Assembly: GCA_024648695.1 (NCBI GenBank)
Contig: JACAVV010000005.1
Location: forward strand, 310,001-374,000
Direction: 5' to 3'
Length of the DNA: 64,000 bases
DNA from: Nitrospina sp.
GTDB taxonomy: Bacteria; Nitrospinota; Nitrospinia; Nitrospinales; JACRGP01
The first letter of the stretch is position 1. Every line of letters begins with the position of its first letter. The notes beneath the pieces were generated by a model. That model was not told where the DNA came from. It made no database searches and saw only the letters and a list, made by a program, of their open reading frames with translations. Below are positions 1-64,000 of the stretch, in pieces. A program made the translations under genes and the position numbers.

Positions 1-27
1 GTTCTACAATTCAATAAATGACTTCTT

Positions 28-47
28 GTCCGCTGTGCCGGGCGGAC
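28..47. terminator. Small inverted repeat after the curlin gene, possible terminator
   Basis: GTCCGC and GCGGAC arms flank a short loop just downstream of the minus-strand curlin gene that ends at 63. No T-run follows on the minus strand, so termination is only a possibility. Confidence 0.25.
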
Positions 48-62
48 GGATTCTACTCGAAA

Positions 63-608
63 TCAATCTTTACTCGATTGCGTGATGGTCACGGTTTTAC
101 CGTCTTCTTTAATGACCACCGTTTCCATGTTGCCGCTACCGGTTTGTGAGTGCGTGACGGTATTGTCATCGCCTTCATGAATCGCGGTGGCGATGTTGTT
201 ATCGCCATGCTGGCTTTGAACAACTTCGTTGCCGCTTCCTTCCTGCTCCACAAGAGCCACGTTGTTTTCTCCGGTTTGGGTTTGAATGGCAACATTTCCA
301 CCCCCGCCGGATTGACGGATCACAGCCCGGTTGCCACTACCACGGGAGGCTCTTTCCTGCCTGCGTTTTTCACGCATTTCTTTCATTCGTTCTCTCATAG
401 CTTTTATCCTTTGACTCCGCCGTTCCTTGCGGTCCGAGGAATCGCTCTGGGTGATGACCGCCGAGTTGCCTGAACCGTTCTGGACGATCTCTGCCGAGCT
501 GTCACCTTCGCTTTTGATGACAGCCGAATTAACGGCAAAAGCCAACCCACCTGAAAACAGGGTGAGGCTGGCGATTGCGGTCATGGTTTTCATGACTGGA
601 TACTTCAT
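63..608 (-). CDS. Curlin-repeat secreted protein with a charged insert
   Basis: Exported protein of 181 residues with curlin (CsgA/CsgB-type) repeats of the form GxGNxAxIxQ. Residues 1-25 form a signal peptide with a hydrophobic core ending near AFA. One repeat block lies at about 30-55 (NGSGNSAVITQ). It is followed by an extremely Arg/Lys/Glu-rich stretch at about 57-90 (RMKEMREKRRQER) that is predicted helical and not amyloid-like, and then by further repeats to the C-terminus. The start is supported by AAGGAG about 9 nt upstream. The gene lies 20 bp after the larger curlin gene on the same strand, so the two are probably co-transcribed. By family analogy it would form or nucleate extracellular amyloid fibres. 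No csgG/csgE/csgF secretion genes are in the window. The charged insert is unusual for curlins. Confidence 0.8.
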   Translation of the reverse strand: MKYPVMKTMTAIASLTLFSGGLAFAVNSAVIKSEGDSSAEIVQNGSGNSAVITQSDSSDRKERRSQRIKAMRERMKEMREKRRQERASRGSGNRAVIRQSGGGGNVAIQTQTGENNVALVEQEGSGNEVVQSQHGDNNIATAIHEGDDNTVTHSQTGSGNMETVVIKEDGKTVTITQSSKD

Positions 609-628
609 AAAACTAAACTCCTTTTGGC

Positions 629-1720
629 TTAACAGTTACCTTGGCAGATGATGACGGATTCGCCACCGGGCTGGGTGACCGAGAAATTCAAGCCATTTCC
701 ATTTTGAGTGATATCAGCAATGTTGCCGGAACCGTGCTGAATGATGTTGGCGATATTGTCATTACCAATCTGCTCAACGAAGGCCTGGTTAAAATCACCC
801 TGCTGGGAAATAAATGCCTCGTTGCCTGTACCCTGCTGAAGGATGCCCGCTTCGTGGAACTGACCGTCCTGGGAGATATCGGCAATATTGAAATCGCCAT
901 CCTGGAATATGCCAGCGGTGTTGTCTTCACCAAACTGAATGATCGAAGCCAGATCGAAGTCGCCGTTCTGTTCGATTTCTGCAAAGTTGTTTTCGCCGGG
1001 ATCGACGAGTGCAAATTCGGAATGGCTGTCGGTGCCGTTGTGATCATGATCGTGACCGCGCCCGCGTCCAATGGTGTGACCGCGTCCGCGCTGGTTTCGG
1101 TGGCCGTCTTCGTTCAATGATGAAAAGTCATCAACAATCACATCGTCATCGCCACCTGCCTGGATGATGAGGGCTTCGTTGCTATTACCGGTTTGCGAGA
1201 TGGATGCAAAGTTCAAGTTGCCGGTCTGTTCGATGGCTGCCATATTGTCTGCCCCTTCCTGACCGATGAATGCTTCGTTCTCGGCACCAACCTGGGAAAT
1301 GCTGGCAAAATTGAAATCACCGGTCTGGCTGACTTCAGCTGTATTCAAATCTCCCAATTGGATGATGCTGGTGGGTTCGCCTTCGGGACCGATATTGGAG
1401 TCGCCGGTTTGATCAATAGATGCGAAGTTGTTGAGACCTTCCTGCTCAAGAAAACCTTCGTTCTCATCACCAACCTGGACAATCGACACTTCATTGTCGT
1501 CTCCCACCTGGAAGACCTGGACGATGTTGCTTTCTCCATCCTGATCGACACTGGCCAGGTTACCCACCTGAGCAATGAAAGACAGCACGTCAGCACTTTG
1601 GGATTCGTAAGTATCGTCAAATATGTCCAAAGCACCCCCGGAGGATTGAGTGCTGAAAGACACCAGCAACAACAAAATCAAACCCAATCCAAAACCTGCT
1701 TTTAGTTTTTTAAATCGCAT
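629..1720 (-). CDS. Large curlin-repeat secreted protein with His-rich linker
   Basis: About 363 residues: a signal peptide followed by roughly twenty short repeats of about 11 residues (QxGxxNxAxIxQ), typical of curlin amyloid strands. A non-repeat linker near the middle is Gly/Arg-rich and then His/Asp-rich (GRGRGHDHDHNGTDSHSE), which could bind metal; that is inference. The protein ends in CQGNC, two cysteines unusual for curlins. The ORF opens at 1735, but the ATG at 1720 has a GAGG-type ribosome site and gives a cleaner signal peptide (MRFKKLKAG...), so it is preferred. It is first in a two-gene unit with the smaller curlin gene and is preceded by a long leader with repeated CCGGACA motifs that may control it. 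Confidence 0.8.
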   Translation of the reverse strand: MRFKKLKAGFGLGLILLLLVSFSTQSSGGALDIFDDTYESQSADVLSFIAQVGNLASVDQDGESNIVQVFQVGDDNEVSIVQVGDENEGFLEQEGLNNFASIDQTGDSNIGPEGEPTSIIQLGDLNTAEVSQTGDFNFASISQVGAENEAFIGQEGADNMAAIEQTGNLNFASISQTGNSNEALIIQAGGDDDVIVDDFSSLNEDGHRNQRGRGHTIGRGRGHDHDHNGTDSHSEFALVDPGENNFAEIEQNGDFDLASIIQFGEDNTAGIFQDGDFNIADISQDGQFHEAGILQQGTGNEAFISQQGDFNQAFVEQIGNDNIANIIQHGSGNIADITQNGNGLNFSVTQPGGESVIICQGNC

Positions 1721-1735
1721 TGAGACTCGCCTCAT

Positions 1736-2487
1736 ATAAAGAAAGAACGTTCAAGTTTCTATTTAATTTCATTAGTGTCCGGGGAAAATCAAAATATTCT
1801 TTGAAAACGTGAGGCTTAATTGGGCTGTTTTTTAACCGGACAGCACGAATAAGCTCCTAAAATGGCTGTAAATGCCTGTTCCCACACTGATAAGGATTTT
1901 CAGCGATCTCAGAAAACTCTTTCAGGGGATGTAGATTCAGGTTTTCCCGGACAGCATGGATCGAAAACAGGTAACTCCTTAAAAAACAATGAAATATTTT
2001 TTAATACTGGACTATCAACCCAATGTTAAATATTTCCCCGGACAGTAGTGATTTAATTTAATAGATAAAACTTCCGAAAATCTATATTTTAAAAAAATAA
2101 ATCCTAATATTTAATAAAAAAATTTACAAGTCTTAAATTTTATTCATAAAAAGTGGTTTACTTTTTTTCAAGATACAAAATTATAAGAAAGTCTCAAACT
2201 ATTAGCAATACCCCAAATGGGTTATTTTTTAGGATTTTCAATAGATTTTTGATAAATTTCTTAAACCACTTGTTTTAATAGGTTTATTTTATTTTTTGAT
2301 GAAATTTGCATAACCTGAATACCACACTGCGGGTATTTTTCTAAAAAGGCCTAACCAGGCAAAAATCAATATTTTTCCGCCTACTTCAGGGTATTGGGGA
2401 ACACCCATTTTATGATCATTCAGCCTCTTGGTATCAAAAATGAAATCTTAGGGTGGGGAGGGTTTTTACTATTTAATAAGAAATTCT
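1736..2487. other. Long AT-rich intergenic region with repeated CCGGACA motif
   Basis: About 750 bases without a convincing gene, lying between the metalloprotease 3' end and the curlin gene start. It holds four copies of a motif close to TTTTCCCCGGACAG: three on the plus strand (about 1836, 1946, 2036) and one on the minus strand (about 1775). The rest is strongly AT-rich, with runs of A and T around 2050-2300. Confidence 0.6.
1775..2046. promoter_or_regulatory. Four-copy CCCCGGACA motif, putative operator cluster
   Basis: The four sites read CCCCGGACACTA (minus strand, 1775-1784 core), ACCGGACAGCA (1836), CCCGGACAGCA (1946) and CCCCGGACAGTA (2036). Each is preceded by a T/A-rich run. Their position 50-330 bp upstream of the curlin gene pair suggests binding sites for a regulator of these genes. 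The regulator is unknown. Confidence 0.4.
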
Positions 2488-4323
2488 TTAATTCAAACCG
2501 CTAAATTGGGAGTTTTTTAAGGCTCTGGAATCTTGCAAATCGCCAATAAATTCCATTGCAAACCCTGTGCTGGAGGCCTCCAGCACCACGGCTCCCCAAA
2601 GTGTCAGGCCGGTGACATCAGGGTACGCTCCATCGGCTAGCACGGTATTCGGGCTTTCCGCCAGGGCTTCCACACGGAGTTGTCCCGCGCAGGCACCTTC
2701 GCTTCCCTGGATGAATTTTGCCGCGGGAAAGGTATCGGAGTTAATGAAAGGGTGGTTCACGGGATTGATAAACACTTGCCGGGATTCATTCGGTGTGATG
2801 GTAAATTCCAGGGCATCGCCATACAATCCGGTTCCATCGGCTAAAAGGGCGCTCACCACGACACCTATTCGGGAACTCATGCCTTCAGCCGAAGGATGGT
2901 TGATAGCCAGAAAGGAATAGACGCCGGTCCCGGACTGCCAATAGGGGGATATCACTTTTTGTGAAGTGGGGTCTGAAGGTGCCGGCTGGACGGTGGACGA
3001 GGGAAAACAGGGGTGCGGGCTGATGGCGGCGCGAAAGTTTTCTGCGAGTGGAATGGTTTCTCTCAAGACCCGGCTGTTGTCCGCGGGAAAATCTTCGCCT
3101 TCAGGAATTCCCGTAGGGTCGCTTCCAAAATTTATGTCCGGATTCGACCAGTGCAGGGCCAAAGGACAAGAGTTGCACGATTCCGCATCGGCCATCACGG
3201 TTCGGAAACGGCTTAGGGGTCCGATATAACCGTGATTATAAGTAAACGGTTCGCCATCTGTGGAATCGGATGCCCAATCGTGGCGGGCTCCCAGATTGTG
3301 CCCGATCGCATGAGCCAGGGTGAGATCCATGGAAACGCAAGACCGTTCCACAACCGAAAACGCATCGGTTGAAAAGCTGGCGTCGGCAACGGTCATTTGA
3401 TTGGCAATGGAACAGCGCGACATATCCCCTTCCACAACAAGCACAACCAGGTCGGCACCAAATTGATCCCGCAGAATACTGATTTCCCCGGACAGGGTGA
3501 GGTCTTCCTTGAAATCATTGAGAGCCTGCGCGAGGGTGTTGTTTTCGCTTTCGGTATAAGTCACCTGCCGGGAAGCAACCACGGACATGCGCGCATTCAA
3601 CTGGCTATTGACCAAAGCGCCATTGGCTTCCGCCAGAGCAACGTCGAGTTCGCTTTGCATCGCGGACGCGCCTCCGAAAGCATTGAATGCATCTGCTGTG
3701 TATACCACTAAAATATCCAGATACATTATGGTGTCTGCCTGGGCAGGTGGAGGATCTGCCAAAACCTGGGCTGAAGGGGAAGTGATTTCCCTGGGAGCCC
3801 ATTCTCCCGGAATGAATGCCGGGTCGAGTTCATCGATTTGATGTAAATGACCCTGAATGTTTCGGATTTGGTACTGTCGGCCATTATAATAGATGTTGCC
3901 GAAGACACGGTCTTTTTGAACATCGAGAAAAACATCACCACCTACAGTCGAGGGAATCCTGCCCACCCAAACGTACCCACCTGTCCGGTTTGGAATCAGC
4001 CGCACTTTTTCGGCGGTCAGCGTAACGTCATCAAACAAATTAAAGGTAATGTGTTTGGCAGAGGGCAATACGGCTCTTGAGGAAAGCTCTCCCGGTCTCA
4101 ACGCATGGATGTCCAAATAAGCTACCCTTTGACGGATCAACCAGGGCAATATCCTTGCTTTGGCCTGAATGGACCTATTGGATGCTGGCGGATTTTGAAA
4201 CAGGTTTAAAGGGAAATTGGGATTTTCACTTTCGGCGAAAACATTACCGGCCTGAGTAAAAAAGCAACAAACCAGAGCCAATAGTGTTCCTTGAATGGAC
4301 CCAAAACGTTTGTTATTAAACAT
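2488..4323 (-). CDS. Reprolysin-like metalloprotease homologue, catalytic Glu replaced; shared C-terminal domain
   Basis: Exported protein of 611 residues. An N-terminal signal sequence (about 1-30) precedes a propeptide-like region, then a reprolysin/M12B-like domain from about 195 (YLDILVVYTADA). The zinc site reads HAIGHNLGARHD at 338-349, where the family has HExxHNLGxxHD. All three His ligands are present but the catalytic Glu is Ala339 (GCG), so hydrolysis is probably lost; this is inferred from the known mechanism. Residues 454-611 form a separate domain (SPYWQS ... GFAMEFIGD ... SGLN) shared with the next gene and with the propeller protein at 18.2 kb. The start has AAGGA about 9 nt upstream, embedded in a perfect palindrome. 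The gene lies 44 bp after the subtilase, so the two are likely one operon. Confidence 0.8.
   Translation of the reverse strand: MFNNKRFGSIQGTLLALVCCFFTQAGNVFAESENPNFPLNLFQNPPASNRSIQAKARILPWLIRQRVAYLDIHALRPGELSSRAVLPSAKHITFNLFDDVTLTAEKVRLIPNRTGGYVWVGRIPSTVGGDVFLDVQKDRVFGNIYYNGRQYQIRNIQGHLHQIDELDPAFIPGEWAPREITSPSAQVLADPPPAQADTIMYLDILVVYTADAFNAFGGASAMQSELDVALAEANGALVNSQLNARMSVVASRQVTYTESENNTLAQALNDFKEDLTLSGEISILRDQFGADLVVLVVEGDMSRCSIANQMTVADASFSTDAFSVVERSCVSMDLTLAHAIGHNLGARHDWASDSTDGEPFTYNHGYIGPLSRFRTVMADAESCNSCPLALHWSNPDINFGSDPTGIPEGEDFPADNSRVLRETIPLAENFRAAISPHPCFPSSTVQPAPSDPTSQKVISPYWQSGTGVYSFLAINHPSAEGMSSRIGVVVSALLADGTGLYGDALEFTITPNESRQVFINPVNHPFINSDTFPAAKFIQGSEGACAGQLRVEALAESPNTVLADGAYPDVTGLTLWGAVVLEASSTGFAMEFIGDLQDSRALKNSQFSGLN
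2491..2964 (-). other. Shared C-terminal domain, copy 1 (metalloprotease tail)
   Basis: Codes residues 454-611. Conserved landmarks are SPYWQS, NHPSxxGMSS, EFTI, VFI, PDV, LWGAVV, STGFAMEFIGDLQDSRA and a C-terminal SGLN. It aligns end to end with the tails of the genes at 4368 and 18159. Confidence 0.8.
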
Positions 4324-4330
4324 TCAGGTG

Positions 4331-4346
4331 TTCCTTTATAAAGGAA
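4331..4346. promoter_or_regulatory. Perfect 16-bp palindrome covering the metalloprotease ribosome site
   Basis: TTCCTTTATAAAGGAA is identical to its reverse complement and contains the AAGGAA that serves as Shine-Dalgarno for the gene starting at 4323. As RNA, pairing of the arms would hide the ribosome site; as DNA it could be an operator. No experimental support can be read from sequence. Confidence 0.4.
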
Positions 4347-4367
4347 TTAAACCGATTCTTTAACCCG

Positions 4368-6776
4368 TCAGTTCAAACCGCTTGAGGACAAGTCGCGGGA
4401 CCCACTTACAGAACTGGAATCCTGCAAATCCCCGATGAACTCCATGGCGAATCCGGTGCTGGTGCCAGCGATAACCACCACGCCCCAATACGACAAGGCA
4501 TTGATATCCGGATAACCACGACCTTGAGTTCCTTCGGCACCTGCCAACTGTTCGGGATGGCTGGACACCGGATGGAACAGGACCTGACCGTGAAAAGACT
4601 CGGCAGGCCCCGCGATGAATTCCGCTGAAGGCAGATTGCCGGCATTAATGGACTCATTGCTTTCCTCCACAATGAAAATTCTCCGTGTCGAGGATTTACT
4701 TATAGTGAATTCCAGCATGGGACCAAACAAACCTTTACCGGAATGGATCACAGCCTGCGCCCGAACACCGATCTGCGAGCTCATTGCCGAAAGCGAAGGG
4801 TGAGAGACTGTAATAAATGTATAGCTGGTCGCGTCGCTTTGCCAATAGGGCGCAATGACACGGCGGCCCTTGTCTTCTCCGAAATTCACAGGTGGACTTA
4901 CAATCAGCGCTAGTTGGCCGGAAACATTGAGTCCGCCGCCTTCAGAAACATCAACTGTGAGCAGACAGGTTTGAGGCTGGCCTGTGAGATTGATCGGAGC
5001 GGTCCAATCGGGGCTGGCCACATCCGTTGAGCTAAAACGGGCTCCCGACATATTGGGGCATGTGGCCGTCCAGGCGAATGCCAGTTCGTTTCCCTGGGCG
5101 GAACTGGCAGAAAAGGTGATGGGAACGGTTTCTCCAGACCCGACGAGAGTGCTTTCGATAGAAGGGCCCGTGATGCTCGGCAATGTCCCAAATTCATCTA
5201 TCGCTGAATCGATTTGAATGCGGGGGAAGGTTAAACCGTTGCGCGTGTCATTGACCGGCACCCCAGTTGTCTTGAGCAGATCCAGTAAAGTTCCAACCGC
5301 GAGATTCCCAGTATTGCTTGGCAGGTTAGTACCCGAGAGGTTTTCCTCCGCGTGGCGTAACAAGGAGAATGCTCCGGCAACCTGGGGAGAGGCCATAGAG
5401 GTGCCGTCAAAGGTTTCGAAATTATTTCCCGGAGTGGATGACAGAATGTTTGTCCCCGGAGCCAACAGGTCCAGAATGGGAGCGGCGTTGGAAAAACTGG
5501 ATACAGTGTCCGTTTTTGTGGTGGAACCGACGCTTATCACGTTGGACAAACAGGCGGGCGAAGAAATATTATTAGCCTGAGACTCGTTTCCTGAAGCCGC
5601 CACTGCCGCGACACCGTTATTGTTCAATAAATCGATGACGGCTTTGATGGATGGGTCGTCACTATCGCATACTGTATTGAACGCGCCACCTCCCAGACTC
5701 ATATTGACTGCGGCTATTTTCATTTGCGTCGACAAGGTCAATACCCTTTCCAAGGCCGATACCAAATCCGATGTACTTGCAGAGATACAGGGAGTACCCA
5801 AAAATCCGCAAAAAGAAGAGTCTGTAATTTTGGAAAACACCTGAATGGCGATCAGATCCGCTTCCTTACCCACGCCGCCAAACCCAGGTCCATGACCTAC
5901 AGCGATTCCGGCAACATGACTGCCATGGTCACATCCTGCATTGTTTAAAGATGGATCGTTGGCGTTGCAATGGAGTCCAGAGCCAGGAGCGGTTGAAAAT
6001 GGCTCAGCGTTCGGGCACACGCTAAACTGGCCAAAGGTCGGAAAGCTGGTGGAATAACATGCTTCCGATACCAGTTTGTTGCCGCTATCGAAAAATGAAT
6101 GCGTATAATCCACTCCTGTATCCAGCACCGCAACGGCCCAGCCATTACCGGTATGGTTTTGCTCCCACACCGTTGGCGCACCGATCAACGGGGAACTCTC
6201 TCCTAACGAAGGGCGGTACCAGCGTTCTTCCTGAATGTCCTGGATTTGATCGTTTTCCTGGAGAGCTTTGAAGGTAGACGCGTCCACACTCATGCCCAAA
6301 TAAGGAACATAAGAAAAATGTCGCAAATCGGAAATAGTGTGATCGGCTCCCCGAAACGATTCAAGAAAATCATTCTGGAGCTTTGAAATCCGGTCTTTTA
6401 AGGATTGTAAGTTTTCTGCGGATTGAGGGAGCGCATCGGTTTTCCGGTTTTCCTTTAACCGGACGATGACCCGTGCAGTTCCCGTTTCTTTGGACAGGGA
6501 AGACAATTGGTCCCAGGAAGCCCCCAAAGCAAAGGCTGAATTGCCGAAACAAAAAAAAGCCAGGCAAATCAAAAACAGCAATGAGATTCCAACCTGAATG
6601 GAATTTCGAATGGAGAGGCTCCTGTTAATTGAAAGGCTGAAAAGATTAAAGCAAAGAGCTAATAAACCCGAGCAATGGATAAAAAGGGGGACCCCAAAAA
6701 ATCGTTTAAATTGATCAAAGAACTTATTGAGGACTCTAAATTGTGGGCCTTCGGCCTCATTTATCCCCCTCACCAT
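4368..6776 (-). CDS. Subtilisin-like (S8) serine protease with shared C-terminal domain
   Basis: Secreted peptidase S8 protein. The catalytic triad is visible as Asp in AVLDTGVDYTH, His in CDHGSHVAGIAVGHG and Ser in DGTSMASPQVAG. An inhibitor-I9-like propeptide region (TARVIVRLKEN) precedes the protease domain. An Ig-like segment (about 540-630) follows, and residues 637-802 are the tail domain shared with the neighbouring metalloprotease. The start is uncertain. The ATG at 6776 lies inside a dispersed intergenic repeat and adds about 55 unlikely residues. A clean signal peptide (RNSIQVGISLLFLICLAFF, cleavage near AFA-LG) begins at an ATT codon at 6611, placed 7 nt after AGGAG, a possible rare ATT start. 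The gene is probably first in an operon with the metalloprotease. Confidence 0.88.
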   Translation of the reverse strand: MVRGINEAEGPQFRVLNKFFDQFKRFFGVPLFIHCSGLLALCFNLFSLSINRSLSIRNSIQVGISLLFLICLAFFCFGNSAFALGASWDQLSSLSKETGTARVIVRLKENRKTDALPQSAENLQSLKDRISKLQNDFLESFRGADHTISDLRHFSYVPYLGMSVDASTFKALQENDQIQDIQEERWYRPSLGESSPLIGAPTVWEQNHTGNGWAVAVLDTGVDYTHSFFDSGNKLVSEACYSTSFPTFGQFSVCPNAEPFSTAPGSGLHCNANDPSLNNAGCDHGSHVAGIAVGHGPGFGGVGKEADLIAIQVFSKITDSSFCGFLGTPCISASTSDLVSALERVLTLSTQMKIAAVNMSLGGGAFNTVCDSDDPSIKAVIDLLNNNGVAAVAASGNESQANNISSPACLSNVISVGSTTKTDTVSSFSNAAPILDLLAPGTNILSSTPGNNFETFDGTSMASPQVAGAFSLLRHAEENLSGTNLPSNTGNLAVGTLLDLLKTTGVPVNDTRNGLTFPRIQIDSAIDEFGTLPSITGPSIESTLVGSGETVPITFSASSAQGNELAFAWTATCPNMSGARFSSTDVASPDWTAPINLTGQPQTCLLTVDVSEGGGLNVSGQLALIVSPPVNFGEDKGRRVIAPYWQSDATSYTFITVSHPSLSAMSSQIGVRAQAVIHSGKGLFGPMLEFTISKSSTRRIFIVEESNESINAGNLPSAEFIAGPAESFHGQVLFHPVSSHPEQLAGAEGTQGRGYPDINALSYWGVVVIAGTSTGFAMEFIGDLQDSSSVSGSRDLSSSGLN
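4371..4868 (-). other. Shared C-terminal domain, copy 2 (subtilase tail)
   Basis: Codes residues 637-802: APYWQS, VSHPSLSAMSSQIG, LEFTIS, IFIVEE, GYPDINALSYWGVVV, STGFAMEFIGDLQDS and C-terminal SSGLN. It differs from copy 1 by a few short insertions before the end. Confidence 0.8.
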
Positions 6777-6812
6777 AGTCCTCTCCCGCCAGGGGAAAGG
6801 GTGACTTCTTAT
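6728..6812 (+). repeat. Dispersed intergenic repeat, copy A
   Basis: The stretch holds GGCCTTCGGCCT followed by CCCCTCACCATAGTCCTCTC and a GGGGAAAGG arm. A closely similar arrangement (GGCCATCGGCCTTATT, then CCCTTCACC and AAGGGAGAGGGGG) occurs at 62160-62250, and an inverted relative at about 38490-38630. It is a non-coding repeat family found between genes. Confidence 0.6.
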
Positions 6813-6954
6813 CCATAACTCGGGATAATAAACCTTGAAACCAATCCAAACTATTTTTCCACAATCACCACAGGCTGGGCAACAACAAACTTTTTGACCT
6901 TTTTAGGAGAAAGGCCTGGACAACACAGTACAGGGCGGACAGAACCTTATCCCT

Positions 6955-8958
6955 TTAATACTTTTTCAGGCAGGATTCCAGGTGGGAAGCAAAATTCATT
7001 AAGGGATTTCCCTGGTTTAAACCGGCAAATTCATTGATAAACCTTTTTCTTCCTTTTTCCATTTTTTCACGATCCGTTTCAGAGGTATAAATCCTTTCAA
7101 TCAATTGCTTCAATGCTTGCGGATCATCTTTTACCAGGCTCAAGTTGGCTTCGTATTTTCCCAGAGGAGGCAATTGGGTTCCGGAACTCTTCAACAAGGG
7201 TTCTTTTCCTTCCATGGAAAAAATAAACTGGATTCCCGGTTTATCCATCAAAAGTCCTTCCAAAGCCGCTGTGGAATATACGCAAAAAAACAAATCGCAT
7301 TCAATAAGCAAAGAATCGATTGGACTCATGATTATTTCCGCGTTGCTACAGTTGAATTCCGAAATCATCGCTTCATATACTCTAACCTGGACATCATGGA
7401 ATCGGGGTTTAATAATCAACTTTTTTTCAGGGAAATGGTGCATGATTTTTAAAACCGATCTCAACATCCTTTCATTATCGTCAAAGCTCAAGCGATTATC
7501 CACCCGGCCCTGCCCCCCCGAATGGCAAATGAACAGCCAGGTTCCGGGCGACTTCATGCTTGCCAATTCTGATTGACTGGATGGGATATTCGTGTGCAGG
7601 GGACACCCTGTGATTATTATTTGTGACGCCGGCACATTCCTTTTCATTCTAAAATCCTTGTTCACCTGCCCCCAAACAAAATGATACTCGGCAACACTGG
7701 GGTATCCGATTTTGGTATTTGCTACAGGGACTTCCAGTCCGTGCTGGAAACTGATGCCGGGGATTTCATGATTCCGGGCGACCCCAAAAGACATGCGTTC
7801 GAACATCGCATGGTCCGTATGGGCCAATAATAAATTAGCCCTGTTTTCCTTGAGCCAGTCATCCAGTGTTGTCGCGTGTTCGACCAGCGCCGGAAAATAG
7901 TCTGCGTACAGGGATTTAAAAAACTCCAGAAAAATGTTTGCAATGGAATAACCTTCAAAAACTGTGCTATTGGAAAGCGACTCTTTATCCTTTTCAAATT
8001 GAAGAAGGAGTCTTTTTCGCAAGGATTTTTTCCGAAAGAACTTTGCCAGATGCTTGAGGCTGAGGTCGGCGATTACATTGGTAACACCATGAACCCTCGA
8101 TTCACCATTCCAGACCTGGATTGAAAATTTGTCTGATTCGACCAAATACTTGAGCAAAGGTTGCCCCAAATAAGAAGCGGATGTAGCACTCGCCAGCAAT
8201 ACTTTGGGTTTTCCGGTATTGCAAAACAGGTTAGTCAATATATTTCTAAACAACAGATAACCCAGCTTCAATATCGAAAAAACAAACCGGGGAAAAACCA
8301 ACCGCATTCCTGCAATCATGACCGGAACCCCGGCACACCATTTCCTTAATCCTTTACCTTGATTACTCACTACCTTTAAGGGGCAATCTACTGCAATCGC
8401 ATTCACTTCCTTCTGATTCAAAATTTCTGGAACCAGCTTTTCGAACAAATTGAATTCCAGGCCCGGTTCCACGGAATCATTCGTACCCGGTCCCGAGTTA
8501 AAAAACACCACCGTTTCGGGAGCTTCCCTTTGCAGATATTCCTCCAGATCGGTTTTGATCCGCAACACCGCCTGAAAAAAATGGTAAACGAATAATTCCA
8601 GACAATAGCCCAACTTTAAACCCTTATACGTTACAAAGTCCGTTCCGTTTTCAGGATCCTTGTACCAGGTTTGAGCCAGCTGTTGCGCATCGTCATTTAA
8701 GTGCTCATAGGCCCGGCTCATTTTTTTGGCCGCCAGATTGTCGTGGGGGATCTGTTTCGACTCCAGGTGTTTGGATAAAAAATAATTCAGGGACAGGATT
8801 TTCAGATTTGAAAATTCCCTGCAAAATTTCTGAAGGATAGGTTCAAAGTGATTCCAGGTTTCGATTTCGGACAAAGCCAAAACGATCTTTGAGGAATCTT
8901 TACTTTCTCTCATCAAATCCTGAAGGCAGGATTCCAGGTTGTGTTCTTGGACAATCAA
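6955..8958 (-). CDS. GT-B-like surface polysaccharide biosynthesis protein
   Basis: Protein of 667 residues I cannot assign to a named enzyme. The C-terminal half resembles nucleotide-sugar or CDP-glycerol-dependent GT-B proteins: a GISFQHGLEVP motif, then KLIIKPRFHDV and YSTAALEGLLMDKPGIQFIF, the typical acidic-Glu-then-GKP donor-site pattern. The N-terminal 200 residues have no recognisable motif. No signal peptide is seen, so it is probably cytosolic. It is last in a tight minus-strand operon behind two GT2 genes (gaps of 2 and 12 bp), suggesting shared work on a surface glycan. The ORF starts at a TTG without a good ribosome site; an ATG at 8913 preceded by AGGA is the alternative. Confidence 0.6.
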   Translation of the reverse strand: MIVQEHNLESCLQDLMRESKDSSKIVLALSEIETWNHFEPILQKFCREFSNLKILSLNYFLSKHLESKQIPHDNLAAKKMSRAYEHLNDDAQQLAQTWYKDPENGTDFVTYKGLKLGYCLELFVYHFFQAVLRIKTDLEEYLQREAPETVVFFNSGPGTNDSVEPGLEFNLFEKLVPEILNQKEVNAIAVDCPLKVVSNQGKGLRKWCAGVPVMIAGMRLVFPRFVFSILKLGYLLFRNILTNLFCNTGKPKVLLASATSASYLGQPLLKYLVESDKFSIQVWNGESRVHGVTNVIADLSLKHLAKFFRKKSLRKRLLLQFEKDKESLSNSTVFEGYSIANIFLEFFKSLYADYFPALVEHATTLDDWLKENRANLLLAHTDHAMFERMSFGVARNHEIPGISFQHGLEVPVANTKIGYPSVAEYHFVWGQVNKDFRMKRNVPASQIIITGCPLHTNIPSSQSELASMKSPGTWLFICHSGGQGRVDNRLSFDDNERMLRSVLKIMHHFPEKKLIIKPRFHDVQVRVYEAMISEFNCSNAEIIMSPIDSLLIECDLFFCVYSTAALEGLLMDKPGIQFIFSMEGKEPLLKSSGTQLPPLGKYEANLSLVKDDPQALKQLIERIYTSETDREKMEKGRKRFINEFAGLNQGNPLMNFASHLESCLKKY

Positions 8959-8970
8959 GGGAGGGGGGTC

Positions 8971-9978
8971 TTAACGGATTTTTTCCAGATACCAGGACTT
9001 GTGTCTTTTGTACATTTTATTCTCCAGGGCATGTACAATCCCTCGCCAGCAGGCGGTCAACTCATTAAACCGGGTGAAGGGACGCAGTAAAAAATTTGCG
9101 GTCAACATCACGATTTTATAAATTCGGGGAGCCAGGGTATAAATGTTTTTATATGGGTAAACGTGCCACCAGAAGTACAAGGTGTTGCGCACAACGTAAT
9201 AGCACCGAATCGCGGGCAACTCTATCATTTTAAATTTGATGGGGCCCCATTTATAGGTGGTGAACGAAAAGCTCGAACCGGCTCCCACATTGTGATTGTT
9301 TCTGCTTTCCAGATTCATAATAGCTTTGTAGCCTTTTTGCTTACCCAGATACCCATAAACATACTCACCCCAATCGAGAAAGTAATCTGCTTCGGGTAAG
9401 CCGACGTCTTTAATGGCTTCCACCTTGTAAAGGCTCCCGGACCAAATGGTGCTGTCGAATTCATACCAGGTTTTGTCCGGATCGGGCTCCACTCGGGTAT
9501 AGCCTTTTTCATGAAAGTAGACGGCGTGACGCGGTTTGAATCCTTCCTTTTCCGCATTGGAAGTCAGGGTTACCGAGAAAGGAGTGACCACCGCTTCTTT
9601 TGGAACCTCCATCGGTATACTGGAAACCAGCCACACTTTTTTTTGTTCTTCCGGGTCGAGGCGCTCATACAACTCTACCAGTTTTTTCAATGCATCCGGC
9701 TCAGGCGCGCTATCATGATCCATCACCCAAATCCAGTCGAAGTCATTTTCGATGGCATATTTCATGCCGGTGATAATGCCCCCGCTGGTACCCCCATTGA
9801 TTTCATTATGGAGGACGGTCACGCAGTCAGGGAACTCCCGCTCCAGAGTGGTATCGGTAGAACCGTTATCCACCAAAACGATGTGATCGAGTTTTCGTTC
9901 CTGGTCCAGAAAAGCCTGCAGAGACCGGTCAATGACATTTTCACTATTGAAACAATGAATGTGACCCAGGATTTTCAT
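8971..9978 (-). CDS. GT2 family glycosyltransferase
   Basis: Cytosolic or membrane-associated family 2 (GT-A fold) glycosyltransferase of 335 residues. It begins with MKILGHIHCFN, shows the nucleotide-binding IVLVDNGSTDTT (about 32-43) and the metal-binding DHDS of WVMDHDS in place of classical DxD. TSGGIITGMKYAIEN resembles rhamnosyl/galactofuranosyl-transferase members. It is a clear tandem paralogue of the next upstream gene: same length, same MKILxHxHxFN start, same TSGxxxTGMKYAIE. There are only 2 bp between the two genes, so they are translationally coupled. Acceptor and sugar cannot be told from sequence. Confidence 0.85.
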   Translation of the reverse strand: MKILGHIHCFNSENVIDRSLQAFLDQERKLDHIVLVDNGSTDTTLEREFPDCVTVLHNEINGGTSGGIITGMKYAIENDFDWIWVMDHDSAPEPDALKKLVELYERLDPEEQKKVWLVSSIPMEVPKEAVVTPFSVTLTSNAEKEGFKPRHAVYFHEKGYTRVEPDPDKTWYEFDSTIWSGSLYKVEAIKDVGLPEADYFLDWGEYVYGYLGKQKGYKAIMNLESRNNHNVGAGSSFSFTTYKWGPIKFKMIELPAIRCYYVVRNTLYFWWHVYPYKNIYTLAPRIYKIVMLTANFLLRPFTRFNELTACWRGIVHALENKMYKRHKSWYLEKIR

Positions 9979-9980
9979 TT

Positions 9981-10925
9981 TTAATAACGCCTTTCCATTT
10001 TTTTGAAAACGCCATCACGAATTCCACGCAAACAGGCCATGAGATCGCGGTCGCGGTGGGTGGACATCAAAAGAACCCGAACCACAAACTTGGAAAGTTG
10101 AATCCAGTTCATCGACCTGGAAGTTTGCCGCAAATACCTTAGCAGACTGCCTTCAAAATAGACATAAAACCAGAAATATATGTTATTGCGAAAAATGTAA
10201 TAAAGCCGAATTGCTGGAACTTTATGCTGGCTGATTTTTACTTTAAAGGGACCGAACCCAATGCGTAAGGACGGAAGGTCTGTGTCGCCGACACTGTGGC
10301 GCATGATACTTCCCTGATGCAAAAACGCCAGATAGCCATGTTTCATTCCAAGGTAGCCATACTGGTATTCGGCAACGTCCAGAACATAATCCTTCGAAGG
10401 CAGGCCCACTTCCTTCACCGCCGAAAGTTTATACAGGCATCCTGACCAGATTGTAGCATGAAACGGATAAATCTCCTGATCCGGTGCCGGATCGACCATT
10501 TGCAGTCCTTCAGGAATGTACACTACCCCATGCCTCTTCTCGCCATGGGGATCTTCGACAGGAATACTGGACAACATCCAGGTTTTGGATTGGGTATCGG
10601 GAGGCAAACTCTGATAATAGTTTACCAGAACCTCCAAAGCGTTTTTTTCCGGAAGGCTATCGGCATCGAACAGCCAGACCCAGTCATAGCCCTGTTCGAT
10701 GGCATATTTCATCCCCGTGTGAACGGCTCCACTGGTCCCTTCATTGATTTTGTGCCGAATCAAAGTGACTTCTTTGGGGAAATCCCTGTCCAGAGTGGAA
10801 TCGGTGGAGGCGTTATCCACCAATAAAATTTCCTGTATCGGCCAGGTTTGATTCAAAATAGATTCCAGGGTCTGGTCAATGATCTCTTCATCATTGAAGG
10901 AATGAACATGCGCCAATATTTTCAT
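9981..10925 (-). CDS. GT2 family glycosyltransferase (tandem paralogue)
   Basis: Family 2 glycosyltransferase of about 314 residues with ILLVDNASTDSTLD and the metal site LFDADS. The ORF can start at 10949, but the ATG at 10925 (MKILAHVHSFND) matches the paralogue downstream and has AAGGA 5-6 nt upstream, so it is used here. It is first gene of the three-gene glycan operon. The paralogue pair probably adds similar sugars in sequence to one surface polysaccharide; this is inference from context. Confidence 0.85.
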   Translation of the reverse strand: MKILAHVHSFNDEEIIDQTLESILNQTWPIQEILLVDNASTDSTLDRDFPKEVTLIRHKINEGTSGAVHTGMKYAIEQGYDWVWLFDADSLPEKNALEVLVNYYQSLPPDTQSKTWMLSSIPVEDPHGEKRHGVVYIPEGLQMVDPAPDQEIYPFHATIWSGCLYKLSAVKEVGLPSKDYVLDVAEYQYGYLGMKHGYLAFLHQGSIMRHSVGDTDLPSLRIGFGPFKVKISQHKVPAIRLYYIFRNNIYFWFYVYFEGSLLRYLRQTSRSMNWIQLSKFVVRVLLMSTHRDRDLMACLRGIRDGVFKKMERRY

Positions 10926-11087
10926 AGCATCCTTGGGAAATTCATTCAAAAATCAAATTAGAAGTTCAGGAATCTGTAGATAATGGTTTGAGTTTTATTA
11001 ATCTAAAGTAAGGCGGGAATATTTTTTTGCGAAAAGACCCTTAATAAAAGAAATTAGTGACTTTAACCAAAACTGTCTAAGCCGGAA

Positions 11088-11279
11088 TCAGGTGTCTATT
11101 TCAACCACTTCATATTTCTTTTTAAACTGGGCCATATCAGCTTCACATTCCGGACATGTCCAATCGTCCGGCAAGTATTCAAAAGCGGTATTGGGTTCGC
11201 CTTTACCACCCCCTTTTCGGGGATCATAAATATAACCGCATTTGGTGCATAAGAATTTATGGACTTGCTTGGTTCCCAT
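11088..11279 (-). CDS. Rubredoxin-like protein
   Basis: Small iron protein of 63 residues with the two rubredoxin knuckles CTKCGYIYDP and PDDWTCPECEAD, which bind one iron through four cysteines and carry single electrons in the cytoplasm. The ORF extends to 11318, but the ATG at 11279 is preceded by AAGGA with 8 nt spacing and gives the usual length. The loop between the knuckles is Gly/Lys-rich (RKGGGKGEPNT), as in many rubredoxins. It stands alone with no obvious redox partner beside it; a partner such as an oxygen- or peroxide-reducing flavoprotein is not in the window. Confidence 0.9.
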   Translation of the reverse strand: MGTKQVHKFLCTKCGYIYDPRKGGGKGEPNTAFEYLPDDWTCPECEADMAQFKKKYEVVEIDT

Positions 11280-11576
11280 AGTTACATTCCTTAAAAATGG
11301 TTCCTGAAATAAGTTCAAAAAATCAAAGAGTCTCCCAGATATCCAGTGAAAAAACCTGACGGGGGGAGACAGCTTTCAATGAATTAAAATGCAACTTTCA
11401 ATATTTATAACACAATTAAAACAGAGAGGTAAAGCATTTAAAATCAACCTGCAAAGCCTTTAACGCAGGATTTTAAAAATGCGGAAAATGGCTAAAAGAT
11501 CAATTTGCATTATTAATCCCAATACCCTATCCTCATCCTTTACTGTTAACTTTCAACCTGTCCTGATTATCACAAA

Positions 11577-12497
11577 ATGGAAAAGAATAAAGATTCTGAA
11601 ATCAAACTCTCCATCATAATCGCCAACTACAATGCGCGTGAACTCCTGCGCGATTGCCTGAAATCGATTTATGAAAACCCACCCCGATGCACCTATGAGA
11701 TATTTGTGGTCGATGATTTTTCTCATGACCAAAGTTATGAAATGGTGCGCGATAATTTTCCCGAAGTTCACGTTTCACGGAACGAGCGCAACCTGCACTA
11801 TGCACGGTCCAACAACAGAATATTTGATAAGGCCCGGGGACAGTATATCTTTCTTCTAAACAGCGATACCCTCATGCGGCCGGAAGCTCTGGACAAAATG
11901 ATCGATTTCCTCGAAGTCCACAGGGAAGTCGGAGCGGTGGGTAGTAAACTGTTAAACGAAGATGGATCCATTCAATGGTCTGTCAAAACACTCCCCAATT
12001 TGTGGTCGGGACTGTTCGGTGCACGTTCGATAATCACAAGGTTGTTTCCAAACAACCCCTTGTCGCGCAGGGAATTGCTCCATATGAGCAAAAATATGGA
12101 AAAACCTTTTGCGGCGGGCTATGTTTCGAGCGCTTCCACCATGTTCCCGAAAGAAGTGATCAAAAAAGTGGGCTACCTGGATTGGCGGCTTTCCTATCAC
12201 GTCGACGCCGATTATTGCGCCCGGGTTTGGGAAGCGGGATGGGAGGTTTACTATTTACCGGATGCGGAAATAGTCCATTTGGACCACAAGGGAGGAACCC
12301 TTGTGAATCCAATGAGACGGTTTAAATCGGTTCTGGAATTTCATTTCGGGTCGTTCATTTATTACCAGAAACACCAGATGAAATCCTGGATCCACCCCAT
12401 GACCTTTCTGGTCGTCGGTGGATTGGCCTGCCGGTTTGTCTTTTCCCTGGCCCTGCAACAAAGCAGGGAGTTGATGAAAAAATTAAAATCGAATTAA
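11577..12497 (+). CDS. GT2 family glycosyltransferase
   Basis: Family 2 glycosyltransferase of 306 residues. Donor-binding residues appear in SIIIANYNARELL and VVDDFSHD, the metal-binding motif in LLNSDTLM, and an acceptor-region acidic cluster in VDADYCARVWEAGW. This pattern matches the WbbL-like rhamnosyltransferase subgroup. A hydrophobic segment near 275-295 (MTFLVVGGLACRFVFSLAL) may anchor it to the inner membrane. Its 3' end overlaps by 4 bp the convergent outer-membrane protein gene. Sugar specificity is unknown. Confidence 0.85.
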   Translation: MEKNKDSEIKLSIIIANYNARELLRDCLKSIYENPPRCTYEIFVVDDFSHDQSYEMVRDNFPEVHVSRNERNLHYARSNNRIFDKARGQYIFLLNSDTLMRPEALDKMIDFLEVHREVGAVGSKLLNEDGSIQWSVKTLPNLWSGLFGARSIITRLFPNNPLSRRELLHMSKNMEKPFAAGYVSSASTMFPKEVIKKVGYLDWRLSYHVDADYCARVWEAGWEVYYLPDAEIVHLDHKGGTLVNPMRRFKSVLEFHFGSFIYYQKHQMKSWIHPMTFLVVGGLACRFVFSLALQQSRELMKKLKSN

Positions 12498-13393
12498 TAA
12501 TAAAACACAAAATCCAGAGTGGTGCGCCAATCCAGCAAATCTTCTCGGTTCGTTAGAGGCGCTTCATAGGTAAAACCCATCTGGACATGATCAATGATGT
12601 GGTACCGGAAACCGCCCGCAATGGTCAACACCGTTCCGGAATCTATCGTGCCCAGATTGACAAGATCAGAGCCTTCCAGATCTACAGGGGTCCTTTCTGC
12701 ATTGCCAATGGTACGATACATATTGAACTCCAACAGTGGAAAGAATTTTTTGCACAGTTCATAGTCCAGATGACCGGACATATAAAACATGGAACTGTCA
12801 TGGTCCTGGTCCAGAGCAACGTTGAACCCGAAACTCGATTGCATGGCCAGTTTTTTATACATGGTGGCCCCGGAAACAAACCAACGCAAGAACCCGTCTC
12901 CGTTACCCTGCAAACGGATGCCTCCACTCCTCAGACTTCCACTGGGTGCTTCATAGGTCAAACCGGTGGTGAGAATCGATTCGTTTTTTGGATCGTTGTA
13001 AATAGCATATTTTAGCCCTAAAGCAATGTTTGCGAATCCGTCATCGTCCGGCAATACCGAATCAAAATCGATATCTGCATACCCATCCTTGTTGGCGATG
13101 ATTCCCAGTCGGTCGTTAATAGCAACCCTTAACTGCAGGGCCAATAAATCGATTGAGCCACCCTGGGTTAAAAACTCGAAGGGAATATTCTGATGTAAAT
13201 ACATCGGACGGACTTCGGTAGTTATGTAGGGCGTTTCATTGAGAACAGGATTTGAAACAGGAGGAACATACCGCTTGAATTTGTTTTCTCCCTCACCCAA
13301 TGATCCGTGCAAGTCAAAATCAAAGGCATAAACTGAAGAACTGAAAATTAATGCAACCAGAACAAAACCTACCAGAAAAAAATCTCTCCTCAT
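12494..13393 (-). CDS. Outer-membrane beta-barrel protein
   Basis: Protein of 299 residues with a signal peptide (about 1-23, ending VYA-FDF). The body has alternating hydrophobic/polar strands such as NIALGLKYAIY, LTTGLTYEAP and TIAGGFRYHI. It ends in TLDFVFYY, an aromatic C-terminal strand of the kind recognised by the BAM machinery. It resembles uncharacterised transporter-like barrels of the MetA-pathway/phenol-degradation type, but no specific substrate can be argued. The start has GGAGAGAAGG directly upstream. It is a single gene convergent with the preceding glycosyltransferase. Confidence 0.7.
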   Translation of the reverse strand: MRRDFFLVGFVLVALIFSSSVYAFDFDLHGSLGEGENKFKRYVPPVSNPVLNETPYITTEVRPMYLHQNIPFEFLTQGGSIDLLALQLRVAINDRLGIIANKDGYADIDFDSVLPDDDGFANIALGLKYAIYNDPKNESILTTGLTYEAPSGSLRSGGIRLQGNGDGFLRWFVSGATMYKKLAMQSSFGFNVALDQDHDSSMFYMSGHLDYELCKKFFPLLEFNMYRTIGNAERTPVDLEGSDLVNLGTIDSGTVLTIAGGFRYHIIDHVQMGFTYEAPLTNREDLLDWRTTLDFVFYY

Positions 13394-13653
13394 CCTTCTC
13401 TCCTTTTTAGAGTTTTCCCCTTCTTTAACTTCTTCAATAAAAGCAAATAGATATCCTTAATAATTAAGATAGGATAAACGGGTATTTATTCCCCAAAACA
13501 CGAAAAAAAGAAATGACTCAATTTAACCATTATATTCAATTATTTTTTGGAAAATTATTCCTGTTTGGGCAATTATAAAAATAATCCCCAAAATCAGGAA
13601 TTTGAACCCTGGAAAGGGATTGACACTCTCTCAGTTGCCTGTAATGCCAACGC

Positions 13654-14619
13654 TCAGGGATGGCTTGGGATCAGGTTGATCATTTTTTTCAACAGATTGT
13701 AAATTTGCTTCTGGATTCCCAGCAGGAAAAAATCTACAGCAATGGCAATTCGTGAGGGATAAAAGCGCGAAAAAGTACCCACGCGCCGGTTTACCTTTTT
13801 GAAATATTCGATGAAGTTGTTATTGTGATTGATATCGATGTTCCATTTTTCATAAAAAAGGTCGATGCTTTTTTGCATCGCATCTATTTCCCATTTCCAT
13901 TGAAAAATACCTATGTCCTGAACCTCGTCAATCAACTCAGGGTAATGCAGATAAACACGTGACCTCGGCTCACACATCTGAATACACCCCGCTTCCTTTA
14001 AAACCAGACCCGCATCCATTTCCTGATGCTCGCGCAGGCGGTTATCGAAGGCTTTTACCTTGCGGGCCGTTTCCACCACCGCTAGCTGGCAATGGATTTC
14101 ACCAAAATCCGTTTGCCGGCGGGGAATATTGCTAGTGTCTCCTATGAAATGGTTGGCGTAACGTAATTCCATGGTGCCAATTTTTTTTCCATTTTCCTCG
14201 GTAATAAAGAAGTCGTTTCCGGCCGTATGGATCAAATTTTTACGATCAATAATGATTGGGGACACCATACTTGCATCGGTTTCCTTCTGGCATTCGATGA
14301 GAGGGGCCAACCATCCGGGCTGGACGAAAACTTCGGAGTCGACAAACACGATCAACCGCGTTTTAGCAAGCTCCAGCGCCTTATTACGTAATTCGCATCC
14401 ATTCAGGAATTCGGGCTCGAAGACCAGGGTCGCCCGCGATCCATATTTTTCTTGCAGGCGTTTTTTAAGGTCCTCCGGCGCACCCCCCAAAAGCACCATC
14501 AACTCAAAAGGTTCTGGAGTGTTCTTATAAAGAATCTCAATACACTGTTCGGTTGTTGAAAATCGGTCCCGCGGCATCACCGCAATCGTACAGGTTTCTA
14601 TTTCTTGTTTCGTATTCAT
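13654..14619 (-). CDS. Divergent GT2-like glycosyltransferase
   Basis: Protein of 321 residues with a GT-A core: TCTIAVMPRDRFSTTEQC at the N-terminus, FELMVLLGG for the donor-binding strand and LIVFVDSEVFVQPGWL, where DSE takes the place of the usual DxD metal motif. LREHQEMDAGLVLKEAGC resembles the catalytic acidic ED region. The C-terminus carries a hydrophobic segment. The changed metal motif means either altered metal dependence or a different reaction; function stays open. It stands apart from the other glycosyltransferases by about 1 kb and has no tight neighbour. Confidence 0.65.
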   Translation of the reverse strand: MNTKQEIETCTIAVMPRDRFSTTEQCIEILYKNTPEPFELMVLLGGAPEDLKKRLQEKYGSRATLVFEPEFLNGCELRNKALELAKTRLIVFVDSEVFVQPGWLAPLIECQKETDASMVSPIIIDRKNLIHTAGNDFFITEENGKKIGTMELRYANHFIGDTSNIPRRQTDFGEIHCQLAVVETARKVKAFDNRLREHQEMDAGLVLKEAGCIQMCEPRSRVYLHYPELIDEVQDIGIFQWKWEIDAMQKSIDLFYEKWNIDINHNNNFIEYFKKVNRRVGTFSRFYPSRIAIAVDFFLLGIQKQIYNLLKKMINLIPSHP

Positions 14620-14811
14620 CAGAAAACTTTATCGATAATTAGGATTAATATATATTTACACTATGGTGTAATTGTAACATACTGAATCCTGGATTTCTAT
14701 TTGAATTTTTCGCATCCTTATTCGATGTCGTGCCGGTTGAAGACTCCTTTTTAAAACGTTATAATCGTATTTAAGGGTTTAATTTTTTTTACTAATGGAG
14801 GTAATTTATAA

Positions 14812-15219
14812 ATGAAAAGATTTGTTTTATTTTCAGCTTTGATCGGATTTCTTTTTCTCGGAAGTATGACTGCATTTGCCCAAACGGCCGTAACAATTTC
14901 TTCGCCTTCCGATGGAGCAACTGTGAGTGGTCCGGTTGAAGTGTGCCTGCAAGCCTGGGGAGTTCAGTTTGAGCCTGCCAAAAAGGGCGTTAACGAAGGG
15001 AAAGGCCACAACCACCTTTTGATCGATACGCCTTTGCCTTCCAATCTGGGCAATCCGATCGCCAAGGACGCACAACATGTCCATATGGGCGATGGCTCCA
15101 GTTGTAAAACCTTAAAGTTATCACCGGGCAAGCACACGATTCGTAGCCTGTTCGCAAAAGGCAACCATGTGCCTTACAATCCACCGATGTCTGATATGAT
15201 CACGATCACGGTGAAATAG
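14812..15219 (+). CDS. DUF4399-like periplasmic protein
   Basis: Secreted protein of 135 residues. The signal peptide covers about 1-23 (FLGSMTAFA-Q). The mature part is a small beta-rich domain with VTISSPSDGATVSGPVEVC, GKGHNHLLIDT and HTIRSLFAKGNHVPYNPP, features of the DUF4399 family, in which conserved histidines (GHNHLL, HVHMGDG) suggest metal or ligand binding. No biochemical role is established for the family. A strong GGAGG ribosome site precedes the start, and a perfect intrinsic terminator follows about 50 bp after the stop, so it is a single-gene transcript. Confidence 0.75.
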   Translation: MKRFVLFSALIGFLFLGSMTAFAQTAVTISSPSDGATVSGPVEVCLQAWGVQFEPAKKGVNEGKGHNHLLIDTPLPSNLGNPIAKDAQHVHMGDGSSCKTLKLSPGKHTIRSLFAKGNHVPYNPPMSDMITITVK

Positions 15220-15270
15220 TTTTTAATGATGTGATTGAATTGCTGGTGAGTTTAACTGGCAAAAAAATTT

Positions 15271-15297
15271 GGGGTTGGAAGTCAAACTTCCAACCCC
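15271..15297 (+). terminator. Intrinsic terminator of the DUF4399-like gene
   Basis: GGGGTTGGAAG and CTTCCAACCCC form an 11-bp perfect stem with a 5-nt loop, followed by ATTTTTATTTT on the plus strand. Confidence 0.9.
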
Positions 15298-15345
15298 ATT
15301 TTTATTTTGTGATTGAGCGGTGCGAAAATAACCCGATTCGAATTT

Positions 15346-16845
15346 TTAAAATCGTAATTCTTCCAGAGACCTAAACGATTCCAGATCAGTAAGTAAAAGC
15401 AGATCTTCATCGTCCAAAGGATTTCTCCTCAAATCGAGTTTTTTAAGAGACGTGAATTTGCCGAGTTGCGTTAAGGCGATGATGGCAGGTTTGCCGACCC
15501 GGTTCCCGCCAAGACGAAGTTCCTGTAATTGATCCATCAAGCCGGATTGAACTAATGCAACTCCACCTGTGTTGCCAATTTGGGCATTCGACAGAAATAG
15601 AATATTCAATCCATTCAGGCTTTTTGAGCGCAATAAATACTGTATACCCTTGTCCCCAATGACATTGTCACTCAGGTTCAAACTTTCCAGAGATAAGGAA
15701 GATTTCGCTTGAGTAAGCGCTAAAACCCCCAATGCATTGATACCGGTTTTTTCCAGGTTCAACCGGGTCAACTGGCTCAATACCGGGGACTGCGACAAGA
15801 TGAACGCGCCTTTATTTCCAATCCTGTTATCCATCAGGTTGAGGGACCGCAGATTTTTTAAATGCGGTGAACCCAGCAAGGTTTCCAGGCCTTTATGATC
15901 GAAATGATTATTGCGTAGCGACAAATGTTCAACATTTGCCAGAAATTCAGCACAGGCCAAAGCCTGCAACCCTTTATTTTTGAGACGCTGGCCATTCAGA
16001 TTGAGGCCTTTTCCATTATCATACAGGCCTTTTTGGGCTAATTGCTTGATTTGCAAACCTTGCAGGGCCACTTCGCCATCACGCCGAAAAGGATTGTCGA
16101 ACAAGTACAATTCCCGCAAACGTTTCAAGTGGCTGGTCTGACCCAGCGCCAGAGCTCCAGCATTTCCGATTTCATTGGAATCGAGCAGTAATTGCTCAAT
16201 TTGATCCAGGCTATCCGATGAAGCAAGCGCCTTGGCTCCCGCGCTACCAACCTGGTTCCAACCCAAATTGAGGTGGCTGACCGTAGAAAACAATCCCGCC
16301 GAGATCCATTTGCCCAGCAAATCGTCCCCAATTGAATTGCTTCTTAAATTGAGAATTTTAAGGTTTCCACTAACAGGAGCCAGAGAGTCCGATGAAAGCT
16401 CCTGAACACCAATTTGATTCTTTTCTAAAATCAGCGTATGGAGTTTGGGAAACTGTTTTGATTGGATCAACTGAGCCGCGCCACGCTCTCCGATTTGATT
16501 ATTGAGCAACGTCAAATGGACCAATTCTGATAAAGCTTTGGATTCTGCCAAAGCCTGGGCTCCCGCACAAGTGATCTGGTTCGAATCCAAAATCAAGGTT
16601 CTCAGGTTTCCCAGCGTGCCACATTGGGCTAAAGCTTTCAGGCCTGTATCGCCGATTTCGTTCCAACTCAAATTCAAGCCCCGAACATGCGAAAGGTCCC
16701 GCGTGCGCGCCAGCAGGATCACCCCTTCATCGCCCATGCGCTCATAGCTGAAATCGAGATGGTCCGTCCCGGAACCCACCGCGTCGCGGATCACGTTGAT
16801 GATTTTCATTTCCTGTTTTTTGGTTTCCATAGACCTATCAATCAT
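15346..16845 (-). CDS. Leucine-rich repeat protein, RNI/GALA-like
   Basis: Protein of 499 residues made almost wholly of about 16 leucine-rich repeats of 24-28 residues with consensus LxxLxLxxNxIGxxGAxALAxS, the ribonuclease-inhibitor-like or GALA-like subclass. One central unit is irregular (QIKQLAQKGLYDNGKGLNLNG). There is no signal peptide, so it is likely cytosolic. LRR arrays bind proteins; the partner is unknown. The start overlaps the end of the upstream LRR gene by 8 bp (ATGATTGA), which implies translational coupling; a second ATG at 16830 is an alternative start. Confidence 0.8.
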   Translation of the reverse strand: MIDRSMETKKQEMKIINVIRDAVGSGTDHLDFSYERMGDEGVILLARTRDLSHVRGLNLSWNEIGDTGLKALAQCGTLGNLRTLILDSNQITCAGAQALAESKALSELVHLTLLNNQIGERGAAQLIQSKQFPKLHTLILEKNQIGVQELSSDSLAPVSGNLKILNLRSNSIGDDLLGKWISAGLFSTVSHLNLGWNQVGSAGAKALASSDSLDQIEQLLLDSNEIGNAGALALGQTSHLKRLRELYLFDNPFRRDGEVALQGLQIKQLAQKGLYDNGKGLNLNGQRLKNKGLQALACAEFLANVEHLSLRNNHFDHKGLETLLGSPHLKNLRSLNLMDNRIGNKGAFILSQSPVLSQLTRLNLEKTGINALGVLALTQAKSSLSLESLNLSDNVIGDKGIQYLLRSKSLNGLNILFLSNAQIGNTGGVALVQSGLMDQLQELRLGGNRVGKPAIIALTQLGKFTSLKKLDLRRNPLDDEDLLLLTDLESFRSLEELRF

Positions 16846-17512
16846 AAATACCGATTTCAGGATAGAGATCGATTTTCATGAATTCCAATCCGGCGAGGAA
16901 CTCCGAATCGCGCATCAACTCGAGTCCTTCAATATCCAGCCGGTTGTACATCATTTGGAGGTTATTCAAACTTTTGAGGGATTTGGACTCGGCCAAAGCT
17001 TTCATGCCCCGGTAGCCGATCCCATTCGCATCCAGATGCAGGGTATGCAGTTTACGCAGGTTGGGTGATTTCGCGATCGCTTCAGCACCTTCATCGCCAA
17101 TCCGGTTGAACGACAAATCCAGAGTTTCCAGGCGCTGAACGTTGGGGGAGTCTACCAAAGCGGCGATCCCCTCGCCATCGATCTTGTTGCTGTATAAACT
17201 CAGATAGCGCAGGTTGGACAAGCGGTCGCAATCAGCAATAGCTTGCAGTCCTTCCCCGCGTAATTTATTGGTGTAGAGCCAAAGGTTTTCCAGAGTGTCC
17301 GGGAAAAATTCCGACCCGGCCAGTTCCTCCAGGCCCAAATCTTTAAGTTGCGTTTCGTAAAGATAAATGGTTTCCAAACCTTCAACGCTTACATTTTCGG
17401 CGATATCCATTGCCATCTGAACATCTATTTTGCGCTGAGAAAAATCCAGGGTCTTGCTATCTTTGCTTAACCCACGTTTGATCCAACGGCGAAAATTGAT
17501 TTCCTTCGCCAT
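16838..17512 (-). CDS. Leucine-rich repeat protein, RNI-like
   Basis: Protein of 224 residues with about 6-7 leucine-rich repeats (LRYLSLYSNKIDGEGIAAL, LETLDLSFNRIGDEGAEAI), the same subclass as the downstream gene. A short N-terminal part (KEINFRRWIKRGLSKDSKTLDFS) is not repeat-like and resembles the start of its larger neighbour in layout. No export signal is seen. It is first gene of a coupled pair; the two probably act together as protein-binding scaffolds, which is inference. Confidence 0.8.
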   Translation of the reverse strand: MAKEINFRRWIKRGLSKDSKTLDFSQRKIDVQMAMDIAENVSVEGLETIYLYETQLKDLGLEELAGSEFFPDTLENLWLYTNKLRGEGLQAIADCDRLSNLRYLSLYSNKIDGEGIAALVDSPNVQRLETLDLSFNRIGDEGAEAIAKSPNLRKLHTLHLDANGIGYRGMKALAESKSLKSLNNLQMMYNRLDIEGLELMRDSEFLAGLEFMKIDLYPEIGIYD

Positions 17513-18158
17513 GCAGTCCTTTCCTGATTACCGTTCCATAGGTACGGTTAGCAATCGGTTTCAAATGCCAGTGAGAATAAAACCTTCATTGTATCGATGC
17601 AGATAAAAAAGTAAAGCTCTAAAATTATTTACTGCACAAGAATCGGGGAGGGGAACCGCCTTTTTTCAAAACAGGATTTTCAAGAGGAGAGCCGTCTCAA
17701 ACTGCATATTTAATGAGAATATCTTTTCAGATTATCGCGTGAGCATAGCAATGATAAATGTTCTGCCGATTAAACCCCAGAGTTTCATCATGAAGGTAAA
17801 GAAGAATCTCTGATAAGCCACAAATGGGAAGGAATTTATTTAAAAACTGTGACCCAAATCATAGTAATTATTTATTCAGGCGCTTAAAATGAATTTTTCA
17901 AAGATCAATCCTGGATTTTCATATCTACAAAAGAGGATTAAATCTGACGAAATTTTTTACTAATCAAAAGGAAGCTCTTGGCTTCCCGGTCGATGGCAGG
18001 AAAGTATGAGTAAGGTTTAAACCTTGAGGGAAGGCTATTACGACCTTCCCCCAGAGGTTTAACCAAGAGAAGAAGTAGGGTAGTTCAAACAATTAAATTT
18101 TATCATGGAAACCAGGAATAGCAATATTTTAAATTCCCAATTTTCAAGGATTTTTCCA
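17513..18158. other. Intergenic region with two hairpins
   Basis: About 650 bases between the divergent LRR pair and the propeller gene. No convincing gene is seen. It holds a small hairpin (GGAAGC/GCTTCC near 17970) and a long one at 18014-18064. Confidence 0.5.
18014..18064 (+). other. Long stem-loop in the leader of the propeller gene
   Basis: GGTTTAAACCTTGAGGGAAGG pairs with CCTTCCCCCAGAGGTTTAACC around a 9-nt loop, giving a stem of about 20 bp with one bulge and a few mismatches. It lies about 95 bp upstream of the ATG at 18159 and is not followed by a T-run, so it looks like a structured leader or small RNA rather than a terminator. It matches no riboswitch I recognise. Confidence 0.5.
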
Positions 18159-19622
18159 ATGAATCATAATTCTGTCCGCAATATCCTGTTCTTCAGAAAA
18201 TGTGTAAATTTCTTCTTCGGGTTCCTGGTTTACTTTCTGCTCCATTTACCTTCAATCTACGCCGGAAATTTATTCGTGGTCGATTCTTCGTCGCAGGAGG
18301 TCAAACAATTCGACGCGGACACCGGAAACTTTCTGGGGGTTGTGACGGGAACGACAGGCAATCTCGAAACTCCGTTAGGGATTGCGTTTCATCCAGGAAC
18401 CGGAAACATATTCATTGCCAATGGAGGAAACAATGATGACATCCGGCAGTTCGATCCCGATTCGGGAACATCTTCAGGTAGCTTTGGAGAAACCTCCAAT
18501 TTTCTGCTTGATCCACTCAGGCCCACCTTTCATCCCTTGACACATAATTTATTCGTTAGCGACTCCTCCTCGGGTCATGGAGACGTGCGGGAGTTCGATA
18601 ACAAAACAGGTGATTTTATTAGCTCCTTTGGGGAAACCGCGGAACGGCTGGAGGGTATCCGTGGCTTGACTTTTAACCCAATCGATTTCCATTTGCTTGT
18701 GTCCAACTCAACATCGATTATGGAGTTCGAGGGCTTCACCGGGAAATTTATTCGATCCTTTGGAAGTCCCAGCCTCGCTCTTGGACTGGGTTTGGTCGTG
18801 CATCCCGTCACAGGGAACATCCTTGTGGCCGATTTTAATAATCAGGATGTGCGGGAGTTTGAAAAAGACACGGGTGTGTTCCTGGGAACGTTTGGAGAAA
18901 CCGGGACTCATTTGATCAGTCCCGAGGACGTAATGTTTCATCCTGAAACAGGAAACTTGCTGGTAACGGATTTTGCAAACGGCGATGTTCGTGAATTCGA
19001 GGGTACGACAGGTGCGTTTTTAGGTGTCTTTGGCGAAACGGGTGACCACTTGACCCATCCCGACGGTTTGATGTTTCGACCCGATTTTTTAAACCTGCCT
19101 TTGCTTTCTTTACCTTCCGATTTCCCAGATTCCCCCAATTCGCAAAGGGTGGTCTCCCCTTACTGGCAATCCGATTCGGCGACCTACACCTTTGTGTCGG
19201 TGTCGCACCCTTCGCTTTCCGGGATGAGTTCCCAAATAGGTCTGCAAGTGAACGCCCTGGTTCGTGGCGAAAAGTTATTATTCGGAACCGCCGAGTTCAC
19301 CATTCAACGCAACAACACGCAAAAAGTTTTTATCGTGGGCACTAATCACCCCGTATTGAATCCGGCCGCTTTTCCCAATGACACAATCCTTGCAGGCAAC
19401 GACATGCCCATGCATGGGCAATTGATATTTCAGCCGCTCGCAGAAAAGCCCGAAACCCGGATTGGCAATGCTGACGGAAGCGGCTTTCCCGACATCACAC
19501 ATTTGAATATATGGGGCGCCGTGGTTGTGCAAGCCACCAGCACCGGCTTCGCTATGGAATTCATCGGCGACGCCAGCGATTCCCGCGCCGTGACATCAGG
19601 CCGATTCAGTGGGGTGAATTAA
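18159..19622 (+). CDS. Exported NHL-like beta-propeller protein with shared C-terminal domain
   Basis: Protein of about 487 residues. The ORF opens at 18105, but the ATG at 18159 has AAGGA 8 nt upstream and starts a clear signal peptide (FGFLVYFLLHLPSIYA-G). The middle part has six or seven repeats of the form GNLLVTDFANGDVREF ... GFLG(V/T)FGETG, a beta-propeller of NHL/SMP-30-like type that usually binds proteins or small ligands. The last 160 residues (SPYWQSDSATYTFV ... FSGVN) are the domain also found on the metalloprotease and subtilase at 2.5-6.8 kb. No enzyme motif is visible. Function unknown; the shared tail suggests a common destination or export route. Confidence 0.75.
   Translation: MNHNSVRNILFFRKCVNFFFGFLVYFLLHLPSIYAGNLFVVDSSSQEVKQFDADTGNFLGVVTGTTGNLETPLGIAFHPGTGNIFIANGGNNDDIRQFDPDSGTSSGSFGETSNFLLDPLRPTFHPLTHNLFVSDSSSGHGDVREFDNKTGDFISSFGETAERLEGIRGLTFNPIDFHLLVSNSTSIMEFEGFTGKFIRSFGSPSLALGLGLVVHPVTGNILVADFNNQDVREFEKDTGVFLGTFGETGTHLISPEDVMFHPETGNLLVTDFANGDVREFEGTTGAFLGVFGETGDHLTHPDGLMFRPDFLNLPLLSLPSDFPDSPNSQRVVSPYWQSDSATYTFVSVSHPSLSGMSSQIGLQVNALVRGEKLLFGTAEFTIQRNNTQKVFIVGTNHPVLNPAAFPNDTILAGNDMPMHGQLIFQPLAEKPETRIGNADGSGFPDITHLNIWGAVVVQATSTGFAMEFIGDASDSRAVTSGRFSGVN
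19140..19619 (+). other. Shared C-terminal domain, copy 3 (propeller tail)
   Basis: Landmarks are VSPYWQSDSATYTFV, SVSHPSLSGMSSQIG, AEFTIQ, VFIVGTNHP, GFPDITHLNIWGAVV, STGFAMEFIGDASDSRA and C-terminal FSGVN. It lies on the opposite strand and 12-17 kb from the other two copies, so it is not a local gene duplication. Confidence 0.8.
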
Positions 19623-19652
19623 ATGGATTTCCTGATCAAGTGAATGAGTGGT

Positions 19653-20252
19653 TTATCGACCAAGTATTTCTTCAACCCTTAATTTCAATACAGGCAACAC
19701 TTCCTTGGCAAACCAGGGGTTTTTCTTAAGCCATATATTATTTCGAGGGCTGGGATGAGGGAGGGGCAGTATTCCTTCAGGAAGATACTGCCCCCAGGAT
19801 TTTACTGTTTTGGTAAGCGTCTTTTTTTGAGAAGCACCTAAATGATATTGATGTGCATACTTACCAATGGTCAGGATGAGCACAATCTCGTTAAGCCGTT
19901 CTAAAAGTTTTTCCCTCCAGGTTTCAGCACATTCCGGGATAGGCGGCTGGTCGCCAGACTTTCCGGGCCCCGGATAACAAAAGCCCATTGGTATTATGGC
20001 GACTTTGGATGCGTCATAAAAAACTTCCTTACCGATTCCCATCCAGTCTCTCAGCCGATCCCCACTGGGGTCGTCAAAAGGGACTCCCGTTTCATGGACC
20101 TTGCGCCCCGGCGCCTGCCCTGCTATCAAAATTCTGGCTTTCAAGCTTGATTGCAAAACAGGTCTTGGCCCTAATGGCAATCGGTCCGAACATAAGTCAC
20201 ACCGTCTGATTTCCTGTAAAAAACTTAAAAACCCTGGTTTCATTAATGCCAT
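19653..20252 (-). CDS. Uracil-DNA glycosylase family protein
   Basis: Protein of 199 residues of the uracil-DNA glycosylase superfamily, closest in layout to family 4/5 Fe-S members. Motif 1 reads GQAPGRKVHETGVPFDD and motif 2 LPHPSPRNN. Four cysteines (CDLC near the N-terminus, then FCYPG and PECAE) could hold a 4Fe-4S cluster, as in family 4. The GQAPG motif differs from the GEAPG of typical family 4 enzymes. It would remove uracil or another damaged base from DNA, but many relatives are untested. It lies 13 bp downstream of the cytochrome P460 gene on the same strand, so the two may be co-transcribed. Confidence 0.75.
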   Translation of the reverse strand: MALMKPGFLSFLQEIRRCDLCSDRLPLGPRPVLQSSLKARILIAGQAPGRKVHETGVPFDDPSGDRLRDWMGIGKEVFYDASKVAIIPMGFCYPGPGKSGDQPPIPECAETWREKLLERLNEIVLILTIGKYAHQYHLGASQKKTLTKTVKSWGQYLPEGILPLPHPSPRNNIWLKKNPWFAKEVLPVLKLRVEEILGR

Positions 20253-20265
20253 AAAGGATTACCTG

Positions 20266-20868
20266 CTATTTTTTCTGAAGCACCGGGTAACCCAGGGTAT
20301 AGGTCCATTTATCAGCCTCTACCGCATGTTCCGGAGCAAGGTCTCTTGCGGGCAAGTGACATGCAATGCAATCTTTCTGATAATCCGTGGAACTGGTTTT
20401 GAACCTGTCACCCGCTTCAAAAAAAGACCAACCCCAACCATCTCCCCATAAAGGCGAATCCTGAAAACGCCCCTGGGTGTCCCGCACCAACACGAACCAA
20501 CCCTTAATATCCGTTGCGTGACTGACAGCAGGTCCCGTTGTCATCGGCATCGTTTTTGTGTGAATGAGTTCTTTTACCAATACCGCGCCATCCGGGAATT
20601 GACGATGTTTTTTATAATAGACTATGGTTTCAGGTTGAGTATAAACAATATGATACTCCTTGGAGCCTGGTTTTCCTTCAGTGTTTGCATGAGCCCATGT
20701 TCCCAGGGTTGACCAACGCCTATAGTTTTTTGGAACATGAATATCCCCGGTTTCCGGATCTACATTGGAAGCAAAGCCAGTTTCGGCATGACTCAAATTC
20801 CAACCAACTAAAGTGAAGTTAACCCCAACCCATAATAAACAAATAATAAAAATGACCGTTTTTTTCAT
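20266..20868 (-). CDS. Cytochrome P460-like c-type cytochrome
   Basis: Periplasmic protein of 200 residues with an N-terminal signal peptide (FIICLLWVGVNFTLVGWNLSHA) and a single haem c site CIACH near residue 176. NYRRWSTLGTWAHANT and the VLVKELIHTKT region match the cytochrome P460/c'-beta family fold. P460 enzymes of nitrifiers oxidise hydroxylamine or bind NO using a haem cross-linked to lysine; whether the cross-linking lysine is present cannot be settled here. It is therefore either a hydroxylamine/NO-active enzyme or a detoxification cytochrome. The UDG-family gene follows 13 bp later. Confidence 0.75.
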   Translation of the reverse strand: MKKTVIFIICLLWVGVNFTLVGWNLSHAETGFASNVDPETGDIHVPKNYRRWSTLGTWAHANTEGKPGSKEYHIVYTQPETIVYYKKHRQFPDGAVLVKELIHTKTMPMTTGPAVSHATDIKGWFVLVRDTQGRFQDSPLWGDGWGWSFFEAGDRFKTSSTDYQKDCIACHLPARDLAPEHAVEADKWTYTLGYPVLQKK

Positions 20869-20983
20869 AAAAATTCCTGTGAAATAAGAGAATAAAAACC
20901 TCTGGATTGTATGAAATAAGTCAAGTTGAAGACCTCAATCTATAAGGCCCTCAAATGACTTTTTTAAAAATGATAAATAGTAT

Positions 20984-21400
20984 TTAATTAGGAGAAACGC
21001 TTATCGATTTTTTATCAAACTCGAAAGCATTGCTGGCAATCACTCCAGATCCAAAAATAATCGCACCCAAACCCAAATGGAGAAAATTATCCAGGGCATT
21101 GATGTGAATCACGCCTAAAAGCATCCCCTCGGAACTTGCCCCAGTGACAAAAATCCCCATCAAACCGACTATTAAGTAAACCACTCCAAATCCTTTCATA
21201 AAATTTATTGAGGCCGTGTTTCCCAATAAGGCAACAGTTAAAAAACCGATTGCTGTTAGTAAATGAACTAAATTATGTGCTGTATTGGTGACAAACAAAG
21301 CATTCTTGCCAACAATCGGATTGGGTATGAATCCCAGGATGGTGGCGGATAAAAAGGCGGCTGAAAAAATCCAGGCAAGTTTTACTGCAAGCTTTTCCAT
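20984..21400 (-). CDS. DUF4383-like four-helix membrane protein
   Basis: Inner-membrane protein of 138 residues with four hydrophobic segments (about 8-28, 42-60, 70-88, 112-128). NTAHNLVHLLTAIGFLTVAL and INALDNFLHLGLGAIIFGSG, each with a conserved His, fit the DUF4383 family of unknown function, often found in stress-related contexts. AGGAG lies upstream of the start. The 400-bp region upstream contains two matching 16-bp palindromes, suggesting repression by a TetR-type regulator, but no such regulator is encoded in the window. Confidence 0.7.
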   Translation of the reverse strand: MEKLAVKLAWIFSAAFLSATILGFIPNPIVGKNALFVTNTAHNLVHLLTAIGFLTVALLGNTASINFMKGFGVVYLIVGLMGIFVTGASSEGMLLGVIHINALDNFLHLGLGAIIFGSGVIASNAFEFDKKSISVSPN

Positions 21401-21528
21401 TTTTTTGTTCTCCTAAAAATTTGCGAATTCTGTTTTCTTTTTAAAAGGAAACTCTGTATCTCAAAATATTGCTTCTTTTTAAAATCGAGCACACTGATCA
21501 AACTCTCCTCAAACCAAAAGAAACAAAG

Positions 21529-21544
21529 TATACCGGTTGGTATA
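21529..21544. promoter_or_regulatory. Palindromic operator-like site 1
   Basis: TATACCGGTTGGTATA has TATACC/GGTATA arms, 129 bp upstream of the DUF4383-like start. It shares the pattern TAWACCRRTTGGTWTA with site 2. The form resembles TetR-family operators. Confidence 0.5.
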
Positions 21545-21626
21545 TTTAAAATGCAGATCATTACAGAAATTTTCAAAAAAATTGGAATTGCTCTATTTAT
21601 GGAAAAGGAATTTTAAGAATAGAGTC

Positions 21627-21642
21627 TAAACCAATTGGTTTA
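21627..21642. promoter_or_regulatory. Palindromic operator-like site 2
   Basis: TAAACCAATTGGTTTA is a perfect 16-bp palindrome, 98 bp from site 1. A weaker TTAACC-N5-GGTTAA lies at 21646-21662. Confidence 0.5.
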
Positions 21643-21810
21643 TTTTTAACCTTTTTGGTTAAGTTTTTTTTTAAGAGGGTTTAATACAGTCTGGGAAGAT
21701 TTTTGAGGGGAGAAAAGATAGAAACCCAATGTTATCTTGAAGAAAAAGTAACCTGCTCACGAAACAAGGGTCAGGAAATTCCTTTTCCCATGAATTTCCT
21801 TTAAGCTTTC

Positions 21811-23385
21811 TTAAATCACATTGATATTGTATTTTTCCTGATGCAGTTTGGTGTTCACGCGGACGGAAATTTCGATATCGAAATCAGATTCCATTTCTTC
21901 CAGGTGGGAACTTTCGATTTCTACCAGCAAATCGTAAATATTGGGATGAACTTCGACGGTAATGGTCTTTTTTTGGTAGGTGTTGCTGGCGATACGGTGG
22001 ATTGAGCGAAAAATATCATAACAAATGGTGGTGGGCGATTTGATAAACCCGCTTCCTTCACAGTAATAACATGCGTCGCACAAGGTTTGACTCAAGCTTT
22101 CGCGGACTCGTTTTCGGGTCATCTCCACCAGGCCCAACTCGGAAATTTTGAGAATATTGGTGCGCGAACGGTCGGACTTCAGGGCCTGGTTCAATGCGTT
22201 CCATATGATCTCTTTACTCACCTCCTTGGACATATCGATGAAATCCACGATGATGAGTCCTCCAATATTTCTTAAGCGCAATTGATACACGATTTCCTTG
22301 ACTGCTTCCAGATTGGTTTTCAGAATGGTCTCTTCCGGATCGGTATGGCCAACAAACTTCCCCGTATTCACATCTATGGCCACCAGGGCTTCGGTCTGGT
22401 CAATCGAAATATAACCTCCCGATTTCAGCCAGACTTTTCGGTCGAGAGCGCGGTTGATTTCGATCTCGATTCCAAAATGATCGAAGATAGGGGTGGCACC
22501 CTCATACAGTTGTATCTTGTCGACAAGATGCGGTAAAAATGTGGAACAGAATTCGATGCATTTTTCGTAGTCGTCCCGGGAATCGATCACCAGTTCGTCC
22601 ACATCGTGATTGAACAGGTCGCGGATGGACCGGAAGATCAGGTTCAGGTCCTCGTACAGCAGGCAGGGGGCTCCTGCGGAATCGGATTTGTTCTTTAAAT
22701 TGTTCCACACCCGGTCGAGGAAATTGATATCGGAAATAAAATCCTTTTCTTCCCGGTTTTGACCGGCGGTCCGGACGATATAACCTCCGCAGGGTTTATC
22801 CAGTTCCGAAACCAAGTTTTTGAGGCGTTCTTTTTCATTCTCCTCCTCGATCCGCCTCGAAACTGAAATCTGGCTGGCCGTGGGCATATATACAAGATAG
22901 CGCCCCGGCAAGGTGATGTAGGAGGTGATCCTTGCTCCCTTGGTTCCCAGGGGATTTTTAGCGACCTGAACGATGACTTCCTGGCCTTCTTCCAGAATAT
23001 CCTGAATGGGAATGGAATGGTTATCTCGCCGAAAAGGTTTATCTTCGGACTCAGAATCCAGGTCCGTATTGAGATCCATAGCCTTGTTGGAGACATTCGC
23101 ATTTAACTGGTCACTGATACTCAGGGGATCTGGCTTGGATTCATTGTCCAGACGATCGCCCACATCAATATCGCCCACATACAGGAACCCTGCTTTTTCC
23201 AGACCCGCATTGACAAATGCCACCTGCATTCCAGGCAGAATTTTGGTCACCAGGCCTTTATAAACATTGCCCACAATTCCCTTATTGGCCTTGTGTTCGA
23301 TGAACAACTCCACCAGAAGGTTGTTTTCCACTAAAGCCACACGGATTTCCCGCGAATTTGAATTAATTATTATTTGCGATCCCAT
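21811..23385 (-). CDS. rng: Ribonuclease G/E family endoribonuclease
   Basis: Cytosolic single-strand endoribonuclease of 524 residues, close to RNase G length and lacking the long scaffold tail of RNase E. The N-terminal S1 RNA-binding domain (VGNVYKGLVTKILPGMQVAFVNAG) carries an acidic insert of about 45 residues. The catalytic DNase-I-like part has ALVAIDVNTGKFVG and GGLIIVDFIDM, whose Asp residues bind Mg. The Zn-link region reads CDACYYCEGSG. It acts in rRNA 5'-end maturation and mRNA decay. It sits 115 bp downstream of rodA on the same strand, the classical neighbourhood of cell-shape genes with rng. Confidence 0.92.
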   Translation of the reverse strand: MGSQIIINSNSREIRVALVENNLLVELFIEHKANKGIVGNVYKGLVTKILPGMQVAFVNAGLEKAGFLYVGDIDVGDRLDNESKPDPLSISDQLNANVSNKAMDLNTDLDSESEDKPFRRDNHSIPIQDILEEGQEVIVQVAKNPLGTKGARITSYITLPGRYLVYMPTASQISVSRRIEEENEKERLKNLVSELDKPCGGYIVRTAGQNREEKDFISDINFLDRVWNNLKNKSDSAGAPCLLYEDLNLIFRSIRDLFNHDVDELVIDSRDDYEKCIEFCSTFLPHLVDKIQLYEGATPIFDHFGIEIEINRALDRKVWLKSGGYISIDQTEALVAIDVNTGKFVGHTDPEETILKTNLEAVKEIVYQLRLRNIGGLIIVDFIDMSKEVSKEIIWNALNQALKSDRSRTNILKISELGLVEMTRKRVRESLSQTLCDACYYCEGSGFIKSPTTICYDIFRSIHRIASNTYQKKTITVEVHPNIYDLLVEIESSHLEEMESDFDIEISVRVNTKLHQEKYNINVI

Positions 23386-23499
23386 ATGGTAATCACCCCA
23401 GGGAGGGGCATTCCTTCCTCAATCAAATATTTAAAGGGAATTTCAATGTTTGATTATACATGACCGGGGAAAGGCTTGGCAATTCTCTTTAAGCGAGAA

Positions 23500-24600
23500 T
23501 CACCGAACATTTCTCCTCATCTCGATATTTAGAAGAATTCCGAGCGCAAAAAAGTTGGTGATCAGGGACGAACCGCCGTAGCTGAGCAAGGGTAAGGGGA
23601 TGCCGGTGATTGGGAACAGGCCCATGGCCATGCCAATGTTGTAAATGGTGTAAAACGAAATGGAAGCGGTAATTCCAAGGGCCAAAAACATGCCGAAGCG
23701 GTCTTTGGAACGAAAGGCGATGTTGAGTCCTTTAAAAATAACGATCAGGTAAAGGGACAGTAAAACGACCACACCGAGAAAACCAGTTTCCTCAGCGAAT
23801 ACCGCGAAAATGAAATCGGTGTGTTTTTCCGGCAGAAAATTGAGACGGCTTTGAGTGCCGGCCAGTAATCCCTTTCCCCAGAACCCCCCGGAACCAATGG
23901 CAATCTTGGATTGAATGGTGTGGTAGCCTGCGCCCAGGGGATCGAGCTCCGGGTTGATCAGGGTCAGAATGCGTTCCCTTTGATAACCTCTTAAAAAGAA
24001 CCACATCAATGGAGCCAGGCAGATTCCCGTAACTATCAACCGGATTAATGTGATGTGGTGGATCTCTATGGAAAAGACAAAGACCAGAAACAGGAAAAAC
24101 ACCATCATCGCCGTTCCGAGATCGGGTTGAATAGCAATCAAATAAGAAATGATGCCTGTGAAAATGCAGGGCAGAATCAGATCCTTCAGGGAATAACTGC
24201 CGTTGGTTTTGCCGTTCTCGAAGTATTTGGCCAGGATAATGATCAATGTGAATTTTGCAAATTCGGAAACCTGAATACTCATCGGTCCCAAATGGATCCA
24301 GCGCCGGGTTCCGGAGGTGACGGTTCCGAACAAATTCAAATACACCAGAACCAGCACGGTGAGCAAGTAGATTAAATAGGCGTACCGGCTGAGCAGATTG
24401 TAATCGATGACCAGGGCCAGGATCAATGCAACCAGCCCATAACCGATCCACCAGATCTGTTTAAGGTACAATTCCTGAAAAAAGGTTTCCGGGCGACCAT
24501 GATTGGCGCTATAAATAATAATGACCCCTATTGAGGAGAGAGCGATGATGGTGAGAAAATACCACCAATTGAAATTCGATACCAATCTGCGATCAATCAT
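23500..24600 (-). CDS. rodA: RodA, SEDS peptidoglycan glycosyltransferase
   Basis: Inner-membrane protein of 366 residues with about ten transmembrane helices. It polymerises glycan strands from lipid II during side-wall growth with a partner class B PBP (not in the window). Family signatures are RWIHLGPMSIQVSEFAKF, the loop LNFLPEKHTDFIFAVFAEE holding the catalytic Asp, and the C-terminal PITGIPLPLLSYGGSSLI. Length is normal. The start is ATG with no strong ribosome site. It is followed by rng on the same strand. Confidence 0.95.
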   Translation of the reverse strand: MIDRRLVSNFNWWYFLTIIALSSIGVIIIYSANHGRPETFFQELYLKQIWWIGYGLVALILALVIDYNLLSRYAYLIYLLTVLVLVYLNLFGTVTSGTRRWIHLGPMSIQVSEFAKFTLIIILAKYFENGKTNGSYSLKDLILPCIFTGIISYLIAIQPDLGTAMMVFFLFLVFVFSIEIHHITLIRLIVTGICLAPLMWFFLRGYQRERILTLINPELDPLGAGYHTIQSKIAIGSGGFWGKGLLAGTQSRLNFLPEKHTDFIFAVFAEETGFLGVVVLLSLYLIVIFKGLNIAFRSKDRFGMFLALGITASISFYTIYNIGMAMGLFPITGIPLPLLSYGGSSLITNFFALGILLNIEMRRNVR

Positions 24601-25257
24601 GAATTAACAGAATCTCTTTCTACAATTTATTTTCCGGAACATATCACTGGCACGGTTGGCATAAACCTGCTCTAATTCATTAACAAATTTACATATTACA
24701 TTTACGTTCTAGTCAGGCAGTGATTTTGACTAAATTTCTGAAATTGAAAAAACCTTTATAAAACAATCAGGGCCTAAACAGAATACAACCACAAAAAACC
24801 AAATAAGACATTGAAAAAGCTTGAGTTACAATCCCAATATCAGCTTTGATCACAAATTTCTAACATCTCCAGAAAAAAAAATAAAATTTGCAATGATACC
24901 CTCGATTCACCGCTACTTTAAGGTCGAAGACTATGCATAGGACTCTATCCCCCTGCCCACATAGGTGAATTTCTTAGATAAGCCCCCAAACCTTGATAAA
25001 TATTAAGCTTATTGAATCCGGAAGATCGATTTCCGGGTTTTATCCCATGAATTAAGGCCTAAATATGCGTCAAAATTATAACGGCCTTGAAAAGGGCCAT
25101 TTTTCAATGAATTTCCCTATTATCAAAAGTTAATCAAACGAAACCCTAACAATTCCCCTTATATAAAGGCCTCATTAGTATGACAATATTTCAGGGACTG
25201 GTTTCCCCCTGATTTTGAGGGTTTTTACGCCCTTAATCCAAGAGCCCTGCCGCTCCT

Positions 25258-25266
25258 TGTGGATAA
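25258..25266 (-). promoter_or_regulatory. Perfect DnaA box
   Basis: TGTGGATAA on the plus strand is TTATCCACA on the minus strand, the consensus DnaA site. Confidence 0.6.
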
Positions 25267-25430
25267 CCCATATTTGTCAAGGGGAAATGTATGCAGAAAT
25301 TTAAAAATTTTCGAAAACCATTATAAACTATTGATTTAAAAGGGCAAATAAAAATTTTTCGAGTTTTCCAGGGAAGTACCATTATGACGGTATTTAAATG
25401 AAATTTTGGTTTTTTACAGTTCTTCACAAG

Positions 25431-25452
25431 TTATCCACAGTTTTTATCTACA
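25431..25452 (+). promoter_or_regulatory. Perfect DnaA box plus adjacent near-perfect box
   Basis: TTATCCACA is followed four bases later by TTATCTACA, one mismatch from consensus; both are in the same orientation. Confidence 0.6.
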
Positions 25453-25539
25453 AATTCGGTAATAGATTTCTCTATAGAAAAGACACTTAAAACCTGGCTG
25501 TTTTTGCTATAAATTAGGGCCAAAAGGCATTTGGGATAG

Positions 25540-26502
25540 CTATGGATGAAAATTTGTCGTTTTGGTCAATTTTTCCATATCCGAGGGAAGCTTTGCCATA
25601 AATTGTAGCAGTTTTCCCGTTTCAGGATGGGTCAAAGTCAATCGGCTGGCGTGTAAGGCTTGTCTGGATATTGTATTTGACAAAGAACGCGGTAGCCCCC
25701 TTCCATATAAGGGATCTCCAAGAATGGCGTGACCCAAATTTGAAAAATGGACCCGGATCTGGTGGGTGCGCCCGGTTTTAGGAAACGCCTGGACCAATGA
25801 GTAATTTTCGAATTCCTTCAGCACCTGATACCGTGTTTCCGCCGACCGTCCCTGTGCAATGGCGGCCATTTTTTTACGATGCACACGGTGGCGTCCGATA
25901 GGGAAATCCATGACGCCGGATTTTTCTTTTAAGTGCCCGTGCACGATAGCGAGGTATTCTTTTTTTATTTCCCTTGATTTAAACTGATGACTCAGGCCCT
26001 GGAATGCCGAATCGGTTTTCGCCACCACGATCAGTCCGGAGGTGTCTTTGTCCAATCGGTGGACGATTCCAGGTCGTTCCACTCCGCCAATGGCCAATTG
26101 CTCCCCACAATGGTGAAGGAGCGCGTTCACCAGGGTGCCCTGGCTATGCCCCGGAGAAGGATGGACAACCATTCCCGCCGGTTTGTCGATAACTAACAGA
26201 TGCGCATCTTCATATATAATGTTTAAAGGGATGTCCTCCGGTTCCAGTTCCAAAGGAACGGGATCTGGAATTTCAAAATGTATATGGTCTCCAACCTTTA
26301 ACTTATATCCAGCCTTGCCGGGAATCCCGTTCACCTGAACACGTTTGGAATCAATCAATTTTCTGATAAAGGAACGGCTGATCTCCTCCTGCACTTCGGC
26401 GAGATACACATCCAGGCGAAGTTTTTGACAGGCGGGTTCGATCTCGTATTCAAAGGTTTGCATGGGGTTTGCAACCGCCTGAGCATAGGGCGGTTCACTC
26501 AA
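25540..26502 (-). CDS. rluD: RluD-family 23S rRNA pseudouridine synthase
   Basis: Protein of up to 320 residues. An N-terminal S4 RNA-binding domain (RLDVYLAEVQEEISRSFIRKLIDS) is followed by the RluA/RluD catalytic domain with HRLDKDTSGLIVVAKT, whose Asp is the nucleophile. It isomerises uridines in 23S rRNA. The ORF starts at TTG 26502, 13 bp after moaB; an ATG at 26463 (MQTFEYEIEP) is an alternative, and neither has a strong ribosome site. RluD versus RluC specificity is judged from overall resemblance only. Confidence 0.9.
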   Translation of the reverse strand: MSEPPYAQAVANPMQTFEYEIEPACQKLRLDVYLAEVQEEISRSFIRKLIDSKRVQVNGIPGKAGYKLKVGDHIHFEIPDPVPLELEPEDIPLNIIYEDAHLLVIDKPAGMVVHPSPGHSQGTLVNALLHHCGEQLAIGGVERPGIVHRLDKDTSGLIVVAKTDSAFQGLSHQFKSREIKKEYLAIVHGHLKEKSGVMDFPIGRHRVHRKKMAAIAQGRSAETRYQVLKEFENYSLVQAFPKTGRTHQIRVHFSNLGHAILGDPLYGRGLPRSLSNTISRQALHASRLTLTHPETGKLLQFMAKLPSDMEKLTKTTNFHP

Positions 26503-26515
26503 GGGAACTTAACTT

Positions 26516-27037
26516 CTATTTTTCCATAAGACGAGGCATCAGGGAAACCAGATTGCAGGGTTTGTGGGTGCTGTCCAACTGGTGCACGAGGATGTCGTCC
26601 CAGGCATCTTTACAAGCGCCCGTAGACCCGGGAAGCGCAAAAAGAAAGGTGCCTTGAGCCACACCGCCTGTTGCCCGCGATTGCATGGTGGAGGTTTTGA
26701 TATTCTGATAACTCAACATCCGGAACAATTCTCCGAAACCTGGAATATGCTTGTCAAACAAGGCTTCGAAAGCCTCAGGGGTCACGTCCCTGCCCGTCAC
26801 ACCGGTGCCACCGGTGGCAATCACCACATCCACATCCGGGGAGGCGATCCATTCTTTCAGCGCTTTTTGTATTTCTTCAATTTCGTCAACAACGATGCGC
26901 TTTTCGACGACATGGTGTCCCGCCCCTTTCACCCTTTCGACAAGGGTGTTGCCCGATTTGTCATCGACTTCGTTGCGGGTGTCGGAAATGGTCATGATCG
27001 CAACGTTAACAACTTGTTTTTCTGCTTTTGAATCCAT
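26516..27037 (-). CDS. moaB: MoaB/MogA-type molybdenum cofactor protein
   Basis: Cytosolic protein of 173 residues of the MoaB/MogA family, which adenylylates molybdopterin before molybdenum insertion. Visible family motifs are IMTISDTR, DVVIATGGTGVTGRDVTPEA and the MPT-binding LFALPGSTGACKDAWD. GGAG precedes the ATG. It lies directly upstream of the rluD-type gene and is probably co-transcribed with it. No other moa, moe or molybdoenzyme genes are in the window. MoaB and MogA cannot be separated firmly by eye. Confidence 0.88.
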   Translation of the reverse strand: MDSKAEKQVVNVAIMTISDTRNEVDDKSGNTLVERVKGAGHHVVEKRIVVDEIEEIQKALKEWIASPDVDVVIATGGTGVTGRDVTPEAFEALFDKHIPGFGELFRMLSYQNIKTSTMQSRATGGVAQGTFLFALPGSTGACKDAWDDILVHQLDSTHKPCNLVSLMPRLMEK

Positions 27038-27341
27038 AAAAACGAGGTCTCCAGATAAAATTTGATCCTAATAGTATCAATTGCCCTCCCGGGATGCAAC
27101 TGGTCTCATGAGGTCAAACTGGATATTTATTTTGTTTCAGGAAAATTCGAATATTCTACATGAATGCGGAGAAGGATTAGCAGGATTTCATAAAACCTTA
27201 AACGGACACTAAAAAAACTCACTGAACAATACTTCATTCAGGAAACCATGTTTTTTTTTAATGATTTCTGATATCATCGCCCCTGTGCCTTATTTCAAAT
27301 ACGATACCTCGTTAAACTCCCCACCTTTTCCCATCTAAAAT

Positions 27342-28865
27342 ATGAACAAAATCCTAATCGTTTCCCACGAACCCATAACGCCCAATATGGCGGGTCCGCC
27401 TATCCGTTCCCTCGAACTGGCGCGGGGCCTGGGTCTGGATTTTGAGGTGACTCTGGCTGTACCGAATGATATTTCCTTGCCCGAAGAACCATTCAAAACG
27501 TCGCGCTACGATCCAAATTCTTTAAAAGTTCTGTCTGAAGAAAGCAATGTGGTGATTCTTGCGGGTTTTCTTCTGCCTTCGTACCCATTTTTGAAGAAAT
27601 GTTCCGCTTCCCTGGTACTGGATATTTACGATCCGGTTCTGTTCGAACTGCTGGAGATCCGCGCAAACCAAAGCCCATGGGAACAAAAGGAGGAGTTCTA
27701 CCGTTTTCTTTCATCCTTTGACGAACAGATGCGTGAAGGCGATTTTTTTATCTGCGCCAGCGAGGCTCAACGCGGTCTCTGGATGGGCATGTTGCTGGCC
27801 GCCGGACGCGTGAACGCGGTGACTTATCAGCATGACCGTGCTCTGCGCTCATTAGTGGACCTGGTGCCTTTCGGCTTACCGGGAGACCCTCCCAAAAAGA
27901 AGAAACGGGTTATGAAGGGTGTCCACCCGCTCATTGCCAAAGACGACAAGGTGATTCTGTGGGGCGGCGGCATTTACGATTGGCTGGATCCGCTCACGGC
28001 AGTGCGTGCTATGGAAATTGTTTACAAAAAACGCCAGGATGTAAAACTGTTTTTCATGGGATGCAAATATCCTAATCCGGCAGTGCATATGCGCCTCATT
28101 CCCGAAACGTTTCAATTGAGTGACGAGTTGGGACTCACCGACAAGGCGGTGATCTTTAATGACTGGGTAGCTTACGAGGACCGCGGTGATTATCTGCTTG
28201 AGTCAGATATCGGCCTCAGCTTGCACCCGGATTCCATCGAAACGGATTTTTCCTATCGCACAAGAATCCTCGACTATATCTGGGCCGGACTCCCCATCAT
28301 CACCACCCGGGGCGGTGCGTTAAGTGATGAGGTGCGGGATAAGGAAATGGGGATCGTGGTAGATTATTACGATCATGAAAACCTTGCCCGGACCCTGCTC
28401 GATATTCTGGACGGAAATCTCGATTTGGAATCGTATAAACAAAACCAGGAACGGCATCGAAAAGACTATTCGTGGCAATCAGCAATCGAACCGTTAAAAC
28501 GGTTTTGCGAGAACCCGTGCAGATGGATGGACAAACAGTTCCTGGTCGAACGATGGTCCATTGTCAGCCCGGAATATTATTTGAAACGCGTCAAAAGTAT
28601 TCAGGAGACGGAGGGGGCGGGTTCTATTTTCAAACGCAGTCTACTTTTTATGCTGAGGCTTTCGTTGAAAGGGACTATGGAGTTACAAAGTTATATGGAC
28701 AGGGCCGCATTGAAACTCCTTCCCAATCCACAAAAGCCCGCGCCGATTCGAATGTTAAAAGTCGTTTTATCCTGGATATTACGGCCATCACAAAGTGTCA
28801 ACAGATCCCTGCAAACCTTTTTACATCGTTTTGGGGAAAAACTATTGCCTCCACCCAGGTCATGA
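27342..28865 (+). CDS. GT-B (GT4-like) glycosyltransferase
   Basis: Protein of 507 residues with a GT-B layout: an N-terminal Rossmann domain (ILIVSHEPITPNMAGPPIRSLELARGL), a middle VILWGGGIYDWLDPLTAVRAM, and a donor site SDIGLSLHPDSIETDFSYRTRILDYIWAGLPIITTRGG, which resembles the EAMA/GLP pattern of GT4 enzymes. The C-terminal 90 residues are extra and basic, possibly a membrane-contact region. It is first gene of a plus-strand glycan cluster; the next gene begins with ATGA overlap, so the two are coupled. Sugar and acceptor are unknown. Confidence 0.75.
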   Translation: MNKILIVSHEPITPNMAGPPIRSLELARGLGLDFEVTLAVPNDISLPEEPFKTSRYDPNSLKVLSEESNVVILAGFLLPSYPFLKKCSASLVLDIYDPVLFELLEIRANQSPWEQKEEFYRFLSSFDEQMREGDFFICASEAQRGLWMGMLLAAGRVNAVTYQHDRALRSLVDLVPFGLPGDPPKKKKRVMKGVHPLIAKDDKVILWGGGIYDWLDPLTAVRAMEIVYKKRQDVKLFFMGCKYPNPAVHMRLIPETFQLSDELGLTDKAVIFNDWVAYEDRGDYLLESDIGLSLHPDSIETDFSYRTRILDYIWAGLPIITTRGGALSDEVRDKEMGIVVDYYDHENLARTLLDILDGNLDLESYKQNQERHRKDYSWQSAIEPLKRFCENPCRWMDKQFLVERWSIVSPEYYLKRVKSIQETEGAGSIFKRSLLFMLRLSLKGTMELQSYMDRAALKLLPNPQKPAPIRMLKVVLSWILRPSQSVNRSLQTFLHRFGEKLLPPPRS

Positions 28866-29881
28866 ATCCGGAAGCCACATCCCATCCTGAAGTCAGCGTC
28901 ATTATTCCCACATTCAATGGCCGGCACTTGCTGGAGTCCTGCCTTCCTTCATTGTTTCGGCAAAATTACACGGGATTCGAAGTGATCGTTGTCGACAACG
29001 GTTCTTCTGATGGAACTGAGGATTATTTAAAAAAAGAATTTCCCCAGGTTCGGGGTTTTTATTTTAAAGAACAATTGTATTTTGCCAAAGCCGCCAATGC
29101 CGGGATCCGTTCTGCGCGCGGCGATTACATCGTGATGCTGAACAACGATACGGAAGTCGATCCAGACTGGTTGCAGGAGTTGAAGGCGGTAATGGACCGG
29201 GAACCCGATCTGGGATCAGTGGCCTCCAAAATGCTCGATTTTGACAAGCGCGACATTCTGGATGGAGCGGGAGACCTTTATGTAAAAACCGGGATGGCTT
29301 ACCGCTTCGGCTGGTCTTTGCCGGACTCTCCGGCATTTCAAAAGCCGATGCGATTGTTCGGAGCCTGTGGCGGGGCGGCCATGTACCGGAAAAGTTTGTT
29401 AGAAACCATTGGTCTGTTCGATGAAGATTTTAAAATGTACTACGAGGATGTAGACCTGAATTTTCGCGCCCAACTCTACGGATACCCTTGCCAGTTTGTT
29501 CCCACTGCCCGCTTGTACCATAAAGGTTCTGCGCCAAAAGAAGGTGAGAAAAGCCAGAACGATGCGGATATCCTTTATCTCATTTCCCGAAACAGCTTAT
29601 GGACGGTTTTGAAAAATTATCCACTGGCCCTTTTGACCCGAAACTTCCGATCCATTTTGCGTTCCCGTTACCAGCATGCCCGGGCTTATTACCAGCAAAG
29701 CCGGGAATTGGGCTGGGCGTATACCAAAGGCATTCTGCATGCCATTCTTAAATGCGGACCTATTTTGAAAAAGCGTTGGCTCTTGCAAAGCCAAACCCGT
29801 CCGGGATCCAGTTATTTTCGCCACCTGTTTCAGCAATCGGATGAATTGATGAAGATTGATGAACATTACCAACCGCAATAG
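28862..29881 (+). CDS. GT2 family glycosyltransferase (rhamnosyltransferase-like)
   Basis: About 339 residues. The track ORF starts at 28472 inside the previous gene, but the ATG at 28862 overlaps the upstream stop as ATGA and puts the GT2 core in its usual place. Motifs are VSVIIPTFNGRHLLESC, VIVVDNGSSDGTEDYL, the metal site MLNNDTEVDPDWL and the catalytic acidic region FKMYYEDVDLNFRAQLYGY. This is the WbbL/rhamnosyltransferase-like subgroup. It is translationally coupled to the GT4-like gene, so both probably act on the same glycan. Confidence 0.88.
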   Translation: MNPEATSHPEVSVIIPTFNGRHLLESCLPSLFRQNYTGFEVIVVDNGSSDGTEDYLKKEFPQVRGFYFKEQLYFAKAANAGIRSARGDYIVMLNNDTEVDPDWLQELKAVMDREPDLGSVASKMLDFDKRDILDGAGDLYVKTGMAYRFGWSLPDSPAFQKPMRLFGACGGAAMYRKSLLETIGLFDEDFKMYYEDVDLNFRAQLYGYPCQFVPTARLYHKGSAPKEGEKSQNDADILYLISRNSLWTVLKNYPLALLTRNFRSILRSRYQHARAYYQQSRELGWAYTKGILHAILKCGPILKKRWLLQSQTRPGSSYFRHLFQQSDELMKIDEHYQPQ

Positions 29882-29996
29882 AACACATGCTACAAAACCC
29901 AATTCGTTTAGAGTGGGGTCCGATATTCATTCCATTTTTTGTTAAAATATACCTTTGAATTTCCGGCAATCCGAGTTTCCCAGGAACAAAATATCC

Positions 29997-31730
29997 ATGT
30001 TATTACCCGACCCCTTTATTAAAGCCGTTGAAGCTTATGCAAAACCTGTTGAAGACGAGGCGGCGCGAAAAAATATCCTGGATCATCATCTGAATTCCAC
30101 GCCCCTCTTTTCATATGCGTCTGCGATTGAACACTACCAGACTATAAAGGGGAAGGAAATCCTTAGCTCTGGATGTTCCTCCGGGGGATTCGTTTCGATG
30201 TTTCTCGAAAAGGGAGCGACCCGTGCCTATGGAGTGGAAACCGATCCTGCACTGGTGAATCTAGCACGCCTGCGTTTTGCTGGAACGGAATGGGAATCTC
30301 AGGTACAAATCGATTCCTGTTCCGGGGAGGTTTTGCCCTATCCAGACGATACCTTCGATATCATATCCAGTTTGCACGTTATGGAGCACACCCAGGATAA
30401 CGGCCTGTATCTCTCCGAAATTTTCAGGGTATTGAAACCGGGAGGCATTTTGTTTCTGGAAATTCCCAACCGGTATTTCAGGAAGGAACAACATACTCAA
30501 ATCCCATACATTCATTACCTGCCAATGCGATTCAGAAAATGGGTGACCGGATGCATCACGAAAACCTTTCTGGCCCAAAAGGTCACTCCCGGTTTCCTGC
30601 ATAGATTGAACCTGATGACGAACTTGCATTTTCCATCGCCGGCCCAGTTGATGGATATGGTTTCTGCCCTGAGTTCCCACTACGATCTGAAAATGGAGGA
30701 TGCGTTTTATCATATTCCGGGCAAGGCAAACTTTCGTCAGGAAATCACGCCCTACCTGATAGGACCTCACAAAAAAATGAACAGTTTCAGAATGGTGGTC
30801 AGAAAACTTGAGAACAAAGCCATCAAGCCTGTTAAAACCGGCGAAGATACCCACGCGCAATGGCAGAAACTAACCGGCTACAACTCTTATCAGGAAGCAC
30901 TCGACAGCTGTCCTTCCGAAGTTTTAAAGCAAGCGGTCAGAAAACACCTCAAACCGATGGAAGGCCAAAGGGAATACGACAACACCCTGTTTTCTTACAT
31001 CGACTATTCCCGCTTTGTTCAATGGAGTAAGGAAATCGAACCCTATTTTTCTTTTCCCGGCAAACGAATACTGAGTTCCGGTTGCGGCACAGGGGGGTGC
31101 TTGTACGCGTTTCTGGAAAAAGGGGCGGAACATGCTTCCGGTATCGAGGTGGAATCGCATTTGGTGGATTTCGCCAAATTGCGGTTTGAGGATTCCGAAT
31201 TTGCGAACCAGGTGGATATCCGGCTTTATTCCGGCGGCACCCTGCCTTATGACAACGAATCCTTTGACCTTGTCTACAGCATGCATGTATTGGAGCATAC
31301 CGAGGATAATGAGGAATATTTACGGGAACATTTACGCGTGCTGAAACCCGGAGGCCTCCTGTTTCTGGAAGTTCCCAACCGCTACTTTGTATTGGAACAG
31401 CATGTCCACTTGCGTTATATCCATTGGCTTTCGAAACAGTGGCGCAACCGGCTCATCCCTGTATTCCTGTCACCTCCCTTCACCTGGCTCCTTTCCGAAG
31501 ACCGTCGCAACAGGATGAGAGGAATGATCGATTTCAACTTACCATCACCAGCGCAATTGATGGACCTTATGGAAGAACTCAAGGAGGATTACCCCCTGGA
31601 ACGGGAAGATGCTTTTTTTCACAACCCCAGCAAATTAAAATTCAAACCCACCCGGTTTCCCTATTTGGTGGGAAAACAAAGAAAACAATTAAGCTTTCGT
31701 ATCATTTTTAAAAAAAGGCCTGGCGATTAA
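29997..31730 (+). CDS. Tandem-duplicated SAM-dependent methyltransferase
   Basis: Protein of about 577 residues made of two homologous halves, each a class I methyltransferase. The first has the SAM-binding KEILSSGCSSGGFVSMFLEKGA and DDTFDIISSLHVMEHTQDN; the second KRILSSGCGTGGCLYAFLEKGA and NESFDLVYSMHVLEHTEDN. Each half ends with VLKPGG(I/L)LFLE(I/V)PNRYF and an SPAQLMD segment. Motif I (usually GxGxG) is GCSSG in the first half and GCGTG in the second. The start at 29997 (MLLPDPFI) has AGGA upstream and is preferred to the TTG at 29955. It lies inside the glycan cluster, so a sugar or glycan-tip methylation role is likely but inferred. Confidence 0.8.
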   Translation: MLLPDPFIKAVEAYAKPVEDEAARKNILDHHLNSTPLFSYASAIEHYQTIKGKEILSSGCSSGGFVSMFLEKGATRAYGVETDPALVNLARLRFAGTEWESQVQIDSCSGEVLPYPDDTFDIISSLHVMEHTQDNGLYLSEIFRVLKPGGILFLEIPNRYFRKEQHTQIPYIHYLPMRFRKWVTGCITKTFLAQKVTPGFLHRLNLMTNLHFPSPAQLMDMVSALSSHYDLKMEDAFYHIPGKANFRQEITPYLIGPHKKMNSFRMVVRKLENKAIKPVKTGEDTHAQWQKLTGYNSYQEALDSCPSEVLKQAVRKHLKPMEGQREYDNTLFSYIDYSRFVQWSKEIEPYFSFPGKRILSSGCGTGGCLYAFLEKGAEHASGIEVESHLVDFAKLRFEDSEFANQVDIRLYSGGTLPYDNESFDLVYSMHVLEHTEDNEEYLREHLRVLKPGGLLFLEVPNRYFVLEQHVHLRYIHWLSKQWRNRLIPVFLSPPFTWLLSEDRRNRMRGMIDFNLPSPAQLMDLMEELKEDYPLEREDAFFHNPSKLKFKPTRFPYLVGKQRKQLSFRIIFKKRPGD

Positions 31731-31786
31731 ATTCGTCGGAACCTGATTTCTATAGTTTTTTCTTCACAAACCATCCAGGTCCCACA

Positions 31787-32785
31787 ATGGCCGCCCAGTC
31801 CAAAAACTCAATGCCCGAGCCTGTTCCTGACCCGCTTGTTTCCGTTGTCATCATCAATTGGAACGGCGAACGCCTCCTGCCCGCTTGTTTGACCTCACTT
31901 AAAAAGCAGACCTATACGAATCTGGAAACGATACTCATTGATAACGCCTCACGGGACCGTTCATTGGAGATTGTGGAAGAACAAATGCCTGAGGTGCAGG
32001 TGATCCGCAATTCTGAAAATTGCGGATTCTCCAAAGCCGCGAATCAGGGCATTGAAAGGTCCCTAGGGGAATACGCTTTGCTATTGAATATCGATGTGGA
32101 GCTGGATCCGGATTACATTCTGGAGCTTGTAAAAGACGCCTGCACTCATCCCGAAGCCGGATCGTTTGGAGGGAAATTACTGCGTTCCGATTCCAGAGAC
32201 CATGATATAGAGATTATCGATTCCACGGGTTTGATCCTGTTAAAAAACAAGCGCCGTCCCTGGGACCGTGGGGCCGGTCAACCCGACCAAGGACAATACG
32301 CCGAAGCCGAAAATGTATTAGGAGTCAATGCGGCCGCGGCCCTGTATCGCAAATCCATGCTGGAGGCTATTGCCCAAAACGGCCAGATTTTTGACGAAGA
32401 TTTTTTTATCTATTTCGAAGATGTAGACCTTGCCCTTCGGGCCTGCCTGCAAGGCTGGGAAAGCCGTTACGTACCCACAGCCTTTGCCTACCACCTGCGC
32501 GAGGGTACAGAAGGCGTGCGACAGGGTGAGATTCGAGCCTGCTCTTCCCGCAATCGGTATCTAGTTTATTTGAAAAACGAACCCTGGCAGGTTTTCCTGA
32601 GCGGCCTCATCCAAATCCTGTGGATTGAATCCCTTAGAGTCCTGTCTTATGCGGTGAAAGATCCCTGGGCCCTGCTGGGATTTTTCAAGTTTCTCTACAG
32701 CTTTCCCCGAATGCTCAAAAAACGGAAACGCATTCAGTCACAAGCAAAAATCAGCGCCAGGGAATTTCAACGCTGGTACGAATAA
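31787..32785 (+). CDS. GT2 family glycosyltransferase
   Basis: Family 2 glycosyltransferase of 332 residues. Core motifs are VSVVIINWNGERLLPACL, TILIDNASRDRSLEIV, CGFSKAANQGI, LLLNIDVELDPDYI in the place of the DxD metal motif and FFIYFEDVDLALRACLQGW near the catalytic base. A C-terminal hydrophobic stretch (ALLGFFKFLYSF) could touch the membrane. It resembles the GT2 at 28862 more than the MKILxH pair at 9-11 kb. It is last gene of the plus-strand glycan cluster, 56 bp after the methyltransferase. Confidence 0.87.
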   Translation: MAAQSKNSMPEPVPDPLVSVVIINWNGERLLPACLTSLKKQTYTNLETILIDNASRDRSLEIVEEQMPEVQVIRNSENCGFSKAANQGIERSLGEYALLLNIDVELDPDYILELVKDACTHPEAGSFGGKLLRSDSRDHDIEIIDSTGLILLKNKRRPWDRGAGQPDQGQYAEAENVLGVNAAAALYRKSMLEAIAQNGQIFDEDFFIYFEDVDLALRACLQGWESRYVPTAFAYHLREGTEGVRQGEIRACSSRNRYLVYLKNEPWQVFLSGLIQILWIESLRVLSYAVKDPWALLGFFKFLYSFPRMLKKRKRIQSQAKISAREFQRWYE

Positions 32786-32880
32786 ATGCGGGCTATCAGA
32801 ACCCCAATACGGTTTCCAAATTCTACTAGCTCAAAAGGGCTTAATTCGGATAATTCATCAGCCTATCAGGAACAGGCAGA

Positions 32881-34674
32881 CTAACTTTTAGGGGGAGGGC
32901 AATAACTGATGAGAGTGTCTCCAGGTTTGATTTTTAATTCCGTTTTACCGGTAACCAGGGTCAGGTCCTTGTTTTCCCGGATCAGGACCAAAGGCAGAAG
33001 ATCGGGTGGGTTGGTCTCGAAATACGTTTCCAGCCCAAACTCTTCGGTGAATTGCGTTTTTTTCAATCCCCAGCCAATATAATACATTCCCAAAAGCGAT
33101 TCGAACCGGACGTCTTCCTTAAAAGCGATTTGGCCACGTGCGGAATTGCGCAACCCCTTGGCTTCATCCTGGTCCCGGGTGTGCATTGCCAGTTGATACA
33201 CATTGTTGGGTCCCAGGTGCGTCAGATAGGCGCTACAGACCAGGGCATTGTAGGCATCATTTCCTGTAGCCGCAAGCAGTTTTCCCATCGCCGATAAGTC
33301 GAGTTTCTGCTCGCTGTTTTCTGACAAGATTTCGCCAAAATAAACCGGCAAGCCTTGCAAACGGGCTGGACGCAGACTGTGCCAGGAGTTGTCTACAATC
33401 AGGACGGGCACTCCGGAATCCTTAATTTCACTTGCCAGATCTATGTTGAATGGTGAGGCGCCGATTATAAGGAGGCCTTTGCCCGTATCATCCGCAAGAC
33501 CCAGTTTACGGGCGACCCACCCAAATGAGAAGCCATGAACGACAACTGTAGTGAATACCGCCGCAAATACCAAAGGCACCAGGTACGTCGCATCCTCATA
33601 TCCAACCGCAATCAGGCGGGGTGCAAAAAGACCGGCCATGGACGCCGCAACCACACCTCGGGGCGCAATCCAGCCAACCAGCAAGCGTTCGTTCCAGGCC
33701 AGATTGGATCGCCATGTTGCCAGCAGGATTGAAGCGGGTCTCACCAGAAATAGCAGGCAAATCAAAAAAATCACCGCCCGCCAATCCAGTCTTGCAAAGA
33801 TTTCCAAATTCAAACCGGACGTTAAAAGAATGAAAACGGTGGAGACGAGAAAAATCGAGATGTTTTCCTTGAACCGCCTGAGTTCGTGAATGATGACTAG
33901 ACCGGTGTTGCCCACCATGATCCCGAACAGCGTGACCGCCAGAAGTCCGGCCTCGTGCTGAAACATGTTCGCGACGCCAAAAATGATGAAGACGAGAGAG
34001 AGAATTGCAGGAACCTTTAAAAACTCCGGAATATAATCCTTGTCGATCGCTTTCTTTAACAGATAGCCACCACCTAAACCCAACAAGGCCGAAGCAGAAA
34101 AAGCGATGCCCAGGCTTAACAAAATGTGCATGGACGTGTCGGCCTGGGAAACAAAATATTCAAACACCAGAACGGCCAACAATGCGCCAAGCGGATCGTT
34201 GACGATGCCTTCCCATTTCAGAAGAGACGTGGTGTGTGTATCGATGCGGGTTTGCCGAATAAGGGGAAGGATGACTGTGGGCCCGGTGACCACTAAAATG
34301 GCGGACAGCACCCAGGAGACTTCGGCGGACAAGCCAACGAAATAGTGAATAGGAATAAACCCAATGATCCAGGCCAGAGGCAGACCAAGGATCACCAGAC
34401 GCCTCACTGCCAGACCAGCTTGCTTCAGTTCGTGCAGACGCAAACTCAATCCGCCCTCAAACAGAATCAAGGCAATCGCCAGCTTGATCAAAACCGGGAC
34501 CAACTCTCCAAAATCGCGGGCAGGATTCACCCATCCAAAAATCGGTCCCGCCAACACACCCGATAAAGTCAACAAAACAATGGAAGGCACCTTGAATTTC
34601 CATCCCATCCATTGTGATAAGATACCCAGGGCGATTACCAAAACCAGTTTTTCCAGGACAATGTCTTGAGTCAT
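32881..34674 (-). CDS. CPA1-type cation:proton antiporter with RCK domain
   Basis: Inner-membrane protein of 597 residues. About twelve transmembrane helices occupy residues 1-400, with LVVTGPTVILPLIRQTR and the ion-binding pair in WEGIVNDPLGALLAVLV (Asn-Asp, the CPA1 signature for electroneutral Na+/H+ exchange). The C-terminal 190 residues are a cytosolic regulatory part: a nucleotide-binding RCK/TrkA-N-like domain (GLLIIGASPFNIDLASEIKDSG) and a short TrkA-C-like end. It exports Na+ or K+ in exchange for H+ for pH and salt balance. It is a single gene, convergent with the glycan cluster. Confidence 0.88.
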   Translation of the reverse strand: MTQDIVLEKLVLVIALGILSQWMGWKFKVPSIVLLTLSGVLAGPIFGWVNPARDFGELVPVLIKLAIALILFEGGLSLRLHELKQAGLAVRRLVILGLPLAWIIGFIPIHYFVGLSAEVSWVLSAILVVTGPTVILPLIRQTRIDTHTTSLLKWEGIVNDPLGALLAVLVFEYFVSQADTSMHILLSLGIAFSASALLGLGGGYLLKKAIDKDYIPEFLKVPAILSLVFIIFGVANMFQHEAGLLAVTLFGIMVGNTGLVIIHELRRFKENISIFLVSTVFILLTSGLNLEIFARLDWRAVIFLICLLFLVRPASILLATWRSNLAWNERLLVGWIAPRGVVAASMAGLFAPRLIAVGYEDATYLVPLVFAAVFTTVVVHGFSFGWVARKLGLADDTGKGLLIIGASPFNIDLASEIKDSGVPVLIVDNSWHSLRPARLQGLPVYFGEILSENSEQKLDLSAMGKLLAATGNDAYNALVCSAYLTHLGPNNVYQLAMHTRDQDEAKGLRNSARGQIAFKEDVRFESLLGMYYIGWGLKKTQFTEEFGLETYFETNPPDLLPLVLIRENKDLTLVTGKTELKIKPGDTLISYCPPPKS

Positions 34675-34987
34675 AAGCGGCGCAGGTTTAATTTAAAGCC
34701 CGGTTTCAAAATGGAATTCAGGGAAAAATATATTCTTATCTATAATGCGGGCATTTAATTCAGTTAAAAATCAATCGGGAGAGTCGTATTTTAAAGACAA
34801 GAATCAACAATATCCTCTTAAAAAAACATTAAATACGGATTGTGTCAACAAAACCCCGCAAATTTTTACGGTTGGAGTCTTGTTAAATATAAAAAATAAC
34901 GAATTAAAGGTTGGAAAAGGCAAACGGCATGGCAACCTGTTGCCTGAATGGTCGTGGGAATTTAATGAATTGTTTACTGGAAACTCA

Positions 34988-35977
34988 TTAATTCTGGTTC
35001 ACCGTGGCAGTGTGGGAGGAACCTTGTTGCAGGATCGTGCTTGTATTTGCAGAGGAGTCTTGCGTGACCTCGGCCTGATTCAAATCGCCGAATTGTGAAA
35101 TGGACCCCATATTGCCTTCAGCGTTTTGAGTGATTTCCGCGTTGTTTTCGAATCCTGAATCCCCTACCTGCCCCTGGTAAATCTCCGCAAAGTTGTCGTC
35201 GGCTACCTGGGTTATTGTGGATTCATTGAGATCACCGATTTGTTCGATGATGGCTTCGTTCGAATTCAATACCTGGAACACGGAACTGGTATTGTTATCC
35301 CCTTCTTGCAGGACGTCTGCAAAGTTGCCGTCACCAAATCCGATCTGATCGATATCGGCATCATTGGAGTTGCCAAATTGTGTGATGAAGGAAGTACTGG
35401 TGTTGGTGGACAAACCGATATCGGCATCGTTGTTATCACCATTCTGCTCGATGATGCTCAGATTATCATTGCCGCCAAAAATAATGCGGCTCTGGGCTTT
35501 GTTCTCATTCCCGTCCTGGACAATGATGGCTGAATTGGCTTCGCCGTCTTGCAGGATGTTTGCATCGTTCGAATCGCCGGTCTGTTCTACCAAAGCGGAA
35601 TTGCCGCCGCTGGTGAGGTTATTGAACTGTTCCACCCGGGCTTTATTCTGGTTTCCTTCCTGAACAACTTCAGAATCACTGTTGGTGGACGCATCGAACA
35701 GGTTTTCACCTTGTTTGATTATCGTTTCATTCAAATCCCCCGTTTGGCTCACACTGGAAACGTTATTTTCCCCTTCCTGAAGCAACTCCGCAAAATCGTT
35801 ATTCCCATTTTGAATAATGAGAGAGTCGTTCAACTCGCCGTTCTGTGAAACTTCCGCCTGGTTGCCCACGCCATCTTGTTGATTCTCCGCCGTATTGGTT
35901 CCAGCGAGGCCCGTACCAAAAAATAATAGCGAGAAAATTAAATTGCCAGACACAAAGCCTAAAATTCTTCGAACCAT
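34988..35977 (-). CDS. Curlin-repeat secreted protein
   Basis: Third curlin-like protein of the window, about 329 residues. A signal peptide (MVRRILGFVSGNLIFSLLFFGTGLAG) leads into about twenty repeats such as NQAEVSQNGELNDSLIIQNG and GDLNQAEVTQ. The repeats are spaced less regularly than in the 1.7 kb gene, with short spacers such as LFDASTNSDS and SRIIFGG. There is no charged linker and no cysteine pair. The ATG at 35977 has GGAG 8 nt upstream and is preferred over 35995. It is expected to be exported as amyloid-forming or nucleating material by analogy with CsgA/CsgB. It stands alone, 290 bp from the histidine kinase gene. Confidence 0.8.
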   Translation of the reverse strand: MVRRILGFVSGNLIFSLLFFGTGLAGTNTAENQQDGVGNQAEVSQNGELNDSLIIQNGNNDFAELLQEGENNVSSVSQTGDLNETIIKQGENLFDASTNSDSEVVQEGNQNKARVEQFNNLTSGGNSALVEQTGDSNDANILQDGEANSAIIVQDGNENKAQSRIIFGGNDNLSIIEQNGDNNDADIGLSTNTSTSFITQFGNSNDADIDQIGFGDGNFADVLQEGDNNTSSVFQVLNSNEAIIEQIGDLNESTITQVADDNFAEIYQGQVGDSGFENNAEITQNAEGNMGSISQFGDLNQAEVTQDSSANTSTILQQGSSHTATVNQN

Positions 35978-36267
35978 AACGGACTCTCCAATCATGAAAG
36001 ATCACAGATTTTTTATGCATTAAAATGAAAATCTGTCAAAAATGGCATAAGTTGTTACAAAACAAAATCAAGCCTGAAAATTATAGACGAATTAAAAACA
36101 GGTTTCAATACTCCTTTTGAGGTATTTTTTGATTTGTTCACCGAAAAAGCCCTAACGGGTTTTGGAACAAGAATAGTTATGGTTTTTGCCTAAACTATAT
36201 TACAGCAACCTTCGATTTTATATTTTAATCAAGCAGGAAGGGGAACAGCAGTCCGTGGGCAGAAAAT

Positions 36268-37284
36268 TCAGGTGGAAATTACGCCGCCGGGAAAATTGAG
36301 GGTGAAACAGGTGCCTTTGCGAACTTCGCTTTTCACTTCGATTCGACCACCCATCAATTCCGTTAAATGCTTGGTGATCGACAGACCCACACCTGTTCCC
36401 TCGGCACACTGATAACTGTTTTCACCTCTGAAAAATGGCTGAAACAATTGTTCCATGTCGGATTTAGAAATTCCCAATCCGGAGTCTTCAATATGAATGG
36501 AAACACTGTTGGGTGGAACCAGATGGGATTTCAAGATAACCGATCCACCGGAAACGTTGTACTTGGTTGCGTTGGATAATAAATTGAGGAGGATCTGTTT
36601 TAGGCGGATACGGTCGGCATAAACGAAAACGTTGTCTTCCAGTTCCTTTTGACCATTGGAGACAATAAGGTTTTTTTCCATTGCCATTGGCCGGATCATG
36701 GAAAGCACCTCTTTTAATAAAGGAGCTAACACGATGTTTTCGTTTTCCAGGTCAATGTTGCCGGAATCGATTTTGGACAACTCCAGAACCTCGTTAATGA
36801 GGTCCAAAAGATGGTCCCCTGCCTTGTGGATTTGATGCAGATTGGATATTTGCAGTTCGTCCAGATTTCCTTTTAAATTTTGTTCCAGTAATTGCGTGAA
36901 ACCCAGGATGGCATTCATCGGAGTCCGCAACTCATGGCTCATGCGGGACAAAAACTCGGTTTTTGCAAGATTGGCACGGTCGGCTTCTTCCATAGCCCGG
37001 GTCAAATCACGGGTTCTTTCGCGAACACGGTTTTCCAGATAGCGATGAGCTTCTTTCAGGGCTTCTTCCGCTTTTTTTCTATCCAGGATTTCCTGTTGCA
37101 GGGACTCGTTTTTGGCCATCAATTCGTCGGATGCCAGATCCATCGCCCGTTCCATAAGCTCATAATCCATGTCCATTTTTTCATAGGCTTCATCCACCTC
37201 TGAAAGAAACGCCTGCATTTCAGGACTCTGGATATCCTGGGCTTTGAGATGCCTTTTTAATTGTCGAGCCAATAAACGATGCAC
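36268..37284 (-). CDS. Soluble sensor histidine kinase
   Basis: Cytosolic histidine kinase of 338 residues. A coiled coil at about 20-110 (KKAEEALKEAHRYLENRVRERTRDL) precedes the HisKA box FLSRMSHELRTPMNAILGFTQLL with the phospho-accepting His, and then a HATPase_c domain with the N box (LKQILLNLLSNATKYN), G1 IEDSGLGIS and G2 GTGVGLSITK. No membrane segment or own sensor domain is seen. The FIST gene ends 3 bp upstream on the same strand, so the FIST protein is the likely sensor partner. No response regulator gene is adjacent. Confidence 0.9.
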   Translation of the reverse strand: MHRLLARQLKRHLKAQDIQSPEMQAFLSEVDEAYEKMDMDYELMERAMDLASDELMAKNESLQQEILDRKKAEEALKEAHRYLENRVRERTRDLTRAMEEADRANLAKTEFLSRMSHELRTPMNAILGFTQLLEQNLKGNLDELQISNLHQIHKAGDHLLDLINEVLELSKIDSGNIDLENENIVLAPLLKEVLSMIRPMAMEKNLIVSNGQKELEDNVFVYADRIRLKQILLNLLSNATKYNVSGGSVILKSHLVPPNSVSIHIEDSGLGISKSDMEQLFQPFFRGENSYQCAEGTGVGLSITKHLTELMGGRIEVKSEVRKGTCFTLNFPGGVIST

Positions 37285-37287
37285 AAT

Positions 37288-38430
37288 CTAATCTTCCCTG
37301 AAAGCTGTTATGGTCATGGTTTGATTGTGTAAATTGCAGGGTTCGAGAGGACTGAAATGGGCGATTTCTCCATAGGAATAAAATCCCGCCAAAACGGTTT
37401 TTTCTCCAAAAATATCGCGAATCACTTCAGTTTCTTCCTCAATACGCTGCTTCATAATAATTTTTCTGCCCATACAACTGATAAGGATTGCCAAGTCGGG
37501 CGTTTGTTCCGCCATGTTGTCAAAAGAGGTTTGCGCGGCTTGCAATGCACCGTCTACCAGTTTATTGATATTGGTCTTCATCAAACGGGCGTACCCTCCT
37601 TCAAACATATCACCCGCAAAGGTCATGGAATTTTCCTGTTCATTGATCGATAAAATCGTTCGCACAACAGGGGACTCCGATCCGTCGGTCCGGAAACTCA
37701 GAGGAAATAAAAACAGGTTGGTGGCAAGGTCCCGGGACAGTTCTTCGCCCAAATATTCTTTGTACAGATCCAATGCGGAACGACCATCGAGTTCGTAAAG
37801 GATATTGCCGTCGGCACGAGTGATTTTTCTTTCGGGACCAAATGGAGAGAATCCACCCATAGAACCAAAGCTGATTTTTAAATGAGAGCCATAAAACCCT
37901 ACTACGGAAATAAGCTCTTTTTTCGGAATGTCCCCAGAACAGATCAAGGTTTCTTCAAAACGATCCGCGTCTCCTGCAAGCCCCCCTGTAATTCCGACAT
38001 TTTTATCGAGATGACGCGACAACCCTTCAACCAATCTACTGCCATTGACTTTCAATCCGTCCGACAAAACAAAAACGTGTTGTAACTCATTCGGAATCAA
38101 AGCCTGCGCCAACTCTTTTCCTGCTGTAAAGCTGTCTTTACCTCCGGCTAAATCGACGGAAGCCATTTTAATAAAGGTTTTATCAAAGTAAACAGCGGTG
38201 GCAACGAGGGATTCGTCCAGGACATGGGTGTCGCAAATTTCTCCAGAGGTGGAGCACCCGATTTTATAGGCGGAAGGGTAACGCTTGGACAAAAAATCAA
38301 ACAGATCCTTGTAGCCCATAACAAACCGGTTGGCAAAGATAAAAATTAATTGCGCCTGTTCATTTGGAAAATCGTCAGATAAGGAGGACCAACCGTTTTC
38401 TTTGGACCATATGACTTGTTCTACTTTCAT
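37288..38430 (-). CDS. FIST domain sensory protein
   Basis: Protein of 380 residues with FIST_N (about 20-220: KIGCSTSGEICDTHVLD, VFVLSDGLKVNGSRLVEGL, VGITGGLAGDADRF) and FIST_C (about 225-370: LYKEYLGEEL, AILISCMGRKIIM, LAGFYSYGEIAHF). FIST proteins are predicted intracellular small-ligand sensors, possibly for amino acids, that work with signalling enzymes. Here a histidine kinase starts 3 bp after its stop, so the two are almost certainly co-translated as a sensor-kinase pair. Length is normal for the family. Confidence 0.9.
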   Translation of the reverse strand: MKVEQVIWSKENGWSSLSDDFPNEQAQLIFIFANRFVMGYKDLFDFLSKRYPSAYKIGCSTSGEICDTHVLDESLVATAVYFDKTFIKMASVDLAGGKDSFTAGKELAQALIPNELQHVFVLSDGLKVNGSRLVEGLSRHLDKNVGITGGLAGDADRFEETLICSGDIPKKELISVVGFYGSHLKISFGSMGGFSPFGPERKITRADGNILYELDGRSALDLYKEYLGEELSRDLATNLFLFPLSFRTDGSESPVVRTILSINEQENSMTFAGDMFEGGYARLMKTNINKLVDGALQAAQTSFDNMAEQTPDLAILISCMGRKIIMKQRIEEETEVIRDIFGEKTVLAGFYSYGEIAHFSPLEPCNLHNQTMTITAFRED

Positions 38431-38483
38431 AACTTAAAATCCAACCTTGAATTTAGCCTTTTATTAACCCCGACATGGAAAAG

Positions 38484-38640
38484 ATTCACTCTACTCTCCG
38501 GAGGGAGAGGGTTAAGGTGAGGGCGCCTTTAAAAGGACTTCTAAAACCCCCTTTTCTCCACCGCGAAAGAAGGTTTAGATGAGAGGGAGGATCCTTTTCC
38601 TTATTCAATGCCAAAGGCCTGCCTTTAAGAGTCTAATAGG
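38484..38640 (-). repeat. Dispersed intergenic repeat, copy B
   Basis: On the minus strand it reads GGCGCCCTCACCTTAACCCT and CTCCCTCCGGAGAG after a second CCTCTCATC block, the same order of CCCTCACC and CTCTCCC elements as copies A and C. It is the longest of the three. Confidence 0.5.
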
Positions 38641-39001
38641 TTATCTTTTTTGAAGTTAAAATCTTTCCTGCGTAAACACTCTTATCCATAACTCCATGCT
38701 GTTTATTTATGGAATCAGAAAACCTTAACTTTGGTAAAGTAAAATCATTAATCAGCCGACCATGAAACCTGAAAAAGGTAAAATGCAAAACAAAAGGCAA
38801 TCTCATTTGATCCCGGTATATGGGGAATTTTCCTTTTACATTCCAGAAGGACAAACGGAATCAGAGGTATTATTGCCCTATAGGTCTTTCTCTTAATTTT
38901 GAGTTTTTCAGGTTTTGGACGGATGGATCAATAAGAAATAACATCCTCCATTAAACGAGCCACTCACAAACTCTGAAAAAAGGTGGACCTATACTTTTTC
39001 A

Positions 39002-39060
39002 AGGCGGGTTCACTAGTTGAAAAGTTGTGGTTTCAAACATTTCAACCTAAGAACCCGCCT
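39002..39060. repeat. 59-nt long inverted repeat / stem-loop
   Basis: AGGCGGGTTC and GAACCCGCCT are perfect 10-bp outer arms; GTTGAAA and TTTCAAC form inner arms. No T-run follows on either strand, so it may be a small mobile palindrome, a REP-like unit or an RNA element. Confidence 0.5.
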
Positions 39061-39121
39061 GAAATCTTAAAAATGTGTTTTTCTTATTATAAATCCAAAT
39101 AAAAAAAAGGCAATCGGCTAA

Positions 39122-39141
39122 ATAAATACCCCTTCGGGTTT
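39122..39141 (-). terminator. Intrinsic terminator after thiC
   Basis: On the minus strand ACCCGAAGGGGT is followed by ATTTATTT, about 10 bp after the thiC stop codon. The stem is short (4-5 bp). Confidence 0.5.
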
Positions 39142-39149
39142 TGCCAAAA

Positions 39150-41737
<2,588 letters not shown>

Positions 41738-41802
41738 TTATTATCCAATACCCGTGGGTTTTCAACTTTTGAAAACAAGGTGGATTCAGATTCCTGTTGG
41801 AA

Positions 41803-42579
41803 TCACAAATCAATCAAGCCCTCCAAAGGACTGCTGGCGGTTGCGTATAATTTTTTAGGGATGCGACCCGCTTCGTATCCGAGCCGACCCGATTCCACGG
41901 CCATCTTCATAGCTTGTGCCATTTTAATGGGATCTTTAGCGCAGGCGATAGCGGTGTTCATTAAAATTCCGTCGACACCCATTTCCATTGCACGGCTGGC
42001 GTCGGAAGGCGTTCCTACACCTGCATCGATGATCACAGGCACCGTCACCGCCTCCTGGATGAGCCGAATGTTGTAAGGATTGCGAATGCCCAGTCCGGAC
42101 CCAATAGGCGCGGCCAAAGGCATCACCGCGGCACACCCGACTTGTTCGAGTTTTTTGCAAAGCACCACGTCGTCTGTGCAGTAGGGTAAAACCGTGAATC
42201 CATCCTTCACCAAAATGTCCGAAGCTTCCAGGGTGGCTTCGTTGTCGGGAAACAAAGTTTTCTCGTCGCCGATCACTTCCACCTTGACCAAATCGCCCAG
42301 ACCCGCTTCCCGTGCCAGTTGACAGGTCATCACAGCTTCCTTAACGCTGTAGCATCCTGCTGTATTGGGCAAGAAGGTGTATTTATCCGGATCGATAAAG
42401 TTGAGAATCGATTCCTTGGTTTTATCCAGTTCGATTCTGCGGACCGCCACCGTCACCACTTCGGCTCCGGATACAGCAATGGCTTCTCTGGTTTCTTCAA
42501 ATGATTTGTATTTTCCCGTACCTACGATGAGACGGGACTTAAAAGACCGGTTTCCAACTTTTAAATAACTGCCTTCCAT
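41803..42579 (-). CDS. thiG: Thiazole synthase ThiG
   Basis: TIM-barrel enzyme of 258 residues that builds the thiazole phosphate ring from deoxyxylulose phosphate, dehydroglycine and the ThiS thiocarboxylate. The Schiff-base Lys is in [12 protein letters not shown]; other landmarks are [39 protein letters not shown] and [17 protein letters not shown]. It is 77 bp downstream of thiS, its sulfur carrier partner. No thiH or thiO (dehydroglycine source) and no thiF are in the window. Confidence 0.96.
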
Positions 42580-42655
42580 GCTAATATGACACCCTGTAAG
42601 AGGTTGAACGAAATTGATTTTCTATAGTGAACCTGAAAGATTTACCTGAAACGGC

Positions 42656-42862
42656 TTACCCGGAGCCCCCTCCTACGGCGTGAACGATTTCTATCGTATC
42701 GCCATCCTTTATGGATGTGGTTGCGAACTGGGTTCTGGGAACGATCTCAGAGTTCAGGGCAATTGCAATATGCGATTCCGAAATATCCAACTCCTTGAGT
42801 AATTCGATCAGGTTCTGGCTTGTGGCGATTTCTTTTTCTTTGCCATTTATTGTTAATTTCAA
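42656..42862 (-). CDS. thiS: Sulfur carrier protein ThiS with an extended C-terminus
   Basis: Ubiquitin-like sulfur carrier of 68 residues (LKLTINGKEKEIA ... GDTIEIVHAVGGGSG). The track ORF starts at 42982 inside the riboswitch terminator, but a TTG at 42862 follows AGGAGG by 5 nt and gives the normal ThiS length. ThiS is adenylated and thiocarboxylated on a C-terminal Gly-Gly. Here Ser-Gly follows the glycines, so the protein would need trimming or would be activated on the last Gly; this is inferred. It is first gene of the thiamine operon. Confidence 0.88.
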   Translation of the reverse strand: MKLTINGKEKEIATSQNLIELLKELDISESHIAIALNSEIVPRTQFATTSIKDGDTIEIVHAVGGGSG

Positions 42863-42963
42863 AAAACCTCCTGCTCCTGGTTGCTGAATATTGGGTCCCG
42901 TAAAAAAGTTACGGGGGCACCAAAAACAAACACGATTAACGGCGGCAAGCTCGCCTGTTAAAA

Positions 42964-43001
42964 AAAGCAAAAAAAAAGCCACATTCCATTAGGAGATGCG
43001 G
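42964..43001 (-). terminator. Riboswitch-controlled terminator before thiS
   Basis: On the minus strand CCGCAT and ATGTGG pair around an 11-nt loop and are followed by CTTTTTTTTTGCTTTTTTT. It lies between the TPP aptamer and thiS, the place of a transcription-attenuation expression platform. Confidence 0.7.
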
Positions 43002-43014
43002 CAATAGAGTCATC

Positions 43015-43097
43015 GCTCGCTTCCCTGCGCTGGTATTAGCCAGATCAGGTTCAAAGGGTTGTCCAATGGACTCTCAGTTTGGTAACACCCCCAGCGG
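43015..43097 (-). ncRNA. TPP riboswitch (THI element)
   Basis: Minus-strand sequence has the conserved blocks GGGGGTG, CTGAGA, ACCCTTTGAACCTGATCTGG, TAATACCAGCGCAGGGAAGC in the correct order. It controls the thiS-thiG-thiE-thiC operon, repressing it when thiamine pyrophosphate is abundant, through the terminator that follows. Confidence 0.95.
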
Positions 43098-43169
43098 AAT
43101 AAGTTTTAGGTTACATCAAATTTAAAACCAGTCAAGTAGAAGTTCAACTTTAATAAAAGGAACCATCGA

Positions 43170-44360
43170 ATGAAGCAATCGATTCCTTGGAAAAGCCGAT
43201 TAGGCCTTGTATTAATGGTGGTATTGGCCGCATGCGCCACCACCGAAAGCCCCTATTTTGAAACACCCCCCGGTCAGATTTTACAGGCCGAAAGTAAATT
43301 ATTTAAGGATGCTGTGGAACAGCAAAACAGTGGCCAGACCCAATCGGCGATTGGGTTGTGGAAGCAGTTTCTGGCAAAACATCCGAATTCATTTGAGGCG
43401 CATAACAACCTCGGCATGTCCTACTACCATGACGACCAGCTGAATGCGTCCATTGAAGAGTTTGAAAAGGCTCTGGAACTGGAACCCAGCGATTTAAAGG
43501 TTAGAGGAAACCTGACCCGTGCCTTAAAATTCCAGACTACTCTGTTGAAAGAAAACAAGGAGTATGAAAGGGCCATTGCCAATCTCCAGATGATTGCAGA
43601 ATTATCCGCCACCCCGCAAGAGGAGTTTCGTGTTAAAAACGAAATTGATGAATTGCAGGGCAAGATTTTTAAACAAACCGAGCGGATCAATACAATCAAC
43701 GCTTATAAATCTTTCATTAAAGAGTATCCCAATAGCAAGTATCGGGACAGGGCCATGAAGAAAATCGAGGAATTGAGCCGGTCACCCATCATTCATTCGC
43801 CACGACCGCAGAAAATGTTTCCTTATAAAGGCACCACCATCCGTCCTTCACCTTCCACAATGCGGCCTTCTCCCTCATCCAGCACCATGATGGAAGAGGA
43901 AAACATAGCCACATTAAAGATTCCCCGGATTGACGAAGAAGATATGGTTTCAGCCAACCAGAGCCTGAAAAATAAAGAGGAAGTGAAACCAGCGGATAGA
44001 GAACCTGCTATGGAAAAAAAAGGCATGAGCCAACCTCCCCCCTCGGATTCAATGGGGGAGTTGATGTCTTCAGGCGACATGGAGGAATCCAGTCCGCCCG
44101 CGGCCTCGCCATCGACTCCCCAAAAAGTGACTGCCACCAAAAAAAAGCCCGCAGTGAAAAAGTGGGTTGTGGTATCCACCCGCAAATCCCGTCTCAGAGT
44201 CCGCCAAAATCCTTCCCTCAATGCAAAAGTTTTGTTCCATCTTAACAAAGGCGCTGTCCTTCCCCTCCTGGAAAGCAAACCCCATTGGTTTAAAGTCTCC
44301 TACGCCAAAGGAAAATCCGGATGGATCAGCCGAAAATGGTCCAAACTGAGCAGTAAATAA
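43170..44360 (+). CDS. Lipoprotein with TPR and SH3-like domains
   Basis: Protein of 396 residues with a lipobox LAAC at 20-23 (VLAACATTE). Two or three TPR units follow (AIGLWKQFLAKHPNSFEAHNNLG, ASIEEFEKALELEPSDLKVRGNL), then a low-complexity Pro/Ser-rich stretch (about 205-315, with RPSPSTMRPSPSSS) and a C-terminal bacterial SH3 domain (SRLRVRQNPSLNAKVLFHL ... KGKSGWISRKW). It is anchored in an envelope membrane; the SH3 part probably binds peptidoglycan and the TPR part a protein partner. It is transcribed divergently from the thiamine operon. Specific function unknown. Confidence 0.82.
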   Translation: MKQSIPWKSRLGLVLMVVLAACATTESPYFETPPGQILQAESKLFKDAVEQQNSGQTQSAIGLWKQFLAKHPNSFEAHNNLGMSYYHDDQLNASIEEFEKALELEPSDLKVRGNLTRALKFQTTLLKENKEYERAIANLQMIAELSATPQEEFRVKNEIDELQGKIFKQTERINTINAYKSFIKEYPNSKYRDRAMKKIEELSRSPIIHSPRPQKMFPYKGTTIRPSPSTMRPSPSSSTMMEEENIATLKIPRIDEEDMVSANQSLKNKEEVKPADREPAMEKKGMSQPPPSDSMGELMSSGDMEESSPPAASPSTPQKVTATKKKPAVKKWVVVSTRKSRLRVRQNPSLNAKVLFHLNKGAVLPLLESKPHWFKVSYAKGKSGWISRKWSKLSSK

Positions 44361-44643
44361 GTATCCCGGCACACTCACCCCAAATTTTGAGATTGACCTG
44401 AATTTGCCAATCATTTTATAATTCATTGCCTGAATCTCTTATCTGCAATTTCCTGATTGATTTGTCGTAGGCCAGCAGAAATAGAACATGCGGACCCTCG
44501 GCCGGCAGAAACATGTGGCGAGAATGGTTTGGGAACGAACGCAAATTAAGTGATGCTCAATGAGTTCATACGCGTGGCCAATTTTATCTGCCGCAGACCC
44601 CTCAATATCCCCATTAACTTTTTATTTTCCTAAGGAAACCCGA

Positions 44644-45612
44644 ATGATGATTACCGCCATCGAAAACCTGGATCACGTGATAGAACACGAATGGAACTAT
44701 CTTGATTCGCAAAAGAATGAATGGAGCCTGTTGACGGGCGATCAGGATATGGAAGTTTTGGAGCATGTACTCCGTTGCATTCTTCACATGGGGATTACCG
44801 ACAAAATGCCGCAGGAATTCCAGGAATGCCTGAAGGTTCAAAATCCTGATGGCGGATGGTCAAAAATATCGAACACCAATCAGACATCAATCTGGATCAC
44901 CACCTTCGTGGGTCTGAAATTGAGCCGTGGAAACCTTATTATTAAAGACCCTGCTATTTCAGCCGCTGTGGACAAAACGCTGGAGTATATTCTCAATTCG
45001 CAGGAGGAAGACGGGCATTGGACCGATCCGGAATGGTCGCATCTCGACACCACCTGTTCGGTGACATGTTTTCTCACGATCTACCAGGTAACACGAGACA
45101 AACAGGATGATGAGCGCATCAATAAAGCCCGTCGACGTGGCTTCGATTATATTATGTCCTGGCACCGCGAGTCCGGCTTGTGGAAAGACAACGGGTTCCA
45201 TCCCTCGGGTATCGAAACCACTGCGCACTTGATGCAATACACTCTGGTACCGGCCTACTTTATGGATAAAATCGAATTTGCCGAAAAAGCCTGTTTGGAT
45301 GCGGCCGAAAGTCTGGTCGACGAGCAAGCGGAAAACGGGTCCTGGGATAATGAAAACATGGACCACACAATGGACGCGTGCAGAAACCTGATGCTGGTCT
45401 CGGATATTTTCAATCAGAAAGAAAAATACATGCCGGTGATAGAGAAGGGCGTGCAATGGCTCACCAAAAACAAAAATGAGAGCGGGTGGGGAGATTTTAT
45501 CGACGAGCCCAGCAATGTCGAACGCACCGCCGACGGACTGGACACATTGTTGAAATTCCGCCGGTATTGTTCCAACCAACCGATGTCCGATTTCTGGGCT
45601 TATACGAAATGA
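44644..45612 (+). CDS. Terpene-cyclase-like alpha/alpha-toroid repeat protein
   Basis: Protein of about 322 residues. It has squalene-hopene-cyclase/prenyltransferase-type repeats: QNPDGGWS, QEEDGHWTDPEW, AENGSWD, ESGWGDF. Length is about half of a real squalene-hopene cyclase and no DXDD cyclisation motif is seen, so it is probably not a cyclase; it may be a binding toroid like other short members. The ORF can start at 44560, but the ATG at 44644 has AAGGA 7-8 nt upstream and avoids an unsupported extension. It lies 61 bp before a nucleotidyltransferase gene on the same strand; the two may act together. Confidence 0.6.
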   Translation: MMITAIENLDHVIEHEWNYLDSQKNEWSLLTGDQDMEVLEHVLRCILHMGITDKMPQEFQECLKVQNPDGGWSKISNTNQTSIWITTFVGLKLSRGNLIIKDPAISAAVDKTLEYILNSQEEDGHWTDPEWSHLDTTCSVTCFLTIYQVTRDKQDDERINKARRRGFDYIMSWHRESGLWKDNGFHPSGIETTAHLMQYTLVPAYFMDKIEFAEKACLDAAESLVDEQAENGSWDNENMDHTMDACRNLMLVSDIFNQKEKYMPVIEKGVQWLTKNKNESGWGDFIDEPSNVERTADGLDTLLKFRRYCSNQPMSDFWAYTK

Positions 45613-45673
45613 CCCAATACACTATGAACAGCTGTTCGCCCCTTTTTAATGAGGTTTTTACCATTCAGGATTT

Positions 45674-46420
45674 ATGCAGGCAATAATACTGCTCGCCGGC
45701 TATGGTTCCCGGCTCGACCGCGACGACTTGCCGCATAAAGCCCTGCTCCCTTTCGGCGAAGAAACATTGCTTTCGCGTCACCTCACCTGCATGCAGGAAA
45801 TGGGGATCAAAAAGACCCACCTTGTGGTCGGCCACAATAAAGAACATGTCAAAAATTATGTGGAAGGCTTGAACCCGGATCAACCTGTCGCGTTCATCGA
45901 CAACGATCTTTATCTCACCACCGGCAATACCCTGTCGCTGGTCATGGGACTGGAAAAAATTCAGGACGACGTGTTGATCATGGATGGCGATGTATTGTAT
46001 CCCAAATCCGTTCTGGCCGAATTCGTCCGAAAAGGAAAGCCGTCTTCGTTTGCGGTGGTGGGTGCGGATATCAATGATGAAGAATGCTCGAAAATGCTGT
46101 TGAATCCAGACGGCACCATTGGAAGTTTTGTCACCAAGCGCCTGATGACGGAAGAGGAACTGGAGCGATACCAGTTTGCAGGCGAGGCGATTGGTTTCAT
46201 CAAGCTCACACAGGATCACGTGCGGAAGTTTGAGGAGTTGTACTACCGCAACGAGCCGGAATACAGCAAGACCCTCTGGGAAATCCCCTTCACCGAGTTC
46301 GTGCAATCCTTCGCACTCCACCCCTGGACCATAAGCACGCCCCATTGCTTCGAAATCGACACCCCGGAAGATTACCAGGATGCTCTGTCACATTTTGAGA
46401 GGAATAAAGCTCTGTATTGA
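45674..46420 (+). CDS. NTP-transferase family nucleotidyltransferase (LicC-like)
   Basis: Protein of 248 residues of the nucleotidyl-transferase fold that links NTPs to phosphosugars or phosphocholine. Donor-binding IILLAGYGSRLDRDDLPHKAL is at the N-terminus and the metal Asp in VLIMDGDVLYP. Overall it is closest to the phosphocholine cytidylyltransferase/LicC-like group, but substrate cannot be fixed from sequence. It directly follows the toroid repeat protein on the same strand, which suggests a shared pathway for a lipid- or surface-linked modification. Confidence 0.75.
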   Translation: MQAIILLAGYGSRLDRDDLPHKALLPFGEETLLSRHLTCMQEMGIKKTHLVVGHNKEHVKNYVEGLNPDQPVAFIDNDLYLTTGNTLSLVMGLEKIQDDVLIMDGDVLYPKSVLAEFVRKGKPSSFAVVGADINDEECSKMLLNPDGTIGSFVTKRLMTEEELERYQFAGEAIGFIKLTQDHVRKFEELYYRNEPEYSKTLWEIPFTEFVQSFALHPWTISTPHCFEIDTPEDYQDALSHFERNKALY

Positions 46421-46497
46421 AAAACCAGCGGAAAAATCCCTTGCCCGTCGGTAGAAAGGCCGTAGGTAAAAATAACCTTGAACAATCGCTCCTGGAG

Positions 46498-47568
46498 TTA
46501 TTTTCCTGCCTTCAATGACCGCATATCGATGACAAAGCGATATTTCACATCCCCTTTCAGCATCCTCTCGTACGCTTCGTTGATTTTCTGTATGGGTATC
46601 AATTCAATATCCGATACTATTCCCCGCTCGGAGCAAAAATCAAGCATCTCCTGTGTCTCCGCAATTCCGCCAATGGCAGAGCCTGCCAGAGAGCCTCTTC
46701 TTAATATCAAATTGAAAACCGTTGGCGAGGGATGCGGATGTTCTGGAGCGCCGACCAGCACAAGAGTTCCATCCCGGTTTAAAAGGGAAATATAAGGATC
46801 GAGATTGTGGGAGTTGGCTACCGTGCTGATAATCAAGTCGAAGCTCCGTGAGTGGGTTTGCATCTCGTCCTCGTTTCCGGAGACCACAACCGCATCGGCT
46901 CCAAGACGCATTCCATCCTCCTTTTTGGAGTCGGACCTTGTGAATAGCACGGTTTCTGCCCCCAAAGCATGAGATAATTTGACTCCCATATGTCCCAGGC
47001 CGCCTAAACCCACAATGCCGACTTTCTTTCCGGGACCCGCCTGCCAATGCCGAAGGGGAGAATACAGTGTGATACCCGCGCATAACAGGGGCGCGGCTGA
47101 AGCAAGATCGAGATCTTTGGGAACGCGCAAGACAAAACGCTCATTCACCACAATTTTTTCCGAATACCCCCCATAGGTAACGGGAGCCGTGTTGTGGGGA
47201 TCTGGAGAATTGTAAGTGAAAACCGTGGTTCCGGCATCGCAATACTGTTCCAGACTCTCCTGGCAACTGGCGCACTCCCCGCACGAATCGACCATACAAC
47301 CCACCGCAACGAGATCCCCTTCTCTGAAAGAACTCACCTGATTACCTACTTTACCGACTTGTCCTGCAATTTCATGCCCCGGCACACAGGGATAAACCGT
47401 AGGCCAAACCTCCCACTCGTTTCTTGCCGTATGCAAATCTGAATGGCAAACCCCACAGAATTGAATTTCTATTTCGATATCATGGGGACCGACTTCGCGG
47501 CGTTGGATATGAGTTTCAATCAGGCCTTCTTTTGCAGAAGGCGCGGCAAAGGCTCGAGCGGATGTCAT
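46498..47568 (-). CDS. Zinc-dependent NAD(P) alcohol dehydrogenase (YahK/CAD-like)
   Basis: Medium-chain dehydrogenase of 356 residues. Catalytic zinc residues are in CGVCHSDLH and VPGHEIAG; structural zinc cysteines in CGECASCQESLEQYC; the Rossmann fold in VGIVGLGGLGHMGVKLSHALGA. The overall pattern is that of the YahK/cinnamyl-alcohol-dehydrogenase group, which reduces broad-range aldehydes with NADPH. It is cytosolic and a single gene, convergent with the nucleotidyltransferase. Cofactor preference is not determined. Confidence 0.9.
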   Translation of the reverse strand: MTSARAFAAPSAKEGLIETHIQRREVGPHDIEIEIQFCGVCHSDLHTARNEWEVWPTVYPCVPGHEIAGQVGKVGNQVSSFREGDLVAVGCMVDSCGECASCQESLEQYCDAGTTVFTYNSPDPHNTAPVTYGGYSEKIVVNERFVLRVPKDLDLASAAPLLCAGITLYSPLRHWQAGPGKKVGIVGLGGLGHMGVKLSHALGAETVLFTRSDSKKEDGMRLGADAVVVSGNEDEMQTHSRSFDLIISTVANSHNLDPYISLLNRDGTLVLVGAPEHPHPSPTVFNLILRRGSLAGSAIGGIAETQEMLDFCSERGIVSDIELIPIQKINEAYERMLKGDVKYRFVIDMRSLKAGK

Positions 47569-47762
47569 TACAAGTCTCCAGAAAATGGGAAGGCAATCGG
47601 CCTCAATACACCGTAGGTTCCTGAGGCATGAATGTTTATCAACCTTACATCAGTTATTATACAAAAAGAACCTCTTGTTCTCATGGGCTCCATTAAAATG
47701 TTAAGGGGAAAATGCTTCAAGTGTTTTAAGGTGAGAATATCCGGTTACCGGGCGAAAAAAAA

Positions 47763-47782
47763 CGGGACCCCTCAGGGTCCCG
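47763..47782 (-). terminator. Intrinsic terminator of the small gene at 47865
   Basis: CGGGACCC and GGGTCCCG form a perfect 8-bp stem with a 4-nt loop; on the minus strand eight T residues follow. It ends transcripts from the 69-residue gene just upstream. Confidence 0.85.
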
Positions 47783-47864
47783 TGGTCACACGCTCAATCC
47801 GACTGCGGTGTAGGAGATCGAATCGTGATCTTGAGTTTTGGTTAATCTTTACATTAGGACGCTT

Positions 47865-48074
47865 TTAACCCCAATCGTTGTAGGATTCCAGTCGTTCGTC
47901 GTCGAGCAAATCCTTTCGGGAAGACTTGCGGCCTTTCTTTTTAAATAGACCGGTCGTGGCCTGGCCTTTCAACTGGTTTTGAAAATCGTCCCAGTATTTC
48001 TTACTGAGTTGTTTGCCGGAGAGCACCTTTTTCATCTGGCCTTTAGGATCAAACACTCGAACTTCATAGAACAT
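47865..48074 (-). CDS. Small basic conserved-type protein, function unknown
   Basis: Protein of 69 residues, charged, without signal peptide or membrane segment. It opens with MFYEVRVFDPKGQMKKVLSGKQLSKKYW and has a basic middle (FKKKGRKSSRK). A strong GGAGG lies 8 nt before the ATG and a perfect terminator follows the stop, so it is a real single-gene transcript. I do not recognise a family. A nucleic-acid or ribosome-associated role would fit its basic character, but that is only a guess. Confidence 0.6.
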   Translation of the reverse strand: MFYEVRVFDPKGQMKKVLSGKQLSKKYWDDFQNQLKGQATTGLFKKKGRKSSRKDLLDDERLESYNDWG

Positions 48075-48310
48075 GTAATACCTCCGTTGTCGACTCTAAG
48101 AAAGTTTTTTGCAGGGAATGAAAGCTTACGCTATGATAGAGGAGCCTAACGCCTTCAAACATGCTGGGTGCAATTTTCCCTCACTCTTCAGAAACCCGAG
48201 TTTCGGAGGATGATTCGAGGGACATTCTCCTGTTGTTTTACTAGTATGATGTATGTTGGGGTGCAAAGTTTCTTAAAATGCTTTAATGAAAGCCTAAAAC
48301 GACGTAACTT

Positions 48311-49147
48311 ATGAAAATACAAAAACTTTTGATTTTAATTTTAATGTTTCCCTCACTTATTTCTTGCGAAAAAGAGCTAAAAGAACACCCGCTTCCGCCT
48401 CAAATGAAGCGCCAGATCGAAATGAAAAACGATCCCAAAGTGCAGGCACAGGTGATTTCGGGAACCCTTAAACTGGATGCCAGCCTCAAAGATAAAACGC
48501 CCAAAGGGGCAACTTTATTCATTTACGCAAGACCCAAAGGTGTTTCAGGCGGCCCGCCACTTGCGGTCAAGAAAACGCGCCGCTATGACTTGCCTTACGA
48601 CTTCGAAATCGGGCCAATGGATGTGATGATCCCGGACACTCCCTTCGAAGGGGAGATCACATTAAGCGCTCGTCTGGACAAAGATGGAATGGCCGGAGGC
48701 GGTCCCGGTGATCTGGAAGGCCAACTGGACACCAAAGCCGGCGAGAAAAACGTGGAGTTGATATTAAATAATCAGGTGCCCATGCCAGCAATCGATGCAT
48801 CCAAATCCATTTCCGGCACCATCGAAATCGATCCCGCCCTTGCAGAGTACGTATCAAAAGAATCAGTACTGTTCCTGTTCACCCGTCCCGAAGGCGTTGA
48901 AAGCGGACCCCCTTTGGCGGTCACTCTGGCCAAGGAAGTGAAATTTCCTTATCCCTTCGAATTAGGGCAAGCGCAAGTGATGATTCCCGGCAACGTCTTT
49001 GAAGGACCAATGAGCATCCACGCCCGCCTGGACCACGACGGCAATGCTAAAGCCAATAAAGGTGACCTCCGCGGCTCTATCAAAGCCAACGCTGGAGACC
49101 AGGGAGTGAAGATTATATTGGATGGACTGGTGGAAGGCGAAGGTTAA
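48311..49147 (+). CDS. Lipoprotein with two CcmI/CycH-tail-like domains
   Basis: Protein of 278 residues with a lipobox LISC (about 16-19). Two homologous domains follow: 48-155 (ISGTLKLDASLKDKTPKGATLFIYARP ... GEITLSARLDKDG) and 164-275 (ISGTIEIDPALAEYVSKESVLFLFTRP ... GPMSIHARLDHDG). They resemble the C-terminal Ig-like domain of the cytochrome c maturation protein CcmI/CycH, which lies in the periplasm. It lacks the TPR part of CcmI. A role beside c-type cytochrome assembly is possible (a cytochrome c gene is next door on the opposite strand), but unproven. Confidence 0.7.
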   Translation: MKIQKLLILILMFPSLISCEKELKEHPLPPQMKRQIEMKNDPKVQAQVISGTLKLDASLKDKTPKGATLFIYARPKGVSGGPPLAVKKTRRYDLPYDFEIGPMDVMIPDTPFEGEITLSARLDKDGMAGGGPGDLEGQLDTKAGEKNVELILNNQVPMPAIDASKSISGTIEIDPALAEYVSKESVLFLFTRPEGVESGPPLAVTLAKEVKFPYPFELGQAQVMIPGNVFEGPMSIHARLDHDGNAKANKGDLRGSIKANAGDQGVKIILDGLVEGEG

Positions 49148-49223
49148 AGCTCTTCTTTATATCCGGATTCTTCACTAATATGCCAGCTTGGAAAGTTTGA
49201 GGAAGACTGTCCTTTCAGCACTT

Positions 49224-49574
49224 CTAATCCAGATCCATAAACTGGTTTCGAATATGGGACACGACGCTTTGGATTTCTTTTTCTGACAGGCGGCTTTTCC
49301 AGGGCATCATGGCAGTGCCTTTTCTACCTTCTGTCACGGACTCGACCATGCGCTCGCGGGTGAGTTCTTTTTTCGAAGCCGAGGATGTAAAGTTTTTGGG
49401 CGGGGGGTTTAATGCATTGGCGACAAAGGTTTTGCCGTCACCTTTATCGCCATGACACACTTTGCAATGTTTTTTGTAGACCGCTGATCCGAGTTTCAAG
49501 TCAGGGTCCGCGGTAACATTCAAAAATGAGGACAGGGTTATCGCAACCAAAAAGCTGATCGGGCTGATATTCAT
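49224..49574 (-). CDS. Small c-type cytochrome
   Basis: Periplasmic class I cytochrome c of 116 residues. A signal peptide (about 1-22) precedes the haem site CKVCHGDKGDG; TAMMPWKSRLSEKEI contains the likely axial Met. It is about 100 residues when mature, normal for soluble single-haem electron carriers. It lies 32 bp downstream of glnD on the same strand, but the functions differ and joint transcription may be incidental. Redox partner unknown. Confidence 0.85.
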   Translation of the reverse strand: MNISPISFLVAITLSSFLNVTADPDLKLGSAVYKKHCKVCHGDKGDGKTFVANALNPPPKNFTSSASKKELTRERMVESVTEGRKGTAMMPWKSRLSEKEIQSVVSHIRNQFMDLD

Positions 49575-49606
49575 GGAAACTTTTTAAAGGAAGGGAAAGG
49601 TTTGAT

Positions 49607-52375
49607 TCAATGAATATCTTCCAGCTTTTCTATATTCAGGGTATTGAGCAAATCTTCTTTTAATTCGCGGATGATGGCTTCATTGAGCACGCGATTCTCG
49701 CCGTGGGACACGTAAAACACGTCGGTTCCGATTTCTCCGGTGCAGGAAATTTTGGCACGGGATATATGAACGTTGTGGTCGGCAAACACTTTGGCTATCT
49801 TGTACAACATACCCAAATGGTCATTGGCTTCAATACGCACCACGGAATAATGTGAAGCGGTGGTGTTATCGATCTGAATATGAGGTTCCATCACCGTTGA
49901 CGCATTCTTATCCGACATGAACCGGGTCCGGTTATTCAGTAATTCTGAAAAGTCCAGGCGATTTTCCATCAGGTCGCTGAATACGGTCTCTATCTGCTCC
50001 CAGGTGGAATCGGATTCAACGTTTAAATGCTCGGGAGGATCGACCTGTAAGGTTACAATCACAGGTCCATCTTTTCTGCGATAAATCTGGGCGCCCAGAA
50101 TATTGAAGTTTTTTGCGGTCAGCGTTCCTACGATTTTCTTGAAAGCCTGCCGTCGCGACGGACAACTTACCGTAAGGGTGTGGAACCCCACCGACTCATT
50201 AAATTCGTGCCTGAAGATAAAAGGTTTATCGGCCAGATCGTGGATCAGGCGCAAATGCGATGCGATCTCTTCCGCATAAACGGTGAATAAATAGTCTTCA
50301 GGCATCATCTCCAGATGGTGCTCTATCACATCGGGAGCAAATTCCCGCTCAAGGATCCTGAACACTTCAGCACGCGTATCCTGGAATTGGGCCTTCACCG
50401 ATTCCGGGTCCTCCAGGTAATCACGGGTCCGGTTGTACAGCTCGATGAGGAGGCTTTTCTTCCAGGCCGTCCATGTATCCGGGGCCACGGCCCTGAGTTC
50501 TGCATAAGAAATAACAAACAACATTTGCAGGCGTTCAATCGAGTCCACCACCCGCACGAAACCTTCAATAATGGTGAGCTGATGCATGTCCTGATGAAAG
50601 GCTGTTTCCATCATTTCGTAAAGATGGTTGATGAGAAAATTGAGGGTTTCCACTTCTTCCAGACCCAGATGTAAGCGTTGGGCAACGGGAAGCAAGGCTT
50701 CCCAGGTATTGGGAGCATCGGGATTTCCTGCGTTTTCGCTATTGCCTCGAAGCGAATGGAGCAGGCAAGCCAGTTTGATCAATCTTTTTTCGGTAATCAA
50801 TCCATACACTTCGGCTAATTCCTCGTGACCGCCTTCTATATGAGTTGAAAGTTCCTCCAAAAATCGCACCATGCGCAGGGAGTGTTCGTCGGTGGTGTAA
50901 CGATGATAAAAATCGTAATTCACTTGACAGTGGGTCTGACAAAATTCCGGCAGAATGACCCCCAAAAGACCCACTTCATGCATCAGGCGCAACACCCGGG
51001 CGCTCTGGCCGTGGTCCAAAACATGGTAAAGGAATGCACGATTCGGTTCCTCGCTCAAAAACTCTTCCGTAACCGAATCCTGACCCAACCGACACCGCCT
51101 CTTTAACTGGGCACCGAGTTCCAGGTTGTATTCGAAACACAATTTAAAAGCCTCAAGAATCAGTTGAGGATTGGTTTCGAACGCGGTGTCTTCAGTACCT
51201 TCCCATTTAAGACAGGACTCCTCGGCATAGAAACCGTTGCGCAAATCCCTACGGGAGAATGAAGATATGATCTTTTTGATCGTGTGTTTGGTTTCCAGGC
51301 ATCGCTCGAACAGGGTCTCGGAAATATGGTAAATGTTGGTCGCATGCAGAAAATATTCCTGCATGAACCGTTCAACCGGCTTATTGTTATCCCCGCCGTT
51401 GTACCCAAGGTTATGTGCCAGGTCTTTTTGAATGTCCAGTGTCAGAATATCGCTTTTTTTATTGGTCAGATAATGCAATTCATTACGCACCCTCAGGGAA
51501 TGGTCCAGGGATTCTTCAAGCAGATCCAGTTCCCGGTCCGAAATCACATCGTCACGGCCGATTTCGCGAAACGAGAGCACTCCGAAGCGGACCGCCACCG
51601 CCCAGCGCGCTACATGGTAATCGCGCAGGCCACCGGGTCCATTCTTGATATCCGGTTCCGAATGGCAAGCCACCCCTTCCTTCAAGCCGAAACGCGAGTA
51701 TTTTTCGTTGGTACTGGTTTCGAAAAACTCATTCACGTTGGTTTTCAGGACTTTTCTGGTAACCGAACCCACCAGCTTTTCGAACAATTCGATATTGCCA
51801 GTGAGGAAGCGTGTCTCGATCATCGACGTCTTGATAGTAAGATCGCCCTTGGCCAGCTTGATACAATCCTTGATAGTCCGGCAACTTTGGCCGATTTCGA
51901 GTCCAATCCCCCAAAGTACAGATACCACTTCCTGTATGAACTGATCGGTGACAGGATCAATGTTATCCTGCACCAAAAAGAGCAAATCGACGTCGGAACA
52001 GGGGTTCAATTCACCGCGGCCATAGCCACCAACAGCGACCAGTGCGAATTGCTCCATGTGGTTGGAGTCTTTATAAGCCTCCAGATTATTAACATCGTCC
52101 ACAATTTCGCGGAGCATTTCATCCATCAAACCCGTGTGGGCCTGGATGACTTCGCGTCCACCGGCGCCGGCGCGGTGCCAGTTTTTAATTTTTTCGCGTT
52201 CCCGGCTCAACAGGGCCTTTAAGCTGGTAAAATAATCGAGACGTACCCTGGGGTCTTCAGGAAGCGAACCGGCTTCCTTCCAATCGACCTCGAACTGGTA
52301 ATGCGTGAGTTTATCGTGGCTCTCGTGAGCCTGGGCAAAATTTATCATGTATCGGGAATATACCTTAAGAGCCAT
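49607..52375 (-). CDS. glnD: GlnD-type PII uridylyltransferase, HD motif degenerate
   Basis: Protein of 922 residues of the GlnD family that uridylylates the PII protein under nitrogen limitation and normally also removes UMP. The nucleotidyltransferase motif is VGGYGRGELNPCSDVDLLFL (about 108-127). The HD domain keeps YHRYTTDEHSL but the metal-binding HD is H540-S541 (LACLLHSLRGN; normally FHDIxKG), so the UMP-removing activity is probably weak or lost; inferred from mutational knowledge of the family. Two ACT domains (about 715-790 and 835-915) bind glutamine. Length is normal. Neither glnB nor glnK is in the window. Confidence 0.92.
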   Translation of the reverse strand: MALKVYSRYMINFAQAHESHDKLTHYQFEVDWKEAGSLPEDPRVRLDYFTSLKALLSREREKIKNWHRAGAGGREVIQAHTGLMDEMLREIVDDVNNLEAYKDSNHMEQFALVAVGGYGRGELNPCSDVDLLFLVQDNIDPVTDQFIQEVVSVLWGIGLEIGQSCRTIKDCIKLAKGDLTIKTSMIETRFLTGNIELFEKLVGSVTRKVLKTNVNEFFETSTNEKYSRFGLKEGVACHSEPDIKNGPGGLRDYHVARWAVAVRFGVLSFREIGRDDVISDRELDLLEESLDHSLRVRNELHYLTNKKSDILTLDIQKDLAHNLGYNGGDNNKPVERFMQEYFLHATNIYHISETLFERCLETKHTIKKIISSFSRRDLRNGFYAEESCLKWEGTEDTAFETNPQLILEAFKLCFEYNLELGAQLKRRCRLGQDSVTEEFLSEEPNRAFLYHVLDHGQSARVLRLMHEVGLLGVILPEFCQTHCQVNYDFYHRYTTDEHSLRMVRFLEELSTHIEGGHEELAEVYGLITEKRLIKLACLLHSLRGNSENAGNPDAPNTWEALLPVAQRLHLGLEEVETLNFLINHLYEMMETAFHQDMHQLTIIEGFVRVVDSIERLQMLFVISYAELRAVAPDTWTAWKKSLLIELYNRTRDYLEDPESVKAQFQDTRAEVFRILEREFAPDVIEHHLEMMPEDYLFTVYAEEIASHLRLIHDLADKPFIFRHEFNESVGFHTLTVSCPSRRQAFKKIVGTLTAKNFNILGAQIYRRKDGPVIVTLQVDPPEHLNVESDSTWEQIETVFSDLMENRLDFSELLNNRTRFMSDKNASTVMEPHIQIDNTTASHYSVVRIEANDHLGMLYKIAKVFADHNVHISRAKISCTGEIGTDVFYVSHGENRVLNEAIIRELKEDLLNTLNIEKLEDIH

Positions 52376-52665
52376 CCGGATTCAGAGGTCGCAAAAAGGA
52401 AGCCGCCGGGTCCGAACGGACGAAAGAAAGTTACATCAGGACTGCTCTGGCTCACACCCCCGTGTCCCTGAGAGCTTTAACAGTCAATAAATCATAACAT
52501 ATTGATCCAAAACCACAAAGTCAGTTATCATCAGGATTCCATGAGCGAAAACCCCGCCGCCGATTTGCTCCCGGGAAGTCTAATAAGCCTTGACATTGAA
52601 AACATATTATTTTAGGTTACCAGCTTATCCCTAAGCATTTATAACTCATAAAATCGGACTTTAAA

Positions 52666-52920
52666 TTGATATCACATTTGAAGGGTATTTCTTTGTACTC
52701 CCTACTCATACTGGCGTATGACCTGATCACGCAAATTGATCTGCGGAATAAGTTGCCCATCTCCCCTGGTAGACTGGAAAACGCCGGAAAAATGCGAATC
52801 AACGCTACTTCATTTAAGGATATAATCTCATTTTATGTGGTTCCGGTTGGCAATGGTGACAAGCTTTATTATGGGTTCGCCAACGAGAAAAGCCGATTGA
52901 CCGTAAAATTTGGCTACTGA
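52666..52920 (+). CDS. Possible small protein, function unknown
   Basis: ORF of 84 residues beginning with TTG, without a clear ribosome site. It is followed 11 bp later by a good terminator, which supports transcription. The C-terminal half (VVPVGNGDKLYYGFANEKSRLTVKFGY) looks protein-like, but no domain is recognised. A small RNA ending at the same terminator is an alternative. Low confidence. Confidence 0.3.
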   Translation: MISHLKGISLYSLLILAYDLITQIDLRNKLPISPGRLENAGKMRINATSFKDIISFYVVPVGNGDKLYYGFANEKSRLTVKFGY

Positions 52921-52931
52921 TGATACATAAC

Positions 52932-52962
52932 TGCCTGTCCCTTTTGGGGGCAGGCATTTTTT
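52932..52962 (+). terminator. Intrinsic terminator upstream of mdh
   Basis: TGCCTG and CAGGCA arms with inner CCC/GGG pairs, followed by TTTTTTTTT on the plus strand. It lies 25 bp before the mdh start, separating it from whatever is transcribed upstream. Confidence 0.85.
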
Positions 52963-52986
52963 TTTGAAACATTGAGGAAAATGCAC

Positions 52987-53925
52987 ATGCGCAATAAAAT
53001 CACTGTGGTAGGAGCGGGACAGGTTGGAACAACTGTAGCTCAATTGACTGCTTACAAAAACCTGGGGAATGTGGTCATCACCGATATCGTCGAAGGCCTT
53101 CCGCAGGGAAAAGCCCTGGATCTCCAGGAGTCCGGATGTTTGCAGGTATTCGACGGAATCATCACCGGAACTAACGATTATAAGGATACAGCAGATTCAG
53201 ATATCGTCGTCATTACCGCCGGGATTCCCCGAAAACCGGGTCAGGACCGAAGCGACTTGATTGCTACCAATGCAAAAATTGTGAAATCGGTTACCGAACA
53301 AGTGATGGAACACTCCAAAAACCCGCTCATCATCGTTGTGTCGAATCCTCTGGACGCGATGGTGTATGTGGCCAAACGAGTTTCCGGGTTACCCAGCGAG
53401 CGAATTATGGGAATGGCAGGCGTGCTGGACGCGGCCCGGTTCCGTTCGTTTGTATCATTGGAACTCGACTGCTCACTGGTGGATGTTGACGCTATGGTGT
53501 TAGGCGGACATGGTGACTCGATGGTACCCATGCCACGTTACACCACAGTGTCCGGAGTCCCCATCACAGACCTCATGAATAAGGAGCAAATCGACCGTCT
53601 GGTGGACCGAACCCGCAAAGGCGGCGCCGAAATCGTCGGACTGCTGAAAACCGGAAGCGCGTTTCTGGCACCGGGAGCCTCTGTGGTCAAGATGATCGAA
53701 GCGATCCTGCAGGACAAAAAACGAATCCTGCCTTGTACCGTTCACCTTAGCGGCGAATACGGTTGGAAAGACATCTTTTTCGGCGTGCCGGTGAAGCTGG
53801 GTCATGCAGGTATTGAGGAAATCATAGAACTCAAACTGTTGCCGGAAGAGATGGAGCAACTCAACCGCTCCGCAACCGATGTCCAATCCCAGATCAAGGA
53901 TGTCGATAACTTGCTGGATGGGTAG
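52987..53925 (+). CDS. mdh: Malate dehydrogenase
   Basis: NAD-dependent malate dehydrogenase of 312 residues, lactate-dehydrogenase-like type. The Rossmann motif is VVGAGQVGTTVAQ; substrate Arg residues are in ITAGIPRKPGQDRSDL (Arg rather than Gln at the specificity position favours malate over lactate); the catalytic His is in GGHGDSMVP. It converts malate and oxaloacetate in the TCA cycle. The ORF starts at TTG 52972, but the ATG at 52987 has AGGA 8 nt upstream and gives the typical length. It is bounded by terminators on both sides, so it is monocistronic unless a promoter lies in the upstream hairpin. Confidence 0.95.
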   Translation: MRNKITVVGAGQVGTTVAQLTAYKNLGNVVITDIVEGLPQGKALDLQESGCLQVFDGIITGTNDYKDTADSDIVVITAGIPRKPGQDRSDLIATNAKIVKSVTEQVMEHSKNPLIIVVSNPLDAMVYVAKRVSGLPSERIMGMAGVLDAARFRSFVSLELDCSLVDVDAMVLGGHGDSMVPMPRYTTVSGVPITDLMNKEQIDRLVDRTRKGGAEIVGLLKTGSAFLAPGASVVKMIEAILQDKKRILPCTVHLSGEYGWKDIFFGVPVKLGHAGIEEIIELKLLPEEMEQLNRSATDVQSQIKDVDNLLDG

Positions 53926-53961
53926 ACTCTTCGAAAAAACCGCTGGTATTGAATTTATGCA

Positions 53962-53992
53962 AAGGGCCTGGTTGACTTCAGGCCCTTTTTTT
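53962..53992 (+). terminator. Intrinsic terminator after mdh
   Basis: AAGGGCCTG and CAGGCCCTT form a 9-bp stem with an 8-nt loop followed by a run of T, 37 bp after the mdh stop codon. Confidence 0.9.
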
Positions 53993-54116
53993 TCATAATT
54001 ACAATCTGGAATTGAGATCAATCCAAACTCACAGGAACGGCATTAGTCGTTTTGTCCAGGGGCAATAGGACCGACAAAAGTTGTTTCGATAAATTTAATA
54101 CTCTAATATCCCTACT

Positions 54117-55232
54117 CTATTCTCTCACAATTGAAAACTCCTCGAACAGGGTGATTCCCGGTTCTTTGCCATCGCATTCCAATGTGACGTTCTGCCATTT
54201 TGGGTCTTTAGACCTCCAGCGCGGATTTTCACTTATTCCCGGTTCATCTTGCGGGCAAACGCGATGTGTTTCTACTTTTAACTGCTTCTTTTCCACTCGC
54301 AAAACCAGGAAATGATTCATCAGCGCCCGGCTCGCAAGAGCATCAAACACCGGTTTTGGAGCGGTTCGTTTTTTGACACCGGCCCAATCGGCAAACATCT
54401 TGAAAGTAGCTCCCCCACCTCCGCTGATAATATGAATTGTCCCCTGACCTTTCCTGTATTGACCTTTCGTTGGCCTGGTAAAAGGAATGCCTGAATCCTC
54501 GCTCGGAATTCCCAATGCATGAAATCGCTCATAAGAATGCTGATTGCCCGATAATACCAGATCCGGTTGCAGACTGTTGATTTGCTTGAGAACGGTGTCT
54601 CGCTTGTCCCGAAACCAGGCAGTGGTCAGTGCCGGATCATGAAGGCCGACGATTACCCATAATCCCTCTTTACGGGCTTCTTCTATGCGCGGAGCCAGCC
54701 AGGGAGCCGGGTCTTCCCAAGGATAGGCATTGAGCACAACGAATAAAACGGGTCCTGCTTGCAATGTGCCTTCATGGGATCTTGGCGAAAATGCCCCTGT
54801 TTCCTTTTGGTCAAATGGATTATCCAATGGATCAATCTGGTCCCAGCACCCCGATGCTTTGGGTTTCCATTTATGCGGGGGAAAATCATTATCTCCCGGC
54901 ACAAACACGCGTTGCGGGAAGGGATCTGCCAACTCCGATTTCACAATCTTGAGAAAGTTTTTATTACAGGTGCCAGGCATAAATTGTGACTGATAAATGA
55001 AATCGCCCAGATGCATCAAGACATCCGGTTTCTGGGACCGGATCCCCTGCATCACTTTATTAAACCCGGGATGAAACACCCTATCGCCAATACCCGTATC
55101 CCCCACCACAGCCACTTTCAGTTGTTGCATACCCTGGGCAGACAACACGCTTGCCCCAATTATAATAATTGCCAGGCTTAAGAAATAAACCTTACCCCAT
55201 AAAACGCAAAGATGTTTATTACGGTAAATCAC
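54117..55232 (-). CDS. Exported metallophosphoesterase
   Basis: Calcineurin-like phosphoesterase of 371 residues with an N-terminal membrane/signal segment (YFLSLAIIIIGASVLSAQ). The metal-binding motifs appear in order: VVGDTGIGD, MHLGDFIYQ, VPGDND (GDND in place of GNHE), VGLHDP and SGNQHSYER. The pattern fits purple-acid-phosphatase-like or alkaline-phosphatase-D-like exported enzymes that release phosphate from monoesters. Substrate unknown. No pho box is seen and it is a single gene. Confidence 0.8.
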   Translation of the reverse strand: MIYRNKHLCVLWGKVYFLSLAIIIIGASVLSAQGMQQLKVAVVGDTGIGDRVFHPGFNKVMQGIRSQKPDVLMHLGDFIYQSQFMPGTCNKNFLKIVKSELADPFPQRVFVPGDNDFPPHKWKPKASGCWDQIDPLDNPFDQKETGAFSPRSHEGTLQAGPVLFVVLNAYPWEDPAPWLAPRIEEARKEGLWVIVGLHDPALTTAWFRDKRDTVLKQINSLQPDLVLSGNQHSYERFHALGIPSEDSGIPFTRPTKGQYRKGQGTIHIISGGGGATFKMFADWAGVKKRTAPKPVFDALASRALMNHFLVLRVEKKQLKVETHRVCPQDEPGISENPRWRSKDPKWQNVTLECDGKEPGITLFEEFSIVRE

Positions 55233-55461
55233 ATCACGTCCTCCAGTTGCAAAATAATTAACATTAAAAATAAATATTTATAAAAATAGATACAAAAAAC
55301 CACGATCCGCTCATTTCAAAGAAAGCGTATATCCCAAAAAACAAAAAAAAACCCTTTAATTTCAATGGCGTGCAGTTTTATTTTATTTGATGTGAGGTTT
55401 GGCATATTTTATGCTGTTTATTTAGTATAACTATATTAAACCCAGCCTCAGGAGGATTGCT

Positions 55462-55773
55462 ATGAAAATGAATACAAGAATTATTATAGGTGGCGTTTTA
55501 CTGGTTGGCCATTTGTTAGCGGCGCCAATTGCCTGGGCGGGAGAACCTGTGAAAAACCTATCTAATGATACCAAAGGTCATAAGATTGCGGTCCCGGAAA
55601 AAGGCATGCCTGCCCATGCACCGACCGCCAAACGAAACCACAGAGCGAGAGTTGTCAGAGACCGGGTTTATGAAGAAACCCAATATGACCATAAAGCTAA
55701 GTTTAAAGCAGATACCAAAGAGGTGGTTCAGGAAGAAATTGTTCTGGGAAATATTCATTCCCAGGATCGATAA
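55462..55773 (+). CDS. Small secreted basic protein, function unknown
   Basis: Protein of 103 residues with a signal peptide (IIIGGVLLVGHLLAAPIAWA-G, about 1-26) and a charged, hydrophilic mature part (NHRARVVRDRVYEETQYDHKAKFKA) likely to be disordered or helical. AGGAGG lies 6-7 nt before the start and a good terminator follows about 100 bp after the stop. No family is recognised. Confidence 0.6.
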   Translation: MKMNTRIIIGGVLLVGHLLAAPIAWAGEPVKNLSNDTKGHKIAVPEKGMPAHAPTAKRNHRARVVRDRVYEETQYDHKAKFKADTKEVVQEEIVLGNIHSQDR

Positions 55774-55877
55774 TATTCAATTATTGTAACCTTGAAAAAT
55801 TTCAAATGTATTGATTGAAACCCATAAGGAGTTGTAACCCATCCCCTTCATTCCCCTTTGAGATGGGCTCCCTTGTT

Positions 55878-55908
55878 AAAAAGCATCGGCTGGACGCCGG
55901 TGCTTTTT
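55878..55908 (+). terminator. Intrinsic terminator after the small secreted gene
   Basis: AAAAAGCATCGGC pairs with GCCGGTGCTTTTT around a 5-nt loop; the arm itself ends in the T-run. Confidence 0.85.
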
Positions 55909-56184
55909 AGTTTATAGCCTTCCTTTACAATACTTCCCTGCACTTTTCCTAATAAATAAGTTTATCAAACCCTATTTCGTAAAACCCCTACCCAATTGGT
56001 CCGGTTTTCGTACGCCTACAGTAAAGCACTATTGAAGAAACGCATAACCTGTTGATATTAAACGAGTAAATATTAATTTTTTACATTTCGAAACTTGGCC
56101 TCAAAATTGCATTTTCTATTTATTTCACACAACTAATATTTCCAACGCGGGTTAAATCCCGCACCATATATTTCTGGCAAGAAG
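55909..56184. other. Leader of the hybrid kinase gene
   Basis: About 275 bases of AT-rich sequence before the kinase start. No further gene, riboswitch or repeat is recognised. Confidence 0.4.
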
Positions 56185-58602
56185 ATGAAACCGTTTTACC
56201 CAAAAGATAAGATAATTATCTCTTTGTCCTTTTTATGGACTGGGCTGGTATTTTCAGGAGATGTCATTACCCCTTTGGGAAAAGCTTTGGGTGTGCTCTA
56301 TAGTTTAAGTGTTTTGCTCAGTTTATGGGTGCCTCGGCAGTGGTTTATTTATTGTATCAGTGGACTTTGCATTACCTTGACCCTCTTTGGATATTTCCTT
56401 TCGCCCCCTGGCGGCGTGCCATCTGATGCGCTGGTTAACAGGGGCCTTTCCCTGTTTGTCCTGGTTTGCACGATAATTGGATGTCTGGTTCACAAATCTC
56501 TTCGGGAAAAACTTGAAATTTTCAGCAAACGCTATCCACTGATTTTAACCTCTGCCGGCGAGGGCATCTATGGCTTGGACCAGGAGGGTAAAGCCACGTT
56601 TGTCAATCCGGCGGCTGAAAAAATGCTGGGCTATCAGGAGAAGGAATTGCTTGGGAAATGCCTGCATGATTTGATTCACCATTCTAGAAAAGACGGTTCA
56701 AAATACCCGAAATATCTTTGCCCTGTTTACTCAGTTTTCCAGGATAAAAAGGTACACCAGGTAAATGATGAAGTCTTTTGGAAAAAGGATGGTTCCAACT
56801 TCCCTGTAGAATATATGTCTACACCCATTCAGGAAAACGGTGAGGTTACGGGTGCCGTCGTTTCTTTCTGGGACATATCCCATCGCAAAACCCTGGAACG
56901 GCAGATTGTTCTGGAACGGGACTATCATAAAATGATGAACGAGGTCTATCTCGCTGTAAACGATGTGGATGAGGAAAAGGAAGCGCTCAGAAAATGCCTG
57001 AAAACGGTTTGCATTCACCTGGGCTGGACGGCATCCCATTTATATTTTGTTTCAAACAACGGCGACAAACTGGTGCCCAGTAATATCTGGTATTTGTCCG
57101 AATGGAAAATGTTTGATGATTTGAGGCGCTTGACGGTCAAGACCACTTTTTCTCCCGATCAGGGTCTACCGGGAAAAGTATTCGCCAGTGCAAAGCCCCA
57201 ATGGGTCGCTGATATTTTAAATGAGTCCGATTCTAAGAGGCTCGAGGACCCCTGCCAACTTAATGCTAGAGCGACTTTTGCTTTTCCAGTGTTTGTTAAA
57301 AACAAGGTTTGGGGGGTTATGGAATTTTTTTCCATGCATCCAAAACAACCGGATCCACTTCTGTTGGACATGATGAAAAACATCGGGATTCATTTGGGCC
57401 TTTTCCTTGAACGGGTGGAATTCACTGAAGAACTGAAAACTTCCAAGGAAATCGCTGATGAGGCCAATCGGGCAAAATCTAATTTTTTGGCCCGGATGAG
57501 CCATGAATTGCGGACGCCAATGAATGCCATTCTCGGGTTCACGCAATTGATAAAATACCGCCTGGATACCCTTTCAAAAACCGAGACAGAAAAATATCTC
57601 GATTATGTTGAAAATTCCGGGAATCACCTTCTGGACCTGATCAACAAATTGCTGGACCTTTCAAATATTGAATCGAAAGCTTTTAACATTAAACTGAAAC
57701 CGGTGCCGTTAAACAAGACATTGAACCACATTCTTAATGAATTCGAACCTTTATTAAAAGAAAAGTCATTGCAAATTATCAACGAACTGCCCAAAGATCA
57801 TGGACTGTATATATTGGCCGAACCATATCTTCTGGGCCAGTCTCTCAGTCACCTTGTCCACAACGCCATCAAATTCAATGTCCAGAATGGAAAAATCTAC
57901 CTGTCTTGTGATATTACCAATCCGCAAATGGTGAAACTGTGTGTTACAGACACCGGATTGGGCATCCCCCCGGAAAAACAGGCAACCCTGTTTGAGCCCT
58001 TTGGTCATTTCGGGGAAAACTCTTTGGAACAAGAGGGTGCCGGGATTGGGCTTGCCATTGCAAAGGAATTCGTACTGATGATGGGCGGCCAATTGAAATT
58101 TGACTCCCGGGAAGGCCTGGGGTCTTCTTTTTGCCTCGAGTTACCCTTTGCTGAAAAACCTGAAAAACAGGATTCCGGTTCATCTGCTCCCCTTCTTACA
58201 CCCCTCCCTAAATCCTCTCCAAAAATAGCTACAAAATCTATCCTGTTGGTAGAAGATACTTTGGATAATGTCGAGTTGATACGGGAAATCCTTTTAGAAT
58301 ACAAAAATATCCAACTTAATATTCAAACGGATGGAATGTCAGGATTGAAAGCCGCAAAGGAAGATCCACCGGACCTGATACTAATGGACGTCAATCTGCC
58401 CAACATGAACGGTATAGAAGTGTGCCAACAGTTACAGACCCACGACGAAACAAAAGGCATTCCCGTGGTAGGGATCAGCGCCAAGGCTATGCAGAAAGAT
58501 ATTGAAACCGCTTATTCAAACGGATTTCAGGATTACCTGACCAAACCTCTGGATATCAACCGGTTTCGGGAAATGATAGAAAAGTGGCTGGATACTCCTT
58601 AA
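56185..58602 (+). CDS. Hybrid sensor histidine kinase with PAS, GAF and receiver domains
   Basis: Inner-membrane protein of 805 residues. Residues 8-110 hold about four transmembrane helices. A PAS domain follows (about 115-235, ILTSAGEGIYGLDQEGKATFVNPAAEKMLGY), then GAF (about 250-415), HisKA (FLARMSHELRTPMNAILGFTQL, His near 445), HATPase_c (DTGLGIPPEKQA, GAGIGLAIAKE) and a C-terminal receiver domain from about 685 (ILLVEDTLDN, phospho-acceptor Asp in LILMDVNLPNMNG). A hybrid kinase normally passes phosphate to a separate Hpt protein or regulator; none is adjacent. The signal is unknown. Its HisKA region is very similar to that of the kinase at 36.3 kb. Confidence 0.92.
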   Translation: MKPFYPKDKIIISLSFLWTGLVFSGDVITPLGKALGVLYSLSVLLSLWVPRQWFIYCISGLCITLTLFGYFLSPPGGVPSDALVNRGLSLFVLVCTIIGCLVHKSLREKLEIFSKRYPLILTSAGEGIYGLDQEGKATFVNPAAEKMLGYQEKELLGKCLHDLIHHSRKDGSKYPKYLCPVYSVFQDKKVHQVNDEVFWKKDGSNFPVEYMSTPIQENGEVTGAVVSFWDISHRKTLERQIVLERDYHKMMNEVYLAVNDVDEEKEALRKCLKTVCIHLGWTASHLYFVSNNGDKLVPSNIWYLSEWKMFDDLRRLTVKTTFSPDQGLPGKVFASAKPQWVADILNESDSKRLEDPCQLNARATFAFPVFVKNKVWGVMEFFSMHPKQPDPLLLDMMKNIGIHLGLFLERVEFTEELKTSKEIADEANRAKSNFLARMSHELRTPMNAILGFTQLIKYRLDTLSKTETEKYLDYVENSGNHLLDLINKLLDLSNIESKAFNIKLKPVPLNKTLNHILNEFEPLLKEKSLQIINELPKDHGLYILAEPYLLGQSLSHLVHNAIKFNVQNGKIYLSCDITNPQMVKLCVTDTGLGIPPEKQATLFEPFGHFGENSLEQEGAGIGLAIAKEFVLMMGGQLKFDSREGLGSSFCLELPFAEKPEKQDSGSSAPLLTPLPKSSPKIATKSILLVEDTLDNVELIREILLEYKNIQLNIQTDGMSGLKAAKEDPPDLILMDVNLPNMNGIEVCQQLQTHDETKGIPVVGISAKAMQKDIETAYSNGFQDYLTKPLDINRFREMIEKWLDTP

Positions 58603-58698
58603 CTCAGGATTTAAAGTGTTCTGCCTGCCTTCTAAGAAACCAGCTTTAAGGACCGGGTTTTAGCAAAATTACATGCAAAAACAAGAAAAATGACCGAA

Positions 58699-58884
58699 CG
58701 TTATTCTGAACGAAGCGAAGAATCTCTGGTTGAGTATCGATCTTGCATTAAACCGGGTTACGCCCATAAAATGTTTTTTCTGGTAAAAGGAAGTTTGCAT
58801 TCAATTCGAAAGCGGACTGTCGAAGAAAAACCTTTTCTACGATTAATCTTTTACCAGAGATCCTTCATTTCATTCGGGACGACA
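58699..58884. mobile_element. MITE-like non-autonomous repeat (RSERSEESL type)
   Basis: The left arm GTTATTCTGAACGAAGCGAAG and right arm TTCATTTCATTCGGGACGAC are imperfect inverted repeats of about 31 bp ending in CTCTGG/CCAGAG, enclosing about 125 bp. A second inner pair TCTGGTAAAAG/CTTTTACCAGA is present. The arm translated in one frame gives the widely seen artefact peptide RSERSEESL. The 94-residue ORF here is not a gene. Confidence 0.6.
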
Positions 58885-58977
58885 CACTGTGCTTTTTACA
58901 GTAGAAGATTTTTCAATTGTATGCTCGAAAAAGTTTATTCCTCAACAAGCATGGTAACTATCTCCTTGCTTTAAATA

Positions 58978-61900
58978 TCATACTCCCCGGCGAAAAGTTT
59001 TGTATAGGGCAGGCAATACCCACAGGGTGAGCGCCGTTGAAGAAATGATCCCTCCGATCACCACGCTGGCCAGAGGCCTCTGCACTTCTGCGCCCGTCCC
59101 GGTCGCCAGAGCCATCGGGAGAAATCCCAGCGATGCGACTAGTGCCGTCATCAATACCGGCCGTAACCGGGTGAGTGATCCCTTGATGATAGCTTCATCC
59201 AGGGCCATTCCACTTTGCCTTAAACTGGTGATATAAGAAATCATCACCAAACCGTTCAACACGGCAATTCCGGACAGGGCAATGAATCCAATAGCGGCAG
59301 AAATTGAAAAAGGAATGCTTCGAAGCCACAGGAAAAACACACCCCCTGTGAGCGCCAGAGGAATCCCGGTATAAACCAGAAGGGCGTCTTTGACATTGCC
59401 CAAAGTTGTGAACAGCAAAATAAAAATCAACAGCAAAACCAGGGGCACCACCACCCACAACCGGCGGCTTGCAGAGATCAGGTTCTCGAACTGCCCGCCC
59501 CAATCGATCCAATACCCGGCGGGCAATCGGACTTGCGCGTTGATCTTTCTTTGGGCTTCTTCAACAAAGCCACCCAGGTCCCGGCCTCGCACATTGGCGG
59601 TCACCACGATACGGCGCTTTCCATTTTCGCGGCTGATCTGGTTAGGTCCCCGTACCATGGAAAAATCGGTCACCAGTCCCAAAGGCAAATATTGCGGATG
59701 CCCTCCCTCTTGCACAATTGCAGAATATTTTGGTTCCTGAACATGTTTGGCCAATACAGGCATAGCCAGGGGAACCCGTTTCAGGGTATCGACATCCTGT
59801 CGCTCGGCTCCGGGAAGCCGCACCAATAATTCGAAACGCCGGTCCCCTTCAAACACCAGTCCAGCCGACTTGCCACCGATGGCGATCTCGATCACATCCT
59901 GCACATCCGATATGTTCAGGCCTAAACGGGCCATCTCGGTCCGGTCGAAGTCAATCGTCAATATGGGAAGTCCGGTCACAGGTTCCACACGCGCGTCGGT
60001 CGCACCCGGAACGGTTTTCAATACCTGCAAAACATTTTGGGCAGACTCCAGCATCAAGTCCAGGTCGTCGCCAAATACCTTGACGGCCACATCGCTTCGA
60101 ACTCCGGCAATCAGTTCGTTAAAACGCATTTGAATGGGCTGTGTGAACTCATACTTGTTGCCGGGAATGTTGGCCACGAGTGCTTCCAGTTCGGCAACCA
60201 CTTGATCTTTGGATTTTTGCGGATTGTCCCACTGTTTTCTCGGTTTCATAATTACAAACACATCGGCCACGCTTGGGGGCATGGGATCGGTGGCGATCTC
60301 CGCGGTCCCGATTTTGGAAAACACATAGTTCACTTCAGAAAAGGTACTGATTTTTTTCTCCAGCGTGTCCTGCATGTCTACTGCCTGAGTGAGGCTGGTG
60401 CCTGGAATACGCAGGGCGTGAACCGCGATGTCCTGCTCATCCAGCGTGGGAAGAAACTCGGTCCCCAGGCGATTGCCCACAAGCAGGGAAACCACAACCA
60501 GCAAGCCGGCAAACAACAAGGTCAAGTGACGATGATTCAACGCCCATTGCAATACAGGCGTGTACATTTTCTGAATACCAATTATCGCCCGATTAGGCTC
60601 CTCACTGATTTTCCCCGATGAAAACTGGGCGACCATTGCAGGAACAAAGGTGATGGAAAGCAACATGGCTCCCGTTAAGGCGGCGAGGACCGTGAACGCC
60701 ATCGGTTGGAACATTTTGCCTTCCACTCCAGAGAGAGTGAGGATAGGTAGATAAACCATCATGATTATGAGGACACCGAATATGCTCGGTCGGGCCACCT
60801 CCCGCGCCGCCTCCCGCACGATTTGATGACGCTCTTCCGCGATCAGCAGTCGACCCAAACGCTTCTGTTCCTCGCCCAATCGACGCATACAGTTTTCGAC
60901 AATGATAACCGCCCCGTCGACAATGATCCCGAAATCAATCGCCCCCAAACTCAGCAGATTGCCACTGACTTTGTTTTGCACCATACCGGTGACGGCAAAA
61001 AGCATGGAAAGCGGAATGACCATCGCTGTGATGAGAGCCGCCCGGAAATTTCCCAACAACAGGAAAAGCACCAGGATGACCAACAAGGCCCCTTCCTGCA
61101 AATTGTTGCGGACCGTACTCAATGTGGCCTCCACCAGATCTGTTCGATCATACAAGGTTTTAGCCACAACACCTTTGGGGAGGGTCCTGTTGATGCGTTC
61201 CATTTCTTTGGCGACCCGTTTCGATACCACGCGGCTGTTTTCGCCTTTCAACATGAACACCGTTCCGAGCACAATTTCCCGGCCATCCCGCGTCGCCGCA
61301 CCGGTTCGTAATTCTTTTCCCAATTGGACTTCCGCAACGTTTTTGATAAAGATGGGCACTCCATGATGAACCCCAACCAGCGTTTCCCCAATATCCTCCA
61401 ATGTGAGAAACTGGCCCGGTGCGCGGATTAGAAACTGGTTGCCACTGTGTTCGATATATGCTCCGGCGGCATTCGCATTATTGCGGGCCAAAGCGTCCAG
61501 AACATCACGAAACCCAATGCCGTAGGAAATCAACTTCTCGGTGTCCGGCATCACGTGAAATTGCTTGACGTAACCACCGATGCTGTTGACATCCGCCACT
61601 CCTTTCACATTGCGTAATTGCGGTTTCACCACCCAATCCTGAATGGTGCGCAAGTTGGTGAGCGTGAATGGTTCCTGGGAATTTTGAGCGTTATTTTTAT
61701 CAGGCTCGATAGACCACATAAATATTTCACCCAGGCCCGTGGCGATCGGACCCATAAGCGGTTCAACATTTACCGGTAGTTTTTGTTTCAGTCCCAGCAA
61801 GCGTTCACTGATTTGCTGGCGCGCGAAATAGATATCCGTACCGTCTTCAAAAACAACTGTCACCTGCGACAGACCGTAACGCGAAAGCGAACGTGTGTTT

Positions 61901-62139
61901 TGCAAAAAAGGAATGCCTGCAAAACCCGTTTCAATGGGATAAGTGATTCTTTGTTCCACTTCCAGCGGAGATAAACCCATCGCCTCCGTATTCACCTGCA
62001 CCTGGACATTGGTGATATCGGGAACCGCGTCTATGGGAAGACGTTGAAAACTGAATATTCCCAATGCCGCAAACAACACAACGCCAATAACCACAAACAG
62101 GCGTTGATGAATGGAATAATTAATGATGCGATCTAACAA
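58978..62139 (-). CDS. HME-RND heavy-metal efflux pump (CusA/CzcA family)
   Basis: Inner-membrane RND transporter of 1053 residues that uses the proton gradient to expel metal cations from the periplasm or cytosol. The first helix (FVVIGVVLFAALGIFSF), the signature LGAIDFGIIVDGAVIIVENCMRR, and the repeated 12-helix layout with two large periplasmic loops fit the CusA/CzcA group. Length matches family members. Substrate (Cu/Ag versus Zn/Co/Cd) cannot be decided by eye. The adaptor gene lies about 210 bp upstream on the same strand; an outer-membrane factor may lie beyond the window. Confidence 0.93.
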   Translation of the reverse strand: MLDRIINYSIHQRLFVVIGVVLFAALGIFSFQRLPIDAVPDITNVQVQVNTEAMGLSPLEVEQRITYPIETGFAGIPFLQNTRSLSRYGLSQVTVVFEDGTDIYFARQQISERLLGLKQKLPVNVEPLMGPIATGLGEIFMWSIEPDKNNAQNSQEPFTLTNLRTIQDWVVKPQLRNVKGVADVNSIGGYVKQFHVMPDTEKLISYGIGFRDVLDALARNNANAAGAYIEHSGNQFLIRAPGQFLTLEDIGETLVGVHHGVPIFIKNVAEVQLGKELRTGAATRDGREIVLGTVFMLKGENSRVVSKRVAKEMERINRTLPKGVVAKTLYDRTDLVEATLSTVRNNLQEGALLVILVLFLLLGNFRAALITAMVIPLSMLFAVTGMVQNKVSGNLLSLGAIDFGIIVDGAVIIVENCMRRLGEEQKRLGRLLIAEERHQIVREAAREVARPSIFGVLIIMMVYLPILTLSGVEGKMFQPMAFTVLAALTGAMLLSITFVPAMVAQFSSGKISEEPNRAIIGIQKMYTPVLQWALNHRHLTLLFAGLLVVVSLLVGNRLGTEFLPTLDEQDIAVHALRIPGTSLTQAVDMQDTLEKKISTFSEVNYVFSKIGTAEIATDPMPPSVADVFVIMKPRKQWDNPQKSKDQVVAELEALVANIPGNKYEFTQPIQMRFNELIAGVRSDVAVKVFGDDLDLMLESAQNVLQVLKTVPGATDARVEPVTGLPILTIDFDRTEMARLGLNISDVQDVIEIAIGGKSAGLVFEGDRRFELLVRLPGAERQDVDTLKRVPLAMPVLAKHVQEPKYSAIVQEGGHPQYLPLGLVTDFSMVRGPNQISRENGKRRIVVTANVRGRDLGGFVEEAQRKINAQVRLPAGYWIDWGGQFENLISASRRLWVVVPLVLLLIFILLFTTLGNVKDALLVYTGIPLALTGGVFFLWLRSIPFSISAAIGFIALSGIAVLNGLVMISYITSLRQSGMALDEAIIKGSLTRLRPVLMTALVASLGFLPMALATGTGAEVQRPLASVVIGGIISSTALTLWVLPALYKTFRRGV

Positions 62140-62159
62140 AGGGTAATCCTTAAAAAATG

Positions 62160-62250
62160 TAGGCCATCGGCCTTATTATTTCCCTTCACCACCCCCTATC
62201 CCACCAAGGGAGAGGGGGAATTTTCTTCTAAAACCTTTCTTTCCCCGCGG
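62160..62250 (+). repeat. Dispersed intergenic repeat, copy C
   Basis: GGCCATCGGCCTTATTATTT, then CCCTTCACCACCCCCT and AAGGGAGAGGGGGAATTTTC. The order and much of the sequence match copy A at 6728-6812. It lies between pump and adaptor genes and may separate or tune their expression. Confidence 0.55.
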
Positions 62251-62349
62251 TAAATTGATTTGGATGCGGGTATGACCTCATTGAACTTCATTTACCATTA
62301 TTCGCTACTAAACCGTTCTCGCCGCATACTTCCCCAGGCCGTCGGCCGG

Positions 62350-64000
62350 CTAGTGGGAGTGGACGGCACCGGATTTTTCGATGTCGGCTTTGACCGCGAA
62401 ACTGTTTTTGCTGACGTAGGTTTCGCCACGGCGCAATCCTGACAAGATTTCAACATGGGTGTCGTCACTTCGACCCAAAGTGACGGGACGCGCCTCAAAC
62501 CAGTCCCCGTATTTCACGAAAACCACAGTCCATTCACGCATACTTTGCAAAGCTTCTTTAGGCACCGCCAAGGGCAACTGCGCCGTCTCCTCAACCAGGC
62601 GGACATTGACAAAAAGTCCCGGCCGCCACTGTTCCTTCGGATTCGGGATGACCACTCGTCCCGTCACTGAGCGCGTCGCCTCGTTCATCGTGGAACCGAG
62701 ATAAGTCAAGCGTCCGGCCGCTTCCAGTTTAAGCATATCCGAATAAACCCGCGCTTTTTGTCCCTTGCGCACACGCGACAGCTCCTTTTCCGGAATCGTG
62801 ATATTCACTCGCACCTTGCGCAAATCCCCAATGAGGAACAAAGTGTCCTCCTTGCGCACCGCCTCCCCCTTATGAAAATGCTTTTCGATCACCACACCGT
62901 CAATAGGCGATTTCAGTTCATAGCGCGTGAGCGGCCGGTCCGGATCGGTGAACATTGATTCAATATCCGCGCGAGACAAGCCAATAGACAATAGCTTTTG
63001 CATCGTCGTTTGCACCTCAAGATCCGCCAGACTCAAGGCTTTCTGTTTTGCCAGCAGGTCCCTTTGAGAATCGAACGCAATCTCCTCGCGCAAACCCACA
63101 TAGTTCGCTTCCGCCGTTTTATAGCCCTCTTCCGCCAGCAGGTAATCCGATTGGGAAGCAATCTTTTTCTCAAACAAATGCTTTTCGCGGTTGAACACTG
63201 AACGCGCCAGATTCCACTTCGTGTAGGCCGGAAGCAGTAGGGAGCGGCTTGCACCGATTTCCAATCCGGAAATCCTGTCATACAAAGTGTCCACAGGTAG
63301 ATTCTGCTGAAGGAGGCCAAGGAGTTTGGAAGTGGATTCAGCGACCACCGTTGCCCTTTTTAAATCGACTTCCGCCATTTCCCGGTGCTTGACCGCTGTG
63401 AAATGCTGGTTTTTCGCATCGGCCAGACTTCTGCTTTCCAGAACACCGATCAATTGCCCCGCCCGAACGCGGTCGCCCTGATGCTTGATGACCTTTTTCA
63501 CGATCCCATCCAGCCCAGGCACAATATGGGCCACCCGTTTTTGTTCCAGAGCAATTTCACCTAACAGTTTGACCGTTTTCTGAAGAATCGCCGGTCCCGC
63601 CTTTTTAACTTCGATACCCGCGTTCTTTACTGAAAGAGGCGATAATCGAACACGCACCTCCACAGATGGATAGTTCCAGGTATACGTTTTTCCCTGCCAC
63701 TGGGCCTGCACCTCCACATCAAACGAGTGCGGTTCTTCGACAAAATGGTCGCCCAGTAAATAATCTCCGGCAGGCTTGAACAGAAATTCCTCCGTGCGAT
63801 CCAGACGCTTCAATCGAATCTTCAATTGAACCTCATTCAGAGGAATCGCTTCCCCAGAAGTACGGCTCGGATAAACGCGAAACTGTGGAGGCACTCCCGC
63901 CTCGTAAATGGCGACTTCCAATCGGAACCCCTCTTTTTCCAGCAAGCGGCCGCCATGCTCACCATGAGGATCTTCCTCATCCAAATGGTTTTCCGCATGC
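62350..64000 (-). CDS. Efflux RND periplasmic adaptor (CusB/CzcB-like), truncated at window edge
   Basis: At least 549 residues of an HlyD/MFP-family adaptor that links the RND pump to an outer-membrane channel. The visible N-terminal part is His/Asp/Glu-rich (HAENHLDEEDPHGEHGG), a probable metal-binding stretch. The frame stays open to the window end, so the true start is beyond it and the track start at 63984 (TTG) is not reliable. Further on come a CzcB-type beta domain, the lipoyl/coiled-coil hairpin (KKVIKHQGDRVRAGQLIGVLE; LLAEEGYKTAEANYVGL) and the barrel part (SPIDGVVIEKHFHKGEAVRKED). It is first of the two-gene efflux unit. Confidence 0.88.
   Translation of the reverse strand, partial: HAENHLDEEDPHGEHGGRLLEKEGFRLEVAIYEAGVPPQFRVYPSRTSGEAIPLNEVQLKIRLKRLDRTEEFLFKPAGDYLLGDHFVEEPHSFDVEVQAQWQGKTYTWNYPSVEVRVRLSPLSVKNAGIEVKKAGPAILQKTVKLLGEIALEQKRVAHIVPGLDGIVKKVIKHQGDRVRAGQLIGVLESRSLADAKNQHFTAVKHREMAEVDLKRATVVAESTSKLLGLLQQNLPVDTLYDRISGLEIGASRSLLLPAYTKWNLARSVFNREKHLFEKKIASQSDYLLAEEGYKTAEANYVGLREEIAFDSQRDLLAKQKALSLADLEVQTTMQKLLSIGLSRADIESMFTDPDRPLTRYELKSPIDGVVIEKHFHKGEAVRKEDTLFLIGDLRKVRVNITIPEKELSRVRKGQKARVYSDMLKLEAAGRLTYLGSTMNEATRSVTGRVVIPNPKEQWRPGLFVNVRLVEETAQLPLAVPKEALQSMREWTVVFVKYGDWFEARPVTLGRSDDTHVEILSGLRRGETYVSKNSFAVKADIEKSGAVHSH

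Follow-up and report, generated by a model that had tools for sequence, protein, structure and literature searches.

The thi operon and the C-terminal end of ThiS

The 64,000-nucleotide stretch of Nitrospina sp. DNA analyzed here (the window) carries a thiamin biosynthesis operon on the minus strand, in which a TPP riboswitch lies upstream of thiS, and thiG, thiE and thiC lie downstream of it, placing the carrier in the context expected for a thiamin ThiS:

43005..43102, minus strand: TPP riboswitch (RF00059) heading the thi operon; 70.9 bits, gathering threshold 54.3
42656..42862, minus strand: thiS, sulfur carrier protein of 68 aa with a TTG start and the end HAVGGGSG; TIGR01683
42665..42673, minus strand: Gly-Gly-Gly of thiS, the functional carrier end, with predicted cleavage directly after it; invariant in the ThiS proteins read from the order
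42659..42664, minus strand: thiS codons TCC GGG, which encode the Ser-Gly tail behind Gly-Gly-Gly; outside the ThiS model and hypervariable in relatives
41803..42579, minus strand: thiG, thiazole synthase, the client of ThiS; PF05690, 374.8 bits
41102..41737, minus strand: thiE, thiamine phosphate synthase; TIGR00693, 175.1 bits, above cut-off
39150..41105, minus strand: thiC, phosphomethylpyrimidine synthase; TIGR00190, 715 bits, above cut-off

Two further genes were noted around the operon: a protein with FIST N and C domains (window positions 37288-38430), downstream on the same strand, and a squalene-hopene-cyclase/TED-like repeat protein of unassigned role (44560-45612).

The thiS gene starts with TTG at 42860-42862, with the Shine-Dalgarno sequence AGGAGG 4 nt upstream, and encodes the protein MKLTING...DTIEIVHAVGGGSG. 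At its other end, the reverse strand of positions 42656-42676 reads GTA GGA GGG GGC TCC GGG TAA, that is, V-G-G-G-S-G-stop. The protein passed the TIGR01683 equivalog model for ThiS (79.5 bits, curated cut-off 37.45), and the last position of the model (64 of 64) aligned to residue 66, the third glycine; Ser67-Gly68 therefore fall outside the family model and represent an addition. The preliminary description of this DNA had counted two extra residues, a count that holds if GGG is regarded as the end, as it is in many ThiS proteins (e.g., B. subtilis, 1TYG). It had also stated that single-base shifts in the G-run do not produce a normal end, and this is correct: shifts of +1, -1, +2 and -2 give GGGLRVSRFR, GGAPGKPFQ... 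and the like, and never a plain GG or GGG.

Sulfur carriers, JAMM protease and E1 enzymes in the genome

The genome (4.2 Mb, 97% complete, a draft assembly of 56 contigs) was searched for proteins of the ThiS/MoaD family, which identified a single ThiS and three further carriers; the second, standard ThiS considered in the preliminary description was not found by this search. The CysO-like carrier ends in IAGG-LV and is encoded on contig C20 in the cluster cysK/M - thrC-like - cysO-like - moeB - cysM-like, where its gene adjoins a cysteine-synthase-like gene and an E1 gene, as in a CysO pathway. MoaD, encoded between moaC and moaE, ends in SGG-LA. Three of the four carriers (ThiS, CysO-like and MoaD) are capped, each by two residues. 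The fourth is a small protein with a plain SGG end, encoded on contig C26 (L004/L009) next to a BNR-repeat/YCF48-like gene; plain-SGG carriers recur in several relatives.

Exactly one Prok-JAB (JAMM) protein, of 153 aa, is encoded in the genome:

contig C2:29985-30359 (outside the window): JAMM metalloprotease; PF14464, 72.5 bits

Its characteristic residues (E / HSHP / SxxD) are intact, appearing as PFECCG, FYHSHP and FSEED, and the motif is present in all 49 Nitrospinota copies examined. None of the named equivalog cut-offs for JAMM proteins was passed, the best match being desampylase (70.6 bits, 130 needed); the nearest solved structures by sequence are 2KCQ and 2KKS. The gene is flanked on C2 by mreB, a zinc-ribbon-like gene and a 2Fe-2S ferredoxin gene. 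In Nitrospinota (L008, L039, L043), the JAMM gene retains mreB, zinc-ribbon-like, 2Fe-2S ferredoxin and thioredoxin-like neighbors, with no obvious carrier partner among them. Linkage of carrier and protease genes, which is usual and not obligatory, was not found in this genome: JAMM lies on C2, thiS lies on C1, and no carrier gene is linked to JAMM. The genome search for JAMM and ThiF proteins proposed in the preliminary description yielded, besides the single JAMM, two MoeB/ThiF-type E1 enzymes. One of them is encoded in the CysO cluster, the other carries a C-terminal rhodanese domain, and neither gene lies beside thiS. The presence of a single Prok-JAB protein with an intact motif on another contig supports the earlier suggestion that an unlinked protease of the JAMM type may exist.

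Carrier ends and JAMM across the order

The end of ThiS was determined in 49 genomes of the order, in each case from a thiG-linked gene; the closest named ThiS loci in public genomes belong to Nitrospinota/Nitrospinaceae. In 40 of the 49 genomes, ThiS is tailed behind an invariant GGG, with tails of 1-11 residues and variable sequence, while the preceding VHAVGGG is invariant in the ThiS proteins read. All genomes of families f1, f2 and f4 are tailed except one f2 genome, and all of family f3 end in plain GGG. The tails are V (14 genomes), I (13) and L (5), with one each of S, T, SG, TR, CR, CGFE, CGSIN and TAGEAPEPDKN. Close pairs of genomes keep HAVGGG constant and differ behind it by codons that are shifted or missing: a deletion with a change of frame separates TR from TAGEAPEPDKN, and the other pairs are CGFE versus CGSIN and no tail versus S. 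Since the relatives share the tailed state, the tail is judged to be more than chance. The situation in which relatives would have a plain GG and the present end would be an assembly error did not occur, and the tailed end of ThiS is confirmed as real.

Tails are also present on the other carriers of the order, namely on 26 of 26 CysO-like proteins and on 26 of 26 MoaD proteins read, family f3 included. Over the three carriers, 92 of 92 tails begin with A, C, I, L, M, S, T or V, in rows that are related and not independent; later positions are free, with R, H, K, Q, W and E among their residues. A protease with a P1' preference would be expected to leave such a restriction at the first residue, and stop-codon loss alone would not.

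JAMM was found in all genomes of the order except a few incomplete ones. The three tailed genomes without it are metagenome-assembled genomes (MAGs) of 72-83% completeness, and the values of (1 - completeness) summed over the 40 tailed genomes predict ~5 misses. Tracking of the ThiS tail with JAMM presence within the order was ruled out, as the plain-ThiS sister family f3 has JAMM equally. This family would still need JAMM for MoaD and CysO, and its equal possession of the protease implies that the primary JAMM client may be CysO.

In the same class, two loci (L236/L238) contain the operon cysK - ThiS-like carrier ending in GGG-NF - metY-like - moeB - JAMM fused to a sulfite-reductase/ferredoxin-like part - tusA-like, a sulfur-assimilation cluster with a linked protease. 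A further candidate for a tailed thiamin ThiS, locus G065, was rejected as it is located in a cysteine/methionine operon.

ThiS-ThiG fusions and JAMM in Pseudomonadota

For comparison outside the phylum, 120 Pseudomonadota genomes were sampled evenly; 101 of them have ThiS, the ends were read in 84, and PF14464 was searched in 80. The 84 ends comprise 27 one-frame fusions of the type ThiS-GGG-linker-ThiG, presumably the proteins named 'bifunctional sulfur carrier protein/thiazole synthase', two tailed ThiS proteins (GGGAR and GGGSLF, both thiG-linked) and 55 plain ends. The linker after GGG is short and variable in the 27 fusion loci (L267-L269, L274-L276, L279, L287, L291-L293, L295, L296, L372-L385). 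A strong JAMM (PF14464, E-value of 5e-18 or better) was found in all 27 fusion genomes and in both tailed genomes, and 26 of 51 plain-ended genomes have a strong JAMM at E <1e-12. Weak Prok-JAB matches of ~230-290 aa in gammaproteobacteria, which from their length and score are probably RadC-like, were left out of this count. At least two JAMM subtypes are present in Pseudomonadota (L342-L371), with ECVG in most fusion and tailed genomes and EACG in a plain-ThiS clade.

In a quick ThiG tree, whose long branches are placed unsurely, one supported group (SH-aLRT 95) unites the fusions with the two tailed genomes. Two plain-ended genomes (L273, L290) are nested in the fusion clade, and both are without JAMM. 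When Nitrospinota and Pseudomonadota were pooled with 34 further plain genomes of other groups, JAMM was present in 66 of 69 genomes with a non-terminal GG versus 37 of 94 plain genomes (Fisher p ~8e-15, kinship ignored). Only ~5 changes of the end state occur on the ThiG tree, which leaves the correlation with few independent events behind it, and an independent-pairs test on this tree gave three usable, well-supported pairs, too few to reach significance. The association between JAMM and a non-terminal GG is consistent in direction over a small number of independent events.

Proposed maturation pathway and alternative explanations

E1 enzymes adenylate the terminal glycine of ThiS, MoaD and CysO, which are next thiocarboxylated (PMC3227635), and carriers with capped ends typically require a protease such as QbsD (PMC6006322). 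A MoaD-MoaE fusion needs a cut after GG to work, by a protease that was not identified in that study (PMC4326299). From these precedents we infer a pathway in which the JAMM cut precedes E1 loading and use by ThiG. We consider it probable for the present organism; what was observed directly is that tails exist and how they are distributed, that the protease motif is intact, and that JAMM and a non-terminal GG co-occur. ThiS would be synthesized as a capped precursor, and the stand-alone JAMM on C2 would cut the tail off after the conserved Gly-Gly-Gly, the cut, its site and its order relative to sulfuration all being predictions. One of the two MoeB-type E1 enzymes would then adenylate and thiocarboxylate the freed glycine, and ThiG would take the sulfur from ThiS to build the thiazole. 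As the genome has only one JAMM, the same enzyme probably uncaps the CysO-like carrier (GG-LV) and MoaD (GG-LA) too, so that one enzyme would serve three sulfur pathways.

Among the alternatives, the one that survives best, and which we nevertheless regard as unlikely, assigns removal of the ThiS tail to another, non-specific protease or carboxypeptidase and devotes JAMM to CysO, either for tail removal or, as in Mec+, for release of cysteine from CysO-cysteine. Hydrolysis of CysO-cysteine by Mec+ is documented (PMC3227635), and the retention of JAMM alongside capped CysO and MoaD in the plain-ThiS sister family is in line with such a division of labor; however, JAMM is associated with a non-terminal GG also in Pseudomonadota, where the thiamin ThiS itself is fused or tailed, and a ThiS-ThiG fusion cannot be opened by a carboxypeptidase. 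Still less probable is a tolerated tail: the stop codon would have drifted neutrally, and ThiS would function without being cut or be activated in an unusual way. The short and variable tails, with single codons gained or lost between sister genomes, would fit such drift, but E1 enzymes adenylate the carboxylate of a terminal glycine, changes at the GG end of MoaD abolish its activity, and fused MoaD must be cut (PMC4326299). Furthermore, tails were found in only 2 of 57 unfused Pseudomonadota ThiS proteins, both accompanied by JAMM, and many tails begin with A, I, T, V or M, whose codons cannot be reached from a stop codon by one mutation. The G-rich run at the ThiS end and the draft state of the assembly could speak for a decayed ThiS or for an error of sequencing or assembly. 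The probability of this is negligible, since a normal end cannot be obtained by gaining or losing 1-2 bases in the run, the tailed state is common to relatives, and the operon, ribosome-binding site and riboswitch are intact.

Extending the JAMM-dependent pathway beyond ThiS, we lean slightly toward a broader proposal, in which the single Nitrospinota JAMM would generally mature the ubiquitin-like carriers that supply sulfur for vitamin B1, molybdenum cofactor and cysteine, the same enzyme type would open the Pseudomonadota ThiS-ThiG fusions, and uncapping could act as a shared valve of sulfur flow. The data favor the part on general maturation; the valve is speculation.

Comparison with known systems

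Capped carriers accompanied by a JAMM are already known from the QbsE/QbsD system of thioquinolobactin and the PtmS2-PtmS3/PtmS1 system of thioplatensimycin, in which, as in the present case, a ThiS/MoaD-fold carrier extends beyond GG by a few residues, one or two in those systems (C, MV), and the genome encodes a JAMM (PMC6006322). Those systems belong to secondary metabolism and their genes are often linked, whereas here the carrier is a thiG-linked thiamin ThiS, the JAMM is unlinked, and three carriers of primary metabolism are capped. The CysO/Mec+/MoeZR system of Mycobacterium resembles the present genome in a CysO-like carrier gene among cysteine/threonine synthase-like genes and moeB, and in a JAMM in the genome (PMC3227635). 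Mec+ is described as freeing cysteine from CysO-cysteine, whereas here CysO, MoaD and ThiS are all tailed. The sulfur-assimilation clusters in row 4e of Iyer et al. 2006 (PMC1779556), with a tailed ThiS-like carrier, JAMM, E1 and TusA/SirA, are close to the GGG-NF operon of the same class. The carrier of the latter, unlike the ThiS studied here, is not a thiamin ThiS, and its JAMM gene is linked to that of the carrier and encodes a fusion with a sulfite-reductase-like part. We take the row 4e clusters to be of the HcyS-HcyD type.

In ThiS-ThiG fusions and in MoaX (MoaD-MoaE; PMC4326299), as in the present ThiS, GG(G) is not terminal and a cut is needed before sulfuration. A whole enzyme follows GG in those fusions, in contrast to the two-residue cap found here. 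The precursors of ubiquitin, SUMO and NEDD8 have a ubiquitin fold and a short variable tail after GG, which is removed before E1 activation. They resemble the present ThiS in the tail after GG and differ from it in their proteases and in their use, which is protein tagging. The structures 2K5P/3CWI, annotated as ThiS with GGGK before an LEHHHHHH tag, were set aside as known examples of a tailed thiamin ThiS, as the lysine may come from the construct and the carrier may serve a different pathway.

The usual description of thiamin ThiS has it end in a Gly-Gly that is ready for use. In a search of open-licence papers, neither a capped thiamin ThiS nor the way in which ThiS-ThiG fusions are cut was found described. 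Judging from the papers searched, the capped thiamin ThiS, the pattern of three capped carriers and the link of JAMM to ThiS-ThiG fusions appear to be undescribed. The capping of MoaD and of the CysO-like carrier, the JAMM of the plain-ThiS family and the association of JAMM with the Pseudomonadota fusions were not foreseen in the preliminary description.

If ThiS is capped in most of the order and buried in fusions in many Pseudomonadota, a proteolytic step joins their vitamin B1 pathway, in a bacterial metabolic parallel to the processing of SUMO and NEDD8 precursors. JAMM is a concrete candidate for freeing the sulfur-carrying end of ThiS-ThiG fusions, and, if the proposed pathway is true, a protease commonly annotated as a generic metallopeptidase would belong to the vitamin B1 pathway of those bacteria.
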